The notes below the pieces were generated by a model that made no database searches, was not told the origin of the DNA, and worked only from the letters and a program-made list of their open reading frames with translations. Shown here in pieces: positions 1-64,000 of a stretch of DNA of 64,000 nucleotides (within the stretch, counting starts at the first letter, position 1; each line of letters opens with the position of its first letter). The stretch is from Eubacteriaceae bacterium (lineage in GTDB: Bacteria; Bacillota; Clostridia; Eubacteriales; Anaerofustaceae). The stretch covers positions 1 to 64,000 of the forward strand of contig JAFZLL010000058.1 in the NCBI GenBank assembly GCA_017551505.1, in the 5' to 3' direction. The position numbers and the translations under genes were made by a program.

Positions 1-843
1 GACGGGCAGCACGCATGCGTTGGGAACCTCCCCGATCAGCGACTTCTCGAATAATTTCCCGTACCGGCTGAAGACATCGGACGGGGCAGATCTTTCGAAA
101 TACTCCTCCATCCCATCGTACAGAGGCCTGATGTCCAGCCTTCGCCCGGAAAGATAAGGCGCGTCCGATGCGTAAGCGAGGATATCCTCGGAATAATAAC
201 CTTTCCGGATCCCTGCGGAAAGTACCCCTGATATGTATCCTGTATCATAATCATGAGACCGCCCTGTATCTATATAATCCCTCTCCCCAGTCTGGAATGT
301 ATACATGATCTTATCCCGAAACTCAAAAGGGTAGCCTCCGCCTTCCCCTATTACGAGACTGACATCAGACAGGATCCCGGGATGTTCATCGATAAGATTT
401 CCGATGCCATCGCGGCCTCCTTCTTCCTCCAAGTCGGTAACCAGGAGCCTGAGCGTGAATCCGAGTTTTGTTCTTTCCGCGGCATCGGTCAGAAGCTTCA
501 TCCAGACTGCCAGCGGACCTTTACAATCCAACGCACCGCGTCCGAATACACGGTCGTGGAGCCGTGAAGCACGATCCGCAGGGACGATCCATTCCTCCTG
601 TTCCCCAAACGCGGCAGTATCCAGATGGGCATGCAGCAGCACTGTGAAGCTGCTTTTCCCCGGTACTTCAGCAACCAGATGGCAGCCTTCTCTCATGCTG
701 CCAGAGGTAGTAAAGCGTTCAGTCATTACACCTCTCTCTTTAAGGGTACGGTCTATAAAATCCGCGCAGAGCCCTGCGTCCCTGCCAGATATCGTAGTAT
801 CGTAATCTATGAGTTTTATAAGCCATGCGATTATCTCATCCAA
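1..843 (-). CDS. M20-family metallopeptidase, C-terminal part cut by the window edge
   Basis: This is an open reading frame of about 281 codons that runs off the left edge, so the C-terminus is missing. The family removes residues from peptides or N-acyl amino acids using two zinc ions in the cytoplasm. The signature is visible: HAHLDTA (first metal-binding His/Asp), then GRGALDCKGPLAVW (bridging Asp) and TDLEEEGG (catalytic Glu-Glu pair). The frame has no ATG near its start. I chose the TTG at 843 because AGAGGG lies seven bases before it; the TTG at 849 is too close to that site, and a stop codon lies just upstream. An arginine-utilisation-type or dipeptidase substrate cannot be told apart here. 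Confidence 0.8.
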   Translation of the reverse strand, partial: MDEIIAWLIKLIDYDTTISGRDAGLCADFIDRTLKERGVMTERFTTSGSMREGCHLVAEVPGKSSFTVLLHAHLDTAAFGEQEEWIVPADRASRLHDRVFGRGALDCKGPLAVWMKLLTDAAERTKLGFTLRLLVTDLEEEGGRDGIGNLIDEHPGILSDVSLVIGEGGGYPFEFRDKIMYTFQTGERDYIDTGRSHDYDTGYISGVLSAGIRKGYYSEDILAYASDAPYLSGRRLDIRPLYDGMEEYFERSAPSDVFSRYGKLFEKSLIGEVPNACVLPV

Positions 844-889
844 GTCCAATCCCTCTCATGACGGTCAGTCATAATTATACACCGGCACA

Positions 890-926
890 TAAAAAAACTG
901 TGCTTATGCCGGAGCATTGCGCACAG
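890..926 (-). terminator. Rho-independent terminator of the 943-1755 gene
   Basis: On the minus strand CTGTGC at 921-926 pairs with GCACAG at 898-903, with further pairing inside (ATGC/GCAT), followed by seven T residues. It lies 17 bases past the stop codon of the upstream minus-strand gene. Confidence 0.8.
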
Positions 927-942
927 CCTTCCCGATTACGGC

Positions 943-1755
943 TTATTTATCCATATCAGAGATCATTTCGTTATAACTGTTCTGACCGTAGAAGAACTTG
1001 ATGTTTTCCCAATCCGTGTCGTAGGGGTTATATCCTCCATGACCTTCGCCTGCTTCCTGTATCTCTTCGGAATGCATCGCTTCACTGTTTCTGCTGTAGT
1101 CGACAGCGACGATCATCAGGCTGCCGTACCGCTTACGGCACTGCTCGATCCAATCCTCTGGGATATCATCCAGCGGGAACCTCCCGATCTCGGTATGCTC
1201 CACCTTGTCAGGCCACATGAATTCGCTGGGATACTTATCTTCCGGTTGGCAGAGCATTTCCAGTCCCGCCATCACCACGATGAATTCCCCGTTGTCTAGG
1301 TCGACAATGTATCTCCACCTGTTGATCCATACTCCGCTGAAGCCGGAATAATCGACGAGCCACGGGTAGTTGTCAGCCAAAGGTGCTACTGCATTTTTCG
1401 TCCATGCAAGGGCCTGCGGCCATGTCATATCCTTATTCCACAGTTCCTCAGGAACATACTTCTTATAGCTTTCCACCTGTTCGGCAGTCATGGGGTCTTC
1501 CTCACGGACCACTTGAACTTTGTCGAAGTATTCGCTGATCGACTCTCTGCCGGCTTTCCTGATCCAGTCGACCAGTTTAACACCGATGCCTTCCATCTCG
1601 GAATTGCGGTGTGAGTAGGTGACCTTGAGAAAGTTGCCTTTCTTTAAAACGATACTCCCCTTTTTCTTTGAACGTCTGACACTCCCGTCATCGTCCGCGA
1701 AAAGCTCAAAATTATCATCCATCTCATCGATGATACCGTGTTTGCCTTCGTGCAT
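943..1755 (-). CDS. Hypothetical acidic cytoplasmic protein, 270 aa
   Basis: I do not recognise this family. The product is 270 residues, strongly acidic, with no signal peptide and no membrane segment. Residues 30-50 carry a basic KKKGSIVLKKG stretch, and the middle (about 105-165) is rich in tryptophan (WNKD, WPQALAW, YPWLVDY, GVWINRWRY), which suggests a compact folded domain. The ATG at 1755 is supported by GGAGG seven bases upstream. It is a single-gene unit with its own terminator at 890-926. The codon pattern and clear ribosome-binding site make it a real gene; no function should be assigned. Confidence 0.7.
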   Translation of the reverse strand: MHEGKHGIIDEMDDNFELFADDDGSVRRSKKKGSIVLKKGNFLKVTYSHRNSEMEGIGVKLVDWIRKAGRESISEYFDKVQVVREEDPMTAEQVESYKKYVPEELWNKDMTWPQALAWTKNAVAPLADNYPWLVDYSGFSGVWINRWRYIVDLDNGEFIVVMAGLEMLCQPEDKYPSEFMWPDKVEHTEIGRFPLDDIPEDWIEQCRKRYGSLMIVAVDYSRNSEAMHSEEIQEAGEGHGGYNPYDTDWENIKFFYGQNSYNEMISDMDK

Positions 1756-1870
1756 GCCTGTGCCTCCATTTATTCTTATTATTGCTTTACATGATATGCT
1801 TCCGACAGCGCGGCACTATATATCAGTTGAATAAATTATACTAAATCATAAAATAGGTTGAAAGAGTAAA

Positions 1871-1909
1871 TATTAAAAAACTGCCGGTGTATAGACATTC
1901 GACCGGCAG
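1871..1909 (-). terminator. Rho-independent terminator of the MATE gene
   Basis: CTGCCGGT at 1881-1888 pairs perfectly with ACCGGCAG at 1902-1909, and on the minus strand the hairpin is followed by six T residues and more T-rich sequence. It is about 110 bases beyond the MATE stop codon. Confidence 0.85.
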
Positions 1910-2018
1910 AAACTTGAGCTAAGTACCGCGTTTATGTATTTCAGGCGATCCGGACTTATTCATAGTGCCCGAAACGATTTTAACCCTGATGTCTTCAGAC
2001 CATTGGATCAGTAAAGCA

Positions 2019-3404
2019 TTACTGGCCCTCTCCTGCTGAAGCATCAGGCAGACCGCATTTCCTTACGAATCTGCGGTACAGGACAGACCACAGGATGAAC
2101 TGAAGCACTGTCGTCACGGCCCAGGACAGGGGGAAACACATATACAGCACTTCCAGCGTCGGATGCGTATTCCAGAAAAGATAGATCCATCCTAGCCGCA
2201 CTCCCACGATCCCCATGAGCATGAATACGGTCGGGAGAGTACTGTATCCCATGCCCCTCATCGAACTGGACGGGACATCCAGCACACCGTTCAAAAACAG
2301 CCAGAACACGACATACTTTATGCGTATCTTTCCGACATTTATGACGGAAGGATCATCCGTATACAGCAAAAGAAGGGAATCGCCCTGCCAGAGGATAAAG
2401 GCACCTATCATAAAGGAAACAGCTGTGATCATGACAGTTGTCAGACTAAGGATCTCTTTTATCCGCTTCACGTTCTTTGCCCCCGCGTTTTGGGAAGTAA
2501 AGGTCATCGCGGACTGTGAAAAGCCTTCCATTCCTATATATACGAATTCTTCAATATTGGCCGCGGCCGTATTGCCCGCTACGGTGATCGAACCGAAAGA
2601 ATTCAGAGCCTTTTGGATCGCAACATTTGACAGCGACCACATCATCCCCTGAAGACCGGCGGGAAGCCCGATCGTGAGGATCCCCGCCAGCGAATGCCTG
2701 TCGAGCATGATCTCACTTAAAACGAGTCTGGTCTGATCATCTTCGCGCATGAGGCATGCTGTGACTAGTATCGCTGATATGCTCTCGGAAATCACAGTGG
2801 CGATCGCCACACCGGCGACATCCATCTTTAAAGCGATCACAAGGAACAGATTCATCAGAACGTTTATGGCACCCGTGGCCGTAAGGATCATCGTCGGACG
2901 TACCGAATCCCCTTTCGCGCGCATGACGGAAGCGCCGCAGTTATACACAAAAAGAGGTATGCTCCCGGCGAAATATATCCTCATATACAGCAATGCCTGA
3001 TCCAGTATATCCTCAGGAGTGCCGGTCATCCTGAGCAGATAACCGCTCAGGAAAAAACCCGCGGCAGTAAGGATCAGCCCCCCCGATAAAGCCAGATAAT
3101 AAGCAGTGTGCACTGCGGCTTTGATGCGCTTTATTACGCCGCTTCCCAGCGATTGGGCAAGTACGATCGTCGCACCGACAGATAATCCGTTGAAAAGCGA
3201 GACCAGCATGCCAACTATCGCCCCTGTAGATCCGACGGCCGCAAGAGCCCGCTGACCTGAAAACTTACCGACGATCACCGTATCGGCAGCATTGAAAGCG
3301 ATCTGCAGGAGGTTGGAGAGCATGATGGGGAGAGAAAACAACAGGACATTCTTCAGCAGAGGTCCGTCCAGCATATTTATATTATGCTTCTTTAAACTAG
3401 TCAT
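2019..3404 (-). CDS. MATE-family efflux transporter
   Basis: The product is about 461 residues with some twelve hydrophobic segments and two similar halves, the usual size for MATE cation-coupled multidrug exporters of the plasma membrane. The start reads GPLLKNVLLFSLPIMLSNL followed by FNAADTVIVGKFSG and AAVGSTGAI, which are hallmarks of the first two helices in the family. The open frame extends upstream to 3566, but that part (about 54 residues, rich in Cys and Arg) is not MATE-like, so I place the start at the ATG at 3404. Its ribosome-binding site is weak; the ATG at 3374 is an alternative. The substrate is unknown. Confidence 0.88.
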   Translation of the reverse strand: MTSLKKHNINMLDGPLLKNVLLFSLPIMLSNLLQIAFNAADTVIVGKFSGQRALAAVGSTGAIVGMLVSLFNGLSVGATIVLAQSLGSGVIKRIKAAVHTAYYLALSGGLILTAAGFFLSGYLLRMTGTPEDILDQALLYMRIYFAGSIPLFVYNCGASVMRAKGDSVRPTMILTATGAINVLMNLFLVIALKMDVAGVAIATVISESISAILVTACLMREDDQTRLVLSEIMLDRHSLAGILTIGLPAGLQGMMWSLSNVAIQKALNSFGSITVAGNTAAANIEEFVYIGMEGFSQSAMTFTSQNAGAKNVKRIKEILSLTTVMITAVSFMIGAFILWQGDSLLLLYTDDPSVINVGKIRIKYVVFWLFLNGVLDVPSSSMRGMGYSTLPTVFMLMGIVGVRLGWIYLFWNTHPTLEVLYMCFPLSWAVTTVLQFILWSVLYRRFVRKCGLPDASAGEGQ

Positions 3405-3717
3405 GTAATTAATTATGTCACAGAAGCGGCAAATAGGAATGCTTTCAGCCCTCAGTACAAAGGCATGACGGCATTTATTCCTGCCGCATCGCCGCTTTTC
3501 AGGGATAATACAATACAGGGGGCCTGTCTTTTGCATACAGTCCCAGAAAGCCTGTTTTCGATTCAAGATCAGTCATCACAGAGGACCGCGGCACACGGGC
3601 TTTCCCCGGTATCGGATATGCGGCACGATCATTCCGTAATGGCCATGTTTTTGTACTCAAGCCTTCGTCACGTTCACAGCGAGGCTGCAGCCGGTCCATG
3701 ACTACGGATGCTGTGCT
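3405..3717. other. Gap without a recognised gene
   Basis: About 310 bases lie between mnmA and the MATE gene. Short frames exist on both strands but none has a good ribosome-binding site or recognisable product. It presumably carries the MATE promoter. Confidence 0.5.
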
Positions 3718-4797
3718 CTACTGCCTGGTCCCGGCTATTACTCCGCCGCCTATGACTTCATCCTCTTCATTATAGAAGACTGCCGACTGTCCCGGCGTAA
3801 TTGCCTTCGCAGGTTCTTCGAAGCGTACTTTCACACTGCCGTTATCGGCAGCTGTTATGACTGCCGGCATCCCTTCATGACGGTAGCGGATCTTGACAGA
3901 ACATCTCACCGGTACGCCGGGCTGAAGCCCCGAGATACTCATGAAGTTCACATCCCTGCAGAAGAGTTCACTGCTGTACAGGGACTGCTCGTCACTCAGA
4001 ACGATCTCGTTTGTCGAACTGCGGATCTCTTTAACGTATACCGGGTATCCGAATGCTATTCCGAGACCTTTTCTCTGGCCGACAGTATAGTGCACTATCC
4101 CTTTATGCCTGCCGAGGATTTTCCCTGAATCATCGACAAAAAAACCCTCCCCGGGGAGAACCGCTCCCGAATTATCCTTAATATAATCCGCATAACCGCC
4201 GTTTGACACGAAACATATCTCCTGCGAATCCGGCTTTGACGCCACGGCGAGACCTGCTTCTTCCGCTATCTTTCTGACTGCGCTCTTTGTATAGCTTCCC
4301 AGCGGCATCAGCGTGGCGGCAAGCTGTTCCTGAGTCAGTTTATAGAGCATATAGGTCTGATCCTTTTCCGAATGCAGCGCTTTTTTGAGAGTGTACCTTC
4401 CGTTGTCCAGCTTTACTACGTAGGCGTAATGACCTGTCGCGATATAATCCCCTTCGAGCAGCTTAGCATAGTAAAGCAGCTTATCCCATTTCACATACCG
4501 GTTGCATTCGATGCACGGGTTTGGAGTTATACCGCTGCGGTAGCCTTCCAAAAACGGGTCGACAACATATCTCTGAAAATCCGCAGTGCAGTTGAATGAA
4601 AGATACCTGATCCCGATGCGGTCTGCGGCAGCCCTTGCATCGTCGATATCGCAGCACCGGCTTCCCTGACCTTCATCAGCCTGCCAGGTCCGCAGTGTGA
4701 CCCCGATTACTTCGTATCCTGCCTGCTTAAGCAGGTATGCGGTCACCGCACTATCCACGCCCCCGGACATCCCGACAATGACCTTGTTTTTTCCCAT
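3718..4797 (-). CDS. mnmA: tRNA-specific 2-thiouridylase MnmA
   Basis: MnmA makes 2-thiouridine at wobble position 34 of tRNAs for Lys, Glu and Gln, taking sulfur relayed from a cysteine desulfurase. The protein is about 359 residues, the usual length. The N-terminal PP-loop VGMSGGVDSAV binds ATP. The catalytic cysteines sit in NPCIECNRYVKW and EICFVSNGGY. The sequences GHYAYV, TYMLYKL and YTVGQRKGLGI are also typical. I chose the ATG at 4797 because GGAAGGTG lies just upstream; the frame extends 13 codons further to 4836 without family similarity. The gene stands alone between a MATE exporter and rpmB. Confidence 0.97.
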   Translation of the reverse strand: MGKNKVIVGMSGGVDSAVTAYLLKQAGYEVIGVTLRTWQADEGQGSRCCDIDDARAAADRIGIRYLSFNCTADFQRYVVDPFLEGYRSGITPNPCIECNRYVKWDKLLYYAKLLEGDYIATGHYAYVVKLDNGRYTLKKALHSEKDQTYMLYKLTQEQLAATLMPLGSYTKSAVRKIAEEAGLAVASKPDSQEICFVSNGGYADYIKDNSGAVLPGEGFFVDDSGKILGRHKGIVHYTVGQRKGLGIAFGYPVYVKEIRSSTNEIVLSDEQSLYSSELFCRDVNFMSISGLQPGVPVRCSVKIRYRHEGMPAVITAADNGSVKVRFEEPAKAITPGQSAVFYNEEDEVIGGGVIAGTRQ

Positions 4798-5109
4798 AGA
4801 CACCTTCCAGTATTCAATCAAGTATCGTCTGTGCATCGGCCCTCAAATGGCAGCTGCATCCGGCCGGCCCGGACGATGCTCTGACTTTATCATTCCGGCT
4901 TTTTTACATGTTCTTTCTGAGCGCAGCTCAGTACGCGCATTTATAATAACCGTTTTGCAGAACGTTATCAATTATCCGGGCAGGTACGGGGAAAACTGTC
5001 CCTGTCACGAAAGGGCCAGTCATACCATAGGATGCCGCTGCTGCTTCTGACCGGTCCCCTCCTCTGCAGAAAGTATGAAGAGGCTGCGGATGCCATTTCC
5101 CAAATAAAC
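4798..5109. other. Gap without a recognised gene
   Basis: About 310 bases lie between mnmA and the rpmB terminator. Overlapping short frames on both strands are low in coding character. No RNA structure was recognised. Confidence 0.45.
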
Positions 5110-5135
5110 GCAAAAAAGCCGCCTTGCGGCGGCTG
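5110..5135 (-). terminator. Rho-independent terminator of rpmB
   Basis: A perfect hairpin GCCGCC-TTGC-GGCGGC occupies 5118-5133. Read on the minus strand it is followed by six T residues. It lies about 20 bases after the rpmB stop. Confidence 0.9.
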
Positions 5136-5152
5136 TCTGACAAATAAATCGA

Positions 5153-5341
5153 TCAGCCTCTTTCGACCTTGCCGGAACGAAGGCACCTGGAGCATACGTT
5201 TACAGTCTTGTGAGTGCCGTTCTCAACAATCTTGACTCTTCTAAGGTTTACTTTCCAAGACCTATTTGTATGAATATTCGAGTGTGCGACATTGCACCCC
5301 CAGGAGGTTCCCTTATTACAAATGTAGCATCCTTTAGCCAT
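5153..5341 (-). CDS. rpmB: Large-subunit ribosomal protein L28 (bL28)
   Basis: The 62-residue product matches bL28: it begins MAKGCYICNKGTSWG, continues NVAHSN with basic NLRRVKI, and ends in VCSRCLRSGKV. The paired motifs CYIC and CSRC are those of the zinc-binding (C+) form of L28. It is a structural protein of the 50S subunit. It is transcribed alone, from a promoter at 5382-5410 to a terminator at 5110-5135, in a divergent arrangement with coaX. Confidence 0.96.
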   Translation of the reverse strand: MAKGCYICNKGTSWGCNVAHSNIHTNRSWKVNLRRVKIVENGTHKTVNVCSRCLRSGKVERG

Positions 5342-5381
5342 AATTACATCTCCGTTATTCTTTAGATAAATCAGCTAGGCT

Positions 5382-5410
5382 ATACTATCACAGCTCAAGC
5401 GAAAAATCAA
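5382..5410 (-). promoter_or_regulatory. rpmB: SigmaA-type promoter of rpmB
   Basis: On the minus strand TTGATT (5410-5405) and TAGTAT (5387-5382) are 17 bases apart, about 40 bases upstream of the rpmB start codon. It lies back to back with the coaX promoter. Confidence 0.65.
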
Positions 5411-5427
5411 CTGATAAAAGCACAAAT

Positions 5428-5457
5428 TTTACAAGCATTCTCTCAGCATGCTATAAT
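5428..5457 (+). promoter_or_regulatory. coaX: SigmaA-type promoter of coaX-dusB
   Basis: TTTACA at 5428-5433 and a perfect TATAAT at 5452-5457 are 18 bases apart, 29 bases before the coaX start codon. Confidence 0.75.
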
Positions 5458-5486
5458 ACAGCTGATTTCGCATAAAGAGGGACGAT

Positions 5487-6260
5487 ATGATACTATGCGT
5501 TGACGCAGGCAACACGATGATAAAATTCGCGCTGTATGACGGCGATGTAAAGAAAGCAGCGTGCCGCACGCTTACCAAAGCGGAGAAGACCGGTGACGAC
5601 CTTGGTTTCTTCATATTGGATTTTTTCAGAGCAAACGGTATCAGCCCGGCCGAAACAGAAGGGATAATCGTATCCTCGGTGGTGCCCGGGGTGGTCGGAC
5701 AGATGGAAACGGCATGTGAGCAATACCTGAAAAAGACGCCTTTGTTCGTATCCGCCGATATTCAGACAGGGCTCACGATCGCCACCGACGACCCGAAGGA
5801 GATGGGCGCGGACAGGATCTGCGCCGCTGCGGCTGCGGCCGAATACTACGGCTGCCCTGTAGTCATCGCCAATTTCGGCACAGCCACCTGCTACGACATG
5901 GTCGACAGCGGCCGCAACTTCTGCGCAGCCGTAACTTCGCCCGGGCTGAGGACCAGCGCCGAATCCCTGTGGGATAAGGCCGCGCTCCTCGGCGAAGTGA
6001 AGATCAAGGCGCCGGGGAGCTTCCTCTCAAAGAACACCACAGACAGTCTGCAGGCCGGTCTCGTATACGGTACAGTCGGGCAGGCCGAGTATATCATCAA
6101 CGGCATGAAAAAAGAGGCTGGAGAGCTGGCTGCCAAGGTGGTCGCCTGCGGGGGATACGCCGATATTGTGGCGCCCCTGACACGCATCATCGATCACGTC
6201 GACGATGATCTCGTATTTAAAGGCTTAAGGCTGATATATGAAAAGAACGGAAAGCATTGA
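5487..6260 (+). CDS. coaX: Type III pantothenate kinase
   Basis: CoaX phosphorylates pantothenate with ATP, the first step of coenzyme A synthesis, and belongs to the ASKHA fold. The protein is 257 residues, the normal length. The first beta strand MILCVDAGNTMIKFALYD holds the phosphate-1 Asp and Gly-Asn-Thr. SSVVPGV and DRICAAAAAAEYYG follow, then the substrate-binding NFGTATCYDMV and SPGLRTSAESL. The ATG has AGAGGGA just upstream. Its end overlaps dusB by 23 bases, so the two are translationally coupled. Confidence 0.95.
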   Translation: MILCVDAGNTMIKFALYDGDVKKAACRTLTKAEKTGDDLGFFILDFFRANGISPAETEGIIVSSVVPGVVGQMETACEQYLKKTPLFVSADIQTGLTIATDDPKEMGADRICAAAAAAEYYGCPVVIANFGTATCYDMVDSGRNFCAAVTSPGLRTSAESLWDKAALLGEVKIKAPGSFLSKNTTDSLQAGLVYGTVGQAEYIINGMKKEAGELAAKVVACGGYADIVAPLTRIIDHVDDDLVFKGLRLIYEKNGKH

Positions 6261-7218
6261 CTACTTCTGGAATCTGCTGAAAGAGGATGACGTGCTGCTT
6301 GCCCCGATGGCGGGAGTGACAGATGCCGCTTTCAGGCATATATGCGCCGGCAGCGGCGCACGTGTCATGTTTACAGAGATGGTGAGCGCCAAAGGGATGG
6401 TATACGGCAATAAGAACACAGAAAAGCTGATCTTTCTCGGGCCGCGTGAAGACCATACCGCTGTCCAGATCTTCGGATCGGATGAAGCCTTACTTTCACG
6501 CGCGGTGGGAGAATACCTTAACGGCAGCGCATTTGCCTTCATCGATATAAATATGGGCTGCCCCGTAAAAAAGGTCACTTCAAACGGAGAAGGAAGCGCT
6601 CTCCTGCGCGACACGGAAAAGCTGTACAGAGCAGCCAAAAGCGTCGTTGACGCTTCGGATAAACCGGTCTCAGCGAAGATACGCCTCGGCATAGACGGAA
6701 GGATAAACGCTGCGGAGAACGTGCAGGCACTGGAGGAAGCCGGTGTCGGGATGGTGACCGTACACGGCCGCACCGCTGAAATGTACTACTCTGGCCACGC
6801 GGACTACGGACAGATCGCCCTGGCCGTGAGATCCGCCAGAAGAATACCTGTGATCGCCAACGGGGACGTCAGCGACTACTCAGGCTACCTTAATATAATG
6901 ACTGACACAGGGGCAGCAGGGGCGATGATCGGACGGGCCGCAATGGGCAACCCGTTCATTTTCGCGGAGATAGCAGCCGCAAAGAGAGGCGAAGCATACG
7001 CGCCTCCCACAAACGCCGAAAAGATGGCGGCAGCGCTCGAGCATTTCGAATTCCTTCTGGAATACAAGGGCGAGCATACGGCATGCAGCGAATTCCGTCG
7101 CCATTTCTGCTATTACACCAAAGGCATGCCGGGCGGGGCAGCGCTGCGCAGCCAGGTCTCATCCTATGAAAAGGCGGAGCAGTTCACCGACCTGATCAGG
7201 AGCCTGATCGACTGCTGA
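6238..7218 (+). CDS. dusB: tRNA-dihydrouridine synthase (DusB-like)
   Basis: The enzyme uses FMN and NADPH to reduce uridines in the tRNA D-loop. The 326-residue product has the TIM-barrel start LLAPMAGVTDAAFR, the catalytic-cysteine motif DINMGCPVKKVTSNGEGSAL, SAKIRLGID, VTVHGRTAEMYYSGHADY, VIANGDV and MIGRAAMGNPFIF, followed by a helical C-terminal domain. All are standard for the DusB group. The start overlaps the end of coaX. No other gene follows before the hairpin at 7322. Confidence 0.94.
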   Translation: MKRTESIDYFWNLLKEDDVLLAPMAGVTDAAFRHICAGSGARVMFTEMVSAKGMVYGNKNTEKLIFLGPREDHTAVQIFGSDEALLSRAVGEYLNGSAFAFIDINMGCPVKKVTSNGEGSALLRDTEKLYRAAKSVVDASDKPVSAKIRLGIDGRINAAENVQALEEAGVGMVTVHGRTAEMYYSGHADYGQIALAVRSARRIPVIANGDVSDYSGYLNIMTDTGAAGAMIGRAAMGNPFIFAEIAAAKRGEAYAPPTNAEKMAAALEHFEFLLEYKGEHTACSEFRRHFCYYTKGMPGGAALRSQVSSYEKAEQFTDLIRSLIDC

Positions 7219-7321
7219 GGCAATGAGGGATCAGCCCTGCCGGCAGGAACGTGAACACCCTACGTACTGCCGCAATGATCCGGAGACACCTGTTCGGCCA
7301 TGAGCTCCAGCAGGAATAAAT

Positions 7322-7364
7322 ACAGCTGCCGGTCTTATGCAGATAGCCGGCAGCTGTCTGTTAT
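7322..7364 (+). terminator. Hairpin terminator between dusB and prfA
   Basis: ACAGCTGCCGG at 7322-7332 pairs perfectly with CCGGCAGCTGT at 7347-7357. The T-run downstream is interrupted. Its position between convergent genes suggests it works for dusB and possibly in both directions. Confidence 0.65.
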
Positions 7365-7414
7365 GATTTTATCTTTTGAAGGCCTATGTATTCGCGGTGA
7401 CATCTGCACAGCGT

Positions 7415-8482
7415 TCATTCAGCGGCTTCCAGCATCTGTGCCCGGTCGCTGGTGATGAGCGTATCGATCAGTTCGTCCAGGTCGCCGTCGAGGATCTCGC
7501 CGAGGCGGTGGGTAGTCAGATTTATCCGGTGGTCGGTAACCCTTCCCTGAGGGAAGTTGTATGTCCTGATGCGTTCGCTGCGGTCCCCCGAGCCTATCTG
7601 GCTGCGGCGGGAAGAAGCTATGCTCTCATGCTGCTTTCGGATCTCGATCTCCAGGAGCCTGGAACGGAGTATCTTCATTGCCTTATCCTTGTTTTTGAGC
7701 TGGGACTTCTCATCCTGACAGGAGACCACCAGTCCCGAAGGGAGGTGCGTGATGCGCACAGCGGAATCGGTGGTGTTGACGGACTGCCCCCCGTTGCCCG
7801 TGGAACGGTAGACGTCTATCCTGAGATCGTTTGGATTGATCTCCACCTCAACGTCCTCTGCCTCCGGCAGTACGGCGACTGTGGCAGCGGAGGTGTGGAT
7901 CCTGCCGGAGCTTTCCGTTTCCGGCACTCTCTGCACGCGGTGGGTGCCGCTCTCATATTTAAGCCTTGAATATGCCCCTTTACCCGATACGGCTACGATG
8001 ACTTCCTTATAGCCTCCTATGCCTATATCGGTCGAGCTCATTATCTCGGTCTTGTACCTGCGGCGCTCGGCGTAGCGCAGATACATACGGAGCAGGTCTC
8101 CGGCAAAGAGCGCCGCCTCATCGCCTCCGACACCGGCCCGTATCTCGAGGATGACGTTCTTTTCATCGTTGGGATCCTTGGGCAGCAGGAGGACTTTAAG
8201 TTTTTCCTCGCTCTCCCTGAGCTGTTCGTTGAGACTGGCGATATCTTCATGCAGCATCTGGCGGAAATCCTCATCGCTCTCGTTTTCCAGGAGCTCTTTG
8301 TTGTCGTTCAGCTGTGAAGCCAGCGAGACATAATTATCATATTCCGCGATGATGGGCTCCATGTCAGCCCTTTCCTTCATCAGCTTCTTGTATCTCTCCT
8401 GATCCGAAACCGTTTCCGGCCTGGCCAGCTCATCGTTCAATTCCTCGAACCTGTTCTTTATTCCGGCAAGTTTTTCAATCAT
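7415..8482 (-). CDS. prfA: Peptide chain release factor 1
   Basis: RF1 ends translation at UAA and UAG codons. The 355-residue product has an N-terminal coiled coil (about 1-100), [33 protein letters not shown] covering the codon-recognition loop (here P-E-T rather than the common P-A-T), and the catalytic loop [17 protein letters not shown] with the GGQ tripeptide. The end [11 protein letters not shown] is also typical. It is last in a three-gene minus-strand operon and overlaps the upstream helicase-loader gene by eight bases. Confidence 0.95.
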
Positions 8483-9428
8483 TATTCGTCCCTGTTTTCA
8501 ATACCGCCCTGAGATCGTCATCCGGCATGCTCACGCCGACCGCCGTCCCGAACAGGCGGGAGGTTATCCTTTCGTCGTAGCATTCCCCGAGCTCCCGGGC
8601 AGTCAGATTTGTGGAAAAGACTATCGGGCGCTGCGCGTTCATCCTTTCGTTGATGACCTGATAGAGCATCTTTTCGGAAAAATCCGTCCTGCGCTCCGTA
8701 CCTAGGTCGTCTATCACCAGCAGATCGCAGCTGATAAGGTAGTCATAAAATGAATCGTCCGCATCCCCTACCGCCGCTTTCGTCAGCATATCTATCATCC
8801 CGTAGCCCGTCACATAGAGCACGGTATTTCCCAGGTCCATCGCGGCCTTTGCGATGCAGTGGGTAAGGAAGGTCTTGCCCGTTCCCGCCTTGCCGCGTAT
8901 GAGGAGGTTGGCGTACCTTTTATCCATGTTGTTGACAAAGCTCAGACAGGCATCCCTGGCCTTCAGAGCCGTTTTTCTCGGCGAGCGCCCCCTGTTGTCC
9001 TCAGATGAGGAGAACAGCAGCTCGTTGAAAGTATCGAAGTTTTCCCTTCTGATGATATCGGCCGTGTACTCCTGATTGAAGCACTCATCCAGCACGAGCT
9101 GGGCAAGGCATGAGCACATCTTCCCGTCGATATAGCCTGTGTCGGAACACTTTGCGCATTCGGGGGCATATTCCAGAGCGTCTTCCCTTTCGCCCGCAGT
9201 CCTCAAGGCCCGGGCGATAAGCTCCTCGATACGGTCTGACTCCGTACCGACCTGATCGGGATCGCTCCTTTCAGCCATGGCACGCAGCCACAGGGCCCGG
9301 CGTTCCTTAAGCAGCGCGTTTATTTCCGGGTGCTTAGTGAGGATCTCCGTCCGTCTCCTCTCAAAAGCCCCCTTGCGTTCGCCGACAAGGATATCATATT
9401 TGCGTTTTGCGTCCTCGATTATTCCCAT
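8475..9428 (-). CDS. DnaI/DnaC-like AAA+ helicase-loader ATPase
   Basis: Proteins of this type load the replicative helicase at origins or restart sites. The 317-residue product has an N-terminal helical region, a zinc cluster [17 protein letters not shown] near residues 95-111, then a AAA+ domain. That domain has the Walker A motif [14 protein letters not shown] (about 170-185), Walker [11 protein letters not shown], sensor-1 STNLT and an arginine-containing ITSRLFG. Its start codon overlaps the stop of the DnaD-like gene (TGATG), so the two are coupled. The pairing with a DnaD/DnaB-type protein supports a primosome role. I give no symbol because DnaI and other DnaC-like loaders are hard to separate by eye. 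Confidence 0.88.
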
Positions 9429-10372
9429 CAGCGCCCGTCCTTCCCATCATCATTATCATCGCCGAAAAGGGCCTTTTCGACGGCAGCGTAATCGTAGTTA
9501 TGCCTGTCTTCCAGCCTGGTTCTGCCAGATCTTTTCTGTGACGGCGTGATATCTGGCGTCGTGCCCTCATACCTGGCGGAAAGTATCTTATCGACGTAGG
9601 CAAGGTTCGGACTGGTGATCTTTATGGTCTCATCGCATGCCTTCTTGATCGCATCCATGTCGAAACCGTATTCCTTCAGCCACTTATCCATAAGCTTTTT
9701 CTGCGGCTGGGAGGGCAGAGAATATATGCCGAGATAATTCAGTATCTCCCTGTATTCCCTGTTCTGATCATCTCTTTTGTCTATGTATGCCTTTAACTGG
9801 TCGTAGGTGGTTATGTCCATGTCGAAATAGACCCGGGCTATGGTGTCCCAGTAATTGATGCCTTTTTTCCCTCTGTCCAGACAGTCCTCGATCATGAGAA
9901 CTATCGTCTGCGGTGTGAGGGAATACTCCTGAGCCCAGGAGAGCATCGTGTCCCTCTCGTTGGCAGAGAGCGTACGCCCGAGCTTGTCTTCTATTTCCGA
10001 GAACATCTCGGTGTATTTGCGGGAAGAGCGGCGGGAACTGCTTTTCTTTGCGGGCGTGCGGCCGGAAAACAGCAGTTCGGAGATGGGCATGTATTCGATC
10101 ATCGTATTCTTACCCGAATTATCGATGGAAACGACGCCGGCGTTCTCCCAGTAATCCCAGGCAGCCTTGACATCTTCGGGCTTGACCTTAAGAGCTTCCG
10201 CTATCTGCTCGTCGCTGGGAGATGTCTCTCCTGAATAGCAGCATTTGAGCCCATACAGGTAGACCTTGACATAGTCCCCCCTTGCGGAGGGCATATAGTG
10301 ATTTATAAAGGCGTTTTCCACCTGCGTCATGCCCATATCCTCGATAAGCGAAGAATGCCTGAATTTGTTCAT
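9428..10372 (-). CDS. DnaD/DnaB-type replication initiation protein
   Basis: The product is about 314 residues. The N-terminal half resembles a winged helix: VENAFINHYMP, YVKVYLYGLKCCY, the IAEALKV helix and VKAAWDYWENAGVVS. The C-terminal half has a DnaD-like helical domain ending WLKEYGFDMDAIKKACDETI followed by ANLAYVDKIL-type sequence (here SPNLAYVDKILSARY). DnaD-like proteins act with the helicase loader to open and remodel origin DNA. I chose the ATG at 10372 because GGAAGGA lies seven bases upstream; the frame extends 15 codons further. The gene leads the operon dnaD-like, dnaI-like, prfA. Confidence 0.87.
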   Translation of the reverse strand: MNKFRHSSLIEDMGMTQVENAFINHYMPSARGDYVKVYLYGLKCCYSGETSPSDEQIAEALKVKPEDVKAAWDYWENAGVVSIDNSGKNTMIEYMPISELLFSGRTPAKKSSSRRSSRKYTEMFSEIEDKLGRTLSANERDTMLSWAQEYSLTPQTIVLMIEDCLDRGKKGINYWDTIARVYFDMDITTYDQLKAYIDKRDDQNREYREILNYLGIYSLPSQPQKKLMDKWLKEYGFDMDAIKKACDETIKITSPNLAYVDKILSARYEGTTPDITPSQKRSGRTRLEDRHNYDYAAVEKALFGDDNDDGKDGR

Positions 10373-10461
10373 CGTGAAATCCTTCCCGAAAATTGCCATC
10401 CTATTATAGCATAACACCCTGTGATGATGTAAAATAAATCGAATTAACCGTGGGAGGCTTT

Positions 10462-11415
10462 ATGGCAGTAAAAGACTTTAGATCCGGTGACGCATTGGAA
10501 GGCGCTGTGCTGCTCCTGAGAAAATTCGAGGTCAGGAACGCAAAGAACAACAGCACATATGCCGACATGACACTGGCGGACAAATCCGGTGAGATAGCGG
10601 CAAAATACTGGGATCTGCCCGAGGATAAAAGAGCATTCGAAATCGGGCAGCCTGTCAGGATAAACGCGGCCGTCGAACTATACAGGGAAAAACCGCAGCT
10701 ACGGATAACGGATCTTACGATACCGGACAAGGGAGAAGTCGACATGAGCGGACTGGTGGACTGCGCCCCCTACCCTCCCCAGACTATGTATGATGAGATA
10801 GTAGCGGCAGTATCCGGCATAGGCAATAAGGATATCCGCAAGATAACGCTGGCTATACTGGATGAGTCCAAAGACAAGCTGATGTATTACCCGGCGGGCA
10901 AGAGCTTTCATCACGCGATACGCTCCGGACTACTGTACCACACATATACAATGATGCTCGCGGCCAGAGCCATGTGCGGGATCTACGATAATCTCGACAG
11001 CGGTCTGCTGTATGCAGGAGTGGCTCTGCACGATATCGGAAAGCTCGATGAACTTAACGGTGAAGAGAGCGGTGTCGCGGAATCCTACAGCATGGAAGGA
11101 AAACTGCTGGGCCATATTTCGATAGGAGTCAAAAAGGTGCATGAGACAGGGCTTATGCTTGGCAGCGATCCCGAGAGCATGATTCTTCTGGAGCATATGA
11201 TACTTTCCCATCACTTTGAGCCTGAATACGGCAGCCCAGTGAAGCCTATGTTCCCTGAAGCGGAGATGCTCCACCATCTTGATCTGATAGATTCGCGCAT
11301 GGATCAGTTCCGGAAAACCGAGGAGGAAACACCCGAAAAAGGATTTTCCGACAATGTCTGGATACTTGACAAAAGGAATGTATACAACCACGCCATGAAA
11401 ACGGAGGATAACTAA
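10462..11415 (+). CDS. yhaM: YhaM-type 3'-5' exonuclease (OB-fold plus HD domain)
   Basis: YhaM-family enzymes degrade RNA and single-stranded DNA from the 3' end. The 317-residue product has an N-terminal OB-fold (about 1-95: VLLLRKFEVR, YADMTLADKSGEIAAKYWD) and an HD metal-dependent domain. Metal ligands are visible in SFHHAIRSGLLYHTYTM, ALHDIGKLDE, HISIG and LEHMILSHHFEPEYGSP. I chose the ATG at 10462 since GGGAGG sits five bases upstream; the GTG at 10450 precedes that site. The stop overlaps the next start (TAATG). Confidence 0.9.
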   Translation: MAVKDFRSGDALEGAVLLLRKFEVRNAKNNSTYADMTLADKSGEIAAKYWDLPEDKRAFEIGQPVRINAAVELYREKPQLRITDLTIPDKGEVDMSGLVDCAPYPPQTMYDEIVAAVSGIGNKDIRKITLAILDESKDKLMYYPAGKSFHHAIRSGLLYHTYTMMLAARAMCGIYDNLDSGLLYAGVALHDIGKLDELNGEESGVAESYSMEGKLLGHISIGVKKVHETGLMLGSDPESMILLEHMILSHHFEPEYGSPVKPMFPEAEMLHHLDLIDSRMDQFRKTEEETPEKGFSDNVWILDKRNVYNHAMKTEDN

Positions 11416-11933
11416 TGAACGGCACACAGCTGTTAAAGTTGGTACTGGTATGCTTCATGACGATCGTATCGTCATTCAATCTGGTAAACACGATAAGCAA
11501 AAGAAACAGGCTCGGCAGCATGGTGCACCGGACCATGAGCTCGATCAGGTACGGTGACAAAACGCAGCTGCTCTTCGCTTTCGGAGGTGTGGCCCTATGG
11601 GTCTTCACCCTTTTCACACAGGAGATCGAAGGCGAAAAGAAGATGCTGTTCATAATCCTGTTTGTCGTAATGATCTCCTATCTGCTCTCGGCGGTATTGA
11701 ACCTGTTAGTACTGCCGGGCATCTATGAGAAGGGCGTCTCCACAGGCAGCGGGATGTTCCTTTTCGAGGAGATACGCAGCTATTCTATCGCGAGAGACAG
11801 GAACAACGATGATCACATCGCCTTTTACATAAACCCGGGCAGAAGCAACAGAAGCAATTTCAGGATCGTCACACACGCGGCAGAGGAAAAGGAGATCAAG
11901 GCCATCCTGAAGAAAAAGTGCCATTTCAAATAG
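11415..11933 (+). CDS. Small membrane protein of unknown function, 172 aa
   Basis: I do not recognise a named function. The product has a hydrophobic segment near residues 5-25 and two more near 50-68 and 75-100. They are followed by a soluble C-terminal half with SIARDRNNDDHIAFYINPG and FRIVTHAAEEKEIKAILKKK. This layout resembles small clostridial DUF5673-like membrane proteins, but that is only an impression. Its start overlaps the yhaM stop codon, so it is co-transcribed and probably coupled. A clear terminator follows. Confidence 0.75.
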   Translation: MNGTQLLKLVLVCFMTIVSSFNLVNTISKRNRLGSMVHRTMSSIRYGDKTQLLFAFGGVALWVFTLFTQEIEGEKKMLFIILFVVMISYLLSAVLNLLVLPGIYEKGVSTGSGMFLFEEIRSYSIARDRNNDDHIAFYINPGRSNRSNFRIVTHAAEEKEIKAILKKKCHFK

Positions 11934-11948
11934 GATTTCCGGTCTGTA

Positions 11949-11978
11949 AGCGGCATTTCTCAAAAGCCGCTTTTTTTA
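11949..11978 (+). terminator. Rho-independent terminator
   Basis: GCGGC at 11950-11954 pairs with GCCGC at 11966-11970, followed by seven T residues. It lies 16 bases after the stop of the yhaM operon. Confidence 0.85.
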
Positions 11979-12090
11979 TTTCCCGGCAAATAGCCTCTGC
12001 AGCTGATCAGGCGAAGCAAATGAAATCTTACCGTACGCGACCGGCAAAACTGTTAGCTGTGTCCGGCTTGTCATGGTATATAATTAAGAC

Positions 12091-13722
12091 ATGAAAAAGC
12101 ATGATATCATCACAGTTGATATAGTGGAGAACGCATCTCCCATAAAATCCATCGCCTACCATGAAGGCAAAAAGATAATGATCGAAGGCGGCTGGGCAGG
12201 CGAAAAAGCAAATGTTTTCATAACAAAGAACCGGGGTGAAAGAGCAGAGGCGGTAATACGCGAAGTCCTCGTTAAAGCTCCCTTTGAAACCGAGGGTCCT
12301 TGCCCGCATTTCGGCAGATGCGGAGGCTGCGCCACGGGGGGCATCACTTATTCCAAACAACTGGAGGTCAAAAGGGATTATGTCCTTGGCCTCTTTAAAA
12401 AAGCGAATATACCTTATAAAGGGTTTGAAGGGATAATACCTTCACCGGTGACCGAAGGCTACCGAAACAAGATGGAATTCTCTTTCGGCAACGAATTCAA
12501 GGACGGACCTCTGACGTTGGGCATGCATGAAAGAGGGCTTCATCACAATATTGTGACCGTAAAGGACTGTATGATCTCACCCAAAGATTACCGCGTGATA
12601 TTGGCGGCTGCGGAGAAATTCTTTACCGATAGCGGCACGCTATTTTACAACAAGGTTACAAGAAGCGGATATTTGAGACATCTGGTGATCAGGTGCTCCG
12701 TAAGGCGCAGTGAGCTCATGATCAATCTGGTTACCACGACTGATGGAACGATGGATGAAAAGGCATTCACAGAAATGCTTCTTTCCCTTCCATTAGAATA
12801 CTCCATTGCAGGCATCATTCACACTTTCACGGATTCTTTTGCTGATGCTGTTAAAGCACAGAAAACGGAAATACTATATGGGAATGACTATATAACCGAG
12901 GAAATTTGCGGTCTGTCCTTTAAAATAACGCCATTCTCCTTCTTTCAGACAAACACGCTGGCAGCTGAAAAACTCTACGAGAAAGTGAGAGAATATGTTG
13001 GTGATTGCTATGATAAAACGATCTTCGACTTATACTGCGGGACCGGGACCATCGCGCAGATTGTTTCGAATGATTCCGAAAAAGTCTATGGGATCGAGAT
13101 AGTGGAAGAAGCGGTCATCGCCGCTAATGAAAACGCCATAAATAACGGGATAAATAACTGCGAATTCATAGCTGGAGACGTCTTTGAAAAGGTCAGCAGA
13201 CTTCCGCATGCTGACGTCATAATTCTTGATCCGCCGAGAGCCGGGGTTGGTACAAAAGCAATTGAAAAAATCATAGCATTCAATCCCGAGACTTTTGTGT
13301 ATGTAAGCTGCAAACCTCAGTCTCTGATAAATGATCTTAAGTCATTTCTGAACGCAGGATATGAGATTGACAAAATGTGCCTAGTCGATATGTTCCCTAA
13401 TACAGAACACATCGAGACGGTTGTCCTTCTTTCCAAGGGAAACATATCGAGTCAGAATATCAGAGTTGAGTTTTCTCTTGAAGACATGGATATGTCCAGG
13501 TTTCAGCAAGGGGCTACATACGAGCAGATCCAGGATTGGGTGCAGGAGAAATATGGTTTCCATGTGTCACACCTGAATATTGCCCAGGTAAAACGGAAGC
13601 ACGGGATCATCGAGCGTGAGAACTATAATAAGGCAAAATGCCCTGATTCCCGGCAGCCGGGATGCCCCGAAGAAAAGGTCAAGGCGATAGAGGCAGCCCT
13701 TCGATTCTTCCAAATGATATAG
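12091..13722 (+). CDS. rlmD: 23S rRNA (uracil-1939-C5)-methyltransferase RlmD/RumA with extra C-terminal tail
   Basis: The enzyme methylates a uracil of 23S rRNA using S-adenosylmethionine. At 543 residues it is about 90-100 longer than typical RlmD. It has a TRAM-like N-terminus, 4Fe-4S cysteines in CPHFGRCGGC, motif I FDLYCGTGTIAQIV, DPPRAGVG, the nucleophile region YVSCKPQSL and the DMFPNTEHIETVVLL end where most RlmD proteins stop. The extra tail (about 450-543) contains YEQIQDWVQEKYGFHVSHLN, AQVKRKHGI and a lysine/glutamate helix. I recall similar tails on RlmD genes next to integrative elements. A TATAAT at 12079-12084 lies so close that the mRNA could be leaderless. Confidence 0.93.
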   Translation: MKKHDIITVDIVENASPIKSIAYHEGKKIMIEGGWAGEKANVFITKNRGERAEAVIREVLVKAPFETEGPCPHFGRCGGCATGGITYSKQLEVKRDYVLGLFKKANIPYKGFEGIIPSPVTEGYRNKMEFSFGNEFKDGPLTLGMHERGLHHNIVTVKDCMISPKDYRVILAAAEKFFTDSGTLFYNKVTRSGYLRHLVIRCSVRRSELMINLVTTTDGTMDEKAFTEMLLSLPLEYSIAGIIHTFTDSFADAVKAQKTEILYGNDYITEEICGLSFKITPFSFFQTNTLAAEKLYEKVREYVGDCYDKTIFDLYCGTGTIAQIVSNDSEKVYGIEIVEEAVIAANENAINNGINNCEFIAGDVFEKVSRLPHADVIILDPPRAGVGTKAIEKIIAFNPETFVYVSCKPQSLINDLKSFLNAGYEIDKMCLVDMFPNTEHIETVVLLSKGNISSQNIRVEFSLEDMDMSRFQQGATYEQIQDWVQEKYGFHVSHLNIAQVKRKHGIIERENYNKAKCPDSRQPGCPEEKVKAIEAALRFFQMI

Positions 13723-13755
13723 TCTTCCGGAACGATTGAATAATACAAATTTAAT

Positions 13756-13784
13756 TTGAAAACTCACACAGATTGTGTTATAAT
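13756..13784 (+). promoter_or_regulatory. Strong sigmaA-type promoter of the restriction-modification operon
   Basis: TTGAAA at 13756-13761 and a perfect TATAAT at 13779-13784 are exactly 17 bases apart. The first gene starts 57 bases downstream, with AAGGAG before its ATG. The promoter is embedded in a long inverted repeat (13759-13822). Confidence 0.85.
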
Positions 13785-13822
13785 CCAAATTGGGTTTTTA
13801 TAAGCAATCTGCTGTGAGTTTT
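13759..13822. repeat. Long inverted repeat spanning the RM promoter
   Basis: The left arm 13759-13775 (AAAACTCACACAGATTG) pairs with the right arm 13805-13822 over 17 base pairs with one bulged C. The right arm runs into a T-run. For transcripts from rlmD it forms a terminator. For RNA from the embedded promoter only the right arm is transcribed. Confidence 0.75.
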
Positions 13823-13841
13823 TTGTATAAGGAGACACACT

Positions 13842-14057
13842 ATGGCAGTCAGTTATGATCGGCTTTGGCATATCCTGATCGATAAACACTGGAGCAAGAC
13901 TAAGCTGATAAAAGAAGCGAAAATCAGCACCAATGCTATGGCCAAGATGGGCAAGGGCCAGGATGTCCGAGTTGAGACGCTGGTTAAGATCTGCAGCGTG
14001 CTGAATTGCACCATTGATGACATCATGGAGATCATTCCGGATCCGGAAGAGAACTGA
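13842..14057 (+). CDS. Small XRE/Cro-type HTH regulator at the head of the RM operon
   Basis: The 71-residue product is a single helix-turn-helix domain. LWHILIDKHWSKTKLIKEAK, ISTNAMAKMGKGQ and VRVETLVKICSVLNCTIDDI match the Cro/C1-type fold common in Bacillota mobile DNA. AAGGAG lies nine bases before the ATG. It is followed after 18 bases by hsdR. As with controller proteins of restriction systems, it may act on its own promoter to time expression, perhaps through the inverted repeat at 13759-13822; this is inference. Confidence 0.88.
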   Translation: MAVSYDRLWHILIDKHWSKTKLIKEAKISTNAMAKMGKGQDVRVETLVKICSVLNCTIDDIMEIIPDPEEN

Positions 14058-14075
14058 GGAAAGGAGGATATACTG

Positions 14076-16421
14076 ATGAGCATGGTTTTGGATAAAAAAC
14101 AGATGACCGAAGAAGATATTAAGCTGCAGTATATCACTCCGGCCATCACATCCAAATGGAACATCCATAAGATTACGATGGAAACGCAGATCACGGACGG
14201 AAAGGTCAATCTCAAAGGCAATTTCGTTTTCCGTGAAAAGCCGAAGAGGGCGGATTATATCCTGTATCTCGGTGCAAATAATCCTATCGCCATAATTGAG
14301 GCGAAAGACAATAATCACAGTGTTTCCTTCGGCCTGCAGCAGGCAATCGCATATGCTCAGATGCTTGACCTTCCATTTGCATATAGCTCCAATGGAGACG
14401 GATTTATGGAGCATGATTTTCTCACGGGTCAAGAACAGGAATTCGGGCTGGATGAATTCCCCACGGAAGACGAGCTGATTGCCCGCTATAAGGCCGAGCG
14501 AAACGGTGGTGCCGGTATTACGCCTGCACAGGAAAAGGTCCTTGATCAGCCGTATTACAGCAGCCAGAACACCTATCCGCCCCGCTATTATCAGCGGATC
14601 GCTATCAATCGTACCGTAGATGCCATAGCAAGCGGACAGGATCGTATTCTGCTGGTCATGGCCACCGGCACAGGCAAGACTTATACTGCTTTCCAGATCG
14701 TTTATCGTCTTCTGCAGAGCGGCATGAAGAGGAAGATTCTGTACCTGGCCGACCGGAATATCCTTGTTGACCAGTCAATCCAACAGGATTTCGCTCCGCT
14801 GGAAAAGGTCATCCATAAGATCAACTTTGCCAAGGATGACCGCAGCACAATCACGTCCCATGAGGTGTATTTCTCCCTGTATCAACAGCTTGTCGGCGAT
14901 GATGATCAGGAGCATTTCTCGGAACTGTTCAATCCAGATTTCTTCGATCTGATCATTGTGGACGAGTGTCACCGGGGATCTGCAAAAGAGGAAAGCCGGT
15001 GGCGTCGTATTCTGGAGTATTTCAGCTCCGCGACGCAGATCGGTATGACTGCCACGCCGAAGGAAACCAAATATATCTCCAATATCACTTACTTCGGCGA
15101 TCCTATTTATACATACAGCTTGAAAGAAGGCATCGAGGATGGCTTCCTTGCCCCCTTTAAGGTCATTAACGTTACCACGGATATTGGCGACGGCTGGAGG
15201 CCCAAGAGAGGCCAGCTCGATAAGTACGGCAATCCTATTGAGGATCGGATCTATACCAACAGCGATTACGATTACAATATCGTGATCGAAGACCGTATCC
15301 AACAGGTAGCATCGGAGATCACCCGCTATCTGAAAGCAACGGATCGCATGGCAAAGACGATTGTGTTCTGCGCTACGGAAGACGCCGCAGAACGTATGCG
15401 TATCGCCCTGGTCAATCTGAATGCCGATATGGTGAATAAGAATCCGGACTACGTTGTCAGGATCACCGGCAGCGATATCTACGGCAAGAGCAAACTGGAT
15501 TATTTCATATCCGTTTCCGCGCCTTACCCGGTTATCGCTACGACATCAAAACTGCTCTCCACCGGCGCTGACTGCAAGATGACAAAGCTTATCGTACTGG
15601 ATGAAATGATAGGTTCCATGACGGAATTCAAGCAGATCATCGGACGCGGTACCCGGCTGCGTGAAAAGGAAGGCAAGACTCATTTCGTGGTCATGGACTT
15701 CCGGAATGTCACACGCCTGTTTTCGGATCCTGATTGGGATGGTCCCGTGCAGGTCGATCCGGGTTTCAATCCGAATCCCGGCGGCGGGGATGGTCCTGTC
15801 GATCCGCCTCCCGGACCGCCTGTTCCGCCTACCCCGCCCAAGGTTAAGCCCATCGTTGATAAAAACGGCTGCCGGGTAGAGATCATTCATAAAACGGTGT
15901 CCGTTTACGATGCCAACGGTAAACTGCTCCGACAGGAAAGCATCACGGACTATACCAAGGAGAATGTGCGTGGCGAGTATGCAACGCTGGACGCCTTCAT
16001 CCGGGAGTGGCGGAAAGATCCGAAGAAAGAAAAGATCCGCGATATGCTCCGGGAGCGTGGCATCGATCTGGAGCTGATGAAGGCGGATCAGGGCATGTCC
16101 GACGTGGACGACTTCGACTTCATCTGCCATGTAGCCTATGACAAAAAGCCTCTCACACGCCGTGAACGGGCCAATAACGTAAAGAAGCGCGATTTCCTCA
16201 GCAAGTACAGCGGCGTGGCGCGGGAAGTGCTGGAAGCGCTTCTGGACAAGTATACGAACGTCGGTATTTACGAGATCGGAAAGACCGAGATCTTGAAACT
16301 TGATCCGTTCCTGAAATACGGCAAACCGGCGAAGATATCTTCCTTCTTCGGCGGAAAGGCCGGTTATATCAAGGCTGTACAGGAGTTGGAAGACGCAATC
16401 TATATGGATGAGGTGGGCTGA
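14076..16421 (+). CDS. hsdR: Type I restriction enzyme R subunit (EcoEI-like)
   Basis: HsdR is the ATP-driven translocase and nuclease of type I restriction. The 781-residue protein has a PD-(D/E)xK nuclease domain (D60, IIEAKD near 74-78), Walker A VMATGTGKT (194-202), the DECH box (296-299), MTATPKE motif III and GRGTRLRE motif VI. A proline- and glycine-rich linker (about 563-590) then leads to a C-terminal domain that would contact the methylase. The ATG at 14076 has GGAGG eight bases upstream. The next gene starts one base after this stop, so the operon is tightly coupled. Confidence 0.95.
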   Translation: MSMVLDKKQMTEEDIKLQYITPAITSKWNIHKITMETQITDGKVNLKGNFVFREKPKRADYILYLGANNPIAIIEAKDNNHSVSFGLQQAIAYAQMLDLPFAYSSNGDGFMEHDFLTGQEQEFGLDEFPTEDELIARYKAERNGGAGITPAQEKVLDQPYYSSQNTYPPRYYQRIAINRTVDAIASGQDRILLVMATGTGKTYTAFQIVYRLLQSGMKRKILYLADRNILVDQSIQQDFAPLEKVIHKINFAKDDRSTITSHEVYFSLYQQLVGDDDQEHFSELFNPDFFDLIIVDECHRGSAKEESRWRRILEYFSSATQIGMTATPKETKYISNITYFGDPIYTYSLKEGIEDGFLAPFKVINVTTDIGDGWRPKRGQLDKYGNPIEDRIYTNSDYDYNIVIEDRIQQVASEITRYLKATDRMAKTIVFCATEDAAERMRIALVNLNADMVNKNPDYVVRITGSDIYGKSKLDYFISVSAPYPVIATTSKLLSTGADCKMTKLIVLDEMIGSMTEFKQIIGRGTRLREKEGKTHFVVMDFRNVTRLFSDPDWDGPVQVDPGFNPNPGGGDGPVDPPPGPPVPPTPPKVKPIVDKNGCRVEIIHKTVSVYDANGKLLRQESITDYTKENVRGEYATLDAFIREWRKDPKKEKIRDMLRERGIDLELMKADQGMSDVDDFDFICHVAYDKKPLTRRERANNVKKRDFLSKYSGVAREVLEALLDKYTNVGIYEIGKTEILKLDPFLKYGKPAKISSFFGGKAGYIKAVQELEDAIYMDEVG

Positions 16422-16422
16422 T

Positions 16423-18975
16423 ATGAAGGGATCAGAAACTAAGCTTCTGGAATACATGGAGGGTGCAAAAAAGCGCTTTGTCATTCCTGTGTATCAACGG
16501 AACTATGACTGGAAAATGGAAAACTGCAAGCAGTTATATGATGATCTGGTTAAAGTCGTACGGAATCATCGGAAAAGCCATTTCTTTGGTAGTATCGTCT
16601 CTTCCTACCAGCCTAATGGAAGATATACAGAGTACCTTGTGATTGACGGACAGCAGAGACTTACAACTGTTTCTCTGCTGCTTCTCGCCATGTATACACT
16701 GATAAAAGAGGGAAAAGTAACTCCGCAGACTGAAACGATGGCCTTGGAGATCTTCGAGGACTATCTTGTAGATAAACATCAGCCCAAAGAAACGCGGGTT
16801 AAGCTGAAACCTGTGAAAAACGACCGGAGTGCTTTTGAAAAGCTCTTCGATATCGACGATGAAAATGACAAACAGTCAAATCTGACGTACAACTATGAGT
16901 ACTTCTATAATCGCATTCAGAAGGAAGAAATCTCCATTGAGGAACTCTATGATGCGCTGTTCGCATTGGAGATTATCAACATTGAGCTGACGTCGGATGA
17001 TGATCCTCAGTTGATATTTGAAAGCCTGAACTCGACAGGCATGGCCCTTAGCGAAGGTGATAAGATCCGAAACTATATTCTTATGGGCCTTCCTGCAGCT
17101 CTGCTGAATGATTACTATGAAAAATACTGGAATAAAATCGAACTTTGCACCAACTCTGATGTGAGTATGTTCGTCAGAGACTATCTCAGCGTCAAGCAAC
17201 AGGCGATCCCCTCTATGAGCCGGGTCTATGTAACATTTAAGGCTTATGTTGAGGAAAACAAGCTTGAGACCGAAGCGCTTCTGAAGGATCTGCTCGACTA
17301 TGCAAAATGGTATGAGATCCTGCTCAAGGGCAAAACCGAGGATAAGAAGCTGAATGCCTGCATTTATCGACTCAATCGTCTGGAAACGACTGTAACCAGG
17401 CCGTTTTTCCTTGAAGTGCTGCGCATGATGGCAAAAGGATCTCCGGCGCTTCCGCTTCAGGACGCAAGAGAAGTATTCCTTCTGACAGAAAACTATCTCT
17501 TCCGCAGAAGCATTTGTGATCTGCCGACAAATGCCCTGAACAAGATCTTTCTGATGCTCCATAGGGAAATCATCCGGTTCGATGGGACAGAAGCGGATTA
17601 TTTGGAGAAATTCAAATATGCCCTACTCTCCAAGGTGGAAAGAGGCCGTTTCCCAAACAATGATGAATTCTCCGAGTCTATCGGTACCCGTCAGATTTAT
17701 CTGATGAACATCAAGAACAAGGCGTATATACTGGAGCGCTTTGAAAACTACGGCATCGACGAAGATAAGGATATCTACAGGCATCTCGATGAAGGGACCT
17801 ATTCCATCGAGCATATCATGCCGCAGCATTTGACTCCTCAGTGGGTCAGCGCCTTGGGCGACGATTACGAAGACATCCATGAGACATGGCTGCATCGTTT
17901 GGCAAACCTGACGCTGACGGCTTACAACTCCAAATACAGCAACAATTCCTTTTCCGATAAGCGGGATATGGACAAGGGGTTCCGTCAGAGCGGCTTGAGA
18001 ATGAACACCTGGATAGCCCAGCAGGAAAAGTGGACGCTGGCAGAATTGGAAGAGCGCCGGGGGATACTGGTTTCCCGCGCATTGACCATCTGGCCTATGC
18101 CGGAGACATCCTATCAGCCTGCAGAAAAGCAGCTTGACTCCTATACTCTGGAAGATGATGTGGATCTCAGCGGACGGGAAATTGTTCGTTTCGGCTATAA
18201 GAACACGGAACAGCCGGTCGACAGCTGGATCACGATGATGGCGCAGATTCTGAAGATACTCCATGCCGAGGATAAATCTGTACTGGCCCGTCTTGCGCAT
18301 ACTGATAATCCGGATGATGAGCTGAACGACTACATTAGCGATAATCCCGCGGATCTGCGCGGAGCGCTGGAGATCGACCAGAATATCTATCTGGAACGGA
18401 ATACCAGCACCAGCACAAAACTCTCGGTGCTCAAGAAATTCTTTAAGGCATACGGCCAGAATCCTGAAGAGCTGGTGTTTTATCTAAAAGATCAGAACGC
18501 TGACCAGAAAGAAGACGAAGCCGGTACTCTAAAAGAGACCCGTCGTAAATACTGGGCTTATGCGTTGGAGTATATCAAGTCAGCCCACGGAAGCGAAGGC
18601 GCATTTAAGAATGTAAATCCGACAAAAGGATATTGGATCAGTGGATGGTTTGGCATCAGTGGATTCAGCATAGGTTGCTATGCCAAGCAAACCTCCGTCT
18701 CGGTCGAGCTGGATTTAGCAAAATCGGATCGAGACAAGAACAAATCCGCATATGATTATCTCTTTGCACGGAAAGCTGAAATAGAGAAAACTTTAGGCGT
18801 TCCTCTCGATTGGTGGCGTTTTGAAGGTAAAGCATCCTATGTCCATTACAAGCTTGATCTTGGCCTTTCCGATGAAGCAAACTGGACGCAGATGGCGAAG
18901 TTCCACGCGGAGTGGAGCAAGAAGTTTTATGACGTATTTGTTCCCCTGCTGCAGCAGTGGAACGCTATGAGGTAA
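16423..18975 (+). CDS. DUF262-DUF1524-DUF4268 protein (GmrSD-like) inside the type I operon
   Basis: The 850-residue product starts with a ParB-like DUF262 domain: IPVYQRNYDW at 21-30 and VIDGQQRLTT near 73-82, the nucleotide-binding motifs of GmrS. A His-Asn-His-like DUF1524 domain follows (SIEHIMPQHLTPQW near 462, LANLTLTAYNSKYSNNSF). The end resembles DUF4268 (YWISGWFGISGFSIG, WWRFEGKASYVHY). GmrSD and related proteins cleave modified phage DNA, so this may be an embedded type IV-like activity. I chose the ATG at 16423 with GAGGTGGG upstream. It sits between hsdR and hsdM, an unusual place. Confidence 0.88.
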   Translation: MKGSETKLLEYMEGAKKRFVIPVYQRNYDWKMENCKQLYDDLVKVVRNHRKSHFFGSIVSSYQPNGRYTEYLVIDGQQRLTTVSLLLLAMYTLIKEGKVTPQTETMALEIFEDYLVDKHQPKETRVKLKPVKNDRSAFEKLFDIDDENDKQSNLTYNYEYFYNRIQKEEISIEELYDALFALEIINIELTSDDDPQLIFESLNSTGMALSEGDKIRNYILMGLPAALLNDYYEKYWNKIELCTNSDVSMFVRDYLSVKQQAIPSMSRVYVTFKAYVEENKLETEALLKDLLDYAKWYEILLKGKTEDKKLNACIYRLNRLETTVTRPFFLEVLRMMAKGSPALPLQDAREVFLLTENYLFRRSICDLPTNALNKIFLMLHREIIRFDGTEADYLEKFKYALLSKVERGRFPNNDEFSESIGTRQIYLMNIKNKAYILERFENYGIDEDKDIYRHLDEGTYSIEHIMPQHLTPQWVSALGDDYEDIHETWLHRLANLTLTAYNSKYSNNSFSDKRDMDKGFRQSGLRMNTWIAQQEKWTLAELEERRGILVSRALTIWPMPETSYQPAEKQLDSYTLEDDVDLSGREIVRFGYKNTEQPVDSWITMMAQILKILHAEDKSVLARLAHTDNPDDELNDYISDNPADLRGALEIDQNIYLERNTSTSTKLSVLKKFFKAYGQNPEELVFYLKDQNADQKEDEAGTLKETRRKYWAYALEYIKSAHGSEGAFKNVNPTKGYWISGWFGISGFSIGCYAKQTSVSVELDLAKSDRDKNKSAYDYLFARKAEIEKTLGVPLDWWRFEGKASYVHYKLDLGLSDEANWTQMAKFHAEWSKKFYDVFVPLLQQWNAMR

Positions 18976-18980
18976 TTACG

Positions 18981-20459
18981 ATGGCAAATCTATCCGGTTT
19001 TGTAAAACGCCTGCGTGATATCATGCGCAACGACGCCGGTATCAACGGTGACGCTCAGCGCATCGAGCAGATCGCGTGGATGCTGTTTTTGAAGGTCTAC
19101 GACGCCAAGGAACAGGACTGGGAGTTTGATGATGAGGATTATACCTCCATCATCCCGGAAGAATGCCGCTGGGCGAACTGGGCACATGACGACCGCTCCG
19201 GCACGGCCATGACCGGCGAGCGGCTGCTGGACTTTGTAAACAACACCCTGTTCCCCACGCTGAAAAAGCTGCCTGTAGACGCCTCTACGCCCATCAAAAA
19301 GGCCATCGTGCAGACCACCTTTGCCGACGCCAACAACTACATGAAGGACGGCGTGCTGCTCCGTCAGGTTATCAACGTCATCGACGAGCTGGATCTCTCT
19401 GACTACGAGGAGAGCCATGCCTTCGGTGAGATCTACGAGGCCATTCTGAAGGAACTGCAGAGCGCGGGCAGCGCCGGTGAGTTTTATACGCCCCGCGCTG
19501 TCACCGAGTTCATGGCGCAGATGATAAAGCCTCAGATCGGTGAAAAGATGGCGGACTTCGCTTGCGGCACTGGCGGCTTCCTGACAAGCTGGCTGAAAGA
19601 GCTGGAAAAAGAAGTGAAGACCACCGAGGACCGGGCAGCCTTCGGCCAGTCCATCTATGGCATTGAGAAAAAGCAGTTTCCGTATATGCTCTGCATCACG
19701 AACATGCTGTTGCACGATCTGGACGTGCCCCAGGTGTTCCATGACAACAGCCTGCTGCGTGACGTGCTGGACTACACCGAGGACGATCAGTTCGACGTCA
19801 TCCTGATGAATCCCCCGTACGGCGGCAGCGAGAAGGCGGAGGTCAAAAACCATTTCCCAGCGGATCTGGCCAGCTCCGAGACCGCCGATCTTTTCATGTC
19901 CGTCATTATGTACCGGCTGAAAGAGAATGGCCGTGCCGCCGTGATCCTGCCCGACGGATTCCTTTTCGGCACCGACAACGCCAAGATCAACATCAAAAAG
20001 AAGCTGCTGTCGGAGTTCAATCTTCATACGATCGTCCGTATGCCGGGCAGTGTCTTCTCCCCCTATACTTCCATTACGACTAACATCCTGTTTTTCGACC
20101 GCACCGGCCCCACGACAGAGACCTGGTTCTATCGTCTGGACATGCCGGAAGGCTACAAGCATTTCAGCAAGACCAAGCCCATGAAACTGGAGCATTTTGC
20201 CCCGGTGATCGAATGGTGGAATGACCGCCAGGAGATCAGCGTGGACGGCTTCGATAAAGCAAGGAAATACACTATGCAGCAGCTTTCAGAGGAATTGGGC
20301 TACAATCTGGATCAGTGTGGCTTCCCCCATGAGGAAGAGGAGATCCTTGCGCCGATGGATTTGATCCAGCGGTATCAGGAGGAACGCGCTTCTCTGAATG
20401 CAGAGATCGACCGGGTGTTGGCCGAGATCACTGCCAAGCTGGGAGGGGCTGAGCTATGA
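18981..20459 (+). CDS. hsdM: Type I restriction-modification methyltransferase subunit
   Basis: HsdM methylates adenine within the site chosen by HsdS. The 492-residue product has the N-terminal helical domain (FVKRLRDIMRND, QIAWMLFLKVYDAKE), AGEFYTPR before the SAM motif DFACGTGGF (192-200) and the catalytic NPPY at 277-280. The start at 18981 has GAGGT upstream. The stop overlaps the hsdS start (ATGA). The first two thirds are visibly richer in G and C than hsdS and the DUF262 gene on either side, suggesting a mosaic operon. Confidence 0.96.
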   Translation: MANLSGFVKRLRDIMRNDAGINGDAQRIEQIAWMLFLKVYDAKEQDWEFDDEDYTSIIPEECRWANWAHDDRSGTAMTGERLLDFVNNTLFPTLKKLPVDASTPIKKAIVQTTFADANNYMKDGVLLRQVINVIDELDLSDYEESHAFGEIYEAILKELQSAGSAGEFYTPRAVTEFMAQMIKPQIGEKMADFACGTGGFLTSWLKELEKEVKTTEDRAAFGQSIYGIEKKQFPYMLCITNMLLHDLDVPQVFHDNSLLRDVLDYTEDDQFDVILMNPPYGGSEKAEVKNHFPADLASSETADLFMSVIMYRLKENGRAAVILPDGFLFGTDNAKINIKKKLLSEFNLHTIVRMPGSVFSPYTSITTNILFFDRTGPTTETWFYRLDMPEGYKHFSKTKPMKLEHFAPVIEWWNDRQEISVDGFDKARKYTMQQLSEELGYNLDQCGFPHEEEEILAPMDLIQRYQEERASLNAEIDRVLAEITAKLGGAEL

Positions 20460-21868
20460 CGCCCCAAGAGTTGAGGTATAGTATCTTTTCGCATGCTTTG
20501 TCTGGTGCTTTAACAACGGACATTGTTTCTCCGTTCGATATAAAGATACGGGAAATTGATTTGGGTGATAACGCTCCGTTTGAAATCCCAGAACACTGGA
20601 AATGGTCTGCTCTGGGATTGCTATGCGAAATGTATACAGGCAACAGCATCCCAGAGAGTGTAAAAAAGGCAAAATACGAGGGTTTGAAGAACGGATACGA
20701 CTATATTGGAACAAAGGATGTTTCTTTTGAGCATACGATAGCTTATGAAAACGGCATACGCATCCCTTTTGATGAAGGATTCAAATTGGCGTATAAAGGC
20801 TCTGTCTTAATGTGTATTGAGGGTGGCAGCGCTGGTAGGAAAATCGGAATACTCGATAGGGATGTGTGTTTTGGAAATAAGCTTTGCATGTTTTATCCGG
20901 ATGTGATTCTTAACTCTTATCTGTACTATTATCTGCAGAGTTTTGAATTTAAGGCCCTTTTCAATGGCATGATGACTGGAATCATCGGTGGCGTTAGTAT
21001 TAAGAAGCTGAAAGAAATTCCTATTCCGGTTCCGCCGCTTGCCGAGCAGAAGCGCATTGTAGCCAAGATCGAAGAGCTGCTGCCGCTGATCGACCGCTAT
21101 GAGCAGGCGTGGAGCCGCCTGGAGGACTTCAACAAGCGCTTCCCTGGGGATATGCAGAAATCCATTCTGCAAATGGCCCTCCAGGGTAAGTTGGTGGAGC
21201 AGCGCCCCGAGGAAGGCACCGGCGAGGAACTGTATCTACAAATTCAGCGCGAAAAGCAAGCGCTGATCAACGCGGGAAAGATCAAGAGGGACCGTCGTAC
21301 AGATGAAATGGGAATGCCATCTGATGATGATATTCCTTTTGAGATTCCTGAAACATGGAAATGGGTTTATCTGGGTAGTATTCTAAACAAGCTTACTGAT
21401 GGAACACATAAAACTCCAAAGTACTCGACAAGTGGGGTGAAGTTTGTTTCAGTCAAGGATATGAGCAGTGGTTTTCTGTCCTTAAGCAATACTAAATATA
21501 TCACCGCATCTGAACATGAAGAATTATATGCAAGATGCGATCCTGTTCGAGGAGATATGCTTCTCTCGAAAGTCGGCACAACAGGAGTTCCGGCGATTGT
21601 TGACACAGATGAGCCGTTCAGTTTATTTGTTAGTGTTGCACTCTTGAAGTATAGCCATGATTGTATTGATGAAGCGTTCCTGTATTATCTCCTCAAAAGT
21701 CCGTTGGTACAGATGCAGGCTACAGAAAATACGCGGGGCGTAGGAAATAAAAACTGGGTGTTGGATGCAATTGCAAAAACAATAGTTGTTCTCCCACCGT
21801 TGGCCGAGCAGAAACGTATCATCGCCCGGCTTGAAGAATTGCTACCGCTGTGCGAGAGATTGAAATGA
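20456..21868 (+). CDS. hsdS: Type I restriction-modification specificity subunit
   Basis: HsdS recognises the split DNA target through two target-recognition domains. The 470-residue protein has two such domains, each introduced by FEIPE(H/T)WKW and closed by PLAEQKRI(V/I)A(K/R)(I/L)EELLPL (about 197-215 and 449-467). The central helical spacer contains RFPGDMQKSILQMALQGKL. The protein ends straight after the second repeat, so the C-terminal helix is short. Such repeats let domains be swapped by recombination. The target sequence cannot be read from the protein by eye. Confidence 0.94.
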   Translation: MTPQELRYSIFSHALSGALTTDIVSPFDIKIREIDLGDNAPFEIPEHWKWSALGLLCEMYTGNSIPESVKKAKYEGLKNGYDYIGTKDVSFEHTIAYENGIRIPFDEGFKLAYKGSVLMCIEGGSAGRKIGILDRDVCFGNKLCMFYPDVILNSYLYYYLQSFEFKALFNGMMTGIIGGVSIKKLKEIPIPVPPLAEQKRIVAKIEELLPLIDRYEQAWSRLEDFNKRFPGDMQKSILQMALQGKLVEQRPEEGTGEELYLQIQREKQALINAGKIKRDRRTDEMGMPSDDDIPFEIPETWKWVYLGSILNKLTDGTHKTPKYSTSGVKFVSVKDMSSGFLSLSNTKYITASEHEELYARCDPVRGDMLLSKVGTTGVPAIVDTDEPFSLFVSVALLKYSHDCIDEAFLYYLLKSPLVQMQATENTRGVGNKNWVLDAIAKTIVVLPPLAEQKRIIARLEELLPLCERLK

Positions 21869-21883
21869 GGTAATGCTGATATT

Positions 21884-22501
21884 ATGAACGCCGAGTGGAT
21901 AATGGTGGTCATCACCGGGATATACGTTATAGCAACCATTTTCATTTGTTGGGCCAATTTCAAATCCGCAAGTGCATCCAAAGAACAACTTAAAGAAATG
22001 CAAAAACAGTACGCGGAAACGAATAGGCCACTTATAGAACTTGAATTCCACTACAGCAGAAGAACATGGTATATCGCCAGGTTTGTTAACCACGGAAATT
22101 TGACAGCTCAACGCGTAAGAATCAATTTGGATCAATCTTTTATTGATAGCCTCCCGGAAGATTCTTTCAGAAACGAGTTGGAACGGATTAAGGGCAAAGA
22201 GTGTATTATAGGCGTCGGTCAGCATTATGATCTTTTCATTGGCAGCAATAAGATGCGGGGTAATCCTAATATGATGCCGCTCACCGGAACCATCATTTAT
22301 GAAGCTCAAGGCAAAGAGTACAAGAGTGATCTTTTTGTGGATCTGGAGCACTATATGACCTTCTTTTCTTCAACTACTGATGAAGAGGATTTTCTTAAAT
22401 CCGTAAATAAGATAAGTGATCAGTTGAAAGGAATTCGCCAAGCACTGAATGTTCACAAAGATGAAATACTGGATTCTACCCCTGACGATAACGACACATA
22501 A
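21884..22501 (+). CDS. Single-pass membrane protein at the end of the RM operon, 205 aa
   Basis: I do not recognise a named family. Residues 5-25 form a hydrophobic segment (IMVVITGIYVIATIFICW). A short coiled-coil-like helix follows (ASKEQLKEMQKQYAETNRP), then a beta-rich soluble part (PLIELEFHYS, YIARFVNHGN, TGTIIYEAQGKEYKSDLFVDL). This arrangement is seen in other hypothetical proteins next to type I systems. It starts 16 bases after hsdS, so it is probably co-transcribed, but the nearest Shine-Dalgarno-like GAGGT is rather far upstream. A role in defence is only inferred from context. Confidence 0.68.
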   Translation: MNAEWIMVVITGIYVIATIFICWANFKSASASKEQLKEMQKQYAETNRPLIELEFHYSRRTWYIARFVNHGNLTAQRVRINLDQSFIDSLPEDSFRNELERIKGKECIIGVGQHYDLFIGSNKMRGNPNMMPLTGTIIYEAQGKEYKSDLFVDLEHYMTFFSSTTDEEDFLKSVNKISDQLKGIRQALNVHKDEILDSTPDDNDT

Positions 22502-22655
22502 ATCCATCTTGGGGTCGTAGGAAAATCACTTTTTTCGTTTTAGGTCTGGATACTAAAGCGTCAAAAGACGCGCAGCTCGCACTTGTGCGATCTCTGGGTT
22601 TGGGATGTGTTCCCAACGAGCCGGTGCAGAAATTGGCGCAGGTCCGGATCTGTAC

Positions 22656-22773
22656 ACTGCTTGCCAGGTACTGACATCCATCCGGACACTGCTCGCCAAT
22701 TTGCAAAACCTGTAAGTGCAGGCCCTACTTGCCAAGTACCAAATCATACAGGTATGCATTGCTTGCCAAGTAG
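22656..22773 (+). repeat. Four iteron-like direct repeats
   Basis: Variants of TGCTTGCCAAGTA occur at about 22658, 22688, 22726 and 22758, spaced some 30-38 bases. They lie 400 bases upstream of a replication-initiator-like gene, where binding iterons of an integrative element or plasmid would be expected. Confidence 0.5.
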
Positions 22774-23017
22774 TGAAAGCTTAGCAAGCAACACGTTGAC
22801 GGCTGGAACCGTAAACCGCTTTCAGGTGTATTGACAGTTCAAATCCGTGTTGGTATATTTGTATCGGTCCTGAAAAAAGGATCTTTGGGGAATCGGGTTC
22901 GGCCCGGTTCGTTATCGGTTCTCTCCCCTAAAAGGTGAGTTCTCGGTTTATATAGAGTATCTGTCTGATAGAACAGATACAGTGGGCTGCATTGGGGCAG
23001 CCACCGGCAAAATGATT

Positions 23018-23101
23018 GCCGGGTTACATAGACACATATCGATTTTGGCGGACTCTTGGAGTTCGTCTGTCGGTGCGTATCTATGTGACCCGGCTTTTTT
23101 G
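23018..23101 (+). terminator. Large two-stem terminator/attenuator before the replication gene
   Basis: GCCGGGTTACATAGA (23018-23032) pairs with TCTATGTGACCCGGC (23080-23094), and an inner hairpin CGGACTC/GAGTTCG sits within. Six T residues follow. It lies 73 bases before the truncated initiator gene, so it may have attenuated its expression. Confidence 0.75.
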
Positions 23102-23173
23102 TTTTTCATCAAAAGCAAAAACCTCCGGGTGCCTTGTTCACAGTTTTCAGAAAAGACAAAGGAGGTAAAAGCA

Positions 23174-23581
23174 ATGTCACAGGTTTTTCGCGTAGAGCGA
23201 AATAAGAATTTCACGGTCATGGCCAACTATCATCTGAAGGACAAACGATTGTCGCTGAAGGCCAAGGGGCTGCTGTCGGTCATGCTGAGTCTGCCGGACG
23301 ATTGGAACTACAACATGAAGGGGCTTGCGAGGCTCAGTAAGGATGGACTCGATTCGGTCCGCAGCACCGTGAACGAATTGGAGAGGTTTGGATACGTCAC
23401 GAGGCACAGGATCCGGACAGAGACCAGCCAGCTGGCAGACACAGAGTATTTGGTCCGGGAATGTCCGCTTGATCAGGAAGAACATCCGACAGCCCTACAG
23501 ACAGACTCTCCAGGACTGGAGAATCAGTTGACAGGCGGAGCCAACGACGGCCTTCCCTGTACAGGCGTTCCGGTTCTATAA
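23174..23581 (+). CDS. Truncated replication-initiator-like protein (N-terminal winged-helix part)
   Basis: The 135-residue product begins SQVFRVERNKNFTVMANYHL and continues with LSLKAKGLLSVMLSLPDDWN, YNMKGLARLSKDGLDSVRST and VNELERFGYVTR. This is the N-terminal winged-helix domain seen in initiator proteins of clostridial integrative elements. Full-length relatives are roughly twice as long and carry a DnaD-like C-terminal domain, which is missing here. The ATG has GGAGG eight bases upstream. The frame ends just before a headless KilA-N gene, and the sequence between looks like initiator-derived linker in another frame. I read it as a deletion remnant that may still be translated. Confidence 0.7.
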   Translation: MSQVFRVERNKNFTVMANYHLKDKRLSLKAKGLLSVMLSLPDDWNYNMKGLARLSKDGLDSVRSTVNELERFGYVTRHRIRTETSQLADTEYLVRECPLDQEEHPTALQTDSPGLENQLTGGANDGLPCTGVPVL

Positions 23582-23598
23582 AAGAAAAAGAAATATAA

Positions 23599-24477
23599 AA
23601 GTACTTATCGATAGAATATCCATCCTATCTAACGATCCACGCCAAAGGATTCGATATCAGCATCTACACAACCGATTTTGAGAATGAATTCATTTCTCTG
23701 ACTGATATTGCAAAATATAAGAGTAACGCACCAAATGACGTAATCAAGAACTGGATGCGCAGCCGTGAGACGTTGGAGTTCCTTGGCTTATGGGAGACCT
23801 TGCATAATCCGGACTTTAAACCCGTCGAATTCGACGGGTTTAGGAAGGAAGCAGGACTGCATGCTTTCACCATGTCCCCTTCAAAATGGATCGAAAGCGT
23901 AAATGCAATCGGTATCACAACAAAGGCCGGCCGCTATGGAGGCACATACGCTCATTCCGATATTGCACTTGAATTTGCGTCGTGGATCTCGGCAGAATTC
24001 AAACTGTATATTGTGAAAGACTACCAGCGGATCAAGCATGACGAGAACAGCCGCCTGTCCTTGAGCTGGAATCTGAACCGTGAAGTTGCCAAGTTGAATT
24101 ATCGCATTCATACAGATGCTATTAAGGAAAACCTGACCCCTCCGGATCTGACCACGGAGCAGATTTCCTATAAATATGCCAATGAAGCCGATATGCTGAA
24201 TGTGGCGTTATTTGGCAAGACCGCGAAACAGTGGCGGGATGAGAACCCCGATAAAAAAGGTAATATCAGGGATGACGCGAACCTGAATCAACTGCTGGTC
24301 CTCGCAAACATGGAAAGTTATAACGCCATCCTGATAGAACAGGGCAAGCCGATGTCTGAACGTCTGGTGCTTCTAAGAGACCTTGCAATAAGACAAATGA
24401 GCACTTTGACCAGGATCAGCACAGACCATTTGCCGATGCTTCCCGGAAACAAATCAGAGACTGAGAAAGATGATTAA
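23599..24477 (+). pseudogene. KilA-N-domain gene lacking its start
   Basis: The open frame encodes TIHAKGFDISIYTTDFENEF, SLTDIAKYKSNAPNDVI and NWMRSRETLEFLGLWETLHN, the DNA-binding KilA-N domain. An alpha-helical C-terminal part follows, ending near LPMLPGNKSETEKDD. The only ATG in frame is at 23755, already inside the KilA-N domain, and upstream of the domain there is no ATG, GTG or TTG before the stop at 23596-23598. The start codon has therefore probably been lost at a junction near 23630 with the truncated initiator gene. Its last bases overlap the recombinase start. Confidence 0.7.
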
Positions 24478-25241
24478 GAAGACACAAAAATGCTATATCT
24501 ACACCCGCGTCTCCACGGCGATCCAGGTCGACGGCTACAGTCTGGATGCCCAGAAGGATAAGCTCCGGAAATATGCTGAATACCAGAATTATACGATTGC
24601 CGGCGAGTATTCCGACGAAGGTTTCTCCGGGAAGACCATTCAGGGCCGTCTGGAGTTCCAGCATATGCTGCAGGATATCCAGGACCGTAAAGACGATGTT
24701 GATTATGTCCTGGTGTTTAAGCTGTCCCGGTTCGGACGTAACGCTGCAGACGTGCTGAATTCTCTGCAGCTGATGCAGGATTTCGGTGTAAACCTGATCT
24801 GCGTGGAGGACGGCATTGACAGTTCAAAAGATGCCGATTTCTGTACTGTCTGCAGTGGCAGAGATCGAGCGTGAGAATATTCGGACCCAGACGATGGCCG
24901 GACGTGAGCAGAAGGCCAGAGAAGGCCGCTGGAACGACGGATTTGCCCCTTACGGCTATAAACTGGTCAATGGCGAGTTGATGATCGCCGAGGACGAAGC
25001 AGAGGTCATACGGCTGATTTATGACCGTTATATCCATACCAACGAAGGCACAAGCAGTGTGGCCAAATATCTGAACGATTACGGCTATGTGAAGAAGATC
25101 CGGCATAATAGAACCATCCCCGGCTTTTTAGATCACTTCGTAAAGAAGGTTATTGATAACCCGGTCTATATGGGTAAGATCGCATATGGCCTCAGACGGA
25201 CAGAAAAGAAGATCGGCACCCGGAAACACGGGATCACTTAA
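24470..25241 (+). pseudogene. Frameshifted and truncated large serine recombinase
   Basis: The first frame (24470-24874) has the resolvase catalytic start YIYTRVSTAIQVDGYSLDAQ, with the nucleophile Ser in RVST, then DEGFSGKTIQGR and FKLSRFGRNAADVLNSL. Near 24830 the reading shifts. The second frame (24816-25241) continues with ISVLSAVAEIERENIRTQ, GFAPYGYKLVNGEL and NPVYMGKIAYG, then stops early at 25241. The zinc-ribbon and coiled-coil C-terminal half is gone. This is the integrase of the element, now inactive. It overlaps the KilA-N frame by eight bases. Confidence 0.85.
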
Positions 25242-25587
25242 CGTGAAAATTCTAATAGCCAAAATCACAGGATTCCCGACAGTCTGAATGACCAGAAGAA
25301 AAAGAAGATTTCATCATAACACTCATGCGCGTTAATCTCTGGTTAAGCCGGAAACATTTGAAAAGATCGTAAATTTGCCGGTTTAACGTCTATTTTAAAC
25401 GTGATGTTGGTGTTGGTTTGTCATCGTTGCGTGCACTGCTTGATAGTTTCCCTCGAGATCGTGAGATTGTCAAGTAAGCTCCGACTCTGCAATACGGCTT
25501 CATAATCCTAACGGTCGCAGCTGCGGATGAAATATCAATGTGTGCATATTACAAGCCGCATAGCACGAAAGTATTGCGTTTAGTACG
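25242..25587. other. Gap between the island remnant and the citrate operon
   Basis: No gene is recognisable. An inverted repeat with arms at 25342-25351 and 25378-25387 (GTTAAGCCGG / CCGGTTTAAC) is present. A right-hand attachment site of the island may lie here, but I found no copy of rlmD 3' sequence. Confidence 0.4.
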
Positions 25588-25623
25588 TTGACAAAATTGC
25601 GGACACATGTATAATTGTATACA
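25588..25623 (+). promoter_or_regulatory. Promoter and candidate GntR operator of the citrate operon
   Basis: A consensus TTGACA (25588-25593) and TATAAT (25610-25615) are 16 bases apart. The palindrome TGTATACA follows at once at 25616-25623, over the likely start site. Palindromes of this type are bound by FCD-group GntR regulators, one of which is encoded in the operon. Confidence 0.75.
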
Positions 25624-25654
25624 CATATTCAATGAAAGCGAGTGTAATGTAAAG

Positions 25655-27031
25655 ATGCTGGAGCTTTCCGACAAAACAAATCTTCTCGAACAAAAAAGCT
25701 ATCGTTACGCACTGCAGGACGTTGCCGAGCCGGTATTGTACCCGGATCTGTTCAGCTACGACGAGGTACCGCGCGTTTCGTTCAACCACCGCCGCGTTCC
25801 CATGGGGATGCCGGAGGAGGTATGGATAACCGACACGACGTTCCGCGACGGTCAGCAGTCCGTTGAGCCTTATTCAGTCAAGCAAATTGTGGATATTTTC
25901 AAGCTGATGAGCAAACTCGGAGGCCCGTTTGGGATCATCCGTCAGACGGAGTTCTTCGTATACAGTGAGAATGACAGGCAGGCAATAGCCGAATGCATGG
26001 ATCTCGGGCTCGATTTTCCGGAGATCACGACGTGGATCCGGGCAACCAAGGACGATTTCAAGCTTGTGAAGGATCTCGGAATACGTGAAACGGGCATTCT
26101 CGTATCATGCAGCGACTATCATATATTCAAGAAACTTAAGATGACGCGCAAGCAGGCGATGGATCAGTATCTGAGCACGGTCGCGATGGCGTTCGAGGCA
26201 GGCGTAGTGCCACGCTGCCATCTCGAAGACATTACCCGAGCAGATTTCTATGGCTTCGTCGTCCCATTCGTCAATGAGCTCATGAAGATGTCCGCAGACT
26301 CAGGTATCCCGGTAAAGATTCGCGCCTGCGATACGATGGGTCTCGGAGTGCCCTACACTGAAGTCGCTCTCCCGCGCAGCGTGGCGGGGATCATATACGG
26401 TCTGCAACATTATTCGGATGTGCCCAGCGAGATGCTTGAGTGGCACGGACACAACGATTTCTACAAGGCGGTTTCCAACGCCTCCACTGCTTGGCTGTAC
26501 GGTGCGTGCGCCGTCAACTGCTCGCTTCTCGGTATAGGCGAACGGACCGGCAATACCCCGCTCGAGGCGATGGTCATGGAGTACGCGTCGCTGAGAGGCT
26601 CCATGGACGGAATGGACCCGACGGTGATCACGGAGATCGCCGATTATTTCAAAAATGAGATCGGCTACAAGATCCCGGATATGACGCCATTCGTCGGCCG
26701 CAGCTTCAATACGACCAGAGCGGGCATCCATGCCGACGGCCTCATGAAGGATGAGCAGATCTACAACATTTTCGATACGACGAAGATCCTCAACAAGCGT
26801 CCGTCCGTCTTGATCGGTAAATCTTCCGGCCTTGCGGGGATCGCGTATTGGATCAACGAGAACTACAATCTCAGTGAAAACGAAAAGCTGACAAAGCATG
26901 ACGAGCTTGTCACGGCGCTGAAGAACTGGATAGACGGCGAATACGAGAAAGGCCGTCAGACGTCTTTGACAACGAGCGAGCTCGAAGGCAAGATCGAGCA
27001 GCTTTCGGGCGGCCGGCTGTGCCGCTTGTGA
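25655..27031 (+). CDS. Re-type citrate synthase (homocitrate-synthase/isopropylmalate-synthase fold)
   Basis: The enzyme would condense acetyl-CoA and oxaloacetate to citrate with Re stereospecificity, as known from some anaerobic clostridia. The 458-residue product begins with a family-specific extension (MLELSDKTNLLEQKSYRYAL). It then has the DRE-TIM barrel motif ITDTTFRDGQQSVEPYS, CHLEDITRADFYGFV, ACDTMGLGVPY, the metal-binding HGHNDFYKAVSN and GIGERTGNTPLE. It is not a 2-isopropylmalate synthase: the regulatory domain is missing, and the neighbours are aconitase and isocitrate dehydrogenase. I chose the ATG at 25655 over 25607, since the extra 16 residues are not family-like. Confidence 0.88.
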   Translation: MLELSDKTNLLEQKSYRYALQDVAEPVLYPDLFSYDEVPRVSFNHRRVPMGMPEEVWITDTTFRDGQQSVEPYSVKQIVDIFKLMSKLGGPFGIIRQTEFFVYSENDRQAIAECMDLGLDFPEITTWIRATKDDFKLVKDLGIRETGILVSCSDYHIFKKLKMTRKQAMDQYLSTVAMAFEAGVVPRCHLEDITRADFYGFVVPFVNELMKMSADSGIPVKIRACDTMGLGVPYTEVALPRSVAGIIYGLQHYSDVPSEMLEWHGHNDFYKAVSNASTAWLYGACAVNCSLLGIGERTGNTPLEAMVMEYASLRGSMDGMDPTVITEIADYFKNEIGYKIPDMTPFVGRSFNTTRAGIHADGLMKDEQIYNIFDTTKILNKRPSVLIGKSSGLAGIAYWINENYNLSENEKLTKHDELVTALKNWIDGEYEKGRQTSLTTSELEGKIEQLSGGRLCRL

Positions 27032-27050
27032 AAGGAAGGAGGATGAAACG

Positions 27051-27716
27051 ATGATCACCGACAGGCCGGTATCACTTGCAGATCAGGTATTCGAAAAGAT
27101 CGAATGGAATATCCTCAATGGGGTATATCAGCGCGGAAGCATCCTCACCGAGGCCAAACTGTGCGAGGAGCTCGGAGTCAGCCGAACCCCGGTAAGAGAG
27201 GCGATAAGAGCGCTTGAGCAGGAACACATAATCGAGTCTCAGAGCAAGGGCCTTCTTGTGCTCGGTATCACGGAGGAAGACGCCGAGTACATCTATGAGA
27301 TCAGAAAGCGGATCGAAGGACTTGCCGCTGCGGCGTGCGCCGCAAGGATCACCGAGGATGAGCTGAAGGACCTGGAGGAAACTCTGGAGCTTCAGGAGTT
27401 CTATGTAAGTAAACACGACGCAGAGAAGGTCAAGGCACTTGACAGCGAGTTTCATGAGAAGATCTACCGGCTGAGCGGAAGCGCCGTATTCTACGACACG
27501 CTCGTGCCGCTGCACAGAAAGATCCAGAAGTTCCGCAAGGCGTCCATAGAGAATAAAAGCCGGGCGATGCAGTCTTCCGCAGAACATCGGAGCATACTCA
27601 AGGCGATAGCGGCGCACGACACGGAAGCGGCTGACAAGGAGATGGCGCTGCACGTTTACAGAGCGCAGCAGTTCCTGCGCGAAATGCTCAGGGAAAAAGA
27701 GAAACAGACAAACTGA
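27051..27716 (+). CDS. GntR-family regulator, FCD (FadR) subgroup
   Basis: The 221-residue product has an N-terminal winged helix (SLADQVFEKIEWNILNGVYQ, LTEAKLCEELGVSRTPVREA, IRALEQEHII) and a C-terminal all-helical FCD ligand domain. Metal-binding residues fit FHEKIYRLSG and AEHRSILKAIAAHD. GGAGG lies eight bases before the ATG. Its position between citrate synthase and aconitase, together with the TGTATACA palindrome at the operon promoter, suggests it autoregulates the pathway in answer to an organic acid. The ligand is unknown. Confidence 0.93.
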   Translation: MITDRPVSLADQVFEKIEWNILNGVYQRGSILTEAKLCEELGVSRTPVREAIRALEQEHIIESQSKGLLVLGITEEDAEYIYEIRKRIEGLAAAACAARITEDELKDLEETLELQEFYVSKHDAEKVKALDSEFHEKIYRLSGSAVFYDTLVPLHRKIQKFRKASIENKSRAMQSSAEHRSILKAIAAHDTEAADKEMALHVYRAQQFLREMLREKEKQTN

Positions 27717-27731
27717 TCCTGGAGTACAAGA

Positions 27732-29975
27732 ATGGAAATGATCGAGAAGAGAAGCAGCGGAGTATACCTGAAGGATGGGCTTCCGGTCGATGCTCATACG
27801 GCGGATCTTAACGCCCGCGAGCGTACGATGGCATACAGAATACTCCGGGCGCATGAGAAGAAAAAAAGCAGCGACGGAAAGATGCGGATCCGATTTGATT
27901 CCATGATATCGCACGATATCACCTATGTCGGCATCATTCAGACTGCCCGCGCGTCCGGCATGAAGGAGTTCCCCATACCGTACGCAATGACGAACTGCCA
28001 TAACAGTCTGTGTGCGGTCGGAGGCACGATCAATGAGGACGATCACGCATTCGGACTTTCCGCCGCAAAAAAGTTCGGCGGGATCTACGTTCCGCCGAAT
28101 CAGGCCGTTATCCATCAGTTCGCAAGAGAGAAGCTCGCCGGGTGCGGGCAGATGGTGCTCGGCTCAGATTCCCACACCCGCTACGGATGCTACGGGACGA
28201 TGGGCGTCGGCGAGGGCGGCGGGGAGCTGGTCAAACAGCTGCTGAACAACACGTGGGATATCGACGAGCCCGAGGTGGTGCTCGTATGGGTCGAAGGCAA
28301 AGTCCCGCACGGCATCGGCCCGCATGACGTCGCGATCGCACTGGTCGCAGCGACCTTCCCTGACGGTTTTGTCAAGAACAGAGTCATGGAATTCGCCGGT
28401 CCGGGCATTGCTGATCTCGGCATGGATTTCCGTATCGGAATCGACGTGATGACGACCGAGACCAGCTGCCTTACTTCGATCTGGGCTACGGACGAGAAGG
28501 TCAGAGCGTATTACGAAAACGTCGGAAGACCGGAGGCGTATTCTCCGCTCGCCCCGGATGACGGCGCGTACTATGACAGGATGGTGACAATCCATCTTGA
28601 CAGGATGGAGTCGATGATCGCGCTCCCCTTCCATCCTTCGAAGGCATATACCATACATGAACTGCAGAAGGATCCCGAGCGGATCTTCAGGCAGATCGAG
28701 GAAGACTGCAACAAGTCGCTCGAAGGCGTGAAGCTCGATCTTTGCCGCAGCATCAATCCCGAAGGCAAGGTGCAGTGCGACCAGGGAGTCATCGTCGGCT
28801 GCGCGGGAGGCATGTACGACAACCTCGCAGAGGCTGCGGCGATCCTAAAAGGCAAAAGCATCGGAAACGGCTATTTTGATCTGTCCGTGTATCCCTCGTC
28901 GGCTCCGGTGAATCTCGCCATCCTTCGGGACGGGACTGCGGAGACATATATCGAGGCCGGAGCAGTGATCAAACCGTGTTTCTGCGGGCCATGCTTCGGC
29001 GCAGGAGACACGCCGGCAAACAACACCCTGTCGATCAGGCATGCGACCAGGAATTTCGCAAATCGCGAGGGTTCGAAGCCCTCCGACGGTCAGATAGCTG
29101 CCGTCGCGCTCATGGACGCGCGTTCGATCGCTGCGACCGCAATCAACGGAGGCGTGCTGACAGCGGCCACAGATATCGAATATACTGTCGGACCGCATGA
29201 ATACCGATACACCGATACGGTCTATAACAAACGCTGCTGGTTCGGATTCGGGAAAGCCGATCCGTCGGTCGAGCTCAAGCTGGGCCCGAATATCACGGAC
29301 TGGCCTCATATGCCGAAGATGGAGGACGACCTTCTGGTGAAACTGTGCGCCGTGATTCCCGATGAGGTCACGACGACAGACGAGCTGATACCGTCCGGCG
29401 AGACGTCGAGTTACCGATCCAATCCGGTCAAGCTGTCAGATTTTGCCCTCTCAAGACGTGTTCCCGAGTATGTCGGTAGCAGCAAGCAGGTAAAGCAGAT
29501 GGAGGAGAGACGGGAAGAAGGAGAGGCGCCCGAAGCTGTCACCGAAATCCTCAGGGCGGTCGGCGGCGAGCTTTCGAAGACCACCGTCGGCAGCTGCGTC
29601 GTTTCCAGGAAGCCGGGCGACGGATCCGCGCGGGAGCAGGCGGCGAGCTGCCAAAAGGTACTGGGCGGCTTTGCGAATATCTGCTATGAATACGCGACCA
29701 AGCGTTACAGATCCAACTGCATCAACTGGGGCATAGTCCCGTTCACAATGGACGGCACCGAGGTGTTTGATTTTTCCGAGGACGACTGGGTCTATATCCC
29801 CGGAGTCAGAGCCGGGATACTTGAAGGCAGGGAGGAATTCGACGCGGTCGTGGTCACGAAGGAAGGGACGCGGCCGCTCAAGCTGTTCTGCCGCGATCTT
29901 TCCAGTGAAGAAAAGCTCATCCTTACGGAAGGCTGCCTCATGAATTACTACGCAGCTGGCTACGGCGCGGACTGA
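27732..29975 (+). CDS. Aconitase-family hydratase (YbhJ-like)
   Basis: The enzyme would isomerise citrate to isocitrate through cis-aconitate with a 4Fe-4S cluster. The 747-residue product has HDITYVGIIQTARASG, LGSDSHTRYGCYGTMGVGEG and the three cluster cysteines in IVGCAGG (about residue 356) and KPCFCGPCFGAGDTPANN (about 415-420). The C-terminal swivelling domain follows (NWGIVPFTMDG). The arrangement is close to the E. coli YbhJ type rather than classic AcnA or AcnB. It starts 15 bases after gntR and ends 14 bases before icd. Confidence 0.9.
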   Translation: MEMIEKRSSGVYLKDGLPVDAHTADLNARERTMAYRILRAHEKKKSSDGKMRIRFDSMISHDITYVGIIQTARASGMKEFPIPYAMTNCHNSLCAVGGTINEDDHAFGLSAAKKFGGIYVPPNQAVIHQFAREKLAGCGQMVLGSDSHTRYGCYGTMGVGEGGGELVKQLLNNTWDIDEPEVVLVWVEGKVPHGIGPHDVAIALVAATFPDGFVKNRVMEFAGPGIADLGMDFRIGIDVMTTETSCLTSIWATDEKVRAYYENVGRPEAYSPLAPDDGAYYDRMVTIHLDRMESMIALPFHPSKAYTIHELQKDPERIFRQIEEDCNKSLEGVKLDLCRSINPEGKVQCDQGVIVGCAGGMYDNLAEAAAILKGKSIGNGYFDLSVYPSSAPVNLAILRDGTAETYIEAGAVIKPCFCGPCFGAGDTPANNTLSIRHATRNFANREGSKPSDGQIAAVALMDARSIAATAINGGVLTAATDIEYTVGPHEYRYTDTVYNKRCWFGFGKADPSVELKLGPNITDWPHMPKMEDDLLVKLCAVIPDEVTTTDELIPSGETSSYRSNPVKLSDFALSRRVPEYVGSSKQVKQMEERREEGEAPEAVTEILRAVGGELSKTTVGSCVVSRKPGDGSAREQAASCQKVLGGFANICYEYATKRYRSNCINWGIVPFTMDGTEVFDFSEDDWVYIPGVRAGILEGREEFDAVVVTKEGTRPLKLFCRDLSSEEKLILTEGCLMNYYAAGYGAD

Positions 29976-29989
29976 ATGGAGGAATAACT

Positions 29990-31204
29990 ATGGATAGAAT
30001 CAAGATGGCCGTACCGCTCGTGGAAATGGACGGAGACGAGATGACCCGTATCCTCTGGCAGAAGATCAAGGATATGCTCATCTGCCCGTACGTAGAGCTC
30101 AATACGGAATACTACGATCTCGGCCTGCTCAACCGCAACGCTACTGAAGACAAGGTGACCGAAGAAGCCGCCTATGCCGCGCTCAAGTACGGGGTCGCGG
30201 TCAAATGCGCCACCATCACGCCGAACTATCAGCGCATGGAGGAGTATCCGCAGCTTACGAAGATGTGGCCTTCGCCAAACGCTACTATCCGCTCGATCAT
30301 GGGAGGGACCGTTTTCCGCTCACCGATCGTCGTCGATTTCATCAAACCGGTCGTAAAGAACTGGAAGAAGCCGATCGCTATCGCACGTCACGCATACGGC
30401 GACATCTACAAGGCCGCCGAAATGGTCACGGACGAGCCCGGCGTGTGCACGATGGTGTTCAGGGGCGAGAGCGGCAAAGAACAGGCGGTCACCGTTCAGA
30501 AGGCGTCCGGTCCAGCGGTCTGGCTCGGACAGCACAACTATATCGACAGCATCCGCGATTTTGCCCGTTCATGTTTCCAATACGCCGTCGATACAAAGCA
30601 GAATCTTTGGTTTTCGACCAAGGATACGATCTCGAAGTATTATGACGGCGAGTTCCGGAAAGTGTTCGAGGCGGAGTATGAGAATTACAGGAGCCGGTTC
30701 GAGGAGCTTGGCATCACCTATTTCTATACCCTGATAGACGACGCGGTAGCCCGCGTTATCCGCTCGGAAGGCGGATACATCTGGGCGTGCAAGAATTATG
30801 ACGGCGACGTCATGAGCGATATGATCTCCACGGCATTCGGTACTATTGCCATGATGACGTCGGTACTGGTGAATCCCGACGGGAAGTACGAGTTTGAGGC
30901 TGCCCACGGTACCGTCACCCGCCATTACTACAGATATCTGAAAGGAGAAAAGACCAGCACGAACCCCATTGCGACGATTTTCGCATGGAGCGGCGCGCTC
31001 AGGAAGCGCGGCGAGCTTGACGGGAACACCCGGCTGCAACACTTCGGGGATTCGCTTGAGAAAGCCTGCTTCAACACGCTTGAGAGCGGGATCATGACGA
31101 ACGATCTCGTCCATCTCGCGGAGCCCGGATTCGAGGCGCGCGGCGTTGACACCGACGAGTTCCTTTCCGCCATTGCCGCCGAGCTGGCGAAGCTCATGGC
31201 GTGA
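29990..31204 (+). CDS. icd: NADP-dependent isocitrate dehydrogenase (type II, dimeric)
   Basis: This enzyme oxidises isocitrate to 2-oxoglutarate with NADP and a divalent metal. The 404-residue product matches the type II enzyme found in eukaryotes and some bacteria: PLVEMDGDEMTRILW at the start, ATITPNYQRMEEY, WPSPNATIRSIMGGTVFR, IARHAYGDIYKA, IDDAVARVIRSEGG, NYDGDVMSD and AAHGTVTRHYY with TSTNPIATIFAW. GGAGG precedes the ATG. With the upstream citrate synthase and hydratase it completes a path from oxaloacetate to 2-oxoglutarate, serving glutamate synthesis and NADPH supply. Confidence 0.96.
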   Translation: MDRIKMAVPLVEMDGDEMTRILWQKIKDMLICPYVELNTEYYDLGLLNRNATEDKVTEEAAYAALKYGVAVKCATITPNYQRMEEYPQLTKMWPSPNATIRSIMGGTVFRSPIVVDFIKPVVKNWKKPIAIARHAYGDIYKAAEMVTDEPGVCTMVFRGESGKEQAVTVQKASGPAVWLGQHNYIDSIRDFARSCFQYAVDTKQNLWFSTKDTISKYYDGEFRKVFEAEYENYRSRFEELGITYFYTLIDDAVARVIRSEGGYIWACKNYDGDVMSDMISTAFGTIAMMTSVLVNPDGKYEFEAAHGTVTRHYYRYLKGEKTSTNPIATIFAWSGALRKRGELDGNTRLQHFGDSLEKACFNTLESGIMTNDLVHLAEPGFEARGVDTDEFLSAIAAELAKLMA

Positions 31205-31240
31205 CCGGCTCCGGCATATACGCAGTATTATTCTGTTCAA

Positions 31241-31276
31241 AGTACGGGAGATGGATATCCGCTCCCGTACTCTTTT
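31241..31276 (+). terminator. Rho-independent terminator of the citrate operon
   Basis: AGTACGGGAG at 31241-31250 pairs with CTCCCGTACT at 31262-31271, followed by CTTTTC. It lies 36 bases after the icd stop. Confidence 0.85.
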
Positions 31277-31441
31277 CATACCATCGCGCAGAGTTCAAGA
31301 ACGTCTGCGCCGTTCTCACGTATGATCCCTTGCTCCGGCAACGGGATCCGAAAGAGCTATCAACAAAGACCCAGTGTCCTATTCCGCATTGAATAACCAA
31401 AACCCGTATGCAATAATATAAACTAAATGTGAGGTTATTCA

Positions 31442-31966
31442 ATGAAGCTTATAGTTGTAGATATTCAAAATGGGATAATGGATAACAGGCTTTATAATTT
31501 TGATGTTTTCATTAAGAGCGTGACCGGGATCATAGATGCCGCAAGAAAGAATGGAGTTGAGGTCATTTATATCCAGCATGACGACGGGCCGGGAACAGGC
31601 TTGTCCGTCGGAGATGAAGGATTTGAAATCGCAGAACAGGTATCCCCCAAGGAGAATGAAAAGAAATACATAAAGACAATCAACAGCTGTTTCGGCAATT
31701 CTGAGTTTGCAGATTATCTTAATCGATCCGGTGATAAAGATATAATAATAGTTGGGCTGCAGACAAATTTCTGCATAGACGCGTCGGTCAAATCGGCTTT
31801 TGAGAGAGGCTACAATGTAATAGTTCCCGGCGAAGCAAATACTACCTTTGATAATGACTATATGGATGGCCAGACAACCTATAAGTATTATAACGATATG
31901 ATGTGGCCGGAAAGATTTGCAAAATGCATCTCCGTTGATGCTGTGATCAAAATGATGGAACGATAA
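31442..31966 (+). CDS. Isochorismatase-family cysteine hydrolase
   Basis: The 174-residue product has the family triad: Asp in LIVVDIQNGIMD (residue 7), Lys in KYIKTINSCFG and the nucleophile Cys in VGLQTNFCIDASVKSAFERG (about residue 106). These enzymes hydrolyse amides such as nicotinamide or ureido acids, but the exact substrate is not visible. GAGGTT lies just before the ATG. It follows the citrate operon terminator by about 170 bases and is probably transcribed alone. A 40-codon frame directly after it lacks support and is not called. Confidence 0.88.
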   Translation: MKLIVVDIQNGIMDNRLYNFDVFIKSVTGIIDAARKNGVEVIYIQHDDGPGTGLSVGDEGFEIAEQVSPKENEKKYIKTINSCFGNSEFADYLNRSGDKDIIIVGLQTNFCIDASVKSAFERGYNVIVPGEANTTFDNDYMDGQTTYKYYNDMMWPERFAKCISVDAVIKMMER

Positions 31967-32136
31967 CTGAATGAGAACAAAACACACAGTTGTGCTTCCT
32001 GATAAAAAGGAAGCATATCTTTACGGTTCGCAGGTCGGATCAGCCGTATTGATTGCCCGAGACGGAGCTGAGATTACATATCAGATGATCTGATGAAACG
32101 AACTGATACGCCTGTATTAACGGAGGAGTACATCAT

Positions 32137-32604
32137 TTGAAAAGGAGAATACTCAGGATCGTTCTGGCTGTCGCAATTGCGTTTGCATTGTTTAACGCCG
32201 CCTGGTTTGTGTGGTCACACATCAAATACGGGAAACTATCCGACGGCATGGAAGCCGCTGAATTCAACACTGTTTTGAGCAAAAGATATCTTTATACGGA
32301 TGCCGACCGATACGACTATCTGGTAAAGTATCCGGACTATCTTTCTTTTACCGGAAATATGTCTGTTGGATCGCCTGCTGCAAGCGAGAACCCTTTTACA
32401 GATGCTTTGATCATATGGCCTACAATTGCCGGTGAGTATAAGTTCGGAGTACTGCTATATGAAGACGGAACTGGATATTCGGTCTATATTGATGCCAAGG
32501 GCAACGCCTTATCAAAGGAGGATGAGGACGTGGTCGCAAGGCACAGCGAAAGCATCAAGGTCCTATTTCAGAAGGCTAATGAAAAATGGGGTATCCTAGA
32601 CTGA
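32137..32604 (+). CDS. Small secreted or membrane-anchored protein of unknown function
   Basis: I do not recognise the 155-residue product. It begins with TTG, and GGAGGAG eight bases upstream decides this start. Residues 1-28 are basic then hydrophobic (KRRILRIVLAVAIAFALFNAAWFVW), a signal anchor. The outside part has GVLLYEDGTGYSVYIDAKGNAL and ends KANEKWGIL. It stands alone in a low-density region next to decayed genes. Confidence 0.65.
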   Translation: MKRRILRIVLAVAIAFALFNAAWFVWSHIKYGKLSDGMEAAEFNTVLSKRYLYTDADRYDYLVKYPDYLSFTGNMSVGSPAASENPFTDALIIWPTIAGEYKFGVLLYEDGTGYSVYIDAKGNALSKEDEDVVARHSESIKVLFQKANEKWGILD

Positions 32605-32923
32605 ATTATATAAAGTTTTTCACATATAATCCCATTTGCCGGGTCAACAGAATCGATCTGAGAGATCCGGCTCAAAAAAGCTTTGATAACAGCTTTTTAT
32701 TCAGTCCATTGTCCCATGGCATGTCGGGACGGTAGTATCGATAGATAAATGATGTTAACGAATGCGCTGAAACTTGTGAAAGATACTGAAAAGGCCTGAC
32801 CGTTCTGTTATGACCTGTTCGGTCCTGAACCGATCCTAGATAATGATGGAATATGATTCTCACCGAAGGTCTGGTTCTGCAGAGAAAGACTACTGAACAG
32901 AGTTTCCCGGCAGGGAGATCATT

Positions 32924-33229
32924 ATGGAGAATAATTCAAGCGGCCATTATTTTGAAGAGTCTGACATGGAAGGATTTGTTTCGACGTTGAAGATGCAGCA
33001 GAGGAGATAACGCTCTATCCCATGTATCTCACATTGAATCTGGCAAGGGGAGCTTGCATATAAAAAAGAGGGGCTCGTTCTGTCTAAAAAAGAAGGCGGA
33101 GAATGGGCGATCGATCATCTGCCTGAGGAATATCATCCGCTGATCAGAGCTGCCATGCGTGAATATTCCAAAAGCGCAGATTCGTATATGATAAGGTCCT
33201 TGCCAAACGTTACGCAGACTACACAATAA
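32924..33229 (+). pseudogene. Remnant of an aminoglycoside-nucleotidyltransferase-like gene (DUF4111 part)
   Basis: Reading across two frame changes gives SDMEGF, then DVEDAAEEITLYPMYLTLNL, then AYKKEGLVLSKKEGGEWAID followed by HLPEEYHPLIRAAMREY. This pattern, with an LNL...KEG..LSKKEGGEW core, is that of the helical C-terminal domain of AadA/ANT-type nucleotidyltransferases. The catalytic N-terminal GS...DxD domain is absent, and stops interrupt all frames. It is a decayed gene and not functional. Confidence 0.6.
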
Positions 33230-33438
33230 AACAAATCCGACAATCGCAGGCGAATTCTTGATGAGACAGGCCGTGTATACGGATTTGATAACGGCATTTT
33301 TCAAGCCATCGCCCCATGGCACGCAGAACGTATCGCTCTTATTAGGAGAGACAAATGATATGAAGACGACGCTTTCAGATTGCTGTATGGAAGAAAACTT
33401 CATTTCATGAAGGGATGACTGAACATCATAACTTCTCA

Positions 33439-33476
33439 AAAACAACAAACGGGAATCTCTTCCCGTTTGTTGTTTT
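33439..33476. terminator. Bidirectional hairpin terminator
   Basis: A 17-bp perfect stem (33439-33455 with 33460-33476) has the four-base loop TCTC and A/T-rich outer ends, so it can terminate from both sides. It lies about 60 bases past the stop of the minus-strand gene at 33538. Confidence 0.88.
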
Positions 33477-33537
33477 CCGCATCTGGAACGGTATCTTTAA
33501 AAATATGAAATACGGTTAATTATGTTTATGGATTTCT

Positions 33538-34356
33538 TTATACGATCTGTACTCTGCTTACCGCAAAGGCGATGACTGCTACAGCTTCAACATCTTCATC
33601 ACGGCATGATACCCTGTAGAGACCGCTGCTCATCGCTACGTCCCTGAGACCGCCTTTTCCTTCATACTCAGGCAGGATATTGGTCCCGGCGACCTTGAGA
33701 TTGGCAACTTCGATGCCGTAATGCCTTACGCGGAATGAGAATTCGACAGGATCAGGATACGGATCTACTGAATAACCCATCCCAGCAATGTATTCCCAGA
33801 TATTCTTTCCGTCAATCTTGAAATATGACTTGTCGACGATTGAGAAATTGTCTGAACCATAGGAAGTGGAAACGGTATGGCTGACTTTTTTGGTTTCTTC
33901 CTTACCGGTGATGCAGTTTTTGAAGGTAAAGACGTAATCGCTCGCCACACCCACCTTATCGCAGTTGATCTCATAGACCGGTTTTCTTTCAGGCGTTTCG
34001 AGAACATAACTCTGATTCAGCTTCCCGCAATAATGGAAGTAATAGTCATTTACCGGTGAAGTGCTGGTTCTTATTCTTTCTACTATTTCAGGCGCCACGT
34101 TCTTGTCAACCTTATCGAAATAATTGGCCTCCTCTAGGGTCGTCGCAGCAACGTTTTTGAGTCCCAGAAACGCAAAGATAACCAGAGCGATCCCTACGAC
34201 GGCAAAAATAAAATCCATCATCGGTGAATTGTCTGATGTCCATCCAGGCAGAATCATCGGAAAAAGTGCTGCCAGTATAAAGCCAATGCCGACTATCAGC
34301 ATCAGAAGATGAGTCTTGGCTTTTTCAAATTTTTTAATCAGGTTTAAGAATTTCAT
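33538..34356 (-). CDS. Membrane protein with two N-terminal helices and a beta-rich domain, 272 aa
   Basis: I do not recognise a named family. Two hydrophobic segments occur near residues 17-37 and 48-68. The rest is beta-rich: VNDYYFHYCGKLNQSYVLE, RKPVYEINCDKVGVASDYVF, SYFKIDGKNIWEYIAGMGY, FSFRVRHYGIEVANLKVAG. The alternation and the 'pVYE...' start recall tubby-like or LURP-one-type phospholipid-binding folds, which is a guess. The gene follows the large surface protein by 58 bases and ends before the bidirectional terminator, so the two form an operon. Confidence 0.68.
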   Translation of the reverse strand: MKFLNLIKKFEKAKTHLLMLIVGIGFILAALFPMILPGWTSDNSPMMDFIFAVVGIALVIFAFLGLKNVAATTLEEANYFDKVDKNVAPEIVERIRTSTSPVNDYYFHYCGKLNQSYVLETPERKPVYEINCDKVGVASDYVFTFKNCITGKEETKKVSHTVSTSYGSDNFSIVDKSYFKIDGKNIWEYIAGMGYSVDPYPDPVEFSFRVRHYGIEVANLKVAGTNILPEYEGKGGLRDVAMSSGLYRVSCRDEDVEAVAVIAFAVSRVQIV

Positions 34357-34414
34357 AAATCTCTTCTCTTATTATTTTTTCCCGTTAATCCCGTTTTGTA
34401 AAAGGAGTCTTTTC

Positions 34415-37264
34415 CTAATACTGTACTTTTCTGCGGCGAAGGCCAATTGCATAACATGCACAGCCAACAATACTCAGCGTCATCAGCAATAATACCGAAC
34501 CGAGGCCGCTGTCTCCAGTTCCCGGAACATCCGGCGGAACCGGTACATCATTTTTGACTGTGAATGTGGTGGTAGCCTCAGAATCCTTGAACTCGGCGGT
34601 CAGAGTGTGTTCCCCTTCCCCGAGAGTTTCGAGATATTCGGCGGGCAGTTCAATTATGACACTGCCTTCGGTTGCCGAGAAGTCCTCATCTTCAAGGTAT
34701 TCACCGTCGACTTTAAGTCCGTTGAACATCCAGTAGATCTCGCTGTCATCGCCCTCACAGGTAACCTTGAAGCAAGCATTTTCATCACTGCCCTTGACCC
34801 ATTCCTGTCCTGCACCTTCTACGAAGCTGTAGACATTAGGCTCGATCCCGACTGTGAAATCGAAAAACACTGAAACGAATGCATATCCTTCCCCTTCTTC
34901 GTATTCATAAAAGGCCTGTGTCTTCTTTCCGTTTACATATGCCTTACCGGCATAATCATAGTATTCGCCGTCAACGAGTTTTGTTGCGAACACCGCTTTG
35001 TCCGGATTGATGACTTTGAAGAAAAGATTCAGGTGATACTCTCCTGCGGAATCTGCCTTATCTGCAGTTTCGTAGTGTTCATCCGATATGGAGTACTCGA
35101 AAAGCTCATAATCGTCATCCGGTATTGTTGGTTCAGGCATATCACCCCCAAATTCAGGTATCTCGAAGGTCACACGGATGTCATCGATGCTATGCAACCA
35201 TCTGGCAGTAAGAACGATGTCATCAGCCGGTGTGATTTCATCCCAGCTGTTTCCGTCATCATCAAACCAGTCTACGAACACCCAGCTTTTCCCGTCTGCT
35301 TTGATCGTGTCAGTGAACTCAGGCCTGTCGACTTTCTTCAGGGACTGGCCTTTTATGACACTGATACCTTCAGGAGCTTCACCTTTGTCTGTTGCGAAGC
35401 TGACTGTACACTGGTCGGGCGTACCGATTACAAACTCAAAAGTCGCAGTTACCGTTCCGATCCCATCAGTGTAGCCGATGACGGGATCATCGAACGGTTC
35501 CTGTCCGTTAAGCATGAAACTGAAGTCTTCGGGAATGAGGTGTGCCAGAGCGTTAAGAGATATTGTCAGATAATATATGCTGTCATCCTTAAGATCTTCT
35601 TCGGTATTCCATACTGCGTCTTCAACCGTAAGCCAGTCATACCCAAGATCATCAATGAATTCATTGACTTTTGCTGTGGCTTTTGCAGTTCCATCACCGG
35701 CAGCCGGTTCATCAATCGTAATGGCTATTTCAGCCAATTCCGGCTGAGGTGCCAGGGCTTTAAGTCTGGCCAGCAGCGTATCGAAATGATGGGAATAAGT
35801 AATGTTATTGATATTTTGGAATATCTCGATGGCCGGTAAGAGGTACATCGTTAGCTCCGTCATTGCATCGCTTTCCGGTTCCGGTGTATACGAAGTATCT
35901 ACCAGGAGCGGTGCCAGAACCTTAAGCAGACAATAAATGTCTTTCATTGTCAGAGCGCTCTGTCCAGATGTAGAATAATACAGAACTAGGTATAACACCT
36001 GAGCAGCCGAATAATACTGCAGGCAAGACTCATTGTAGTTGCCCTCTTCTTCAGCCTTGGCTCCGTTGATCACTAACTCCAGCATGTCCATCAGCTTTTC
36101 CGGGTTTTCCAGCAGGCTTTCCGCTGAAATGCCTGATGCTGCACCAGAGAAGATCAGATCCATCAAATCGACCATTGCCACCTGAACGTTATACTCGACA
36201 CTCTGGGTGTTTTCGTTTGTGTCGGTGAACTCATCCTTTTTCTGTCTGGAATAATCAGCCCTGTCATTCGCACCGGTCCCTTCCGGTGTCCAGGAAACTC
36301 TGTCTTCCAATTTCTGCACAAGCGCATCGATTCCTTCATAAGGGCTGTAGTAAACTTCTGTCATCGTGCTTCCGAGCCTTGCAAGCTCTTCCGGAAGTTT
36401 TTCATCGATTTCTTCGGTGTTGAGTTTGTAGTCGACACCGTAACGGACCATTCCCCACATCGGGATCTTCGTTACCGGGTCATCGCTGCAGATGTAATTG
36501 TGGATGTAATCGAATGCTGATGAATTCTGATCTGCTTTAGCAACAGCCGGAGCTTCGAAAGTATATCCGAATACCTTGAAATTGGATTTAGTCTTTGCCG
36601 CAAGCTTGGCAGGCAGTTCTTTTGCCGTGAGATTGGCAATGGCTCCGCCGCGACTCTGACCCATGATCCAATATATGGTGCCTTCAGCGGCATATAATTC
36701 CGTCAGTTCGTCTGCCAGTCCGTAAGCGGCTTTAGACCAGACTGCGTGTTCAGTCTCTACTCCGTCAGTGCCGTTTACGGTGAAGTTCTGCTTCCAGGCT
36801 TTCTTCTTGGAATCGCTACTGAATGAGTAGCTTTCAATGATGACTGCAACGATTTTCGTTTTTCCAACCATCTTTGCGGCTACAGTTGCGGCAGCGTCGT
36901 CTGTGTTTTCCGTATTGAATCCGACGAACTTGAAATCGCCGAAGCCCATCTGCTTCAGTATGTCGACCACATTTCCATCCGGATCGTCGTCTACAGATGC
37001 AGCGATCATCTGCATTGACAGCAGCGCCAAGGCATCGTTTCTTTTAGTTGGATCGTCTTCTGTCAGCCATTTGTCCGAATAGTAGAAACTGTCCGAAAGC
37101 GTTGCGCCTACATTGTAGGTCGAATATTCCTCGGCTGTTCCGAAGATATCGGCTTCAACAGCCTTTGATTCAGCATTGACCGTCAAGGCAGAGACGTTTA
37201 ACACCAGCAGTACTGCCAGCAGCCCTGTTAAAAGCCTATCAGTAATTCTTCTGTATTTCCTCAT
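34415..37264 (-). CDS. Large cell-surface protein with a lipase-like alpha/beta-hydrolase domain
   Basis: The 949-residue protein starts with a signal peptide (about 1-32, LLTGLLAVLLVLNVSALTVNA). Residues 90-290 resemble a class 3 lipase: VAVIIESYSF, WSKAAYGLADELTELYA, the nucleophile elbow IMGQSRGGAIANLTAKEL near 203, and FEAPAV. Later regions have a bacterial repeat-like segment (VSFATDKGEAPEGISVIKGQ, WVFVDWFDDDG, ADDIVLTARW) and Ig-like beta domains. The C-terminus VPGTGDSG, then a hydrophobic stretch and RRRK, is an atypical sortase signal. It may act on lipids or esters at the cell surface; the substrate is unknown. Confidence 0.82.
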   Translation of the reverse strand: MRKYRRITDRLLTGLLAVLLVLNVSALTVNAESKAVEADIFGTAEEYSTYNVGATLSDSFYYSDKWLTEDDPTKRNDALALLSMQMIAASVDDDPDGNVVDILKQMGFGDFKFVGFNTENTDDAAATVAAKMVGKTKIVAVIIESYSFSSDSKKKAWKQNFTVNGTDGVETEHAVWSKAAYGLADELTELYAAEGTIYWIMGQSRGGAIANLTAKELPAKLAAKTKSNFKVFGYTFEAPAVAKADQNSSAFDYIHNYICSDDPVTKIPMWGMVRYGVDYKLNTEEIDEKLPEELARLGSTMTEVYYSPYEGIDALVQKLEDRVSWTPEGTGANDRADYSRQKKDEFTDTNENTQSVEYNVQVAMVDLMDLIFSGAASGISAESLLENPEKLMDMLELVINGAKAEEEGNYNESCLQYYSAAQVLYLVLYYSTSGQSALTMKDIYCLLKVLAPLLVDTSYTPEPESDAMTELTMYLLPAIEIFQNINNITYSHHFDTLLARLKALAPQPELAEIAITIDEPAAGDGTAKATAKVNEFIDDLGYDWLTVEDAVWNTEEDLKDDSIYYLTISLNALAHLIPEDFSFMLNGQEPFDDPVIGYTDGIGTVTATFEFVIGTPDQCTVSFATDKGEAPEGISVIKGQSLKKVDRPEFTDTIKADGKSWVFVDWFDDDGNSWDEITPADDIVLTARWLHSIDDIRVTFEIPEFGGDMPEPTIPDDDYELFEYSISDEHYETADKADSAGEYHLNLFFKVINPDKAVFATKLVDGEYYDYAGKAYVNGKKTQAFYEYEEGEGYAFVSVFFDFTVGIEPNVYSFVEGAGQEWVKGSDENACFKVTCEGDDSEIYWMFNGLKVDGEYLEDEDFSATEGSVIIELPAEYLETLGEGEHTLTAEFKDSEATTTFTVKNDVPVPPDVPGTGDSGLGSVLLLMTLSIVGCACYAIGLRRRKVQY

Positions 37265-37835
37265 AGATTCCTCCGTCTTATATGCAATTTTACGCTTTTG
37301 GGTCCCAGTATCTGCATTGTTTCATCAACTATTCCTTCAAATTGAAATAAGCATATGTTCTGTACATTCCCCGGACACGCCTGATAAAGGACACTTGATT
37401 CGTCTAGGGAGTTTACATGAAAAATCTAAAGAAACCTGCAATACCGCATTCCGGCGACCTTAATGGCGACTTTCTGGCCGAAAAACGGGAAACCGGTTGA
37501 CCGTATCGGCATACTGGATGGATGAACAAGGTTCTCTCTGCAGAGGAAAATGTCATCAATGCGATCTAAGGCTGCATGTACGTATTTGGCGATTCCGATG
37601 CCAAAATAAATGGTAATGAAAAAGACCTCCTCACAGCACCGCTGCTTTCCTCTATGGAGGGACTATCATGTAGACCTGTGTGATATGAAGATACGAAAAC
37701 CTGACGATTATAAACAGGATGATAAAATCCTTAGCCTCACTCCTCCGTAAGCAGATAATTCACAGGTAAAATAAGAGCTATACATACTATTTTGCTTTTT
37801 ATCTTATTATTCTGTCAAAGCATCAGAAAGGATCG
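37265..37835. other. Gap with a decayed reading frame
   Basis: Frames broken by stops run from about 37418 to 37750 (for example HSGDLNGDFLAEKRETG, later VDLCDMKIRKPDDYKQDDK after a shift). They look like a degraded gene of unknown identity. No RNA gene was recognised. Confidence 0.4.
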
Positions 37836-37870
37836 TGATACACATGAGCTCACAAGGTACATGTGTATCA
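37836..37870 (+). repeat. Perfect 11-bp inverted repeat just before the PrsW gene
   Basis: TGATACACATG (37836-37846) and CATGTGTATCA (37860-37870) are exact inverted copies separated by 13 bases, ending 12 bases before the start codon. It could be an operator or an RNA hairpin controlling translation. Confidence 0.6.
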
Positions 37871-37882
37871 TAAAGGATTATT

Positions 37883-38602
37883 ATGGAGATTTTACTTGTC
37901 ATCTTAGCCAGCGTGGTTCCTGCAATGCTGCTGTACTTCTGGCTCCGCAGTCTCTATAAGGAGAAAGAAGGCTACCGGGAAAACTGCCGCCTCTCCTTGC
38001 TCAACGGCGTAGTATCCTCAGGAGCCATCGCACTCTCCTGCCTCATTCTTAGCATCCTCTTCGGCCTGCTGGGCATTGACAAGTTGCCGCCGCTGGCGGT
38101 CGACGTCATCAAGTGCTTCATCATGTTTGCGCTGATGGAGGAACTCTGGAAGTTCCTGTATTTCCGCAAGACGCTGAAGAAGGCGACCGGGGAGGTCAGC
38201 TATCTGGACGTCATCATCTTCATGACGCTGGTCGGCGCAGGCTTCGGCATTCTCGAGGACATCGTCTACGCCTTTACCACCAGCGTCGGCCAGGGCATCG
38301 TCAGAGGAATCACCATGGGACATGCCGTCTACGGCTTCGTCATGGGCTACTTTATTTCCAAGGCCCTGAGAACCGGAAAGAACTCCTGCAATTACCTTGC
38401 CTTCCTGATTCCCTATCTCTGGCACGCCGCCTATGACTTTACGCTTTCGGAGAATCTGCCGCGCGATCAGTTCATCTTTGATCTGATCCCGGTGACCTTG
38501 GCTTTCCTTGAGTTCGTCATGGTCTTCGTGATGATCATCTTCTTCTGCAAAGCCAGAAACAAGTCGGAATTCAATGAGCCGATGATCAAAACAGAGGAAT
38601 GA
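37883..38602 (+). CDS. PrsW-family glutamic intramembrane protease
   Basis: The 239-residue protein has about seven or eight membrane helices. The family motifs are visible: FALMEELWKFLYF with the Glu-Glu pair (about residue 91), GAGFGILEDIVYAF, TMGHAVYGFVMGYF and PYLWHAAYDF. PrsW in Bacillus cleaves an anti-sigma factor; other members may process membrane peptides. AAAGGA precedes the ATG. Its central part is much richer in G and C, with CTG and GTC codons, than the sequence on both sides, which suggests separate acquisition. A headless surface-protein frame follows at once. Confidence 0.9.
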   Translation: MEILLVILASVVPAMLLYFWLRSLYKEKEGYRENCRLSLLNGVVSSGAIALSCLILSILFGLLGIDKLPPLAVDVIKCFIMFALMEELWKFLYFRKTLKKATGEVSYLDVIIFMTLVGAGFGILEDIVYAFTTSVGQGIVRGITMGHAVYGFVMGYFISKALRTGKNSCNYLAFLIPYLWHAAYDFTLSENLPRDQFIFDLIPVTLAFLEFVMVFVMIIFFCKARNKSEFNEPMIKTEE

Positions 38603-38639
38603 GAATATAAGCAAACCGGTCAAACCTTTCTATGTCACT

Positions 38640-39578
38640 TTGCCATGCGATGACGGGGATGTGGCAGATCTCCACCTTGTAAACAAAAAAGACGAACCCG
38701 GAACCGTCTCCGTCTATCTGGAGGCTACCAAGGAATTCAGCGACTGGGGCAAAGCCGATAGCTTCAAATTTATATTAGCGTCAGTAACAGCCGATGCGCC
38801 AATGCCGGAAGATGCAACTGCGACCGCTACGGAAAGCGAGCCGACTGCGGTATTCCTGCCTATAACATTTGTCGAGCCCGGAAAATATGAGTATACGATC
38901 ACAGAAGAAAACGGCGGTGTGGATGGCGTCAGTTACGATACAACTAAGCACAAAGTAGTCGTAAATGTTACTGAGGTAAATGTCATCGATGAAAACAGTA
39001 ATCCTCCCGGATACCTTCTCTCCTCTTACAGTCTTAAAGCGGAAGTCCTTTACGACGGCAAGAAAAGCCTGATAGTAACGAACACTTTTACACCCGCAGA
39101 AGCAGAGATCGCAGTAACCAAGCTGCTCGAAGGGCGTAAATGGCTTGATGCAGACAGCTTCACCGTCACACTGACACCTGTCACCGAAGGGGCGCCGATG
39201 CCTGAAACGAAAGAACTTACCCTGACAAAGACTGCCCAGACAGGCTTTTTCAGGCCGATCCAGTTCGACAAAGCCGGAACATATGAGTATTTCGTAAAGG
39301 AAGCCCCGGGGACCGAAGAGGATATGAAATACGACTCAGCTGAACATAAGGTAATCATCATCGTAACCAAAGCCGAGGGCTCTGACAATGCTTTGACTGC
39401 TGCGGTAGCGTATGAGAAAGGAAATAGAGTGGAGATAAAGAATATCACCGGGCCTCCTGTGACCGGCGATCCCGATCAGCTGACTCTTGCGTTCTCCGTC
39501 CTTATCGGTTCCTTTATCGCCTTTTATGTCCTGCTGATTCTGCAACGGTATAAAGCCAAGTCTAATAAGGCAGCATAA
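38640..39578 (+). CDS. Surface protein with two isopeptide (Spy0128/FctA-like) domains, lacking its N-terminus
   Basis: Two repeats each have the strand pattern of pilin-type domains with intramolecular Lys-Asn bonds: VYLEATKEFSDWGKADSFKF, FVEPGKYEYTITEENG, YDTTKHKVVVNVTE, ending VTNTF, and then LLEGRKWLDADSFTVTLTPV, FDKAGTYEYFVKE, YDSAEHKVIIIV. The C-terminus has PPVTGDPDQ, a hydrophobic helix and KAKSNK, a sortase-type anchor. There is no signal peptide. The only plausible start is a TTG at 38640 without a good ribosome-binding site, and the frame is open back to 38586. I think the 5' part was lost when the PrsW segment was joined here. Confidence 0.7.
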   Translation: MPCDDGDVADLHLVNKKDEPGTVSVYLEATKEFSDWGKADSFKFILASVTADAPMPEDATATATESEPTAVFLPITFVEPGKYEYTITEENGGVDGVSYDTTKHKVVVNVTEVNVIDENSNPPGYLLSSYSLKAEVLYDGKKSLIVTNTFTPAEAEIAVTKLLEGRKWLDADSFTVTLTPVTEGAPMPETKELTLTKTAQTGFFRPIQFDKAGTYEYFVKEAPGTEEDMKYDSAEHKVIIIVTKAEGSDNALTAAVAYEKGNRVEIKNITGPPVTGDPDQLTLAFSVLIGSFIAFYVLLILQRYKAKSNKAA

Positions 39579-39584
39579 AACAGC

Positions 39585-39615
39585 AAAACCGCCTGACCTT
39601 CTGTCAGGCGGTTTT
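39585..39615. terminator. Bidirectional terminator between the surface protein and secG
   Basis: AAAACCGCCTGAC (39585-39597) pairs perfectly with GTCAGGCGGTTTT (39603-39615) over 13 bp with a five-base loop. T-runs follow on both strands. Confidence 0.92.
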
Positions 39616-39696
39616 TGATGTGTAAACGGATCCGATAAATAATATGCCTTGAAAGAATGCTGTATCCCCACTTTCCCCTTTTCGCCGTTTTCCGGT

Positions 39697-39927
39697 CTAT
39701 TTAAAGAATACCCCCATTGCAAAGACGGCGATACCGAGGACGGCTCCGGCAATGACGGTTATCCTCTGGAGCGTCGCGTCCAGAGTCCTTTCCCTGCCCT
39801 TGCCGAACAGGTTCGTATTGCCGGTTATCGCGCTGGAAAGGCCTTCGTCCTTGCCTTCCTGAAGGACCACGGATACGACTACGAATATGCTGCTTATAAA
39901 AATAATGATTGCCAATGCTGTTTTCAT
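39697..39927 (-). CDS. secG: Preprotein translocase subunit SecG
   Basis: SecG is the small auxiliary subunit of the SecYEG channel. The 76-residue product has two hydrophobic segments (about 4-20 and 55-74) separated by the typical cytoplasmic loop VVLQEGKDEGLSSAITGN and GKGRERTLDATLQRITVI. GGAGG precedes the ATG. It appears monocistronic here, with the shared terminator downstream. Confidence 0.93.
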   Translation of the reverse strand: MKTALAIIIFISSIFVVVSVVLQEGKDEGLSSAITGNTNLFGKGRERTLDATLQRITVIAGAVLGIAVFAMGVFFK

Positions 39928-40317
39928 ATTTCCTCCGAAAGCTCAAAAGCTCTATGATTGTTTTGTCGAAGATAAATATATCACAAATAAAGCGTATAGT
40001 CATTCCTTTTCGGCAGCAAATTAATATACTATAAGCTGGACTATGTCCTGAGATAAAAGTCCTTCGAGATAATCGGTATTCTTCAGGCAGATTATTCTTC
40101 GTACAGCGACACAGTGATTGTTATGAAGATATCCGTTAACAGTTCCACCAGTTATAAAGTTGGAATGATCCATGGGAACATACGGATGAAACAGTAGGCA
40201 TACCGACAGAAGAAGCATTTACTTATGCAAAGTCATATCCGGATGCAGATCAACAGATTGAAAGCTTTATTCCGACACTTTCAATGACTTTTACACATAA
40301 CAGTTGAGGTGATGAAA
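39928..40317. other. Gap with the decayed 3' end of an unknown gene
   Basis: An uninterrupted 49-codon stretch without a start (40161-40307, WNDPWEHTDETVGIPTEEAF and then SYPDADQQIESFIPTLS) ends 11 bases before the next gene. It looks like the tail of a lost gene. Confidence 0.45.
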
Positions 40318-41292
40318 ATGAAGAAAAAAATATCGGTCGTCATTTGTCTTTCGCTGATTGCAGCAAGCATAATCGTTCTTGTCTCCTGCAGCAAACAGCA
40401 CAAAGAAAACGAGAACAAGGGAAGTATTGAAACCGGCGGGGAGATCGACGGCGGCTGGACAAAAGCTGATTCGCCTGTCATAACCAACGATTTCAAAAAA
40501 GTATTTGAAAAGGCGATTTCGGAGCTTGACGGGGTGGATTACACGCCCATCGCATATCTTGCAAGCCAGGTTGTAGCGGGGACAAACCACTGTGTATTAT
40601 GCAAAGCGACGCCTGTCGTCCCTGACGCAAAGACGACATATTCAATTGTATGTATTTACGAGGATCTGGAAGGGAATGCAACTGTAACCGAAGTTATTGC
40701 AAGCGATGCTGACGCTCCGAGTGCTGAAGGAGGCATCGTTGGAGGATGGAGTGAGACAGAATCCCTTGAGATGACGGACGATGCCGAGACGGCGTTTGAA
40801 AAAGCATGCGAAACGTTAACAGGAGCTGAGTATACCCCTGTTGCGCTCCTAGGAACACAGGTTGTTGCAGGCACAAATTACCGCATTATATGCGAATCAA
40901 GGCCGTCCGTACCGTCTGACGAATGCGGGTATGTAATAGTTACCGTATATGCGGACCTGGAAGGCAATGCTAAAATAATCGATACGATCGAATTTCGGCA
41001 CAAGGATATTATCCAGGGAAGCGGAACAGCAAATTCCGTGGCTGCTGTCGACGGGAATATGAAAACATATTACGAAATGGATGACGGAACATGGATGTGC
41101 GATGATTATTCATATAAGTATCGGCTTGAGATAAAAGGAAGGATGCCGAACGCCGCTGTTGACTCGACCTTTGTTTTTTTAAGCAACATCGAAAAGATAT
41201 CTTTTGAACAGGCATATAGAGCTGCCGGAGTCAGCAGCTATTCGGGAGACTATTTTTCACCAGAAGAGGCTGTATTAGTCGAACTGTACTAA
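40318..41292 (+). CDS. Lipoprotein with two cystatin-like domains
   Basis: The 324-residue product has a lipoprotein signal (KKKISVVICLSLIAASI, lipobox LVSC with Cys24). Two similar domains follow, about 45-128 and 141-226. Each starts with GGW, has a helix (FEKAISELDGVDYTP and FEKACETLTGAEYTP), then the strand-loop QVVAGTN at 84-90 and 181-187. QVVAG is the hallmark inhibitory loop of cystatins, inhibitors of papain-like cysteine proteases, and the preceding Gly fits the N-terminal inhibitory segment. The rest of the protein is unassigned. I chose the ATG at 40318 because GAGGTG lies a suitable distance upstream. Confidence 0.8.
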   Translation: MKKKISVVICLSLIAASIIVLVSCSKQHKENENKGSIETGGEIDGGWTKADSPVITNDFKKVFEKAISELDGVDYTPIAYLASQVVAGTNHCVLCKATPVVPDAKTTYSIVCIYEDLEGNATVTEVIASDADAPSAEGGIVGGWSETESLEMTDDAETAFEKACETLTGAEYTPVALLGTQVVAGTNYRIICESRPSVPSDECGYVIVTVYADLEGNAKIIDTIEFRHKDIIQGSGTANSVAAVDGNMKTYYEMDDGTWMCDDYSYKYRLEIKGRMPNAAVDSTFVFLSNIEKISFEQAYRAAGVSSYSGDYFSPEEAVLVELY

Positions 41293-41339
41293 GCATACAG
41301 ACCGGTATTTGCGGAAAAGTCAGGAAAAGATGAGTTCCC

Positions 41340-41390
41340 AAGCCCCGTGATTGGGGATGGCATAATCAATGCAGCTTAAGCCGGGGGCTT
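41340..41390 (+). other. Possible switching RNA structure
   Basis: CCCC at 41343-41346 can pair either with GGGG at 41353-41356 in a local hairpin or, as AAGCCCC, with GGGGCTT at 41384-41390 in a closing stem. A palindrome GCTTAAGC lies inside. It follows the lipoprotein gene and precedes a terminator. Confidence 0.3.
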
Positions 41391-41407
41391 ATGGATAATT
41401 CTTAGCG

Positions 41408-41450
41408 GCGGAAGCGTCGATTCAATGGACGTTTCCGCGTTTTTATTTTA
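41408..41450 (+). terminator. Rho-independent terminator
   Basis: GCGGAAGCGTC (41408-41418) pairs with GACGTTTCCGC (41428-41438), one G-U pair included, followed by GTTTTTATTTTA. Confidence 0.85.
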
Positions 41451-41539
41451 TAATGAACAATAGCTATATAAGCATTCGCACAGCCGGCAAAAGCAGAAAG
41501 CTTGGGCATTATGCAATATGATATGAAGAGAGTAAAAAC

Positions 41540-43642
41540 ATGATATTGGTCTATATTACGGTTTTATTTGCGGCATTTCTGCTCATCGGAGGGACCAGGC
41601 AGCAAAATGGCACAGGCGAGCAGGCTCACGGCAGCGAAAAATCGGACAGGAAAACGTATCCTGTCAAAACCACGCTGAAAGAGCTTATCTCGGTCGACCC
41701 GGAAAAAGAGGTCGGGGTATACGGCAGATATACCGAGCTGACAGCCCAGGGCGAAGTCCCGGAAGTCATCGCCAGAACTCTTGCAGAGGTGAATGCGCGC
41801 GTTAAAGAAAGCGTCGAAACCAAAGCCTCACGTTTTCTTGCCGAAAACGCATTCCCGACTGCCGCGAAAAATGATGCGGTTACTGAGAGATACCGTTATC
41901 GGAATATCTCATATATCGCAAACGTGACGCGTGCGGACGAGACACTTATCAGTATCCTTGAGACAGAGATGGAAACAGGTATTGGCAACACACCGGGCGA
42001 GATGACAGACGGGATCAAAACCTGTTTCTTCCACTCGTCTGTATATGATACGCAAAACGGCAATGCCCTGACGCTTGCGGATTTCATGAAAGATCCCGAC
42101 AGCGTCAATGAGCGCCTGAGGGATGCACTGTCTAATAAATACGGAAATGCCGTTTATACCGATAATGGGAGGGAGTCCCCTTCCTGGACGGCGGATTATC
42201 TCGGGCTGCGTTTCTATCTTGATGGGTCTATGGTTCCGGAAGCAAAAAGAAGGGATCTGGGGATGGATCCCCGCAAGGCTATACATGTCTCCATACCTTA
42301 TTCAGTGATGGATGGCCCGATGGCCAAAGCCGCGGCAGACACACCGGAAAGCTTTATCGCTCAGATAGAAAAAAATACCGAATATGTGCTGCCTCACGAT
42401 AAACGGGTGATCTGCGTCGAAAAGGCAAAGTCTTCGGATGTCAATGCGGCGTACCGCGTCATCACGAAGGACAGCGATAACGCAGAGTCATGGTGGCTGG
42501 AATATTCGGATGACAGTTCGGATTATTTCATACTTCGCACCAACGGCAAGTATTACTTCTATCGTCTGGAGGATCTGCAGGATCGGGGATACATATATAA
42601 TTTCGCCAGTCCCGATGGCGGATTCAATCGCTTTGCCAATCAGAATGCCCAGTGTTTCGATTCATTCATGCATGAGCTTTATCTGGCAGTCCCATATGAC
42701 CCGGACTGTGCCCACATGCGGGAAAGATCACGAAAATTCATGGATGCGAAATCAGGTCTGAATACATCATACGCGCCAAACGGCCATTACGCCTTCCTTC
42801 CGGAAAAAGGACGCGGGCGCACCTGGCTTCATTTCTCGCTGATAGATGAGGCGCTCGCCCTTGACAGCCATAATGTATGCTGCAGGCTGCTTCACGATTT
42901 AAACGCTACAGCGCTGGATGACGCAGGGGAAGAAATCGGGGATACAGTAATACCTGCAGGAGAAGTTCTCAGATTTTTGCGTGTAGACGGGGAAAGCGAA
43001 CTGTATTATTATATGTCGACCGAGTACGACATGTATAAATCGGGAGCCAGGGATTACCGCTATGACTGTGCGCTGTCCAATGGAAGAATTGTCCGCCTCG
43101 TCACCAGTTACGAAAACAGCTTTTTTGTGGATGGCATGTATCTGGACAGGATCGGGGAACCAGTAACGCTCGGAGCGGCGAGGTATGAAGCCTGTACGAG
43201 CGAGCTGCCGGAGCATTTCGTTAAGATAGGCGGCAAAGAATATAAGCTTATCAGAGACCTGTCGCGCCAGACGGAAAGCGGAGAAGAGATCGATTTCGGT
43301 AAGGATATATGGTGGGAAGTTGAAAACTACACCGGGATCTTTACTTCACCGGAAGGAGACGCGAAACTTGTCATTGCCGGAAACGGTGAGGTAAGTCTTG
43401 AATATCAGGGAAAATCATTTAGCGGGAGGCTTCCAGAAAGAAGACGTTACCGCACCGATGTAATGATCTTCCTGGAGGGGGGATATGAAAGACGTTCATT
43501 CAGGATCATTGTGGAGGATAAGTTGCCTGATCATGATCCATCTTTCGAAAGGATCCGCCTTTATTCCGAAGGCGAACCGGCAACAAATGAGCCTTCCAAA
43601 GTACCGCCTATCGAGATAAAACTGGTGAGGAGATCGTTATGA
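41540..43642 (+). CDS. Secreted or anchored protein with a DUF3298/RsiV-like domain, 700 aa
   Basis: The 700-residue product starts with a hydrophobic export signal (ILVYITVLFAAFLLIGG). Residues about 110-270 resemble the DUF4163/DUF3298 pair: YRNISYIANVTRADETLISI, TCFFHSSVYDTQNGNALTLA and DFMKDPDSVNERLRDAL, then YLDGSMVPEA and HVSIPYS. This is the fold of the anti-sigma factor RsiV ectodomain. The long C-terminal part is beta-rich and unassigned. The stop overlaps the next start (ATGA), linking it to the two following genes. Confidence 0.7.
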   Translation: MILVYITVLFAAFLLIGGTRQQNGTGEQAHGSEKSDRKTYPVKTTLKELISVDPEKEVGVYGRYTELTAQGEVPEVIARTLAEVNARVKESVETKASRFLAENAFPTAAKNDAVTERYRYRNISYIANVTRADETLISILETEMETGIGNTPGEMTDGIKTCFFHSSVYDTQNGNALTLADFMKDPDSVNERLRDALSNKYGNAVYTDNGRESPSWTADYLGLRFYLDGSMVPEAKRRDLGMDPRKAIHVSIPYSVMDGPMAKAAADTPESFIAQIEKNTEYVLPHDKRVICVEKAKSSDVNAAYRVITKDSDNAESWWLEYSDDSSDYFILRTNGKYYFYRLEDLQDRGYIYNFASPDGGFNRFANQNAQCFDSFMHELYLAVPYDPDCAHMRERSRKFMDAKSGLNTSYAPNGHYAFLPEKGRGRTWLHFSLIDEALALDSHNVCCRLLHDLNATALDDAGEEIGDTVIPAGEVLRFLRVDGESELYYYMSTEYDMYKSGARDYRYDCALSNGRIVRLVTSYENSFFVDGMYLDRIGEPVTLGAARYEACTSELPEHFVKIGGKEYKLIRDLSRQTESGEEIDFGKDIWWEVENYTGIFTSPEGDAKLVIAGNGEVSLEYQGKSFSGRLPERRRYRTDVMIFLEGGYERRSFRIIVEDKLPDHDPSFERIRLYSEGEPATNEPSKVPPIEIKLVRRSL

Positions 43643-44004
43643 GAAAGTATGCCTATCTTAAAGAGCCTATGAAATACAATAAGGATGACCAAATCGTCAA
43701 GGTCATGCTCTATGTGGCTGAAGAGGGAGTCTATCTCTTTGAGTACTGCAGTCTGGATGCTATTCAGTGTTCATCTGACCGCTGCTATGATTCTCTGGAA
43801 GATCTATATGAAGACTGGAATGACCTTGTTGATGAAAGAGGCTGGATCGAGATCGAAGACCCACTGCCGGATTGTCAGCATGACGCATTTATCCCTTTAA
43901 GAGTAAAGGGAAGGGATGTCGGAAACCCGGAATGGGGAAAGTATGAGACACTAGAAGACGGGCAATGGGTCGACTACGATGAACATAAACACACTACGCA
44001 TTAA
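43639..44004 (+). CDS. Hypothetical acidic protein, 121 aa
   Basis: I do not recognise it. The product is soluble and acidic, with VKVMLYVAEEGVYLFEYCSL, a CSSDRCYDSLEDLYEDW helix and LPDCQHDAFIPLRVKG. The ATG overlaps the previous stop by four bases, with GAGGAG upstream, so translation is coupled. Several cysteines (residues about 37, 44, 49, 79) could matter, but the protein has no signal peptide. Confidence 0.7.
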   Translation: MRKYAYLKEPMKYNKDDQIVKVMLYVAEEGVYLFEYCSLDAIQCSSDRCYDSLEDLYEDWNDLVDERGWIEIEDPLPDCQHDAFIPLRVKGRDVGNPEWGKYETLEDGQWVDYDEHKHTTH

Positions 44005-44031
44005 TATGCCACGGCAACAACTGGAGGCATT

Positions 44032-45030
44032 ATGAATAATCGAATGAAGGGCATGCTCTCACTTGCTGCAGGTATTATTGTTTTCACGTACATAAGCATT
44101 ATGAGCTTTATGGCGATCAAAGACCTGAGCCGCGACTATCAGGCAATGAAAAATGTAGATCTGTCTGAAAGCTCACGAGTTTCCATAGGCTATGATGATC
44201 ATATATACACATCTACAGGTTTTGGAATTGAGATCGACCCTGCTGACAGCAACATGAGTGCGACACTGAATGACTATATCGAATCAAGCCTCAGAACAAT
44301 CGATAGAAGGATCCTTTCATGTTCAATACTTTACACCATGATTGTTGTCACGGTCTTGGCTTATTTTCTCCATCAGGCGTTCGGGAGTGAAGCAAAAAAA
44401 CACGCATTAAGCGTTATTATTTGCGTACCGGTCGTATTCGTTTCCTTTCTCGCTTTGATCGTCGGTTTTCATATCATGCAAAGTGTACCGTTCTATTTCC
44501 CGAAAGGATACGACTGTGTGTTGATACTTGTAAGTCTTTCTGCTGTAATCGGCGGCAGTTGCTGCCTTGCATGGATACTTAGAGCCGTTCGCTGGAAGCG
44601 AGCAGTATCACTCATTGCAATACCGGCAGTATTGTTCCTGTTTATATTCAGCTCTGCGACCGAAGGACGTCTTTACAGTCCCAGGACTGTCTATTCATTT
44701 GACTATGTTGCGCAGGAATACGAACCCAATCTTTATGATGATGATTTTGAAGGCGAGGCTTATTATGATGAAGATAAGAACGTTTTTTTTGTAAATGGTA
44801 AGGAATATCCTCCGCAAGAAACAGAAAACCCGGATTATCTTAAGGGGGCCGGACGTGCCGGAGCAATTCTGTTTGAAGCCATTAATCCATACGCTGCAAG
44901 CGGCTTGTTTATGGTCTGTGAGGCAGCTGACTTAAATGTTGCGATGATTAATCTGTTACTATATGCATTTAAGTCCGTAACGCTTATGGCATTGACGGCC
45001 TACAGGAAAGAACGAGAGCAGTCACGATAA
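44032..45030 (+). CDS. Multi-pass membrane protein of unknown function, 332 aa
   Basis: I do not recognise a family. Hydrophobic segments lie near residues 8-28, 100-118, 128-150, 162-184 and 192-210, with a possible sixth near 305-325. The loop after residue 215 is acidic (YDDDFEGEAYYDEDKNVFF). GGAGG precedes the ATG, 28 bases after the preceding gene. It is the third gene of the cluster 41540-45030 and is followed by a strong terminator. An envelope role is likely from its neighbours. Confidence 0.7.
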   Translation: MNNRMKGMLSLAAGIIVFTYISIMSFMAIKDLSRDYQAMKNVDLSESSRVSIGYDDHIYTSTGFGIEIDPADSNMSATLNDYIESSLRTIDRRILSCSILYTMIVVTVLAYFLHQAFGSEAKKHALSVIICVPVVFVSFLALIVGFHIMQSVPFYFPKGYDCVLILVSLSAVIGGSCCLAWILRAVRWKRAVSLIAIPAVLFLFIFSSATEGRLYSPRTVYSFDYVAQEYEPNLYDDDFEGEAYYDEDKNVFFVNGKEYPPQETENPDYLKGAGRAGAILFEAINPYAASGLFMVCEAADLNVAMINLLLYAFKSVTLMALTAYRKEREQSR

Positions 45031-45055
45031 ACCTGACATTTAACGCATTGTTTTC

Positions 45056-45096
45056 AAAAGATGGCACGATCATCAACTCATGCCATCTTTTGTTTA
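45056..45096 (+). terminator. Rho-independent terminator
   Basis: AAAAGATGGCA (45056-45066) pairs perfectly with TGCCATCTTTT (45081-45091), followed by GTTTATT. It closes the 41540-45030 cluster. Confidence 0.88.
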
Positions 45097-45784
45097 TTCG
45101 ATTCGTTCAGCATTATGAACCAGGCCAGATAACAGAAGATGCGGAAGTCCCAGTGCATTCTCCCCTGTTTTATTTGGGACATCGACTGTCTCGCCGATTC
45201 TTTTACCGCAGGGATCCCACCGCAGATCCGGCATTATATGTATACTGTGCCGATCCATTCGATACTTAACAATTCGTCTTTGCGCTGATGCCATGCTTTA
45301 CCAAGTTTATGACCTGACCAGCATGGAGGAACCCTGCGTGAAAATGCAACACTCGGAATTGAATCAGAAGACCTCGGATAGGAATAAATTATTATCGAAT
45401 CAGCTATGACTAGACGATGGATAATCGATAAAGACCGTTTATAATATGATGGCAGTAAACCTCATGAACAATACCGTATACAGCAAATATCATTTTTCAG
45501 GCATCCTCTTGATCGGAGCATGTCTGCGAATTATCTGGAAATCGGATATGTATGAGTTTACAGTTCTTCAAGGTCTGTTTTAGCAAACGGTCACATGAGA
45601 TCATGCGTTGCTGACACAAACATCATCGATATCATGTACAGAAAGAGTAATGCAGATAGACCTGAACAGAATGCTATCTGACAGGTGAATACCGCCTAGG
45701 GTTTGAAGACTCAGATAGGTCTGGGAGATTTGAATAATATGTATTTCATCGTTCTCCGAAAGAGATCGAGTGGGAGGAAAGAAG
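45097..45784. other. Gene-free gap
   Basis: About 690 bases contain only short frames with many stops and no recognisable product or RNA structure. It may be degraded sequence and holds the promoter for the Fe-S oxidoreductase. Confidence 0.4.
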
Positions 45785-47224
45785 TTGAATTATCAGCAAT
45801 GTCTTTTATGCCACAATGCAGCCTGCAGCAGGGCATGCGGGAAAATGGATCCGGCGCGTATTCTGCGCCGGCTGTACTTCGATAATGAAGAAGGAGCCTT
45901 AAATGCAGTAGCTGAAAATGTCCCCTGCGATAACTGCCGGGGCGAATGCCAGGATGCCTGCCCTATACACCTTCCGGTCAAGGAGATCATCACATCTCTC
46001 GGAACTCGGGAGAGGGAAAGCAAAGAAGTCGATTATTTCTGTCTGAAATGCGATTTCTGCGGCTTTGAACTGGAGAATCCCTTCCTACTGTCCTCGTCCG
46101 TCGTCTCATCGACCTACGATATGTGCGCCAGGGCCTTTGAAGCAGGCTGGGCAGGAGCTGCTTTCAAGACGGTCTGCCTGATGGACATTGAGGAAGCCTC
46201 CCCGCGCTTTTCTGCGATCAGGGGGGATAACAGCAGGATCATCGGTTTCAAAAACATTGAGCAGCTCTCGGATCATACCCTGCAGGAAAACATTGAGATT
46301 TTCCGCAGGCTGAAGAAGGATTACCCTAACAAGCTGCTGCTTGTATCATTTATGGGACGCGATGATGCAGAATGGGCCTATCTTGCAGAACAGCTGACCA
46401 TGGCTGGCGCTGATGCCCTAGAGATGAATTTCTCCTGCCCTAACATGACCGAAGGAAGCACTGGCAGCGACGTCGGTCAGGTGCCGCATCTGGTCGAACA
46501 CTATACCCGCGTAGTAAGAGAACACACTTCCCTGCCTATTATCGCGAAGTTGACTCCGAATGTCACCGACATCAGGGAGAGCGCAGAGGCGGCAGTACGG
46601 GGAGGCGCGGACGGTCTCGCCGCTATCAATACGATCAAGAGTCTGATCGGAGTAGATATCGACTCGACCGACGGCGTCTATCATACTGCTGTCGGCGGTT
46701 ATTCCGGCAAAGCTGTCAAGCCGATCGCTCTGCGCTACATCGCCGAACTTGCCCAGGATCCCAAACTGGCTGGTAAGCACATATCCGCAATGGGCGGTAT
46801 CGAGACATGGAAGGACGCGCTGGAATTCATCGTTCTGGGCTCCGACACCGTTCAGGTGACTACAGCGGTCATGCAGTACGGATACCGCATCATCGACGAT
46901 CTGAAGGAAGGCCTGGCCTTTTACCTTATCAGCCATGGGTTCAAATCGATAAGCGAGGTCAAAAGCAGCACCATCGAGGGGATCGTACCGACCAACAGCC
47001 TGGACCGTTCTTACATCATATATCCAAAATTCCAGCTGAAAAAATGTGTCGGCTGTCAGCGCTGCTATCTGTCCTGCATGGATGGCGGACATCAGGCAAT
47101 CACTATCAGGGACGGCCGCCCGCACATGAACCCGTCGAAATGCGTAGGCTGCCATCTGTGCGTGCTGGTATGCCCCCAGCAGGCTATCGTCTCTTCGGGA
47201 ATCAGAGTCGCGAAAAAGAACTGA
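45785..47224 (+). CDS. Fe-S dihydropyrimidine/dihydroorotate-dehydrogenase-like oxidoreductase (PreA-like fusion)
   Basis: The 479-residue product combines an N-terminal cysteine domain (CLLCHNAACSRACG, CDNCRGECQDACP) like that of dihydropyrimidine dehydrogenase with an FMN TIM barrel (ENPFLLSSSVVSSTYDMCAR, NFSCPNMTEGSTGSDVGQ, IAKLTPNVTDIRESA, GGIETWKDALEFI). It ends in a ferredoxin-like tail with two 4Fe-4S motifs (KCVGCQRCYLSCMDGG, KCVGCHLCVLVCPQQAI). PreA reduces uracil or thymine. The fused N-terminal part suggests electron input by a separate partner. The TTG start at 45785 is fixed by GGGAGG seven bases upstream. Confidence 0.85.
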   Translation: MNYQQCLLCHNAACSRACGKMDPARILRRLYFDNEEGALNAVAENVPCDNCRGECQDACPIHLPVKEIITSLGTRERESKEVDYFCLKCDFCGFELENPFLLSSSVVSSTYDMCARAFEAGWAGAAFKTVCLMDIEEASPRFSAIRGDNSRIIGFKNIEQLSDHTLQENIEIFRRLKKDYPNKLLLVSFMGRDDAEWAYLAEQLTMAGADALEMNFSCPNMTEGSTGSDVGQVPHLVEHYTRVVREHTSLPIIAKLTPNVTDIRESAEAAVRGGADGLAAINTIKSLIGVDIDSTDGVYHTAVGGYSGKAVKPIALRYIAELAQDPKLAGKHISAMGGIETWKDALEFIVLGSDTVQVTTAVMQYGYRIIDDLKEGLAFYLISHGFKSISEVKSSTIEGIVPTNSLDRSYIIYPKFQLKKCVGCQRCYLSCMDGGHQAITIRDGRPHMNPSKCVGCHLCVLVCPQQAIVSSGIRVAKKN

Positions 47225-47421
47225 GTTTCAGAATGAGCATGATCAAAAACGGCATATATGGAAAAACGGAATATAAAACCTAAAGCCTTCCGGCTGTTTA
47301 CAGTCACTCCATATATGCATATGTGCAGTATGGATGATCATGAACAGCCGTGATCTGGGTTTGCCGCATCGGTATGTTTTCTCTTAATGATGATACAAAA
47401 TAGTGTAAAGGACGAAGCATA

Positions 47422-48369
47422 ATGAAAAAAACCGAATTGTATATCCCCTCTGCCGATAATAAAACGCAAATACATACCATCATCTGGGACCCGGAGGTTG
47501 AAGATGTGAAAGCCGTCGTTCAGCTCGTTCACGGCATGTCGGAATACATTGACCGTTACAATGATTTTGCCGTTTATCTTGCCGGAAAAGGGTACGGTGT
47601 GATTGGCCATGACCATCTCGGTCACGGAAAGTCATTGACGGATCCATCAAGGCTCGGTTTTATCAGCGAGAAAGATGGTCATGAGATCCTGCTCAAAGAT
47701 ATCTCAGCCGTCAGTCATGTTGCTGAAGAAAGATGGCCCGGGAAGAAGCGTATCCTTCTTGGCCACAGCATGGGTTCTTTCATAGTACGCCGCTACGTTG
47801 CGCTCCATTCAGAGGAGCTCGACGGCGCAGTCTTCATGGGTACAGGATGGGTCTCCGGAGCCGCCAGCGGCCTTGGAGCATCCATCGCAAGACGCGCGAT
47901 AAAGAAGAACGGAGCTTTCGCAAAGAGTCCTCTGCTGACGCAGATGGTGTTCGGCAGCAACAACAAACCTTTTGAACCGGCACGCACCCCCATGGACTGG
48001 CTATCACGCAACGAGGCCAACGTTGACCGATATATAGCAGATCCTCTATGCGGATTTGAGTTTACCAGCGGTGCTTATCTGGATTTCTTCAGGATACTTC
48101 AGCATCTCAGTCGGGGCGACGATGAACAGAATATCCGCAAGGACCTTCCGGTACTTATAATCTCCGGCGAGAATGACCCTGTCGGAGGAGCAAAGAGCTG
48201 CCCGACTGTGCTTAAACACTACGAGAAAGCGGGCCTCAAAGACGTCACGCTCAAGCTATTCCACGACGACCGCCATGAGATACTGAACGAGCTCGACCGC
48301 GATATAGTATTCCAGTATATTTCCGATTGGTTCGGCAGGGTAATAGACGGAGATCAGCCCATGTCATGA
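47422..48369 (+). CDS. Alpha/beta hydrolase, lysophospholipase/monoacylglycerol-lipase type
   Basis: The 315-residue product has the serine-hydrolase fold: VVQLVHGMSEYIDRYNDFAV (oxyanion HG), GHDHLGHGKS, the nucleophile elbow ILLGHSMGSFIVRRYV (Ser near 117), SGENDPVGG with the acid and HDDRHEILNELD with the catalytic His. This set is typical of bacterial monoacylglycerol lipases. It has no signal peptide, so it acts in the cytoplasm or at the membrane. It is a single-gene unit with its own terminator. Confidence 0.92.
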   Translation: MKKTELYIPSADNKTQIHTIIWDPEVEDVKAVVQLVHGMSEYIDRYNDFAVYLAGKGYGVIGHDHLGHGKSLTDPSRLGFISEKDGHEILLKDISAVSHVAEERWPGKKRILLGHSMGSFIVRRYVALHSEELDGAVFMGTGWVSGAASGLGASIARRAIKKNGAFAKSPLLTQMVFGSNNKPFEPARTPMDWLSRNEANVDRYIADPLCGFEFTSGAYLDFFRILQHLSRGDDEQNIRKDLPVLIISGENDPVGGAKSCPTVLKHYEKAGLKDVTLKLFHDDRHEILNELDRDIVFQYISDWFGRVIDGDQPMS

Positions 48370-48430
48370 TCGCGGCCAAGGGCGATTCTGTTGGTTCAGC
48401 CCTCAGAACTAATAATAGAGCATCGTCATC

Positions 48431-48460
48431 AGATGGGAGCAGTTTGCTCCCATCTTTTAT
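48431..48460 (+). terminator. Rho-independent terminator of the hydrolase gene
   Basis: AGATGGGAGCA (48431-48441) pairs perfectly with TGCTCCCATCT (48445-48455) around a three-base loop, followed by TTTTATT. Confidence 0.88.
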
Positions 48461-48731
48461 TGATCCTTCAGGACCCGCTCTACGGGTTCGGGATGTCCCG
48501 GCAATGAATAAGCCCGAGGATCATGCAGCTCCGGCATATTTCCCGATGAGCGGCAAAAGCATTCAGGGTCCAGGCATCATTACGGTGAAAAACGCATCAT
48601 AACTTATTATTTCCAGTAACGGATCCGCACAGCTTATCATCAAAAACGATGCATTCACAGGCATGGATTCTTATAACGAGCATATGACATGAACCATTGA
48701 TCCGTCAGACTTCATCTGTTGAAAAATATTA

Positions 48732-48761
48732 TTGACATCCTTATGAAAACGATAGTATAGT
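48732..48761 (+). promoter_or_regulatory. mgtA: SigmaA-type promoter of the mgtA leader
   Basis: TTGACA at 48732-48737 and TATAGT at 48756-48761 are 18 bases apart, 35 bases before the leader-peptide ATG. Confidence 0.75.
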
Positions 48762-48796
48762 GTGTATGAAAAAAGAAGAAAGAGAGGTGGTAGCTA

Positions 48797-48892
48797 ATGT
48801 GTAGTCAGGAACAAACAGGCGACTTTACGGGTAGCGATGGTTCTTCGGACGATCCTTTGGGTACCGCCAAAGTTTCTTCCGCGAATCGTTAA
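48797..48892 (+). CDS. Acidic leader peptide upstream of the magnesium P-type ATPase, 31 aa
   Basis: A 31-codon frame begins at an ATG with a strong GAGGTGG ribosome-binding site eight bases upstream. The peptide has an acidic, Gly/Ser-rich centre (GDFTGSDGSSDDPLGTAKV) ending in Asn-Arg. It lies between a good promoter and a terminator 17 bases after its stop. In enteric bacteria, acidic/proline leader peptides before mgtA destabilise ribosomes in low magnesium and so let transcription continue. The same logic would fit here. The frame may be conserved, which I cannot check. Confidence 0.65.
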   Translation: MCSQEQTGDFTGSDGSSDDPLGTAKVSSANR

Positions 48893-48954
48893 TAACTGCC
48901 TGTAAAGACCGCTTAATCGGTAAAAAATCTCCTAACTGATTAAGAGGTTTTTTT
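48815..48954 (+). promoter_or_regulatory. mgtA: Transcription attenuator before mgtA
   Basis: A terminator is formed by CCGCTTAATCGGT (48909-48921) and ACTGATTAAGAGG (48935-48947), followed by seven T residues. Inside the leader frame, ACAGGC (48815-48820) and CTTTACGGG (48823-48831) can each pair with parts of GCCTGTAAAG (48898-48907), just before the terminator. A further hairpin, CTTTGG/CCAAAG, lies near 48855-48872. Alternative pairings controlled by ribosome position are plausible. Confidence 0.65.
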
Positions 48955-48995
48955 CGTGTGTACTTTTTTGTTCGAATGCACATCTAGGGGAAAAC

Positions 48996-51632
48996 ATGAA
49001 AAAGCAGAAAAAAAAGGAACTGCAGATTATTGCTGAAAAGCAGAAAAAGCTGGAAAACAATCTAAGGAAAGACAGCCTGCAGACTGTTGAACGGCTGCTC
49101 GGCAAATATGAGACCGACTATACCGGTCTGACCTTGGAAGACGTAGAGGAAAAAGCGGATGAATTCGGCAAGAATACTATTGAAGAAAAAGAAAATCATC
49201 CTGTCATCAACCGTATCAAGGAAGCAGTCATCAATCCGTTCAATATCGTTCTGATTGCTGTCGCGATCATTACCCTGATAACAGACGTCATCATTCCGGA
49301 AAGACCAGACTTTTCGACTTTTGTCCTGGTAAGCGCCGCAGTGATCATTTCAGGGGTCATATCTTTCTCACAGCAGGCAAAGAGCGACAACGCCGCGAGA
49401 CAGTTGAAGAATATGATCTCCAATAAGATCGACGTCATCAGGGAAGGGAAAGTAACGGAGATAACCGTTGAGGAAGTCGTTCCCGGGGATATCGTAAAAC
49501 TGGCCAGCGGTGATATGATCCCTGCCGATGTCAGATTTATTGAGGCAAAAGACTTGTTTATCGATCAGGCGGCTCTTACCGGTGAATCTGTACCTGTAGA
49601 GAAGTATGCGACGGCCACAAGATGCGAAAACATTACCGATATTGCAGATATCGGTTTCATGGGAACAGACGTCGTTTCAGGCTCAGCTCTCGCTCTGGTC
49701 TTAACCACGGGGTCCAACACCTATTTCGGGAACATGGCAAAATCCCTTGAAGGAATAAATCAGCAGAACAGCTTTGAACAGGGTGTCAATTCCATCTCAA
49801 TGCTGCTGATACGGTTCATGGGTATTCTGCTGCCGGTAATCCTGGTCATTAATCTGTTCACAAAAAACGATATTCAGGAATCGATACTGTTCGCCGTTAC
49901 CATTGCCGTAGGACTTACTCCCGAAATGCTGCCGGTGATAATGACCTCGACATTGGCAAAGGGAGCAGTCGCCATGTCGAAGAAGAAGACAGTTGTCAAA
50001 AAGCTGTCCGCCATACAGACATTCGGGCAGATGGATCTGCTGTGTACGGATAAAACAGGGACTCTGACCGAAGATCAGGTCGTTCTTGAAAAGTATATGG
50101 ATCCGGAAGGACACGAAAGTGAAAGGATACTTCGGCATTCCTTCCTCAACAGCTACTATCAAACCGGGCTTAAAAACCTGATCGACGTTGCGATCATTGC
50201 CAGAGCTGAAAAACAGGGATTGAACTATCTCAAAACGGAATATACCCGAATAGACGAGATCCCGTTTGATTTCGTGCGCCGCAGGATGAGCGTCGTATTG
50301 CAGGATTCCAAAGGGAAAAAACAGCTCATCACCAAAGGTGCGGTGGATGAGACCCTGGAATGCTGCAAGTATATGGAAAGCAGCGAGGGGATAGTCGAAC
50401 TGACCGAAGAACGCAGAAAAGCCGCTTATGACATATATGAAAAGTACAACCAGGACGGCCTGCGGATACTTGCTGTGGCTCAGAAAAACGACATCCTTGA
50501 TATTGAGACCTTCAAAGTATCAGATGAGTCGGATATGGTGCTTTTAGGCTTTATAGGCTTCCTGGATCCGCCGAAAGAAAGCGCAAAGCAGGCTATTGAG
50601 GCGTTACAGATGCATGGAGTTGAAACTGTCGTTCTGACAGGTGATTCTCAGGGCGTCGCAATTAATGTCTGCGAAAAGGTCGGGATCGATCCTTCCAATG
50701 CCATCGACGGCATGCAGATCGATAATTATTCGGACGAACAGTTGAAGGGCATGCTTGAAAACTGCCATCTGCTGTCCAAACTGTCACCCGTACAGAAACA
50801 GAGAGTAGTAAGACTGTTCCAGGAAAACGGACATACTGTCGGATATCTGGGTGACGGTATAAATGACTCCCCTGCCCTGAAACAGGCCGACGTCGGGATC
50901 TCTGTCGATACGGCAGTCGATATCGCAAAAGAGACAGCGGATATCATCCTTCTGGAAAAGGATCTTATGGTATTGGAAGAAGGTGTGGTCAACGGCCGCA
51001 AGACTTTCACAAATGTCCTGAAATACATCAAGATGGCCACCAGCGGAAACTTCGGAAATGCATTATCGGTCATCATCGCATCCTTGTTCCTGCCGTTCCT
51101 GCCTTTGCTTCCGATCCATATCCTGTTGCAGAACCTGCTGAACGATCTTGCACAGATTGGAATGCCGTTTGACAACGTGGATGAAGACTATATCCAGAAA
51201 CCGAAGAAGTGGGATACCAACGACATAAAGAAATTTATGTTCGTGTTCGGCCCGATATCGACCGTTCTGGATGTCTGTTGTTTCCTGATCCTGTGGTTCG
51301 TATTCGAATACAATACACTTGAACTGAGCAACTATTTCCAGTCAGGATGGTTCGTATTCGGAATACTGTCGCAGACACTTATCATCCATGCGATACGTAC
51401 TGACAAAATACCTTTTGTATATTCCAAATCATCGCCGGAGCTGATGATCTCGACCGGAGCTGTCGTTCTGTTGACACTGACTATCACATTCACGAAAATA
51501 GCACCGCTTTTCCAGTTGAGCATGCTGCCGGCCAGATACCTGATCTATCTGCTGGTACTGCTGATCATGTATGTGCTGGCTATCGGCGTGTACAAGCGGA
51601 TCTACCGGAAAAATACCGGCACATGGCTGTAA
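48996..51632 (+). CDS. mgtA: Magnesium-translocating P-type ATPase (MgtA/MgtB type)
   Basis: MgtA imports Mg2+ across the plasma membrane at the cost of ATP. The 878-residue product has an N-terminal lysine-rich cytosolic helix, then NPFNIVLIAVAIITLITDV, the actuator loop DQAALTGESVPVEKY, the phosphorylation site LLCTDKTGTLTED (Asp near 351), the nucleotide domain (KGAVDETLECC), VVLTGDSQGVA and the hinge GYLGDGINDSPALKQADVGIS. A C-terminal membrane domain with VNPF-like NLLNDLAQIGMPFDNVD follows. IAVGLTPEMLPVI is the ion-site helix of the type III-B pumps. AGGGGA lies before the ATG. It sits behind a leader peptide and attenuator. Confidence 0.94.
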   Translation: MKKQKKKELQIIAEKQKKLENNLRKDSLQTVERLLGKYETDYTGLTLEDVEEKADEFGKNTIEEKENHPVINRIKEAVINPFNIVLIAVAIITLITDVIIPERPDFSTFVLVSAAVIISGVISFSQQAKSDNAARQLKNMISNKIDVIREGKVTEITVEEVVPGDIVKLASGDMIPADVRFIEAKDLFIDQAALTGESVPVEKYATATRCENITDIADIGFMGTDVVSGSALALVLTTGSNTYFGNMAKSLEGINQQNSFEQGVNSISMLLIRFMGILLPVILVINLFTKNDIQESILFAVTIAVGLTPEMLPVIMTSTLAKGAVAMSKKKTVVKKLSAIQTFGQMDLLCTDKTGTLTEDQVVLEKYMDPEGHESERILRHSFLNSYYQTGLKNLIDVAIIARAEKQGLNYLKTEYTRIDEIPFDFVRRRMSVVLQDSKGKKQLITKGAVDETLECCKYMESSEGIVELTEERRKAAYDIYEKYNQDGLRILAVAQKNDILDIETFKVSDESDMVLLGFIGFLDPPKESAKQAIEALQMHGVETVVLTGDSQGVAINVCEKVGIDPSNAIDGMQIDNYSDEQLKGMLENCHLLSKLSPVQKQRVVRLFQENGHTVGYLGDGINDSPALKQADVGISVDTAVDIAKETADIILLEKDLMVLEEGVVNGRKTFTNVLKYIKMATSGNFGNALSVIIASLFLPFLPLLPIHILLQNLLNDLAQIGMPFDNVDEDYIQKPKKWDTNDIKKFMFVFGPISTVLDVCCFLILWFVFEYNTLELSNYFQSGWFVFGILSQTLIIHAIRTDKIPFVYSKSSPELMISTGAVVLLTLTITFTKIAPLFQLSMLPARYLIYLLVLLIMYVLAIGVYKRIYRKNTGTWL

Positions 51633-51637
51633 AGAGG

Positions 51638-51668
51638 AGAGAGCCAGAACCATCTGGCTCTCTTTTTT
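51638..51668 (+). terminator. mgtA: Rho-independent terminator of mgtA
   Basis: AGAGAGCCAG (51638-51647) pairs perfectly with CTGGCTCTCT (51654-51663), followed by TTTTTC. Confidence 0.92.
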
Positions 51669-51836
51669 CAATACCAACAGGACAAGGCGGACCTGTGCTT
51701 AATAGAAACAGGCAATACATCATCTTTGTCATAACAGTATTCTGAATAATGACCAGCAATCCTCAATCAACGCTCTGCAAAATAATATGAAACACGATTT
51801 TGCGGATTTCTCATACATATTCGGAGGAGATTATCG

Positions 51837-52532
51837 ATGAAACGGGACCAAATTGTAGAAAAGCTGTTCCAAATGAAGGATACGGAATATGCCGCATTAC
51901 AGCTGAGGATCATACCATCAGCTGAAGCCGGTATGATGATCGGAGTGAGAACGCCAAAGCTCCGTAGTTTCGCCAAGGAACTGTTCAAGGATCCCGATAA
52001 GGACGAGTTTCTCTCCCTCCTTCCGCATTATTACTTTGAAGAAAACCAGCTCCACGCATTTATCATTTCACTCGAAAAGGACTTTGACAAATGCATAGCG
52101 GAAGTCAATAGGTTTCTTCCATTTATTGATAACTGGGCAACGTGCGACCAGCTTTCCCCGAAAGCCTTTATAAAAGAGCCTGCGAAACTGTTCTCTCACA
52201 TCACGGTATGGATCAAATCGGACAAGACCTATACCGTCCGATTTGCGGTCGGGATGCTGATGCAGTATTATCTGGACGAACTATTCGACCCAAAATATGC
52301 TGATATGATAGCTGAGATCCGTTCGGATGAATACTATATCAATATGATGAGGGCATGGTATTTTGCTACGGCCATGGCAAAGCAGTATGACTCGATAATT
52401 CCGTATATTGAAGAAAACAGGCTGGATGACTGGACTCACAACAAGGCAATCCAAAAGAGCATAGAGAGCAAACGGATTCCGGATGAACAAAAGCTGTATC
52501 TGAAAACATTAAGGACTGGACGAAGGAATTGA
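51837..52532 (+). CDS. AlkD-like DNA alkylation repair protein
   Basis: The 231-residue product is all-helical and built of HEAT-like repeats. GVRTPKLRSFAKELFKDP, PHYYFEENQLHAFIISLEKD, FLPFIDNWATCDQLSP, IKSDKTYTVRFAVGMLMQYY and EYYINMMRAWYFATAMAKQ match the AlkD family of glycosylases that excise 3-methyl- and 7-methylpurines. The conserved W..CD motif (NWATCDQL) is present. It is transcribed alone, with a terminator downstream. Confidence 0.92.
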   Translation: MKRDQIVEKLFQMKDTEYAALQLRIIPSAEAGMMIGVRTPKLRSFAKELFKDPDKDEFLSLLPHYYFEENQLHAFIISLEKDFDKCIAEVNRFLPFIDNWATCDQLSPKAFIKEPAKLFSHITVWIKSDKTYTVRFAVGMLMQYYLDELFDPKYADMIAEIRSDEYYINMMRAWYFATAMAKQYDSIIPYIEENRLDDWTHNKAIQKSIESKRIPDEQKLYLKTLRTGRRN

Positions 52533-52566
52533 GCTGAGCTCATTACCCGTTAATAAAGATTTATAC

Positions 52567-52598
52567 AGCACTCATGATCAGAACCCGAGTGCTTTTTG
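52567..52598 (+). terminator. Rho-independent terminator of the AlkD-like gene
   Basis: AGCACTC (52567-52573) pairs with GAGTGCT (52587-52593), followed by TTTTGTT. Confidence 0.8.
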
Positions 52599-52855
52599 TT
52601 ATCCATGCTATACTGAAATTACAATCCGGCGGATTCTCCATGAGACACACTTGATAACAATACTTGACCTGGTTTTGGAAGAACAGTTTTTTTTGAGAAG
52701 TGCCGCCATTTGTCGATACCTGCCAAATAAGCCCGTCTATAATTATGCCAAATGATTTTATGAAGGAAAACAGTCAATGTCAAAGATATTTGGTAGAGTC
52801 TGCTATGGCCATTTTCCTATAATATGACAGCAAAAGAAACGGAGAGAAACGATTC

Positions 52856-53512
52856 ATGGACACTGACACGAATATCGGTAAAAAGATTCAATCTGCCAGA
52901 AAAGAAGCAGGTCTTACGCAGGAGCAGGCGGCAGAACTCATCGGCGTGAGCAGACAGACTATATCAAACTGGGAGACGGAGAACTCTTATCCGAGTATTA
53001 TCAGTGTGATAAAAATGAGTGATGCTTACCATGTTTCTCTCGATTATCTTCTTAAAGGAGAACCGGCTATGAATAAGTATTATGAGTATCTTAAAGAGAG
53101 TACCGACGTTGTGGAAAGCAATACCAGGAAAGGCAAACTGCTGACTGTACTTATTTACCTTATCATTTGGGCTTTCGCGATGATCTTCTTCTGGTTTTTC
53201 ACATCGGGTTCTGACGCGATGGGCTATAGCCTGATGTTTTTATGGATAATTCTTCCTGTCACGACTTTCGTCATATCCCTGGTCATAGGGATAAAGGATT
53301 ACTGGGGGAGGAAAAAATGGCTGGCTTCACCGATCCTGGGAATCATGTACATGCTTGCCGAATATGGAACTTACAGTACGGCAAACAATATGGCATTCCA
53401 TAAGATCAACCCTCCCGAATGGAAAATGATCATCGCCGGCAGTCTCATTTCACTTATTGCTCTCGTTCTCGGGCACTTGACGAGAAACAGAAAGCAAAAG
53501 CATATTTCATAA
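52856..53512 (+). CDS. XRE-family regulator with C-terminal membrane helices
   Basis: The 218-residue product has an N-terminal Cro/C1-type helix-turn-helix (IGKKIQSARKEAGLTQEQAA, ELIGVSRQTISNWE, YPSIISVIKMSDAYHVSLD). Four hydrophobic segments follow, near 97-118, 122-145, 158-172 and 190-207. This combination is common in Bacillota and suggests a membrane-tethered regulator that senses envelope stress or antimicrobials. GGAGAGAAACG-type sequence lies before the ATG. No target is evident, since its neighbours are unrelated. Confidence 0.87.
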   Translation: MDTDTNIGKKIQSARKEAGLTQEQAAELIGVSRQTISNWETENSYPSIISVIKMSDAYHVSLDYLLKGEPAMNKYYEYLKESTDVVESNTRKGKLLTVLIYLIIWAFAMIFFWFFTSGSDAMGYSLMFLWIILPVTTFVISLVIGIKDYWGRKKWLASPILGIMYMLAEYGTYSTANNMAFHKINPPEWKMIIAGSLISLIALVLGHLTRNRKQKHIS

Positions 53513-53657
53513 GCCCGATCGAATTCCTTCACACGTGGCAGCTCTAGACTCTTACAGTCAAATGTGTTATTAAACGGCTCAATTAGTTTTGCCCGACACT
53601 TTGGAATAATACATGTGAAGGGCATATAATGACATACAGGAATTAAGGAGGAGAACG

Positions 53658-54050
53658 ATGGAACATACATGGGAAGAGCTTTACAATGCCGCAAAGAAGG
53701 TCCAGGGCGGACGGGATATCTCGGAACGCATCTATGCGGGAAGCGTAGCCGCTGCCATCGAGACCGCTGCTGGGAATATCTATACCGGCATCAGCGTTGA
53801 CACCAGCTGTACATTGGGTATCTGCGCTGAGAGAAACGCCATGTTCAATATGATAACCAACGGGGAGCACGAGATAAGGAAAGTATTGGCTATACTGCCT
53901 GACGGGAATACAGGAGCTCCGTGCGGTGCCTGCCGTGAGTTTATGATGCAGCTGATGCATGGACACGCCGGTGATGTCCGGATAATGCTGGATTACGAGA
54001 ATTCAGTAGTGGTCACCCTTGAAGATTTGACTCCGAACTGGTGGATATGA
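53658..54050 (+). CDS. Cytidine-deaminase-like zinc enzyme
   Basis: The 130-residue product has the deaminase zinc motifs CAERNAMFNM (with the proton-shuttling Glu) and PCGACREFMMQL. The length and layout fit cytidine deaminase or blasticidin-S-type deaminases. The first strand YTGISVDTSCTLGICAE follows the family pattern. GGAGGAG lies just before the ATG. It may salvage (deoxy)cytidine to uridine; another small base or nucleoside substrate cannot be excluded. It is 113 bases upstream of the RING-like gene on the same strand. Confidence 0.88.
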   Translation: MEHTWEELYNAAKKVQGGRDISERIYAGSVAAAIETAAGNIYTGISVDTSCTLGICAERNAMFNMITNGEHEIRKVLAILPDGNTGAPCGACREFMMQLMHGHAGDVRIMLDYENSVVVTLEDLTPNWWI

Positions 54051-54163
54051 TCATCATTTACACATTCCGATGGGTTTGCGTTCATTGCTTTTCCCGATTG
54101 AAACCTTATCTTCCGGATGCTATTATAGGTGGCAGATGCTGATGTATTATAAAAGGGTATGAA

Positions 54164-54520
54164 ATGGCGCACATATTGACTGAAGACGACAACTGGTTCA
54201 TTGACCTTGACCGAAAAGACCCTATTACACACGAAGGATTCCAGCTTGGCGATGAAGTGATAGTTTGCAGGGCATGCCGCTGCGTGCAATTGAATGACGT
54301 ATGGGAAATGGGGCCAACGGGATGCAAATACTGCGGAAGCAGCGAAGCCTCCGGAGATTTCGACAGAGATTTCATCGAGCATAAAGTCTCCGGGGCAACG
54401 ATAAACAAAGCAGGTCCGATAAGGATCACCCATAAAAAGAAAAAGAAGCTTTGGCCGTATTTCGCAGCAGGAGCTGCAGCATTAGCGCTGATCGTTCTGC
54501 TTATCCTGTATTTCCTATAA
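54164..54520 (+). CDS. Tail-anchored protein with a degenerate prokaryotic RING-like domain
   Basis: The 118-residue product has a cysteine-rich N-terminal domain. GFQLGDEVIVCRACRCVQLN carries C35, C38 and C40; W47 and GCKYCGSSE with C54 and C57 follow. The spacing matches the second half of prokaryotic RING-type binuclear treble clefs (C-P-x-C...G-D-x-V-V-C-x2-C...C-W...G-C-x-x-G-C). The first Cys pair is replaced by Asp19/His23, so one zinc site may be lost or altered. A lysine-rich stretch (91-95) precedes a single C-terminal helix (about 98-118), so the domain faces the cytoplasm. It converges on the E1-E2 operon and could be its E3-like partner; that is inference. A plain zinc ribbon is the alternative. 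Confidence 0.72.
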   Translation: MAHILTEDDNWFIDLDRKDPITHEGFQLGDEVIVCRACRCVQLNDVWEMGPTGCKYCGSSEASGDFDRDFIEHKVSGATINKAGPIRITHKKKKKLWPYFAAGAAALALIVLLILYFL

Positions 54521-54537
54521 ATATATGGCAGTATAAC

Positions 54538-54579
54538 ATATACCCCCTTTACTGGACACAACCAGCAAAGGGGGTATAT
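54538..54579. repeat. Long palindromic hairpin between convergent genes (copy 1)
   Basis: ATATACCCCCTTT (54538-54550) pairs perfectly with AAAGGGGGTATAT (54567-54579), with an inner CTGG/CCAG stem. No clear T-run follows. It has the same architecture as the hairpin at 60045-60082. It probably terminates both converging transcripts. Confidence 0.75.
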
Positions 54580-54597
54580 ATCAGTGACTGACTTATT

Positions 54598-55884
54598 TTA
54601 TTTTTCATTGTACTTACGGTGTTTTCTGCTGTACTCTGGCATTATCGCATCGTAATCCGCGGAAAGCTCATAATACCTCCGGGAATGTGTTTCAGCGGAG
54701 CGTACGGGCACTACATGGAATGGAGGAATGCCCAGAGCTCTCATGGGGAGATCCAGTATCTCGGGATCTGTCGAATCTAGCGGAAGTTTTGAGAGTGACA
54801 CGTCCTTCGGTTCGTTGATGTAGTTCTCACCGTATTCTTTCCTGGCTATGCAGTCATCGCAGTAATAATCATCGGTAAAGACCAGATGCTGAGGCTGGAA
54901 TATCTTTTTTTCTTTCCCGCAATTAGGGCAGCGGACCGTGGTGATGAAGGATTTATCGGTCTCCTCATCGAGCATGAGCTCGTCATAACCGTCCTTCGCG
55001 GTATATTCCAGGAATTCCCTCAATGTATTATCGCAGGAGAACGGAGTCTCTATTATGACATACCGGGCGTCCAGCTGATGCTGGCGGCAGTTCTCATCGA
55101 TTTCGATGGGAAAACGGTACATCATATCCAGCGCTCCGTTCATGTATATCTCCACACCATATGAAGGATTGATATCGCACAGTATCTTGCAAGCCTGCTG
55201 GACCTGCAGCCCGGATACCGCAGCAGACGCAGTCTGCACCGTAGGGATAAAACCCTGCTCAAGCGCTTTTCGTTTGGCTACGTCGCAGCTTTCCCTGAAA
55301 CGCTTTTCAAACTTGTATTTCGGGGCATTGCATTCGAAACAGCCTGTCTGATGCCCATTCATGATGTCGACTGTAAAGTTGAGCCCGCCTATGCTGGCAT
55401 CGATGTACGGGATGTCATATCGCATGCATATCTTATTGACGTACATACGGGTCTCGGCGTTGTCGAGACAGCCCAGAACTATATCGGCCTTGCGGAACAC
55501 TCCGTCACCAAGGCCGTAAACTATGTCACCGTCGAAATAATCGACGCATGCAGTATCTTCCAGGTTTATTTCCCGGACTCTTTCGGCAGCCAGCTTCGCT
55601 TTTTTCTTGCCCACGTCGTTCTGCGTAAAGAGTACCGTACGCGTCAGGTTGCTTGTCTCGATGGTATCCATATCGCAGATGAAGATATTGCCGAAGCCGA
55701 GGAGCGCCAGGTTCTTTAAAGTCTCATTTCCGATGGCACCGGCGCCTGTAACGATGACCGTCGAGTGCTTTATAATCTCCTGCTGCCAGCCGGGGATCCT
55801 CCCCTGACGGCTGAATTTGCCGTTTTCCGGACTTTCGGGATCATCCTCAAGGTCATATTTTTTTATCGCCTTAAAACCCTTCAT
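54598..55884 (-). CDS. E1-like (ThiF-fold) activating enzyme of a ubiquitin-like system
   Basis: The enzyme would adenylate the Ubl C-terminus and pass it to its own cysteine. The 428-residue product has GKFSRQGRIPGW, the nucleotide loop TGAGAIGNE (46-54), the acidic ICDMDTIETSNLTR (69-82), KKAKLAAERV and LGCLDNAETR. The likely catalytic Cys200 is in RESCDVAKRK. Cys182/185 with Cys266/His269 can form the structural zinc site. An added C-terminal domain (about 275-350) starts like a beta-grasp fold (DNTLREFLEYTAKDGYDEL) and carries a zinc ribbon CPNC (319-322)/CDDC (342-345). It is the last gene of the operon, 24 bases after the JAMM gene. Confidence 0.9.
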   Translation of the reverse strand: MKGFKAIKKYDLEDDPESPENGKFSRQGRIPGWQQEIIKHSTVIVTGAGAIGNETLKNLALLGFGNIFICDMDTIETSNLTRTVLFTQNDVGKKKAKLAAERVREINLEDTACVDYFDGDIVYGLGDGVFRKADIVLGCLDNAETRMYVNKICMRYDIPYIDASIGGLNFTVDIMNGHQTGCFECNAPKYKFEKRFRESCDVAKRKALEQGFIPTVQTASAAVSGLQVQQACKILCDINPSYGVEIYMNGALDMMYRFPIEIDENCRQHQLDARYVIIETPFSCDNTLREFLEYTAKDGYDELMLDEETDKSFITTVRCPNCGKEKKIFQPQHLVFTDDYYCDDCIARKEYGENYINEPKDVSLSKLPLDSTDPEILDLPMRALGIPPFHVVPVRSAETHSRRYYELSADYDAIMPEYSRKHRKYNEK

Positions 55885-55908
55885 AATTTATTTACCGCCA
55901 AGACAGGA

Positions 55909-56574
55909 CTATTTTCTGAGCTCTTTTAATACCGAATCATCGCTGGATGTCCTGAATTTTGCCACGTCAACGTATTCTTCCCCTTCGGGCACGACGAATA
56001 TGCAACTGGCTTCCTTCACTTCACCGCCGTGGAAAGCTCTCCATTCCAAAGCCTGGGGATTCAGCACGAGCGCGAACTGCCAGTCATTGAAATAATCCTT
56101 TTTTTGAGTCTGCGCGTCAGTGACCGACATGAATACATTCAGGAAAGCGGGGTGAGTATGATACCAGCCGACCCTGCGCAGTTTGCCTTCGGACTGCTCA
56201 ATGAGCTTCATTTCCCTGTTGGTGGCATCGATGTTCGAATCATGTCCGATAATGACGTGGACAAAGGAACTGTTGGTATCCCGTGCGGGCACCATGTGCT
56301 CCGCGACAGCGTAAAGCTTTCCTGTTGCGGGATCCTTATAGACGTTCCCTACCATATATCCTGCCTGTTCGATCATGTTTTCATCGTCTGACTTATTCCA
56401 ATGTATATGCTCATCGAGTTCCCTGAGGGCCTGAGGCGTCAGGAACAGCAGATATGTGCCGGGATCGCTCTTGGTATAGGAATAGGGATAACTATCGTTT
56501 AACAACTCATCAGGTATCGGCCTTTCTTCGGGAACGAATTCCCCAGATCTTCCGATCACTTTAAATCCTTTCAA
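55909..56574 (-). CDS. JAMM/MPN-domain metalloprotease (deubiquitinase-like)
   Basis: The 221-residue product has the JAMM motif: Glu69 (MIEQAGYMVG), then GWYHTHPAFLN with His139 and His141, and MSVTDAQTQ with Ser150 and Asp153. All zinc ligands and the catalytic Glu are present. The family cleaves isopeptide bonds or trims Ubl precursors. Since the neighbouring Ubl ends two residues after Gly-Gly, precursor trimming and deconjugation are both likely. I chose the TTG at 56574 because AAGGAGG lies just upstream; the frame is open to 56604, but that part contains the ribosome-binding site. It lies between the Ubl and E1 genes. Confidence 0.9.
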   Translation of the reverse strand: MKGFKVIGRSGEFVPEERPIPDELLNDSYPYSYTKSDPGTYLLFLTPQALRELDEHIHWNKSDDENMIEQAGYMVGNVYKDPATGKLYAVAEHMVPARDTNSSFVHVIIGHDSNIDATNREMKLIEQSEGKLRRVGWYHTHPAFLNVFMSVTDAQTQKKDYFNDWQFALVLNPQALEWRAFHGGEVKEASCIFVVPEGEEYVDVAKFRTSSDDSVLKELRK

Positions 56575-56636
56575 TCTTTCCTCCTTAACTCTGACAGAGA
56601 TCAAGGCATGCTGGAATGCATGCCCTGAGATGACAA

Positions 56637-56897
56637 TTATTGGTTCCCGCCCTGCGGTATATCGATAAGATCGATGGTGCAGCCGTCGGTGAGGCCTGCG
56701 GACTCAAGGGTCTGATCCCCTTCGATCTTGGAGCCTCCACTGACAGCCAGCCTGTATGTCTTCTGTGCATCAACACCGGTGATGAATTCTTCAGCGACAA
56801 GGGCTTCTATGATCTCGTCAGCAGTCAGGTCCGGCTCGATCTGTGTCTCCAGATAGGCTCCTGTGGAAGGATGTCTGAATTTTACCAAGTACTCCAT
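56637..56897 (-). CDS. Ubiquitin-like beta-grasp protein ending in Gly-Gly-Asn-Gln
   Basis: The 86-residue product has the strand-strand-helix-strand pattern of the beta-grasp fold: MEYLVKFRHPSTGAYLETQI, the helix LTADEIIEALVAEEFI, KTYRLAVSGGSKIEGDQTL and the final strand GCTIDLIDI. It ends Pro-Gln-Gly-Gly-Asn-Gln, so Gly83-Gly84 would become the active C-terminus after removal of Asn-Gln. The body recalls YukD/EsaB-type ubiquitin-like proteins. AAGGAG lies seven bases before the ATG. Lys46 and Lys57 could allow chains, though this is speculative. Confidence 0.9.
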   Translation of the reverse strand: MEYLVKFRHPSTGAYLETQIEPDLTADEIIEALVAEEFITGVDAQKTYRLAVSGGSKIEGDQTLESAGLTDGCTIDLIDIPQGGNQ

Positions 56898-57008
56898 AAA
56901 TAATCTCCTTATAATATGTATTTACAGGATAACAATATCCGATCAATTCGGTATAAACCGCTCTACCCGGCTGCTTTACGGTTTAAACTGCCGGGAAGTT
57001 TAAAGGTC

Positions 57009-57506
57009 TCACATTATATCGGGCGTTTTGATTTCCGGAAGAGGCTGAACGTCACAGGGGAAAAGGCGCGGATTCTTTTTATACCATTTATAGGCTTCCT
57101 GATTTGCGGGGCGCGCCGGATTGACCACCGCAGGGTCGAACTGCAGAGACTGCAGAAGTCTCACCACAAAATGCCCGAGGCTCTCGGACGCGTTCCAAAA
57201 ATCCCCGGAACACCATTTCCCGTTCTTAAACCAAACCGGGTTATACGCCTTCGGCTGTCCTTCCATGAATGCGAAGGGAGCGTTGCGGGGATAGTCCTCT
57301 GAAAGCGTTATCCTGACCTGGCATGAGTCCATCATCTCATTTTGCCCGCAGTAGGTGCGAATATGGATCGTCAGCAGATATTCGTCTGCATAAGGCTCCT
57401 CCCCTCCCGTAACAGTCACAGTGACCAGAGGGCTCTCATCAATGAGCCTCATCTCCAGATAATCATTTTTTAGCCTCATGCGACGGATCTCATCAAAACT
57501 CGGCAT
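57009..57506 (-). CDS. E2-like ubiquitin-conjugating enzyme
   Basis: The 165-residue product has the UBC fold. DEIRRMRLKNDYLEMRLI forms the first helix, then VTVTVTGGEEPYADEYLLTI and CQVRITLSEDYPRNAPFAFM (the YP..AP element) follow. KAYNPVWFKNGKWCSGDFW holds the likely catalytic Cys99 in the position usual after the HPN-like loop, here YNP. The end FDPAVVNPARPANQEAYKWY matches the last crossover helices. AGGAG lies seven bases before the ATG. It heads the operon E2, Ubl, JAMM, E1. Confidence 0.9.
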   Translation of the reverse strand: MPSFDEIRRMRLKNDYLEMRLIDESPLVTVTVTGGEEPYADEYLLTIHIRTYCGQNEMMDSCQVRITLSEDYPRNAPFAFMEGQPKAYNPVWFKNGKWCSGDFWNASESLGHFVVRLLQSLQFDPAVVNPARPANQEAYKWYKKNPRLFPCDVQPLPEIKTPDIM

Positions 57507-57656
57507 TATATTCTCCTATACATCATATGATATCATTTTACTGCATTATCCGGTATTTTTCATGGTGTTAATTGTTAACAAATTATTAGAAGCACTGCTT
57601 GCACAGTCCGGCTTATAAAAAAAGGCCGTGTAAGAACGGCATTAGTCGGTCATGGT

Positions 57657-57694
57657 ATAAAAAAACAGATCCCTCGGGTGAACCGGGGGATCTG
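57657..57694 (-). terminator. Rho-independent terminator of the M29 aminopeptidase gene
   Basis: CAGATCCC (57666-57673) and GGGGATCTG (57686-57694), with further pairing inside, form a long stem. On the minus strand seven or more T residues follow. It begins seven bases past the stop codon. Confidence 0.9.
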
Positions 57695-57700
57695 ATGTTA

Positions 57701-58888
57701 TCAGAAAGCGAAATTGCCGTCCTTGAATATCTGGACTTCGTTGCCGTCAACGTCAGTGCCGACGATGTTCATATCGGGCGTGCCGATCATGAAGTCGATA
57801 TGTATCTGTGAAGAGTTGAATCTTTCGTCGCCTCCGCCCAATGCGCGTCCGAGGGCCAGATGGCATGAGGCATTCTCATCGATCAGGGTCGTGTAATAGA
57901 CCAGTCCGCTGCGGGAGATCGGAGAATCATATTCTACCAGTGCGGACTCACCAAGGTAGGAAGCACCTTCATCAGTATTGACAAGGGCTTCCAGCATCTC
58001 CTTGCCTTCATCTGCAATAACTTCAACGACCTTGCCCTTCTCAAAACGGAAGCCGAAGTTCTCTACTTTTTTCCCTCCCAGGACCAGCGGGCGTGATGAG
58101 TAGACAACCCCCTCAGTGGCCCATTTGTCCGGGGTGGTGCATGTCTCCTCTGTGGGCATATTGGGGGTGAAGCTGATGCGTTTGGAGTCTTTCGGAGGAG
58201 TAAATGAATAACGGCTGTTCTCCGTGAGGCCGACGACCAGGTCCGTGCCGTTGGATGCAGTATAATGGAGCTTCCTCAGGTTAAGGGAATCCATTTTCTG
58301 GCCTTTGAGCTGCTTGGCAGCTTTCTTTTCCTCCCAGGTCTTTTCGATATCGTTGTCTTCCGTAATGTAGCAAAGCTTCAGCAGCGTCTCCCACAGCATA
58401 TCGAGGACTCTATCCTTCGGCTCGTTCGGGAAAACGATCTCGGCCCACGACTGGGTGGGCACCATTGCAATGAGCCACTGTGTGTCCCTCGTATAAGCGC
58501 GGGAGATATTCCTCATATTATCTACAAAAGCGAAAATAGCGTTTGCCTGTGCTTCAGTGGCATCCTCCATCAGCTTTGTGTTGACGCCTTCCAGCCTTAC
58601 GACAGCAGCGCCCTGCTTTAAATAGGTCTCATAGCTCTCCCTCTGCCAGGGAAGTATCTCTGTCATACTCTCAGCGGATTCGTACTTTGATCTGACCTTC
58701 AAAAGCCCGAGATCCAGATACGTTACGATGACCTGTCCGGCTCCGGCTTTGTAGCATTCTTCCGCAAAAACAGGTACGAACTGGTAGGCATCAGGCATAG
58801 CCTCGACCATGACCTTTTGTCCGGGCTGAACATTGACGCCGACCTTTGCGAGCATATAGGCGTATTTCCTGATCATTTTTTCATCCAT
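57701..58888 (-). CDS. M29-family aminopeptidase (AmpS/PepS type)
   Basis: The family uses two metal ions to remove N-terminal residues from peptides in the cytoplasm. The 395-residue product has KYAYMLAKVGVNVQPGQKVM, the metal ligands in LHYTASNGTDLVVGL, FTPNMPTEE, EALVNTDEGASYLGE and HLALGRALGGGDERFNSSQI followed by HIDFMIGTPDM. The order matches the family. I chose the ATG at 58888; the frame is open to 59044, but the extra part overlaps the promoter and structured leader. GGAGG lies 13 bases upstream, a long spacing, so the in-frame TTG 12 bases earlier cannot be fully excluded. Confidence 0.93.
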   Translation of the reverse strand: MDEKMIRKYAYMLAKVGVNVQPGQKVMVEAMPDAYQFVPVFAEECYKAGAGQVIVTYLDLGLLKVRSKYESAESMTEILPWQRESYETYLKQGAAVVRLEGVNTKLMEDATEAQANAIFAFVDNMRNISRAYTRDTQWLIAMVPTQSWAEIVFPNEPKDRVLDMLWETLLKLCYITEDNDIEKTWEEKKAAKQLKGQKMDSLNLRKLHYTASNGTDLVVGLTENSRYSFTPPKDSKRISFTPNMPTEETCTTPDKWATEGVVYSSRPLVLGGKKVENFGFRFEKGKVVEVIADEGKEMLEALVNTDEGASYLGESALVEYDSPISRSGLVYYTTLIDENASCHLALGRALGGGDERFNSSQIHIDFMIGTPDMNIVGTDVDGNEVQIFKDGNFAF

Positions 58889-58918
58889 AGCACTATACAA
58901 TCCTCCGTGATTATTCCC

Positions 58919-58980
58919 ACTAAGCACTGACGGGAGGCAGATATCCGTTGTTTCGGATGTCCGTGACCCCACCAAGTGGG
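58919..58980 (-). promoter_or_regulatory. Structured 5' leader of the aminopeptidase mRNA
   Basis: On the minus strand CCCACT (58980-58975) can pair with AGTGGG (58924-58919), enclosing a hairpin ATCCG-AAACAA-CGGAT and GC-rich flanks. It lies between the -10 element at 59004-59009 and the start codon. I do not recognise a riboswitch class. Confidence 0.4.
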
Positions 58981-59003
58981 TATTTTGAATTTCTTTGCTG
59001 ACT

Positions 59004-59012
59004 ATTATATCA
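59004..59012 (-). promoter_or_regulatory. Extended -10 promoter of the aminopeptidase gene
   Basis: On the minus strand TGATATAAT gives an extended -10 element with a perfect TATAAT. The -35 match is weak. Confidence 0.55.
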
Positions 59013-59092
59013 TCGGTACAGTACAATAAATAATCATTTCTCACAAGTTGTCACTTTTGCGCCTCGCACTCCGTCGCCGGCTGTGCATGATA

Positions 59093-59121
59093 TTGACATA
59101 AAAAGCACAGGCCCCTATACT
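59093..59121 (+). promoter_or_regulatory. SigmaA-type promoter of the SGNH hydrolase gene
   Basis: TTGACA (59093-59098) and TATACT (59116-59121) are 17 bases apart. The gene starts about 110 bases downstream. Confidence 0.75.
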
Positions 59122-59233
59122 GTTAATATTCCGGGATCTGCCTGACCCTTAAAACACCGACTGTATTTCCAGGGCAATAAAACAACAGAGTTTTAAAAGG
59201 TCATGACAGATATATTTAGATAAGGGGAAAGAA

Positions 59234-59890
59234 ATGAAGAAAGCTTCCGTTATCGGGGATTCAATAAGCACATATGAAGGATATAATCCGGAAGGTTACC
59301 TCGTGCATTATACGGCAAGGGAGATAGAGCGCAACAGCCTAACCTCCGTCGGGGATACATGGTGGATGAGGTTGATAGATGCTTTAGGCGCAGAGCTCTT
59401 GGTCAACGGTTCATATTCTGGAAGTCTGGTGACCGGGGATGCGTTTCCCGCCGCCGCTTCCTTTGAACGAATCGATGTGCTCAAGGGCTCCGACAGCAGT
59501 CCGCCGGACATCATACTCGTCTATATCGGTGTCAACGATTTTCTCTCATGCATTCCAGTAGGGATATTTACAGCGGCATACGCAAAGATGCTCTCGGGGC
59601 TGAAAAAAAAGTATCCCGACGCTAGGATCATATGCGCGACATTGGCCAAAGCGTACTGCGATGGTGTCGCAAGATGGCTTTTCCCTGAACAAAAAGGAGG
59701 AGTCAGCCTTAAAGATTATAACGAATCCATCCGTAAAGTCTGCATGGAGGCCGACGTTACAACCGCAGATATTGCCGCTTCGGGGCTCATATATGAGACT
59801 CTGGATGGCATCCATCCGACCAAGAACGGCCATAAAAAGCTGGCTGACGCCTGGCTTGAAAGCCTCAAAGACTCCACACACGGTTCCTGA
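59234..59890 (+). CDS. SGNH/GDSL-family hydrolase
   Basis: The 218-residue product has the four blocks of SGNH esterases: ASVIGDSISTYEGY with the catalytic Ser, LVNGSYSGSLV with the oxyanion Gly and Asn, ILVYIGVNDFLS, and DGIHPTKNGHKKLADAW with the Asp and His of the triad. It has no signal peptide, so it is cytoplasmic. Such enzymes deacetylate sugars or hydrolyse esters; the substrate is unknown. GGGGAAAG precedes the ATG. It converges with a carboxylesterase gene. Confidence 0.92.
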   Translation: MKKASVIGDSISTYEGYNPEGYLVHYTAREIERNSLTSVGDTWWMRLIDALGAELLVNGSYSGSLVTGDAFPAAASFERIDVLKGSDSSPPDIILVYIGVNDFLSCIPVGIFTAAYAKMLSGLKKKYPDARIICATLAKAYCDGVARWLFPEQKGGVSLKDYNESIRKVCMEADVTTADIAASGLIYETLDGIHPTKNGHKKLADAWLESLKDSTHGS

Positions 59891-60044
59891 CCGCACCCGG
59901 ACTCTCCTCTCCGCTGATCCCGCTATGTCCCATCGTCAGGCAGGCTGCAGGCCGCTTCTCATGCAAGTCATTCTGCTTTAATTCGTTTGCCTGAACTGTA
60001 ACCCGGTATTCTCTTTCGATCTGCAGTTTATCACAGAATGAATC

Positions 60045-60082
60045 GTACCCCCTCAGCCGGTGCTTCCGGGCGAAGGGGGTAC
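60045..60082. repeat. Palindromic hairpin between convergent genes (copy 2)
   Basis: GTACCCCCT (60045-60053) pairs perfectly with AGGGGGTAC (60074-60082), and an inner CCGG/CCGG stem is present. The architecture matches the hairpin at 54538-54579. It lies between the SGNH hydrolase and carboxylesterase genes and may terminate both. Confidence 0.7.
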
Positions 60083-60118
60083 ATCTCATTGCGATATTTT
60101 TACATGCCCTGGCCTTGA

Positions 60119-61696
60119 TCAGTAGATCCAGGCATCCCTGTCCTCATCATCGTCTCCGGAAGAGACGAAGTTGAAGCTGAAGGGCTTGGAATACTTCTTT
60201 ATCAGGGGCAGCAGTTCATCTGACAGACCGGTCCTTGCTTCACATTTGTCGTCAAAGACCATCGTTACGACCTTGTCTCCGGTGCAGGGATCCCACCTCG
60301 GAAGCCCTTCACCGTTCGGATCTCCGGTGCGGGCAAAAGCAACGAAAGCCCCGGTCATGGTCTTTTCTATGTCATCCATATGCGGCTGGCTGTAGGACGG
60401 TACGAGTTCCGAATTATGGAAGATCACGGGAATATCCGCGCAATGCCAGGCAGCGTGGCCTCCGTCGACGTCGAAGACCTTTGCGAACTGGTAGTTATAA
60501 ACTGGTGCCGAAGCCTTTCCGGCTTTTTTTGCGACATATTCGAGCGATGCGGGAAGGAACATGGTGTCCAGATCAGCGGCATATGTCAGGTTCTTTCCGG
60601 GATAAGCCTTTCTGAAAGCTTCGACGATCTTTTCCCCGCCCTCTTCACCGAACGTATCGAGAACGAATCGCCTTTGTGCCTCTTCGCTCATCGCGCTCCT
60701 CTCGCCGATATCTCTGGGGCCTGCGAATTCGGCTATTACATTGCCTACGATCGTAGGTTTGTTCAGAGAGCTTGATGAGAATTCCCCGTCGATCGGGTCG
60801 CTGGTATAATAATCATTCGGTTTCGGAGCCCAGTCCACCCTCTTGCCCTGTTTCTGCAGCGTCCGGACAGCTTTGTTTACAGCCCAGATAAACTGAGGTA
60901 CTCCAACCTTCTCCAGTTTCTTTATATCTTTTTCTTCGAGGTTGAGGTTTTTGAGTATTTCCAGCACGAATTCCTTAGGAGTGCATCCGGAATCAAATGT
61001 TGAAGAAGGCAGTACACCCGACATAATGACCATCTTATGGAATAATCCTTCTGCTTCGGGTATCTGGCCAAGTACGGTGACCTTCCCTCCCCCTCCGGAC
61101 TGTCCGAAGATCGTAACATTATCGGGATCTCCTCCGAACCCGGCGATATTATCCTTGACCCAGCGCAGCGCTTCCACCAGATCAGCCATGCCCGCATTGA
61201 CTGAATTCCTGTACTCCTCCCCGAAATCGGATAGATCCAAGTATCCGAAAGCGTTGAGGCGATGATTGACCGAGACCACAACGAGACCGTCTTTCTTTGC
61301 CAGGTTGAAGCCATCATAGGAGACCTGCTCGATCGAACTGCCGGCCATAAAGCCTCCTCCGTGAATCCAGAAGACGACCGGACGTTTTGCGGACCGGTCG
61401 CAGCCTGCAGTCCATACGTTCAGAAATTGGCAGTGTTCGGAGGCTGGCCAGAACCGGTGGGGAGTCATGACTTCTCCCACGGGAGCGGATTCATTCAATA
61501 CAGGGCAGATGAAGCCGTAGCTGCCGGCGTCCTTTACGCCTTCCCATGCCGGGACGGGCTGGGGCATATGGAATCTTTCCGCCACGGCATAACGGATGCC
61601 ATAGAAATGGTCTACGCCGTCATAACGGAACCCTCGCAGCTTGCCTTGTTTCGTCTCAACGATGGGAGACGTCTTTGTCAGTACGAATTCTTTCAC
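60119..61696 (-). CDS. Type B carboxylesterase
   Basis: The 525-residue product has the family's conserved parts: VETKQGKLRGF at the start, NVWTAGCDRSAKRPVVFWIH with GGGFMAGSS (oxyanion hole), VNHRLNAFGYLDL, NIAGFGGDPDNVTIFGQSGG (nucleophile Ser), FHNSELVPSY and the catalytic-His region YQFAKVFDVDGGHAAWHCAD. It lacks a signal peptide. The C-terminus ends with an odd acidic tail (SGDDDEDRDAWIY). It may cleave carboxylic esters of unknown origin. The substrate is not predictable. Confidence 0.92.
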   Translation of the reverse strand: MKEFVLTKTSPIVETKQGKLRGFRYDGVDHFYGIRYAVAERFHMPQPVPAWEGVKDAGSYGFICPVLNESAPVGEVMTPHRFWPASEHCQFLNVWTAGCDRSAKRPVVFWIHGGGFMAGSSIEQVSYDGFNLAKKDGLVVVSVNHRLNAFGYLDLSDFGEEYRNSVNAGMADLVEALRWVKDNIAGFGGDPDNVTIFGQSGGGGKVTVLGQIPEAEGLFHKMVIMSGVLPSSTFDSGCTPKEFVLEILKNLNLEEKDIKKLEKVGVPQFIWAVNKAVRTLQKQGKRVDWAPKPNDYYTSDPIDGEFSSSSLNKPTIVGNVIAEFAGPRDIGERSAMSEEAQRRFVLDTFGEEGGEKIVEAFRKAYPGKNLTYAADLDTMFLPASLEYVAKKAGKASAPVYNYQFAKVFDVDGGHAAWHCADIPVIFHNSELVPSYSQPHMDDIEKTMTGAFVAFARTGDPNGEGLPRWDPCTGDKVVTMVFDDKCEARTGLSDELLPLIKKYSKPFSFNFVSSGDDDEDRDAWIY

Positions 61697-61956
61697 TTGA
61701 TTGCCTCTTTCTTTAATTGTTTATTGTGCCGGTTGCCTGTTGCCTTCTCTATGATATCATCCGATGCAGCCGCTTTTGATGCAGATTGGGCAGAATATCG
61801 CACTTTTCGTTTTGAAATCAGATCAGCGGCGAAAGATATCATCCCGGCAGGAGGCTTGCGCAGCTGCAATGAGATTGCGGACAAAACTGTATTATAATTA
61901 ACAGGACAATCAGCTCACAGGCAGCTAAGATATAAGCGGAGAAAGGAGGGGCAGAT

Positions 61957-62856
61957 ATGGAATGGATCACGGCCCTGAAGAGCGCGATAGCCTATATTGA
62001 AGAGAACCTTGAGACTGTAAGCGGGGCTGACGAGGTGGCGGAACAGGTGCACATGTCCGCGTTTTACCTCAGCAGGGGATTTCAGATCGCCACCGGTTAC
62101 TCAGTCGGCGAATATATCAGATGCCGCAGGCTTTATGAAGCGGCAATGAGGCTCTCCCATCAAAGCGGCTACAGGGTGATCGATGCCGCACTTGACGCCG
62201 GTTATGAGACCCCGGAGAGCTTTTCCAAGGCATTTGCCCGTTTCCACGGGTTCCCGCCGTCTGAAATGAAGAAAAACATGAACCGTTTCAGGATCTTCCG
62301 CCCCCTTGCCATAAGTATCAAAGTTACAGGAGGAGACAGGATGGAATACAGGATCGAGAAAAAAGCGGCAGTTACGATGATAGGATTCGAGAGGGAATTC
62401 AAAGAGGATGATTCTTACAAAAGGATCCCTGAATTCTGGGACGAGGTCTTGGACAGATACGGAGATGACTCTGTCGATGAAGAAGGGACAGGGGCTCTTG
62501 TAAGAAAAGCGGTAGCCGAAAACGGCATAGGGCAGTACGGGATCTGCACAGACGATAAAGGGGACGGGGTCTTCAGTTACATGATCGCAGGAGAATACTC
62601 CGGAGGAGACGTGCCGGAAGGCTTGAAACTGAGAGAAATTCCCGCGGCCGAGTGGGCCGTATTTCCCTGCAAAGGGCCTCTGCCCGAAGCCCTGCAGACG
62701 GTCAATACGGCGATATGGAAGGAATGGCTCCCGGGGAATAGGGACTTCGAACTCGCAGGATCATATACGATAGAATGGTACTCCGTCTCGGGTGATTCCA
62801 AAGCTTCGGATTATGAGAGCGCGATATGGATCCCCGTAAAAGAAAAGACCGAATAA
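61957..62856 (+). CDS. AraC-family regulator with GyrI-like ligand domain
   Basis: The 299-residue product has an N-terminal pair of helix-turn-helix motifs (VSGADEVAEQVHMSAFYLSR, ALDAGYETPESFSKAFARFH and GFPPSEMKKN). The C-terminal GyrI-like domain (about 128-295) has YRIEKKAAVTMIGFEREF, a conserved AAEWAVFPCKGPLPEAL and FELAGSYTIEWYS. These regulators bind small hydrophobic or cationic molecules and often control exporters. AGGAGGGG precedes the ATG. It is divergent from the carboxylesterase gene and might control it, which is inference. Confidence 0.93.
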   Translation: MEWITALKSAIAYIEENLETVSGADEVAEQVHMSAFYLSRGFQIATGYSVGEYIRCRRLYEAAMRLSHQSGYRVIDAALDAGYETPESFSKAFARFHGFPPSEMKKNMNRFRIFRPLAISIKVTGGDRMEYRIEKKAAVTMIGFEREFKEDDSYKRIPEFWDEVLDRYGDDSVDEEGTGALVRKAVAENGIGQYGICTDDKGDGVFSYMIAGEYSGGDVPEGLKLREIPAAEWAVFPCKGPLPEALQTVNTAIWKEWLPGNRDFELAGSYTIEWYSVSGDSKASDYESAIWIPVKEKTE

Positions 62857-62877
62857 TACTCTGGGATAAGCGATATG

Positions 62878-62905
62878 CCCGGCAGAAGACCATGCCGGGT
62901 CCTTT
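62878..62905 (+). terminator. Rho-independent terminator of the AraC-type gene
   Basis: CCCGGCA (62878-62884) pairs with TGCCGGG (62893-62899), followed by TCCTTTT. A perfect TATAAT at 62911-62916 just downstream probably serves the phosphatase gene. Confidence 0.75.
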
Positions 62906-62934
62906 TATGTTATAATATGCGCAGAGGCAACGCA

Positions 62935-63513
62935 ATGAGACTATATCTGCTCCGTCACGGAGTCACAGACAACAATCAGGGCCATATCTTCCAGGGACAG
63001 ATCGACACTCCTCTGAACGATGACGGCGTGCGCGAAGCAAGGGAAGAAGGCTCCCTGGTCAGATCCGCAGAACTCACTTTTACAAAAATATACTGCAGCC
63101 CGCTCATCAGGGCACTGGTCACATGCGAACTGGTGACCGGAGTGCCGAGGAACCAATTCATGATCGACGTCAGGCTGTCGGAGATAGCATACGGTCCTTA
63201 TGAAGGGAAGTCTATCGGTGATTCGGATGAAGGCATGTGGGCTTTTCTCAGGGATCCATATAGAGCCGACCCTCCGGCAGGGGTAGAGAGCCTGCAGGCG
63301 GTTGAAAAGCGCATGAAATCGGCCGTATCGGATATCCTTTCTGAGGCTGCTGAGGATGACGTTATTCTTATCGGCTCACACGGCATCGCTCTTTCCAGCC
63401 TTTTCCGCGAATACGAGACGGACGGACACAAGATCATGCTGGAGCACGGCAAACTGTACCTCTCCCCTGTCACCGGCAGCGCAGCGGGCATGCCACGGAA
63501 AGTATTTGATTAA
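62935..63513 (+). CDS. Histidine phosphatase (phosphoglycerate-mutase-like) family protein
   Basis: The 192-residue product begins with the catalytic motif MRLYLLRHGVTDNNQGHIFQ. YCSPLIRALVTCEL, the acidic EIAYGPYEG and ILIGSHGIALSSLF with the second catalytic His follow. It could be a phosphoglycerate mutase-like, alpha-ribazole or nonspecific phosphatase. I chose the ATG at 62935, with AGAGGC upstream; the open frame reaches 62875 but that part lies over the terminator and promoter. Confidence 0.9.
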   Translation: MRLYLLRHGVTDNNQGHIFQGQIDTPLNDDGVREAREEGSLVRSAELTFTKIYCSPLIRALVTCELVTGVPRNQFMIDVRLSEIAYGPYEGKSIGDSDEGMWAFLRDPYRADPPAGVESLQAVEKRMKSAVSDILSEAAEDDVILIGSHGIALSSLFREYETDGHKIMLEHGKLYLSPVTGSAAGMPRKVFD

Positions 63514-63656
63514 AACGATCCGCCTGATCTGCCGAGCGTTGCGGTTATAGTTAAGGGACCGCAGAGATAACGGCGCCGCCGCAGGGATGGTCCGTGTACG
63601 GCGTAACGGGGAACCGCTGCAATGGCTGTACCCAAACCAAGTATACAGGTAAGACA

Positions 63657-64000
63657 ATGGATATCACCTTTACAAATAAACCGGTTCCGTACGGGCCTCT
63701 TCATCTGAGCACCCTGGCGTTCATCGCCATCCTGGCGGCATCTGTTTTTCCGTTGCTCAGGAGAGCTAAAGAGAAGACGCTCTGCCGCATGATCGCGGTG
63801 ATGGGGCTGCTCATGATCGTGACCGAAATATGGAAGCAGTGGTTTGTCAGTGTGTATGTTTACCCCGGAATAACTTCTTTCTGGTTCTTTCCATGGCAGC
63901 TGTGCAGCATGTCGATGTACCTTTCCGCCGCGCTGCCATTTCTGAAAGGGCGGGTCAGAGAGGCCGCGCTGGTCTTTCTGGCATCATTCTCGCTACTCGC
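63657..64000 (+). CDS. Multi-pass membrane protein (YwaF-like), cut by the window edge
   Basis: About 114 codons are visible before the window ends. The product has hydrophobic segments near residues 20-34, 44-60 and 70-92 and beyond. WKQWFVSVYVYP and FWFFPWQLCSMSMYLSAALP resemble the TIGR02206/YwaF group of membrane proteins, where a P-x-x-L-C motif is conserved. AGGTAAGA lies before the ATG. The function of the family is unknown. Confidence 0.65.
   Translation, partial: MDITFTNKPVPYGPLHLSTLAFIAILAASVFPLLRRAKEKTLCRMIAVMGLLMIVTEIWKQWFVSVYVYPGITSFWFFPWQLCSMSMYLSAALPFLKGRVREAALVFLASFSLL

Follow-up and report, generated by a model that had tools for sequence, protein, structure and literature searches.

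A Putative Translation-Controlled Attenuator ahead of mgtA in a Eubacteriaceae Bacterium, and Acidic Leader Frames before Mg2+ Importer Genes in Its Relatives

1. Introduction

Attenuators of the trp and ilv type combine a leader frame, overlapping helices and an intrinsic terminator, and in these systems the finished peptide leads to termination of transcription. The mgtA leader analysed here carries the same three components, but differs from trp/ilv-type attenuators in that its frame lacks a run of codons for a single amino acid and in that the controlled gene encodes a metal pump.

In enterobacteria, complete translation of the MgtL leader stops transcription, and drop-off of the ribosome, through intrinsic ribosome destabilization, permits transcription of mgtA (PMC11282234). 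Like MgtL, the present leader has a short frame upstream of mgtA that contains acidic and proline codons, and the predicted direction of control is the same (PMC11282234). On the other hand, MgtL acts through Rho-dependent termination, whereas the leader described here has an intrinsic terminator instead, and, unlike in MgtL, its own ribosome-binding site is predicted by folding to be the antiterminator. In Salmonella, the mgtQ-mgtB leader joins an acidic frame to the alternative helices 1:2, 2:3 and 3:4 (PMC8092293). MgtQ is a peptide of 8 residues, Asp2 and Glu5 among them, and acts by making the mgtB ribosome-binding site accessible (PMC8092293), whereas the present leader would control a terminator.

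The M-box riboswitch (ykoK, RF00380) also controls Mg2+ importer genes; it is absent from the DNA and from the genome considered here, unlike in the relatives that bear it. Moreover, a motif ahead of mgtE in Thioalkalivibrio has been presented as a riboswitch candidate (PMC11109978), and the part of PMC13009471 drawn on here makes no mention of mgtE. In a search of open-access full texts, no description of an acidic leader before an Mg2+ importer gene of Bacillota was found.

The DNA under study, hereafter the window, is a stretch of 64,000 nucleotides from contig JAFZLL010000058.1 of a Eubacteriaceae bacterium. An earlier note, made from its letters, had proposed that an acidic leader peptide and an attenuator control its mgtA gene.

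2. Layout of the mgtA Locus

The following elements make up the locus:

48732..48761, + strand: sigma-70-like promoter TTGACA-18-TATAGT, 11 of 12 consensus matches
48797..48892, + strand: leader frame, 31 codons plus TAA, peptide MCSQEQTGDFTGSDGSSDDPLGTAKVSSANR
48907..48954, + strand: intrinsic terminator GACCGCTTAATCGGT / ACTGATTAAGAGG, then seven T, -14.5 kcal/mol
48996..51632, + strand: mgtA, Mg2+-translocating P-type ATPase of 878 residues (NCBIfam TIGR01524, NF011702)

Promoter, 31-codon frame and seven-T terminator all lie ahead of mgtA where the earlier note had placed them. Of 1000 dinucleotide-shuffled versions of 48456-48796, 2 reach a promoter score of 11/12, and transcription would start near 48768. 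The frame extends from the ATG at 48797 to the TAA at 48890-48892, and this ATG is the first start possible, since an in-frame TAG is located at 48791-48793. A frame of 20-60 codons with a 6-base ribosome-site match appears in 4 of 1000 shuffles of 48762-48995. The terminator comprises a stem (48907-48947) and a tract of seven T (48948-48954), and its energy is equalled by none of 200 shuffles. The naming of the downstream gene in the earlier note was also correct, as the protein reaches 1079 bits against TIGR01524 (cut-off 611) and 1037 bits, above the cut-off, against NF011702.

The gene upstream of the mgtA region is hydrolase-like and ends at 48369. Behind it, a strong terminator-like hairpin is present at 48431-48455, so mgtA probably heads a transcription unit of its own. 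Elsewhere in the genome of the window there is one weak CorA match, under the family cut-off, and no match to MgtE.

3. The Leader Frame and Its Peptide

Upstream of its Mg2+ transporter gene, the window has a short frame served by a separate ribosome-binding site, and the peptide contains 5 Asp/Glu and 2 Lys/Arg. Its acidic and proline positions are E5, D9, D14, D18, D19 and P20, and therefore within the first 30 residues, the range in which acidic motifs count according to the part of the E. coli EttA work drawn on here (PMC11282234). While MgtL has an EPDP motif at its start, the window peptide has neither such a start nor Glu/Asp at position 2; its second residue is Cys, and Asp-Asp-Pro stands at codons 18-20. 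The window frame is thus an atypical member of the class, with Cys second and the acidic motif late. From the earlier reading as an acidic leader with an attenuator, the frame, the attenuator and the Mg2+ ATPase gene are retained, whereas the peptide itself departs from the type in these two respects.

The same source bears on the late position of the motif. In E. coli, an acidic motif shifted 20 residues inward lost most of its EttA dependence and had no significant effect, and EE or DE by itself was without EttA effect (PMC11282234). The Asp-Asp-Pro of the window is therefore near the far edge of the positions effective in that work, which weighs against drop-off at this site and against Mg2+ as the deciding signal. 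As regards its sequence context, the alignment score of SSDDPLGT with the core of the DDDPLG group of leaders (see Section 5) is beaten or equalled by 2 of 2000 shuffled window peptides.

4. Folds of the Leader RNA and the Predicted Switch

The whole window leader folds better than its shuffles, with a z of -3.2 and 1 of 200 shuffles folding equally well. The segments involved are as follows:

48785..48792, + strand: segment 1, the leader's ribosome-binding site AGGTGGTA, with segment 2 and the terminator 5' arm as alternative partners
48862..48868, + strand: segment 2, TACCGCC, partner of the leader's ribosome-binding site in helix P1, by complementarity
48823..48834, + strand: 5' arm of hairpin H1, beginning with CTTTACGGG, by folding
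48896..48907, + strand: 3' arm of hairpin H1, ending with GCCTGTAAAG and masked by a ribosome at the stop codon, by folding
48908..48914, + strand: ACCGCTT in the terminator 5' arm, pairing with segment 1 in the antiterminator fold, by folding
48848..48862, + strand: codons Asp18-Asp19-Pro20-Leu21-Gly22, the proposed site of drop-off or pausing

The earlier note had pointed to overlapping alternative pairings, and both ACAGGC (48815-48820) and CTTTACGGG (48823-48831) are indeed complementary to GCCTGTAAAG (48898-48907). The second of these pairings survives folding as part of the long hairpin H1, with -20.8 kcal/mol and 1 of 300 shuffles as good, but the first does not, as the probability of ACAGGC:GCCTGT never exceeds 0.08 in the modelled states. 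What had been overlooked are two further possible pairings, those of the leader's ribosome-binding site with the terminator 5' arm and with the codons behind Asp-Asp-Pro-Leu. The pairing of this site with the 3' part of the frame amounts to -20.0 kcal/mol, with a z of -2.0, and 7 of 100 shuffles do as well.

Two folds of almost equal energy result, the terminator fold with -57.3 and the antiterminator fold with -56.4 kcal/mol, and the gap of 0.9 kcal/mol compares with a mean of 5.4 kcal/mol when the body of the frame is shuffled (10 of 300 shuffles give a gap as small). In the antiterminator fold, H1 adjoins the helix 48785-48791:48908-48914, and GAGG and the U-tract are bound by AAAAAATCTC from the terminator loop. 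This loop (48921-48932) holds AAAAAATCTCC, complementary to GAGG plus the U-tract, which is unusual for a terminator loop.

The position of the ribosome has a strong effect on the modelled pairing. With RNA polymerase at 48930, the probability of antiterminator pairing is 0.98 when no ribosome is present and 0.97 when a ribosome is paused at Asp-Asp-Pro. Once the ribosome stands at the stop codon, this probability drops to 0.07 and P1 forms instead, with 0.92. Of 300 shuffles, 3 show a shift as large as the 0.91 that separates the state without a ribosome from that with one at the stop codon. These fold tests of the switch were devised with the folds already known. An initiating ribosome gives 0.00 and, sitting on the binding site, favours the terminator, so antitermination requires that this site be free.

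At equilibrium, the full-length RNA has a terminator probability of 0.82 to 1.00 in every modelled state. This value, at least 0.82 throughout, is what would be expected if a plain terminator simply lowered mgtA expression next to an unselected short frame, with no control by translation. We regard this explanation as improbable, given that frame, terminator and antiterminator are all rare in shuffles and that the window peptide resembles conserved leaders. If transcription is instead controlled by the ribosome, the terminator being favoured in full-length RNA means that the switch must be kinetic, the antiterminator forming first and lasting.

The reading that we favour, with a probability of about 0.6, is that of a ribosome-controlled transcription attenuator in which mgtA is transcribed when the ribosome fails to finish the acidic leader peptide. 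Under ample Mg2+ the frame would be fully translated, and a ribosome at the stop codon would mask the H1 3' arm; P1 could then form between the leader's ribosome-binding site and the codons behind Asp-Asp-Pro-Leu, leaving the terminator 5' arm free, and transcription would stop at 48954. Under low Mg2+, the ribosome would drop off or pause at Asp18-Asp19-Pro20 and H1 would form, placing the leader's ribosome-binding site beside the terminator 5' arm, so that the two could pair before the terminator 3' arm is synthesised. The U-tract would be captured by AAAAAATCTC of the terminator loop and mgtA would be transcribed.

The computed results are the parts of the locus and how far they depart from chance, the pair of near-equal folds, and the shift under ribosome masking. 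The window frame is presumed to be translated, with ribosomes dropping off at Asp-Asp-Pro. Low Mg2+ is the putative signal on account of the gene controlled, the occurrence of acidic leaders before mgtE as well (see Section 5) and the example of enterobacterial MgtL and MgtQ.

5. Acidic Leader Frames ahead of Mg2+ Importer Genes in Relatives

Upstream regions of mgtA were collected through TIGR01524 searches, a protein search and fetched regions, giving 160 upstreams, 145 of them nonredundant and of at least 250 bases. One rule was used for all gene families: an ATG preceded by at least 6 bases matching the anti-Shine-Dalgarno partner, opening a frame of 8-60 codons between -400 and -50. By this rule, 57 of the 145 mgtA upstreams have a frame (shuffle mean 4.4), 41 of them with Asp or Glu in second position (shuffle mean 0.4, maximum 2 in 50 shuffle sets); the window leader is among the 57 and outside the 41. 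For comparison, among 135 long genes of the same loci whose ribosome sites are as good, 11 have Asp/Glu in this position.

The mgtE upstreams behave similarly, with a frame in 20 of 67, 18 of them acidic-second. Starts such as MDSGPLP, MDSDPLP and MDPESLP are found among the acidic mgtE leaders, which include those of L180, L184, L186, L189, L191, L195, L260, L282 and others; MgtE is unrelated to MgtA. The rule yields no frame in 48 Ca-ATPase family upstreams, and in 30 corA upstreams, a weaker control because many of the matches lie below the family cut-off, it yields one frame and no acidic-second frame. For acidic-second frames, the Fisher test gives 2.5e-6 for mgtA against Ca-ATPase and 3.1e-5 for mgtE against Ca-ATPase. 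Leaders of this kind thus recur before other P-type ATPase genes, a check proposed in the earlier note, in the form of acidic frames ahead of mgtA (41/145), and ahead of mgtE as well (18/67).

The acidic residues cluster at the beginning of these peptides. Their share is 28 percent at residues 2-7 and 9 percent later in 66 mgtA leaders, a set (66-69 depending on the test) hand-picked for an acidic frame or for group membership with 5-base ribosome-site matches allowed, and 23 versus 6 percent in 16 mgtE leaders. An acidic-Pro-Leu or acidic-Leu-Pro motif is present in 20 of the 66 mgtA leaders (shuffle mean 3.1) and in 5 of 16 mgtE leaders (0.5), this count using 16 of the 18 acidic mgtE leaders, and related leaders not being independent of one another. 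The presence of acidic leaders before two unrelated kinds of Mg2+ importer points to a shared sensing of low Mg2+ like that of enterics.

6. Codon-Level Selection and Kinship

Codon-level conservation, also suggested as a check, was assessed from single-base codon differences in nine groups of alignable leaders, to none of which the window belongs. In frame 0 there are 173 synonymous and 155 non-synonymous differences, where 58 synonymous are expected and the pairs compared are not independent, against 86/313 in frame +1 (95 expected) and 59/338 in frame +2 (86 expected). The strongest group, MExQSC...DDDPLG with 7 leaders, shows 84 synonymous and 33 non-synonymous differences, with 20 synonymous expected. 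The related leader frames are under codon-level selection. Loss of the frame with retention of the RNA fold, which would have told against the earlier note, is the reverse of what is seen, as the leaders of relatives keep their frames and much of the RNA differs between lineages.

As for the window itself, the DNA of its whole leader has matches only in its own genome among 61 genomes, and none in plasmids. Its MgtA groups, with a support of 100, with its nearest relatives, those of L028, L122 and L123, at about 70 percent identity; MEDPLS leaders are present at two of these three loci. The MgtA from its own genus (L016) is 52 percent identical and placed elsewhere in the tree; at that locus a different leader, MDSGPRSRH..., is located at 504-720, with two terminator-like hairpins, one within the frame and one behind it. 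One step further out, no such frame was seen upstream of the MgtA relatives L029, L030, L032 and L056, which indicates that leaders come and go. The MgtA proteins that accompany DDDPLG leaders occupy another part of the tree than that of the window, so the likeness of its DDPLG to these leaders possibly arose by convergence or exchange, and shared descent is not claimed. Among further MgtA relatives, L035 and L036, with 51-54 percent identity, are on contigs labelled Candidatus Saccharibacteria.

7. The RNA Plan in the Leaders of Relatives

In the leaders of relatives, the ribosome-binding site and start codon pair with the 3' part of their own frame, in a helix of the P1 type, beyond chance. 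The mean z is -2.41 for 69 mgtA leaders and -3.33 for 18 mgtE leaders, with z below -2 in 44/69 and 13/18, respectively. Compared with the 3' parts of other leaders, the own 3' part is in the best 5 percent for 38/69 mgtA and 12/18 mgtE leaders. Given that the idea of P1 was derived from the folds of 14 leaders, it is relevant that outside those 14 z is below -2 in at least 40 of 65 mgtA and in 5 of 8 mgtE leaders. At L186, an mgtE locus, the start region and the 3' end of the frame form 17 consecutive base pairs.

A more elaborate plan is found in 16 leaders of two groups, A (L128, L130-L132, L134, L135, L138, L141-L143) and C (L136, L140, L145, L147, L149, L151). In these leaders AAGCCGCC, ahead of mgtA, can pair either with an in-frame GGCGGCT or with GGAGGCTT, and the latter contains the ribosome-binding site of mgtA. 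This corresponds to the plan 1:2, 2:3, 3:4 of Salmonella mgtQ-mgtB, as described in the part of that work referred to here (PMC8092293). Paired cells number 110/128 for the first helix and 75/80 for the second, in a count where the third segment of L147 and L149 is shifted by one base, and two-sided changes are seen at three base pairs in the first helix and at one in the second. In both groups, the mgtA ribosome-binding site is concealed by a hairpin that ends in a T-run right before the ATG (mostly GGAGGCTTTTTATATG) and that may act on translation and transcription both.

Two candidate generalisations were rejected. Helix 2:3 as a general rule finds only 11/61 mgtA and 5/14 mgtE leaders in the best 5 of 100 shuffles. 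Likewise, masking of the frame as a general means of hiding the mgtA ribosome-binding site gives a mean change in the accessibility of that site of +0.012, with cases of either sign, over 65 of 66 leaders (the one longer than 420 bases left out). A helix like H1 does not reach significance in the DDDPLG leaders, and the RNA switch of the window is therefore not confirmed by any relative.

8. M-box and Other Riboswitches

The earlier note had recognised no known riboswitch class such as the M-box, and this holds under a covariance search with all 4227 Rfam families, which gave no match in the whole window; the genome of the window has no match to RF00380 either. A riboswitch or metal-sensing RNA fold of an undescribed kind, with the frame incidental, would suit the unusually good fold of the leader (z -3.2) and its two near-equal structures. 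This we consider very unlikely, because no Rfam family matches the window or 20 loci with leaders of window-related groups, and because the frames of relatives are codon-selected while much of the RNA varies between lineages. Near other mgtA genes, Rfam marks a NiCo riboswitch (L004, 5425-5521), a uup RNA (L042, 1077-1124) and a piece of a group II intron (L039, 243-475).

In relatives, M-box and acidic frame can occur together. RF00380 was found in all of 20 other loci scanned, which had been picked since their upstreams looked M-box-like, and 19 of these 20 M-box loci also have an acidic frame in the interval from the M-box to mgtA, L099 being the exception. At L096 and L097 the leader behind the M-box is MQETTDAIDDDDWIY, with four Asp in a row. 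Four genomes have two mgtA copies each, one with an M-box and the other behind a DDDPLG leader, in this order L099/L148 (G884), L098/L156 (G958), L096/L157 (G972) and L097/L158 (G951), the M-box being identified by Rfam in L096 and L099 and by pattern only in L097 and L098.

These loci bear on what an attenuator of this kind would sense. A true translation-controlled attenuator could respond to general translation trouble rather than to Mg2+, with slow initiation, antibiotics or loss of EF-P or of an ABC-F protein as triggers. The switch would need merely that the ribosome fails before the stop codon, and there are known cases of regulatory uORFs responding to drugs that target the ribosome, as reported in the portion of PMC12121999 drawn on here. 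Nevertheless, acidic frames are found before the genes of two Mg2+ importer families that are unrelated to each other, but not before corA or Ca-ATPase genes, and they stand behind the M-box in nearly all of the M-box loci, which makes a signal of this general kind rather unlikely and favours an attenuator that responds to low Mg2+.

9. Conclusions

The mgtA leader of the window can be viewed as a variant of the MgtL type of leader that uses an intrinsic terminator. The comparison with relatives strengthens the interpretation at the level of the class and the folding analysis makes the mechanism specific, Mg2+ sensing by the window leader being putative. Acidic nascent peptides probably form a class of Mg2+ sensors that is widespread in Bacillota and serves the two unrelated importer families MgtA and MgtE, often in series with the M-box. 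The class would have a common RNA plan, with pairing between the 3' end of the frame and the leader's ribosome-binding site, its outputs ranging from intrinsic termination, as in the window, to hiding of the ribosome-binding site of the pump gene. If so, Mg2+ sensing through ribosome stability would be not an enterobacterial speciality but a general device, present in bacteria mostly thought to rely on the M-box RNA. Natural acidic sequences (DDDPLG, EVPLSC, DDYHSR and MDSGPLP) would become available for probing the destabilisation of ribosomes by nascent chains, and some leaders would place an RNA sensor and a peptide sensor in series before one gene.

Follow-up and report, generated by a model that had tools for sequence, protein, structure and literature searches.

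Bacterial operons that encode a full E1-E2-RING set come nearer to eukaryotic ubiquitylation than any other prokaryotic system, and to our knowledge their RING partner has hardly been studied. Prokaryotic RING families residing in such operons were reportedly described by Burroughs and colleagues in 2011. The RING is a cross-braced domain in which ligands 1, 2, 5 and 6 form zinc site 1 and ligands 3, 4, 7 and 8 form zinc site 2; the SP-RINGs of the SUMO E3s (Siz/PIAS) employ a C-H-C-C set of zinc ligands. SP-RING domains keep the distal (E2-distal) site only, and the hemiRING of human UBR4, a single-zinc RING-like module that binds E2, has kept the proximal site and lost the distal one (PMC10873205). 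In bacterial RINGs two of the zinc-ligand pairs can be absent, with the ligands of both the central hairpin and the C-terminal extension retained (PMC11354881), and reduced RINGs as such have therefore already been noted. The available part of Iyer et al. (2006; PMC1779556) does not describe a RING in operons of this type.

The operon of Caldiarchaeum subterraneum encodes a ubiquitin-like protein (UBL), E1, E2 and JAMM peptidase together with srfp, a small complete two-zinc RING-H2 that has been shown to act as an E3 and whose residue W58 matters for activity (PMC5654768). BilABCD and CBASS Cap2/Cap3 are likewise bacterial conjugation systems with E1, E2, JAB and UBL components, and the Bil operon as described is without a RING protein (PMC11354881). 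Here we report on an operon of this general kind and on the small gene beside it, both located in a 64,000-nucleotide stretch of DNA from a Eubacteriaceae bacterium (contig JAFZLL010000058.1), referred to below as the window. The E1 and UBL of the window operon differ in architecture from those of the Bil and CBASS systems, and the Bil E1 model yields only a partial match to the ThiF domain of the window E1. Operon RINGs of the Prok-RING_1 family (PF14446) are already known; what is new here is a tail-anchored half-RING beside a compact operon.

The operon and its convergent neighbour

The operon is transcribed from the minus strand in the order E2, UBL, JAB and E1 (Table 1). The neighbouring open reading frame, whose product we refer to as the half-RING protein, lies on the plus strand and runs towards the E1 gene, the two stop codons being separated by 77 bases, in agreement with the sequence-only reading, which had placed it fewer than 80 bases from the operon. 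The stem-loop in this gap far exceeds shuffled sequences (z -5.1 on the plus strand and z -8.0 on the minus strand) and is probably a two-way terminator common to the half-RING and E1 genes. The promoter-like site is situated 38 bases 5' of the ATG. With a codon preference of 0.20 bits per codon the half-RING frame is close to the E2 (0.22) and JAB (0.27) genes; the operon genes range from 0.22 to 0.44, and two antisense open reading frames score -0.17 and 0.03. The frame is a real gene, and its codon use, the promoter-like site and the hairpin together imply that it is probably expressed as a single-gene transcript that meets the operon at the common terminator.

Table 1 Features of the half-RING gene and the adjoining operon in the window
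Feature	Coordinates	Strand	Length	Characteristics
Promoter-like site of the half-RING gene	54098..54126	+		TTGAAA-17-TATTAT, TG ahead of the second hexamer; consensus match only
Tail-anchored half-RING protein	54164..54520	+	118 aa	Residues 19-58 RING-like, 90-95 basic, 97-117 membrane helix
Gap between convergent stop codons	54521..54597	.		Strong stem-loop
E1-like ThiF-family enzyme	54598..55884	-	428 aa	PF00899, 4.2e-48; 37% identity to related-operon E1
JAB/JAMM metallopeptidase	55909..56604	-	231 aa	PF01398, 1.8e-6; HTHP-x7-SxxD motif
Ubiquitin-like protein, YukD-like	56637..56897	-	86 aa	Ends PQGGNQ; PF08817 E 2.7e-5, just under cut-off
E2-like protein	57009..57506	-	165 aa	UQ_con 7.2e-4; conserved Cys in KWCSGDFW

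The operon components show a number of peculiarities. The JAB protein is without the transmembrane (TM) and LysM regions that are found in relatives such as that of locus L089. The E2 retains its cysteine block but has NPVW in place of the HPN motif. Among related UBLs, most terminate at ...PEITAG or close to it, with one glycine only, and for several this is the exact end; in the window UBL two residues follow the Gly-Gly, and the JAB peptidase may thus be needed to free it. Both the half-RING protein and the E2 are confined to this one genome among the 67 of the order, and plasmids and viral contigs yielded no match to the E2. The flanking M29 peptidase and deaminase genes were not found side by side in relatives; the M29 aminopeptidase (window 57704-58891) has a second copy, 87% identical, elsewhere in the genome at G000:C26:126725-127909.

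Predicted zinc-site anatomy of the half-RING protein

The residues highlighted by the sequence-only reading are all present: the cysteines C35, C38, C54 and C57 (CxxC-x15-CxxC), W47, and the run G29-D30-E31-V-I-V-C35, as are a lysine-rich stretch (H90-KKKKK) and a hydrophobic C-terminal helix. When aligned by MAFFT to 36 operon RINGs, D19-P20, T22, C35 and C38 fall in exact register with the RING C-P, C, C and C, and Q42-L43, V46, W47 and G53-C54 with H-H, C, W/Y/F and G-C. D19 and T22 thereby occupy the positions of C1 and C2; C35 and C38 correspond to C3 and C4; Q42-L43 stand in place of the His pair and V46 in place of C6; W47 takes the aromatic position, which is the E2-contact position of RINGs, and G53-C54 that of the G-C7. 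Allowing for a shortening by two residues, we assign C57 to C8; the domain ends in CxxC where the operon RINGs have CxxxxC. One element of the sequence-only reading has to be corrected at this point: it had proposed Asp19 and His23 as the replacement for the first Cys pair, but T22 rather than H23 aligns there, and the third pair (His, Cys) has gone as well.

Given the cross-bracing of RINGs, this pattern leaves the protein without exactly one zinc site and with exactly the other: site 2 is intact (C35, C38, C54, C57), and the ligands of site 1 are all gone (D19, T22, Q42/L43, V46). Four ligands remain where Prok-RING_1 requires eight cross-brace zinc ligands. We find no basic linchpin residue after C57, which we count against the half-RING reading. 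In U-box proteins an Asp can replace the first Cys, and the D-P-I-T at the start of the half-RING domain resembles them. The ligand pattern fits the single site 2 of the SP-RINGs; the protein differs from these by its four cysteines, its prokaryotic origin and its membrane anchor, and no sequence relation to them is seen. Compared to the UBR4 hemiRING, the loss is the reverse. W47 would correspond to srfp W58; srfp harbours both zinc sites and the half-RING protein would have one.

An AlphaFold2 model built with RING rows in the alignment has pLDDT values of about 79-89 in the stretch from residue 11 to 50. The solved folds closest to it are RING domains, for example RNF165 (Z 5.1, 1.8 Å, 46 residues), and VIA-align returns chiefly RING and U-box domains; since RING rows guided the model, it does not constitute independent evidence. 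The single-sequence fold (mean pLDDT 44.7, low confidence outside the TM helix) is too weak to use, and Foldseek gave no match at E 0.001 or better.

Related operons and the strength of the homology

Direct searches with the half-RING protein returned little. There was nothing convincing in the curated families of Pfam, NCBIfam, PADLOC and PHROGs, a result that we count against the RING reading, nor among PDB sequences; no homologues were detectable in 13 genomes of the family, 67 of the order and 391 of the class, and the direct search was equally fruitless in phage records and viral contigs. The class search also gave matches at E 0.001-1, which we attribute to chance: they are short or of low identity, and several contain internal stops or lie within far longer frames; a match in L034 with 59% identity over 22 residues was without a matching motif and was rejected. 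Neither the whole protein nor the domain alone gave any match to Prok-RING_1, whose curated cut-off is 29.1 bits, and a scan of the genome found no place above this cut-off.

An E2 alignment search identified 34 related loci in GTDB genomes and a further six in the class, and a phylum search added L036, giving about 40 in total. These UBL/E1/E2/JAB loci occur in Acidobacteriota, Verrucomicrobiota, Bacillota and a few other groups, and their usual gene set comprises a trypsin-like protease, UBL, E1, JAB, an FHA/membrane protein, a RING and E2. A Prok-RING_1 protein is encoded in 29 of the 32 distinct loci that include an E1 gene (L036 and L073 refer to a single contig, counted once). The three loci without a RING (L078, L080 and L090) are on short contigs of 7.4, 4.1 and 4.7 kb that end inside or beside the operon. 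Scanned singly, all six RING proteins (five related proteins and that of L036) score above the Prok-RING_1 cut-off. A neighbourhood survey of this kind had been suggested with the sequence-only reading. In the family, order and class genomes searched, no relative of the half-RING protein was found away from such operons.

Many operon RINGs, though not all, end in a membrane segment, which in some of them is a TM2 or CD225 domain with two helices. The combination of a CxxC...CxxC pair with such a segment occurs in 20 of 695 genes of the related loci (a count without the window gene, which is displaced by a longer antisense frame), and 18 of these 20 are the operon RING protein. RINGs are also fused to varied membrane modules, namely CD225 (IFITM-like), TM2, DUF2628 and a membrane-anchored trypsin-like protease (L079:5141-5674, L075:6257-6847, L092:6986-7660, L056:1126-2403). 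In L062 the operon is apparently duplicated: 12 kb hold a pair of E2 genes, a pair of JAB genes and as many as three RING genes. At L093:10757-11347 (minus strand) the UBL carries a fused zinc ribbon and membrane segment, and this modifier may itself be membrane-bound or need cutting.

Like the RING component of these loci, the half-RING gene adjoins the E1 of a UBL/E1/JAB/E2 cluster, and its helix 97-117 provides the C-terminal membrane segment that is frequent among operon RINGs. It shares with the Prok-RING_1 operon proteins the context, the spacing of the N-terminal zinc domain up to the Trp, the basic linker and the membrane segment; it differs in having four of the eight ligands and a CxxC end, in falling below detection by the model and in its separate, convergent transcription. 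The last point, in which it departs from most relatives, counts against the RING reading.

The operon of L089 has the E2 that scores closest to that of the window and shares the top place for E1, and like the window operon it is without FHA and protease genes. Its RING protein of 112 aa consists of a RING, a linker and a single C-terminal membrane helix, and among the 36 operon RINGs it is the best match to the half-RING protein (z 5.45, not reached by any of 500 cysteine-preserving shuffles; the median z of all 36 is 2.5). The E2, E1 and RING matches all point to L089, a concordance which chance would not readily give. A profile of the operon RINGs scores the half-RING protein at 10.8 bits, a score reached by none of 2000 full shuffles and by two of 2000 cysteine-preserving ones. 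From sequence alone the homology to RINGs is modest, and the case for the protein's identity is cumulative, drawing on where the gene lies, how the protein is built, which ligands it keeps and how well it matches the RING of the closest operon.

The same comparisons bear on an alternative, namely that the protein is a zinc-ribbon and membrane-helix accessory factor of the same class of operon that is not derived from a RING and binds a partner or serves as a membrane sensor. Zinc-ribbon/TM proteins adjoin the UBL in L093 and L094, CxxC-x15-CxxC is also compatible with a ribbon, and zinc-ribbon proteins from related loci can score as high as the half-RING protein or higher against the RING profile. 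Against this, the half-RING protein scores lower on a zinc-ribbon profile from these loci than on the RING profile (7.7 against 10.8 bits), and those Pfam zinc-ribbon models that match the E1 weakly give no match to it. A ribbon would also leave unexplained the D-P at C1, the GDEVIVC run and W47 at exact RING spacing, and also why the closest operon supplies the best-matching RING, and we regard it as unlikely.

A candidate membrane-anchored E3

The half-RING protein is in our judgement probably a diverged, tail-anchored descendant of the operon Prok-RING_1 proteins, RING-like in nature, that docks the E2 at the membrane as a scaffold-type E3. It falls outside Prok-RING_1 and is not filed there; it probably works like a member of that family. 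The domain would fold as a RING-like treble clef round one zinc ion, with hydrogen bonds doing the work of the E2-proximal site 1, in the manner of eukaryotic SP-RINGs, and the lysine-rich stretch ahead of the helix would hold it at the cytoplasmic side of the membrane. The JAB peptidase would remove the Asn-Gln tail of the UBL, which the E1 would activate; the half-RING domain would bind the operon E2, and the UBL would be transferred to targets on the membrane or close to it, the half-RING protein itself being non-catalytic. The sequence-only reading is supported where it sees a RING-like, tail-anchored protein tied to the operon, a layout shared with the L089 counterpart, and its membrane E3 stays a candidate; D19 and H23 as substitute ligands find no support.

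The protein might instead be RING-derived without E3 function, a mere membrane tether or regulator, or heading for loss. All four E2-proximal ligands are gone, the operon occurs in one of the 67 genomes of the order and, given an E2 without HPN, the whole operon may have drifted, a consideration that also weighs against the half-RING reading. The open reading frames are nevertheless intact, the catalytic Cys of the E2 and the JAMM motif of the JAB are conserved, codon use is coding-like and W47 is kept; SP-RINGs moreover demonstrate that an E3 can function without site 1 (PMC10873205). We consider this reading rather improbable. That an unrelated small membrane protein lies beside the operon by chance, as its convergent separate transcription and want of a family match could imply, is very improbable considering that the CxxC pair with a C-terminal TM segment is rare outside operon RINGs (2 of 695 genes) and that match strength tracks operon relatedness.

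A bolder proposal, which we put forward tentatively and hold to be somewhat short of an even prospect, is that the half-RING protein constitutes a bacterial counterpart of the SP-RINGs: a one-zinc RING without the E2-proximal site, acting as the membrane-anchored E3 of a complete, self-contained UBL-E1-E2-JAB system with conjugation at the membrane. Were this true, the reduction from RING to half-RING would have occurred independently in bacteria. The survey suggests that such operons almost always include a RING, often a membrane-bound one, and the window protein suggests that one zinc site can go while the E2-facing Trp stays. The compact set of five genes, with a RING of only 118 aa, is small enough for reconstitution and could show whether these bacteria tag proteins at the membrane.

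What the first reader, a model, noticed from the sequence alone, without database searches (positions are those of the whole stretch)
54598..57506. Complete bacterial ubiquitin-like conjugation operon: E2, Ubl, JAMM, E1
Four adjacent minus-strand genes encode every core step of ubiquitin-type chemistry. Seen in sequence: E2 with Cys99 after an HPN-like loop, a beta-grasp Ubl ending Gly-Gly-Asn-Gln, a JAMM protease with an intact HxH...SxxD motif, and an E1 with nucleotide loop and Cys200. From established knowledge, related bacterial operons (Bil, Bub and the Cap2/Cap3 part of CBASS) tag target proteins during phage defence. This one differs from CBASS because there is no cyclase or effector nearby. 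The gene order and the E1's extra zinc-ribbon domain may define a distinct subtype.
Basis: partly seen in the sequence, partly recalled or inferred. Interest (0 to 1): 0.95.

Follow-up and report, generated by a model that had tools for sequence, protein, structure and literature searches.

The report
Five-gene bacterial ubiquitin-like tagging system

Summary
The four genes are real: E2, Ubl, JAMM and E1, all on the minus strand. They form a recognisable set: relatives of the E1 nearly always sit beside an E2, a Ubl and a JAMM. A fifth component was missed. The convergent plus-strand gene at 54164-54520 is the only one of 363 window ORFs found by a profile of the relatives' next gene (E = 1e-11). 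It encodes a RING-like domain lacking one of the two zinc sites, followed by a membrane anchor. The system is not Bil, Bub, CBASS or ThiS/MoaD. It belongs to the YukD-like-Ubl/E1/E2/JAB/RING kind predicted by Iyer, Burroughs and Aravind. In the E1 tree it lies in a distinct, scattered clade, mostly with RING-like rather than canonical RING partners. The zinc ribbon is general to the E1 family. The order E2-Ubl-JAMM-E1 is shared with two gut/rumen Clostridia. The E2 has Cys99, but its HPN motif reads NPV, unique among 80 Cys-bearing E2s compared. Best explanation: reversible Ubl conjugation, JAMM trimming the GG-NQ tail. Phage defence is plausible (a prophage copy beside a restriction-modification system; TIR and protease neighbours) but unproven. 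New variant of a known kind.

The parts
57009..57506 (-). E2-like ubiquitin-conjugating enzyme, 165 aa; Cys99 kept, HPN motif replaced by N89-P90-V91
   Evidence: UQ_con E=7.2e-4; 45% identity, E=4e-45 to L017 E2; alignment A8; motif census
56637..56897 (-). Ubl, 86 aa, YukD-like beta-grasp protein, C-terminus ...IPQ-GG-NQ, so needs trimming to expose GG
   Evidence: YukD E=2.7e-5 (below cut-off) and 13 of 17 family members match YukD; relatives end in AG/GG plus 0-5 residues in most cases
55909..56574 (-). JAMM/MPN+ metalloprotease, 221 aa from TTG, all catalytic residues present (E, HTHP, S-x-x-D); no transmembrane segment
   Evidence: JAB E=1.8e-6; Rpn11-like PDB hits; motif alignment; hydropathy
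54598..55884 (-). E1-like activating enzyme, 428 aa: adenylation domain, Cys200, CxxC/CxxH zinc site (C182, C185, C266, H269), C-terminal region with inserted zinc ribbon (C319, C322, C342, C345)
   Evidence: ThiF E=4.2e-48; family invariants; AF2 pLDDT 84 and Foldseek best hit UBA3 over about 450 columns
54164..54520 (+). RING-like protein (one zinc site lost: C35, C38, C54, C57 kept; DPIT and the W47 region replace the other ligands), C-terminal membrane anchor, 118 aa; candidate E3; convergent with the operon
   Evidence: leave-one-out profile E=1e-11, only hit of 363 window ORFs; hhalign to Prok-RING 96.8%, E=3e-10; AF2 pLDDT 90, Foldseek top hits mostly RING E3s but all E>0.3; TM hydropathy
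54534..54583 (.). strong hairpin between the two convergent stop codons, likely shared transcription terminator
   Evidence: RNA fold -39.7 kcal/mol, z=-7.9 (- strand) and z=-5.9 (+ strand); no long T tail, so not listed

Best explanation
A complete, reversible ubiquitin-like conjugation cascade of the YukD-type E1/E2/JAB/RING kind, in a distinct clade. Proposed steps, all inferred from sequence: (1) the JAMM removes Asn-Gln and exposes the Ubl's Gly-Gly; (2) the E1 adenylates the Ubl and holds it as a thioester on Cys200; (3) its C-terminal region hands it to Cys99 of the E2; (4) the tail-anchored RING-like protein recruits the loaded E2 to the inner face of the membrane and promotes transfer to a target; (5) the JAMM removes the tag. 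Because the E2 lacks the HPN His and Asn, the final transfer probably depends on an unusual oxyanion arrangement, on the RING-like partner, or on an acceptor other than a free lysine. The likely purpose is conflict with phages or other mobile elements (judged about 45%; the confidence given is for the conjugation cascade).
For: All catalytic residues of E1 and JAMM and the E2 Cys are conserved in a family whose members nearly all co-encode E1+E2+Ubl+JAMM. Fifth gene: profile hit 1e-11, RING homology by hhalign, RING-like predicted fold, neighbour of the cassette in L017-L024, L026, L027, L030 and L033, absent from the 390 other class genomes sampled, which also lack a close homologue of this E2. 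Exactly the ligand pairs of one cross-brace zinc site are lost and those of the other kept. E1 profile closest to canonical eukaryotic E1s. Membrane anchor in all RING-like proteins tested; L021 has PEGA and lytic transglycosylase domains behind it. Conflict role: prophage-like relative L102 beside a type II restriction-modification system, TIR fused to the RING-like domain in Kordia, trypsin-like and PNP-family neighbours matching PADLOC models. Scattered distribution over many phyla and absence from all 66 other same-order genomes held indicate horizontal transfer.
Against: No biochemistry. The E2's HPN is NPV; two relatives' Ubls (L017, L030) end in QA without Gly, so the chemistry may differ or be decaying in this branch. 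The RING-like gene is on the opposite strand, so co-transcription is not given. The window sequence alone gets no Pfam RING hit, and every Foldseek E-value is above 0.3. No defence island or effector was recognised beside the window's copy.
Confidence: 0.72

Rival explanations
1. The cascade charges the Ubl onto the E2 but does not make isopeptide bonds in the usual way: with NPV in place of HPN, it forms other linkages (oxyester, N-terminal) or uses the E2~Ubl itself as a signal at the membrane. This is a sub-case of the best explanation, not exclusive with it.
For: NPV is unique among 80 Cys-bearing E2s while 38 of 46 otherwise near-invariant E2 positions are kept; HPH and HVN also occur in the clade, so the motif is labile there.
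Against: H89 and N91 are only two of eight near-invariant positions changed; one sequence alone cannot show adaptation; the linkage cannot be seen from sequence.
Confidence: 0.3
2. A decaying system: acquired by transfer and losing function, so that conjugation no longer works in this organism.
For: HPN lost, the RING-like gene separated onto the other strand, no RWD/pseudo-E2 partner as in most clade members.
Against: All five frames are open; E1, JAMM and RING-like motifs are intact; the Ubl still has GG, which its nearest relative lacks; the gene borders are tidy, with a strong hairpin between them.
Confidence: 0.12
3. A sulfur-carrier pathway (ThiS/MoaD type), with the Ubl donating sulfur and the JAMM trimming it.
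For: The E1 has the ThiF fold and Foldseek finds ThiF and MoeB well.
Against: Scores far below ThiF and MoeB cut-offs; E2 and RING-like partners are conserved; family profile closer to eukaryotic E1.
Confidence: 0.03
4. Same chemistry, but an envelope or protein quality-control tag rather than defence: the membrane-anchored ligase marks proteins for a Clp-type unfoldase.
For: RING-like protein is membrane-anchored, with envelope domains in relatives; L017 carries a ClpB-like AAA+ ATPase behind its cassette.
Against: Very patchy distribution and mobile-element and effector company in relatives are unlike housekeeping; the L017 AAA+ matches a defence-candidate model; in the window's genome it matches only one 904-residue frame of ordinary Clp size, on another contig.
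Confidence: 0.25

Closest known systems
YukD-type Ubl/E1/E2/JAB/prokaryotic-RING systems (Burroughs, Iyer, Aravind 2011, as cited in Kaur et al. 2020 PMC7159879; forerunners in Iyer et al. 2006 PMC1779556)
   Same: E1, E2, YukD-like Ubl with C-terminal Gly, JAB/JAMM and a RING-family protein in one cluster
   Different: Here a RING-like protein with one zinc site, E2 with NPV, no EAD, FtsH or caspase partners, order E2-Ubl-JAMM-E1 with the RING-like gene convergent; sister clade to the canonical-RING cassettes
Bil (BilABCD)
   Same: Four functions: Ubl, E2, JAMM, E1; JAMM exposes the Ubl C-terminus
   Different: BilA has two beta-grasp domains and BilD two adenylation domains (PMC11354881); here one of each; BilD model only 28.6 bits and no BilA/B/C hits
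Bub
   Same: Bacterial Ubl conjugation with E1 and E2 domains
   Different: Solved BubCD is one 458-residue chain with weak similarity to this E1 (E about 3e-7); here E1 and E2 are separate and a JAMM is present
CBASS Cap2/Cap3
   Same: E1 and E2 chemistry, JAMM-type isopeptidase
   Different: No CD-NTase or effector recognised nearby; no fused E2-E1; Cap3 model only 12.6 bits vs cut-off 200
Crinalium plasmid cassette NC_019754
   Same: E1 with zinc ribbon, Ubl, E2 and JAMM adjacent to each other
   Different: Two Ubls, HPN intact, JAMM with a hydrophobic segment, VirD4-like neighbour; deep branch in the E1 tree

Membership tests
YukD-type E1/E2/JAB/RING Ubl system | E1, E2, Ubl and JAMM co-encoded | tested here: met
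YukD-type E1/E2/JAB/RING Ubl system | YukD-like Ubl with C-terminal Gly | tested here: met
   YukD 2.7e-5 (25.3 vs cut-off 27 bits), 13 of 17 family members match YukD; GG-NQ tail
YukD-type E1/E2/JAB/RING Ubl system | E2 with catalytic Cys and HPN oxyanion motif | tested here: inconclusive
   Cys99 met; HPN not met (NPV)
YukD-type E1/E2/JAB/RING Ubl system | RING-family E3 component | tested here: inconclusive
   RING-like gene present but with one zinc site lost
YukD-type E1/E2/JAB/RING Ubl system | Protein conjugates formed | not testable with these tools
   needs biochemistry
Canonical prokaryotic RING (Pfam Prok-RING_1) | Curated-family match and eight zinc ligands in two sites | tested here: not met
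   No Pfam hit for the window protein; pair 1 and pair 3 ligands missing. Related by hhalign, so called RING-like, not RING
Bil | Ubl with two beta-grasp domains | tested here: not met
   86-aa single domain
Bil | Matches to BilA-BilD models | tested here: not met
   only BilD at 28.6 bits, below the generic E1-E2 model at 54.3 bits
Bub | Fused E2-E1 (BubCD) | tested here: not met
   separate E2 and E1 ORFs; weak similarity
CBASS | CD-NTase and effector beside Cap2/Cap3 | tested here: not met
   PADLOC scan of ten window neighbours; Cap3 12.6 bits vs 200
ThiF/MoeB sulfur-carrier E1 | Score above the NCBIfam cut-offs | tested here: not met
   118 vs 275.25 and 85.2 vs 266 bits
Anti-phage defence system | Protects from phage | not tested
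   only context from relatives

The most novel reading that the evidence does not exclude
The clade is a distinct, undescribed membrane-tethered Ubl ligase branch of bacterial immunity: its E3 is a RING that has lost one zinc site (DPxT in place of the first CxxC), its parts recognise one another through a shared short motif (K-K-x-F-x-I/V) that also marks accessory or effector proteins, and in the window's branch the E2 works without HPN, by non-canonical transfer chemistry.
Probability: 0.25. Interest if true: 0.8.

Novelty: new variant of a known kind. Interest (0 to 1): 0.58.

Why it matters
The E1 lineage is closer by profile to eukaryotic ubiquitin E1s than to the sulfur-carrier E1s, and the sampled family keeps E1, E2, Ubl, JAMM and, mostly, a RING-related protein together. 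It is therefore a compact bacterial model for how a ubiquitin system with an E3 works and arose. A RING that keeps one of its two zinc sites, and an E2 without HPN, would test which parts of ubiquitin chemistry are dispensable. I found no experimental study of this branch in the papers held here; coverage of subscription journals is poor, so this is not proof of absence.

Tried and rejected
E2 single-sequence scans of viral contigs and plasmids found nothing, so relatives came from genome searches and an E1-alignment scan. Zinc ribbon as subtype mark: rejected, since it is in the whole family. A C-terminal UFD (E2-docking domain) in the E1: the Foldseek best hit UBA3 spans the full length and the predicted strands are compatible, but a profile of that region found only zinc ribbons, no UFD; left as inference. 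The first test of the plus-strand gene against five clostridial RINGs was indecisive (second of 501 against shuffles); the closer relatives settled it. Sigma-70 promoter and terminator scans were no better than shuffles. The AAA+ ATPase of L017 has only one match in the window's genome, a 904-residue frame of ordinary Clp size. The key Bil, Bub and Burroughs 2011 papers are not held; statements on them rest on PMC11354881, PMC7159879, PMC13373217 or on memory.

Full report
OBSERVATION. The four minus-strand ORFs are present as described and match E1 (ThiF 4.2e-48), JAMM (JAB 1.8e-6), Ubl (YukD 2.7e-5) and E2 (UQ_con 7.2e-4) models. The gaps between them are short: 111, 62 and 24 bases. The JAMM most likely starts at TTG 56574, behind AAGGAGG. 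JAMM and E1 share an N-terminal MKGFK(V/A)I. The operon's base composition is like its surroundings.

RELATIVES. None of the other 66 genomes of the same order has the E2. In 391 genomes of the class, six others have more distant E2s, in cassettes with Ubl and E1 and, where the contig allows it to be seen, JAMM and RING. Profiles of each component show that nearly all of these E1s sit with E2, Ubl and JAMM, most with a RING or RING-like gene. These profiles were seeded from the same loci, so the census describes the family and is not an independent test. The E1 tree splits into clade A (23 rows; scattered over Acidobacteriota, Bacteroidota, Cyanobacteriota, Bacillota, Nitrospirota, Pseudomonadota and Chloroflexota; 99/93) and clade B (Planctomycetota, Chloroflexota, Bacillota; 99/96). 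The window is in clade A, sister to a rumen Clostridiales contig, L017 (100/100; 49% identity). L017 and L030 have the order E2-Ubl-JAMM-E1 followed by the RING-like gene, all on one strand; in the window the RING-like gene is convergent. In the acidobacterial part of clade A no RING-like gene was found.

FIFTH GENE. In most of clade A a protein with the pattern DPxT...GDxI.xCxxC...W...C and a transmembrane segment follows the cassette. A profile built without the window finds one ORF of 363 in the window: 54164-54520, E=1e-11. It is single-copy in the genome and absent from the other 390 class genomes sampled. hhalign against the canonical RINGs of clade B gives probability 96.8%, E=3e-10. 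Six of ten clade-A members weakly match Prok-RING_1 (E 0.002-0.7, same register); the window protein itself does not. The AF2 model of 63 residues has pLDDT 90; its nearest PDB folds are mostly RING E3s (RNF13, Ark2C, RNF165, RNF12; TM about 0.6), with no single significant E-value. The lost ligands are pairs 1 and 3, those of one cross-brace site; pairs 2 and 4 remain. I call it RING-like, a candidate E3.

ACTIVE SITES. E1: GxGAxG, D71, D73, R82, K95, C200, C182/C185/C266/H269 and the ribbon Cys are invariant or nearly so in the family. JAMM: all ligands present. Ubl: relatives end mostly in AG or GG plus 0-5 residues; the window in GG-NQ; L017 and L030 in QA without Gly. E2: Cys99 kept; HPN is NPV, unique among 80; 38 of 46 near-invariant positions are kept.

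CLASSIFICATION. The E1 family profile matches eukaryotic Uba1/Uba7 (about 1e-46) and Uba2 better than ThiF (1e-35) or MoeB (4e-31). Bil, Bub and CBASS tests are not met. The kind was predicted from genome context by Iyer et al. 2006 (PMC1779556) and Burroughs et al. 2011 (not held; cited in PMC7159879).

FUNCTION. Shown: gene content, conservation, motifs, relationship. Inferred: conjugation, membrane site, defence. Context from relatives: a prophage-like contig L102 with UmuDC, a RING-like-looking zinc protein (by eye; not a profile hit), a J-domain protein, E1-Ubl-E2-JAMM and a type II restriction-modification pair; TIR fused to the RING-like domain in Kordia L026; trypsin-like and PNP neighbours; a ClpB-like ATPase in L017; a plasmid copy in Crinalium. 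The window's own neighbours show no defence system (the one hit is an HTH regulator matching many models).

UNEXPLAINED. The motif K(K)xFx(I/V) occurs 72 times in 97 clade-A components, against a mean of 17 (maximum 33) in 100 shuffles; clade-B components show no excess, 19 against 31. It lies at E1 N-termini, E2 C-termini, the RWD-JAMM linker, a small zinc-ribbon protein and accessory proteins. The pattern was chosen after seeing it, and some loci are closely related, so the count overstates independence.

Noticed in passing
L018-L024, L026, L027 (components); window 55909-56574 and 54598-55884, N-termini of the proteins: Shared short motif K(K)xFx(I/V) in many components and in accessory proteins of clade-A cassettes (72 vs 17 expected by shuffling); in the window JAMM (KGFKVI) and, loosely, E1 (KGFKAI).
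   Followed up: partly
L102:2409-10500 (IMG/VR contig): Prophage-like contig with UmuDC, E1-Ubl-E2-JAMM cassette, J-domain protein and a zinc protein that looks RING-like, directly beside a type II restriction enzyme and methyltransferase.
   Followed up: partly
L026:4824-5567: TIR domain fused to the RING-like domain in Kordia, upstream of the Ubl cassette.
   Followed up: partly
L017:5596-8288: Second E2-like protein without Cys (NPA instead of HPN) followed by a ClpB-like AAA+ ATPase, behind the closest relative of the window's cassette.
   Followed up: partly
L030:563-1146 and L017:1129-1371: Ubls ending in QA without any C-terminal Gly; in L030 two identical tandem copies.
   Followed up: no
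L021:6996-8504: RING-like domain, membrane segment, PEGA and lytic transglycosylase (SLT_2) in one protein.
   Followed up: no
L022:10772-13240 and L026:1480-3321: Large uncharacterised proteins that carry the KKFxI motif at their N-termini (the first without a Pfam hit, neither with a PADLOC hit); possible new system components.
   Followed up: no
window 54534-54583: Very stable hairpin between the convergent E1 and RING-like genes (z=-7.9).
   Followed up: yes
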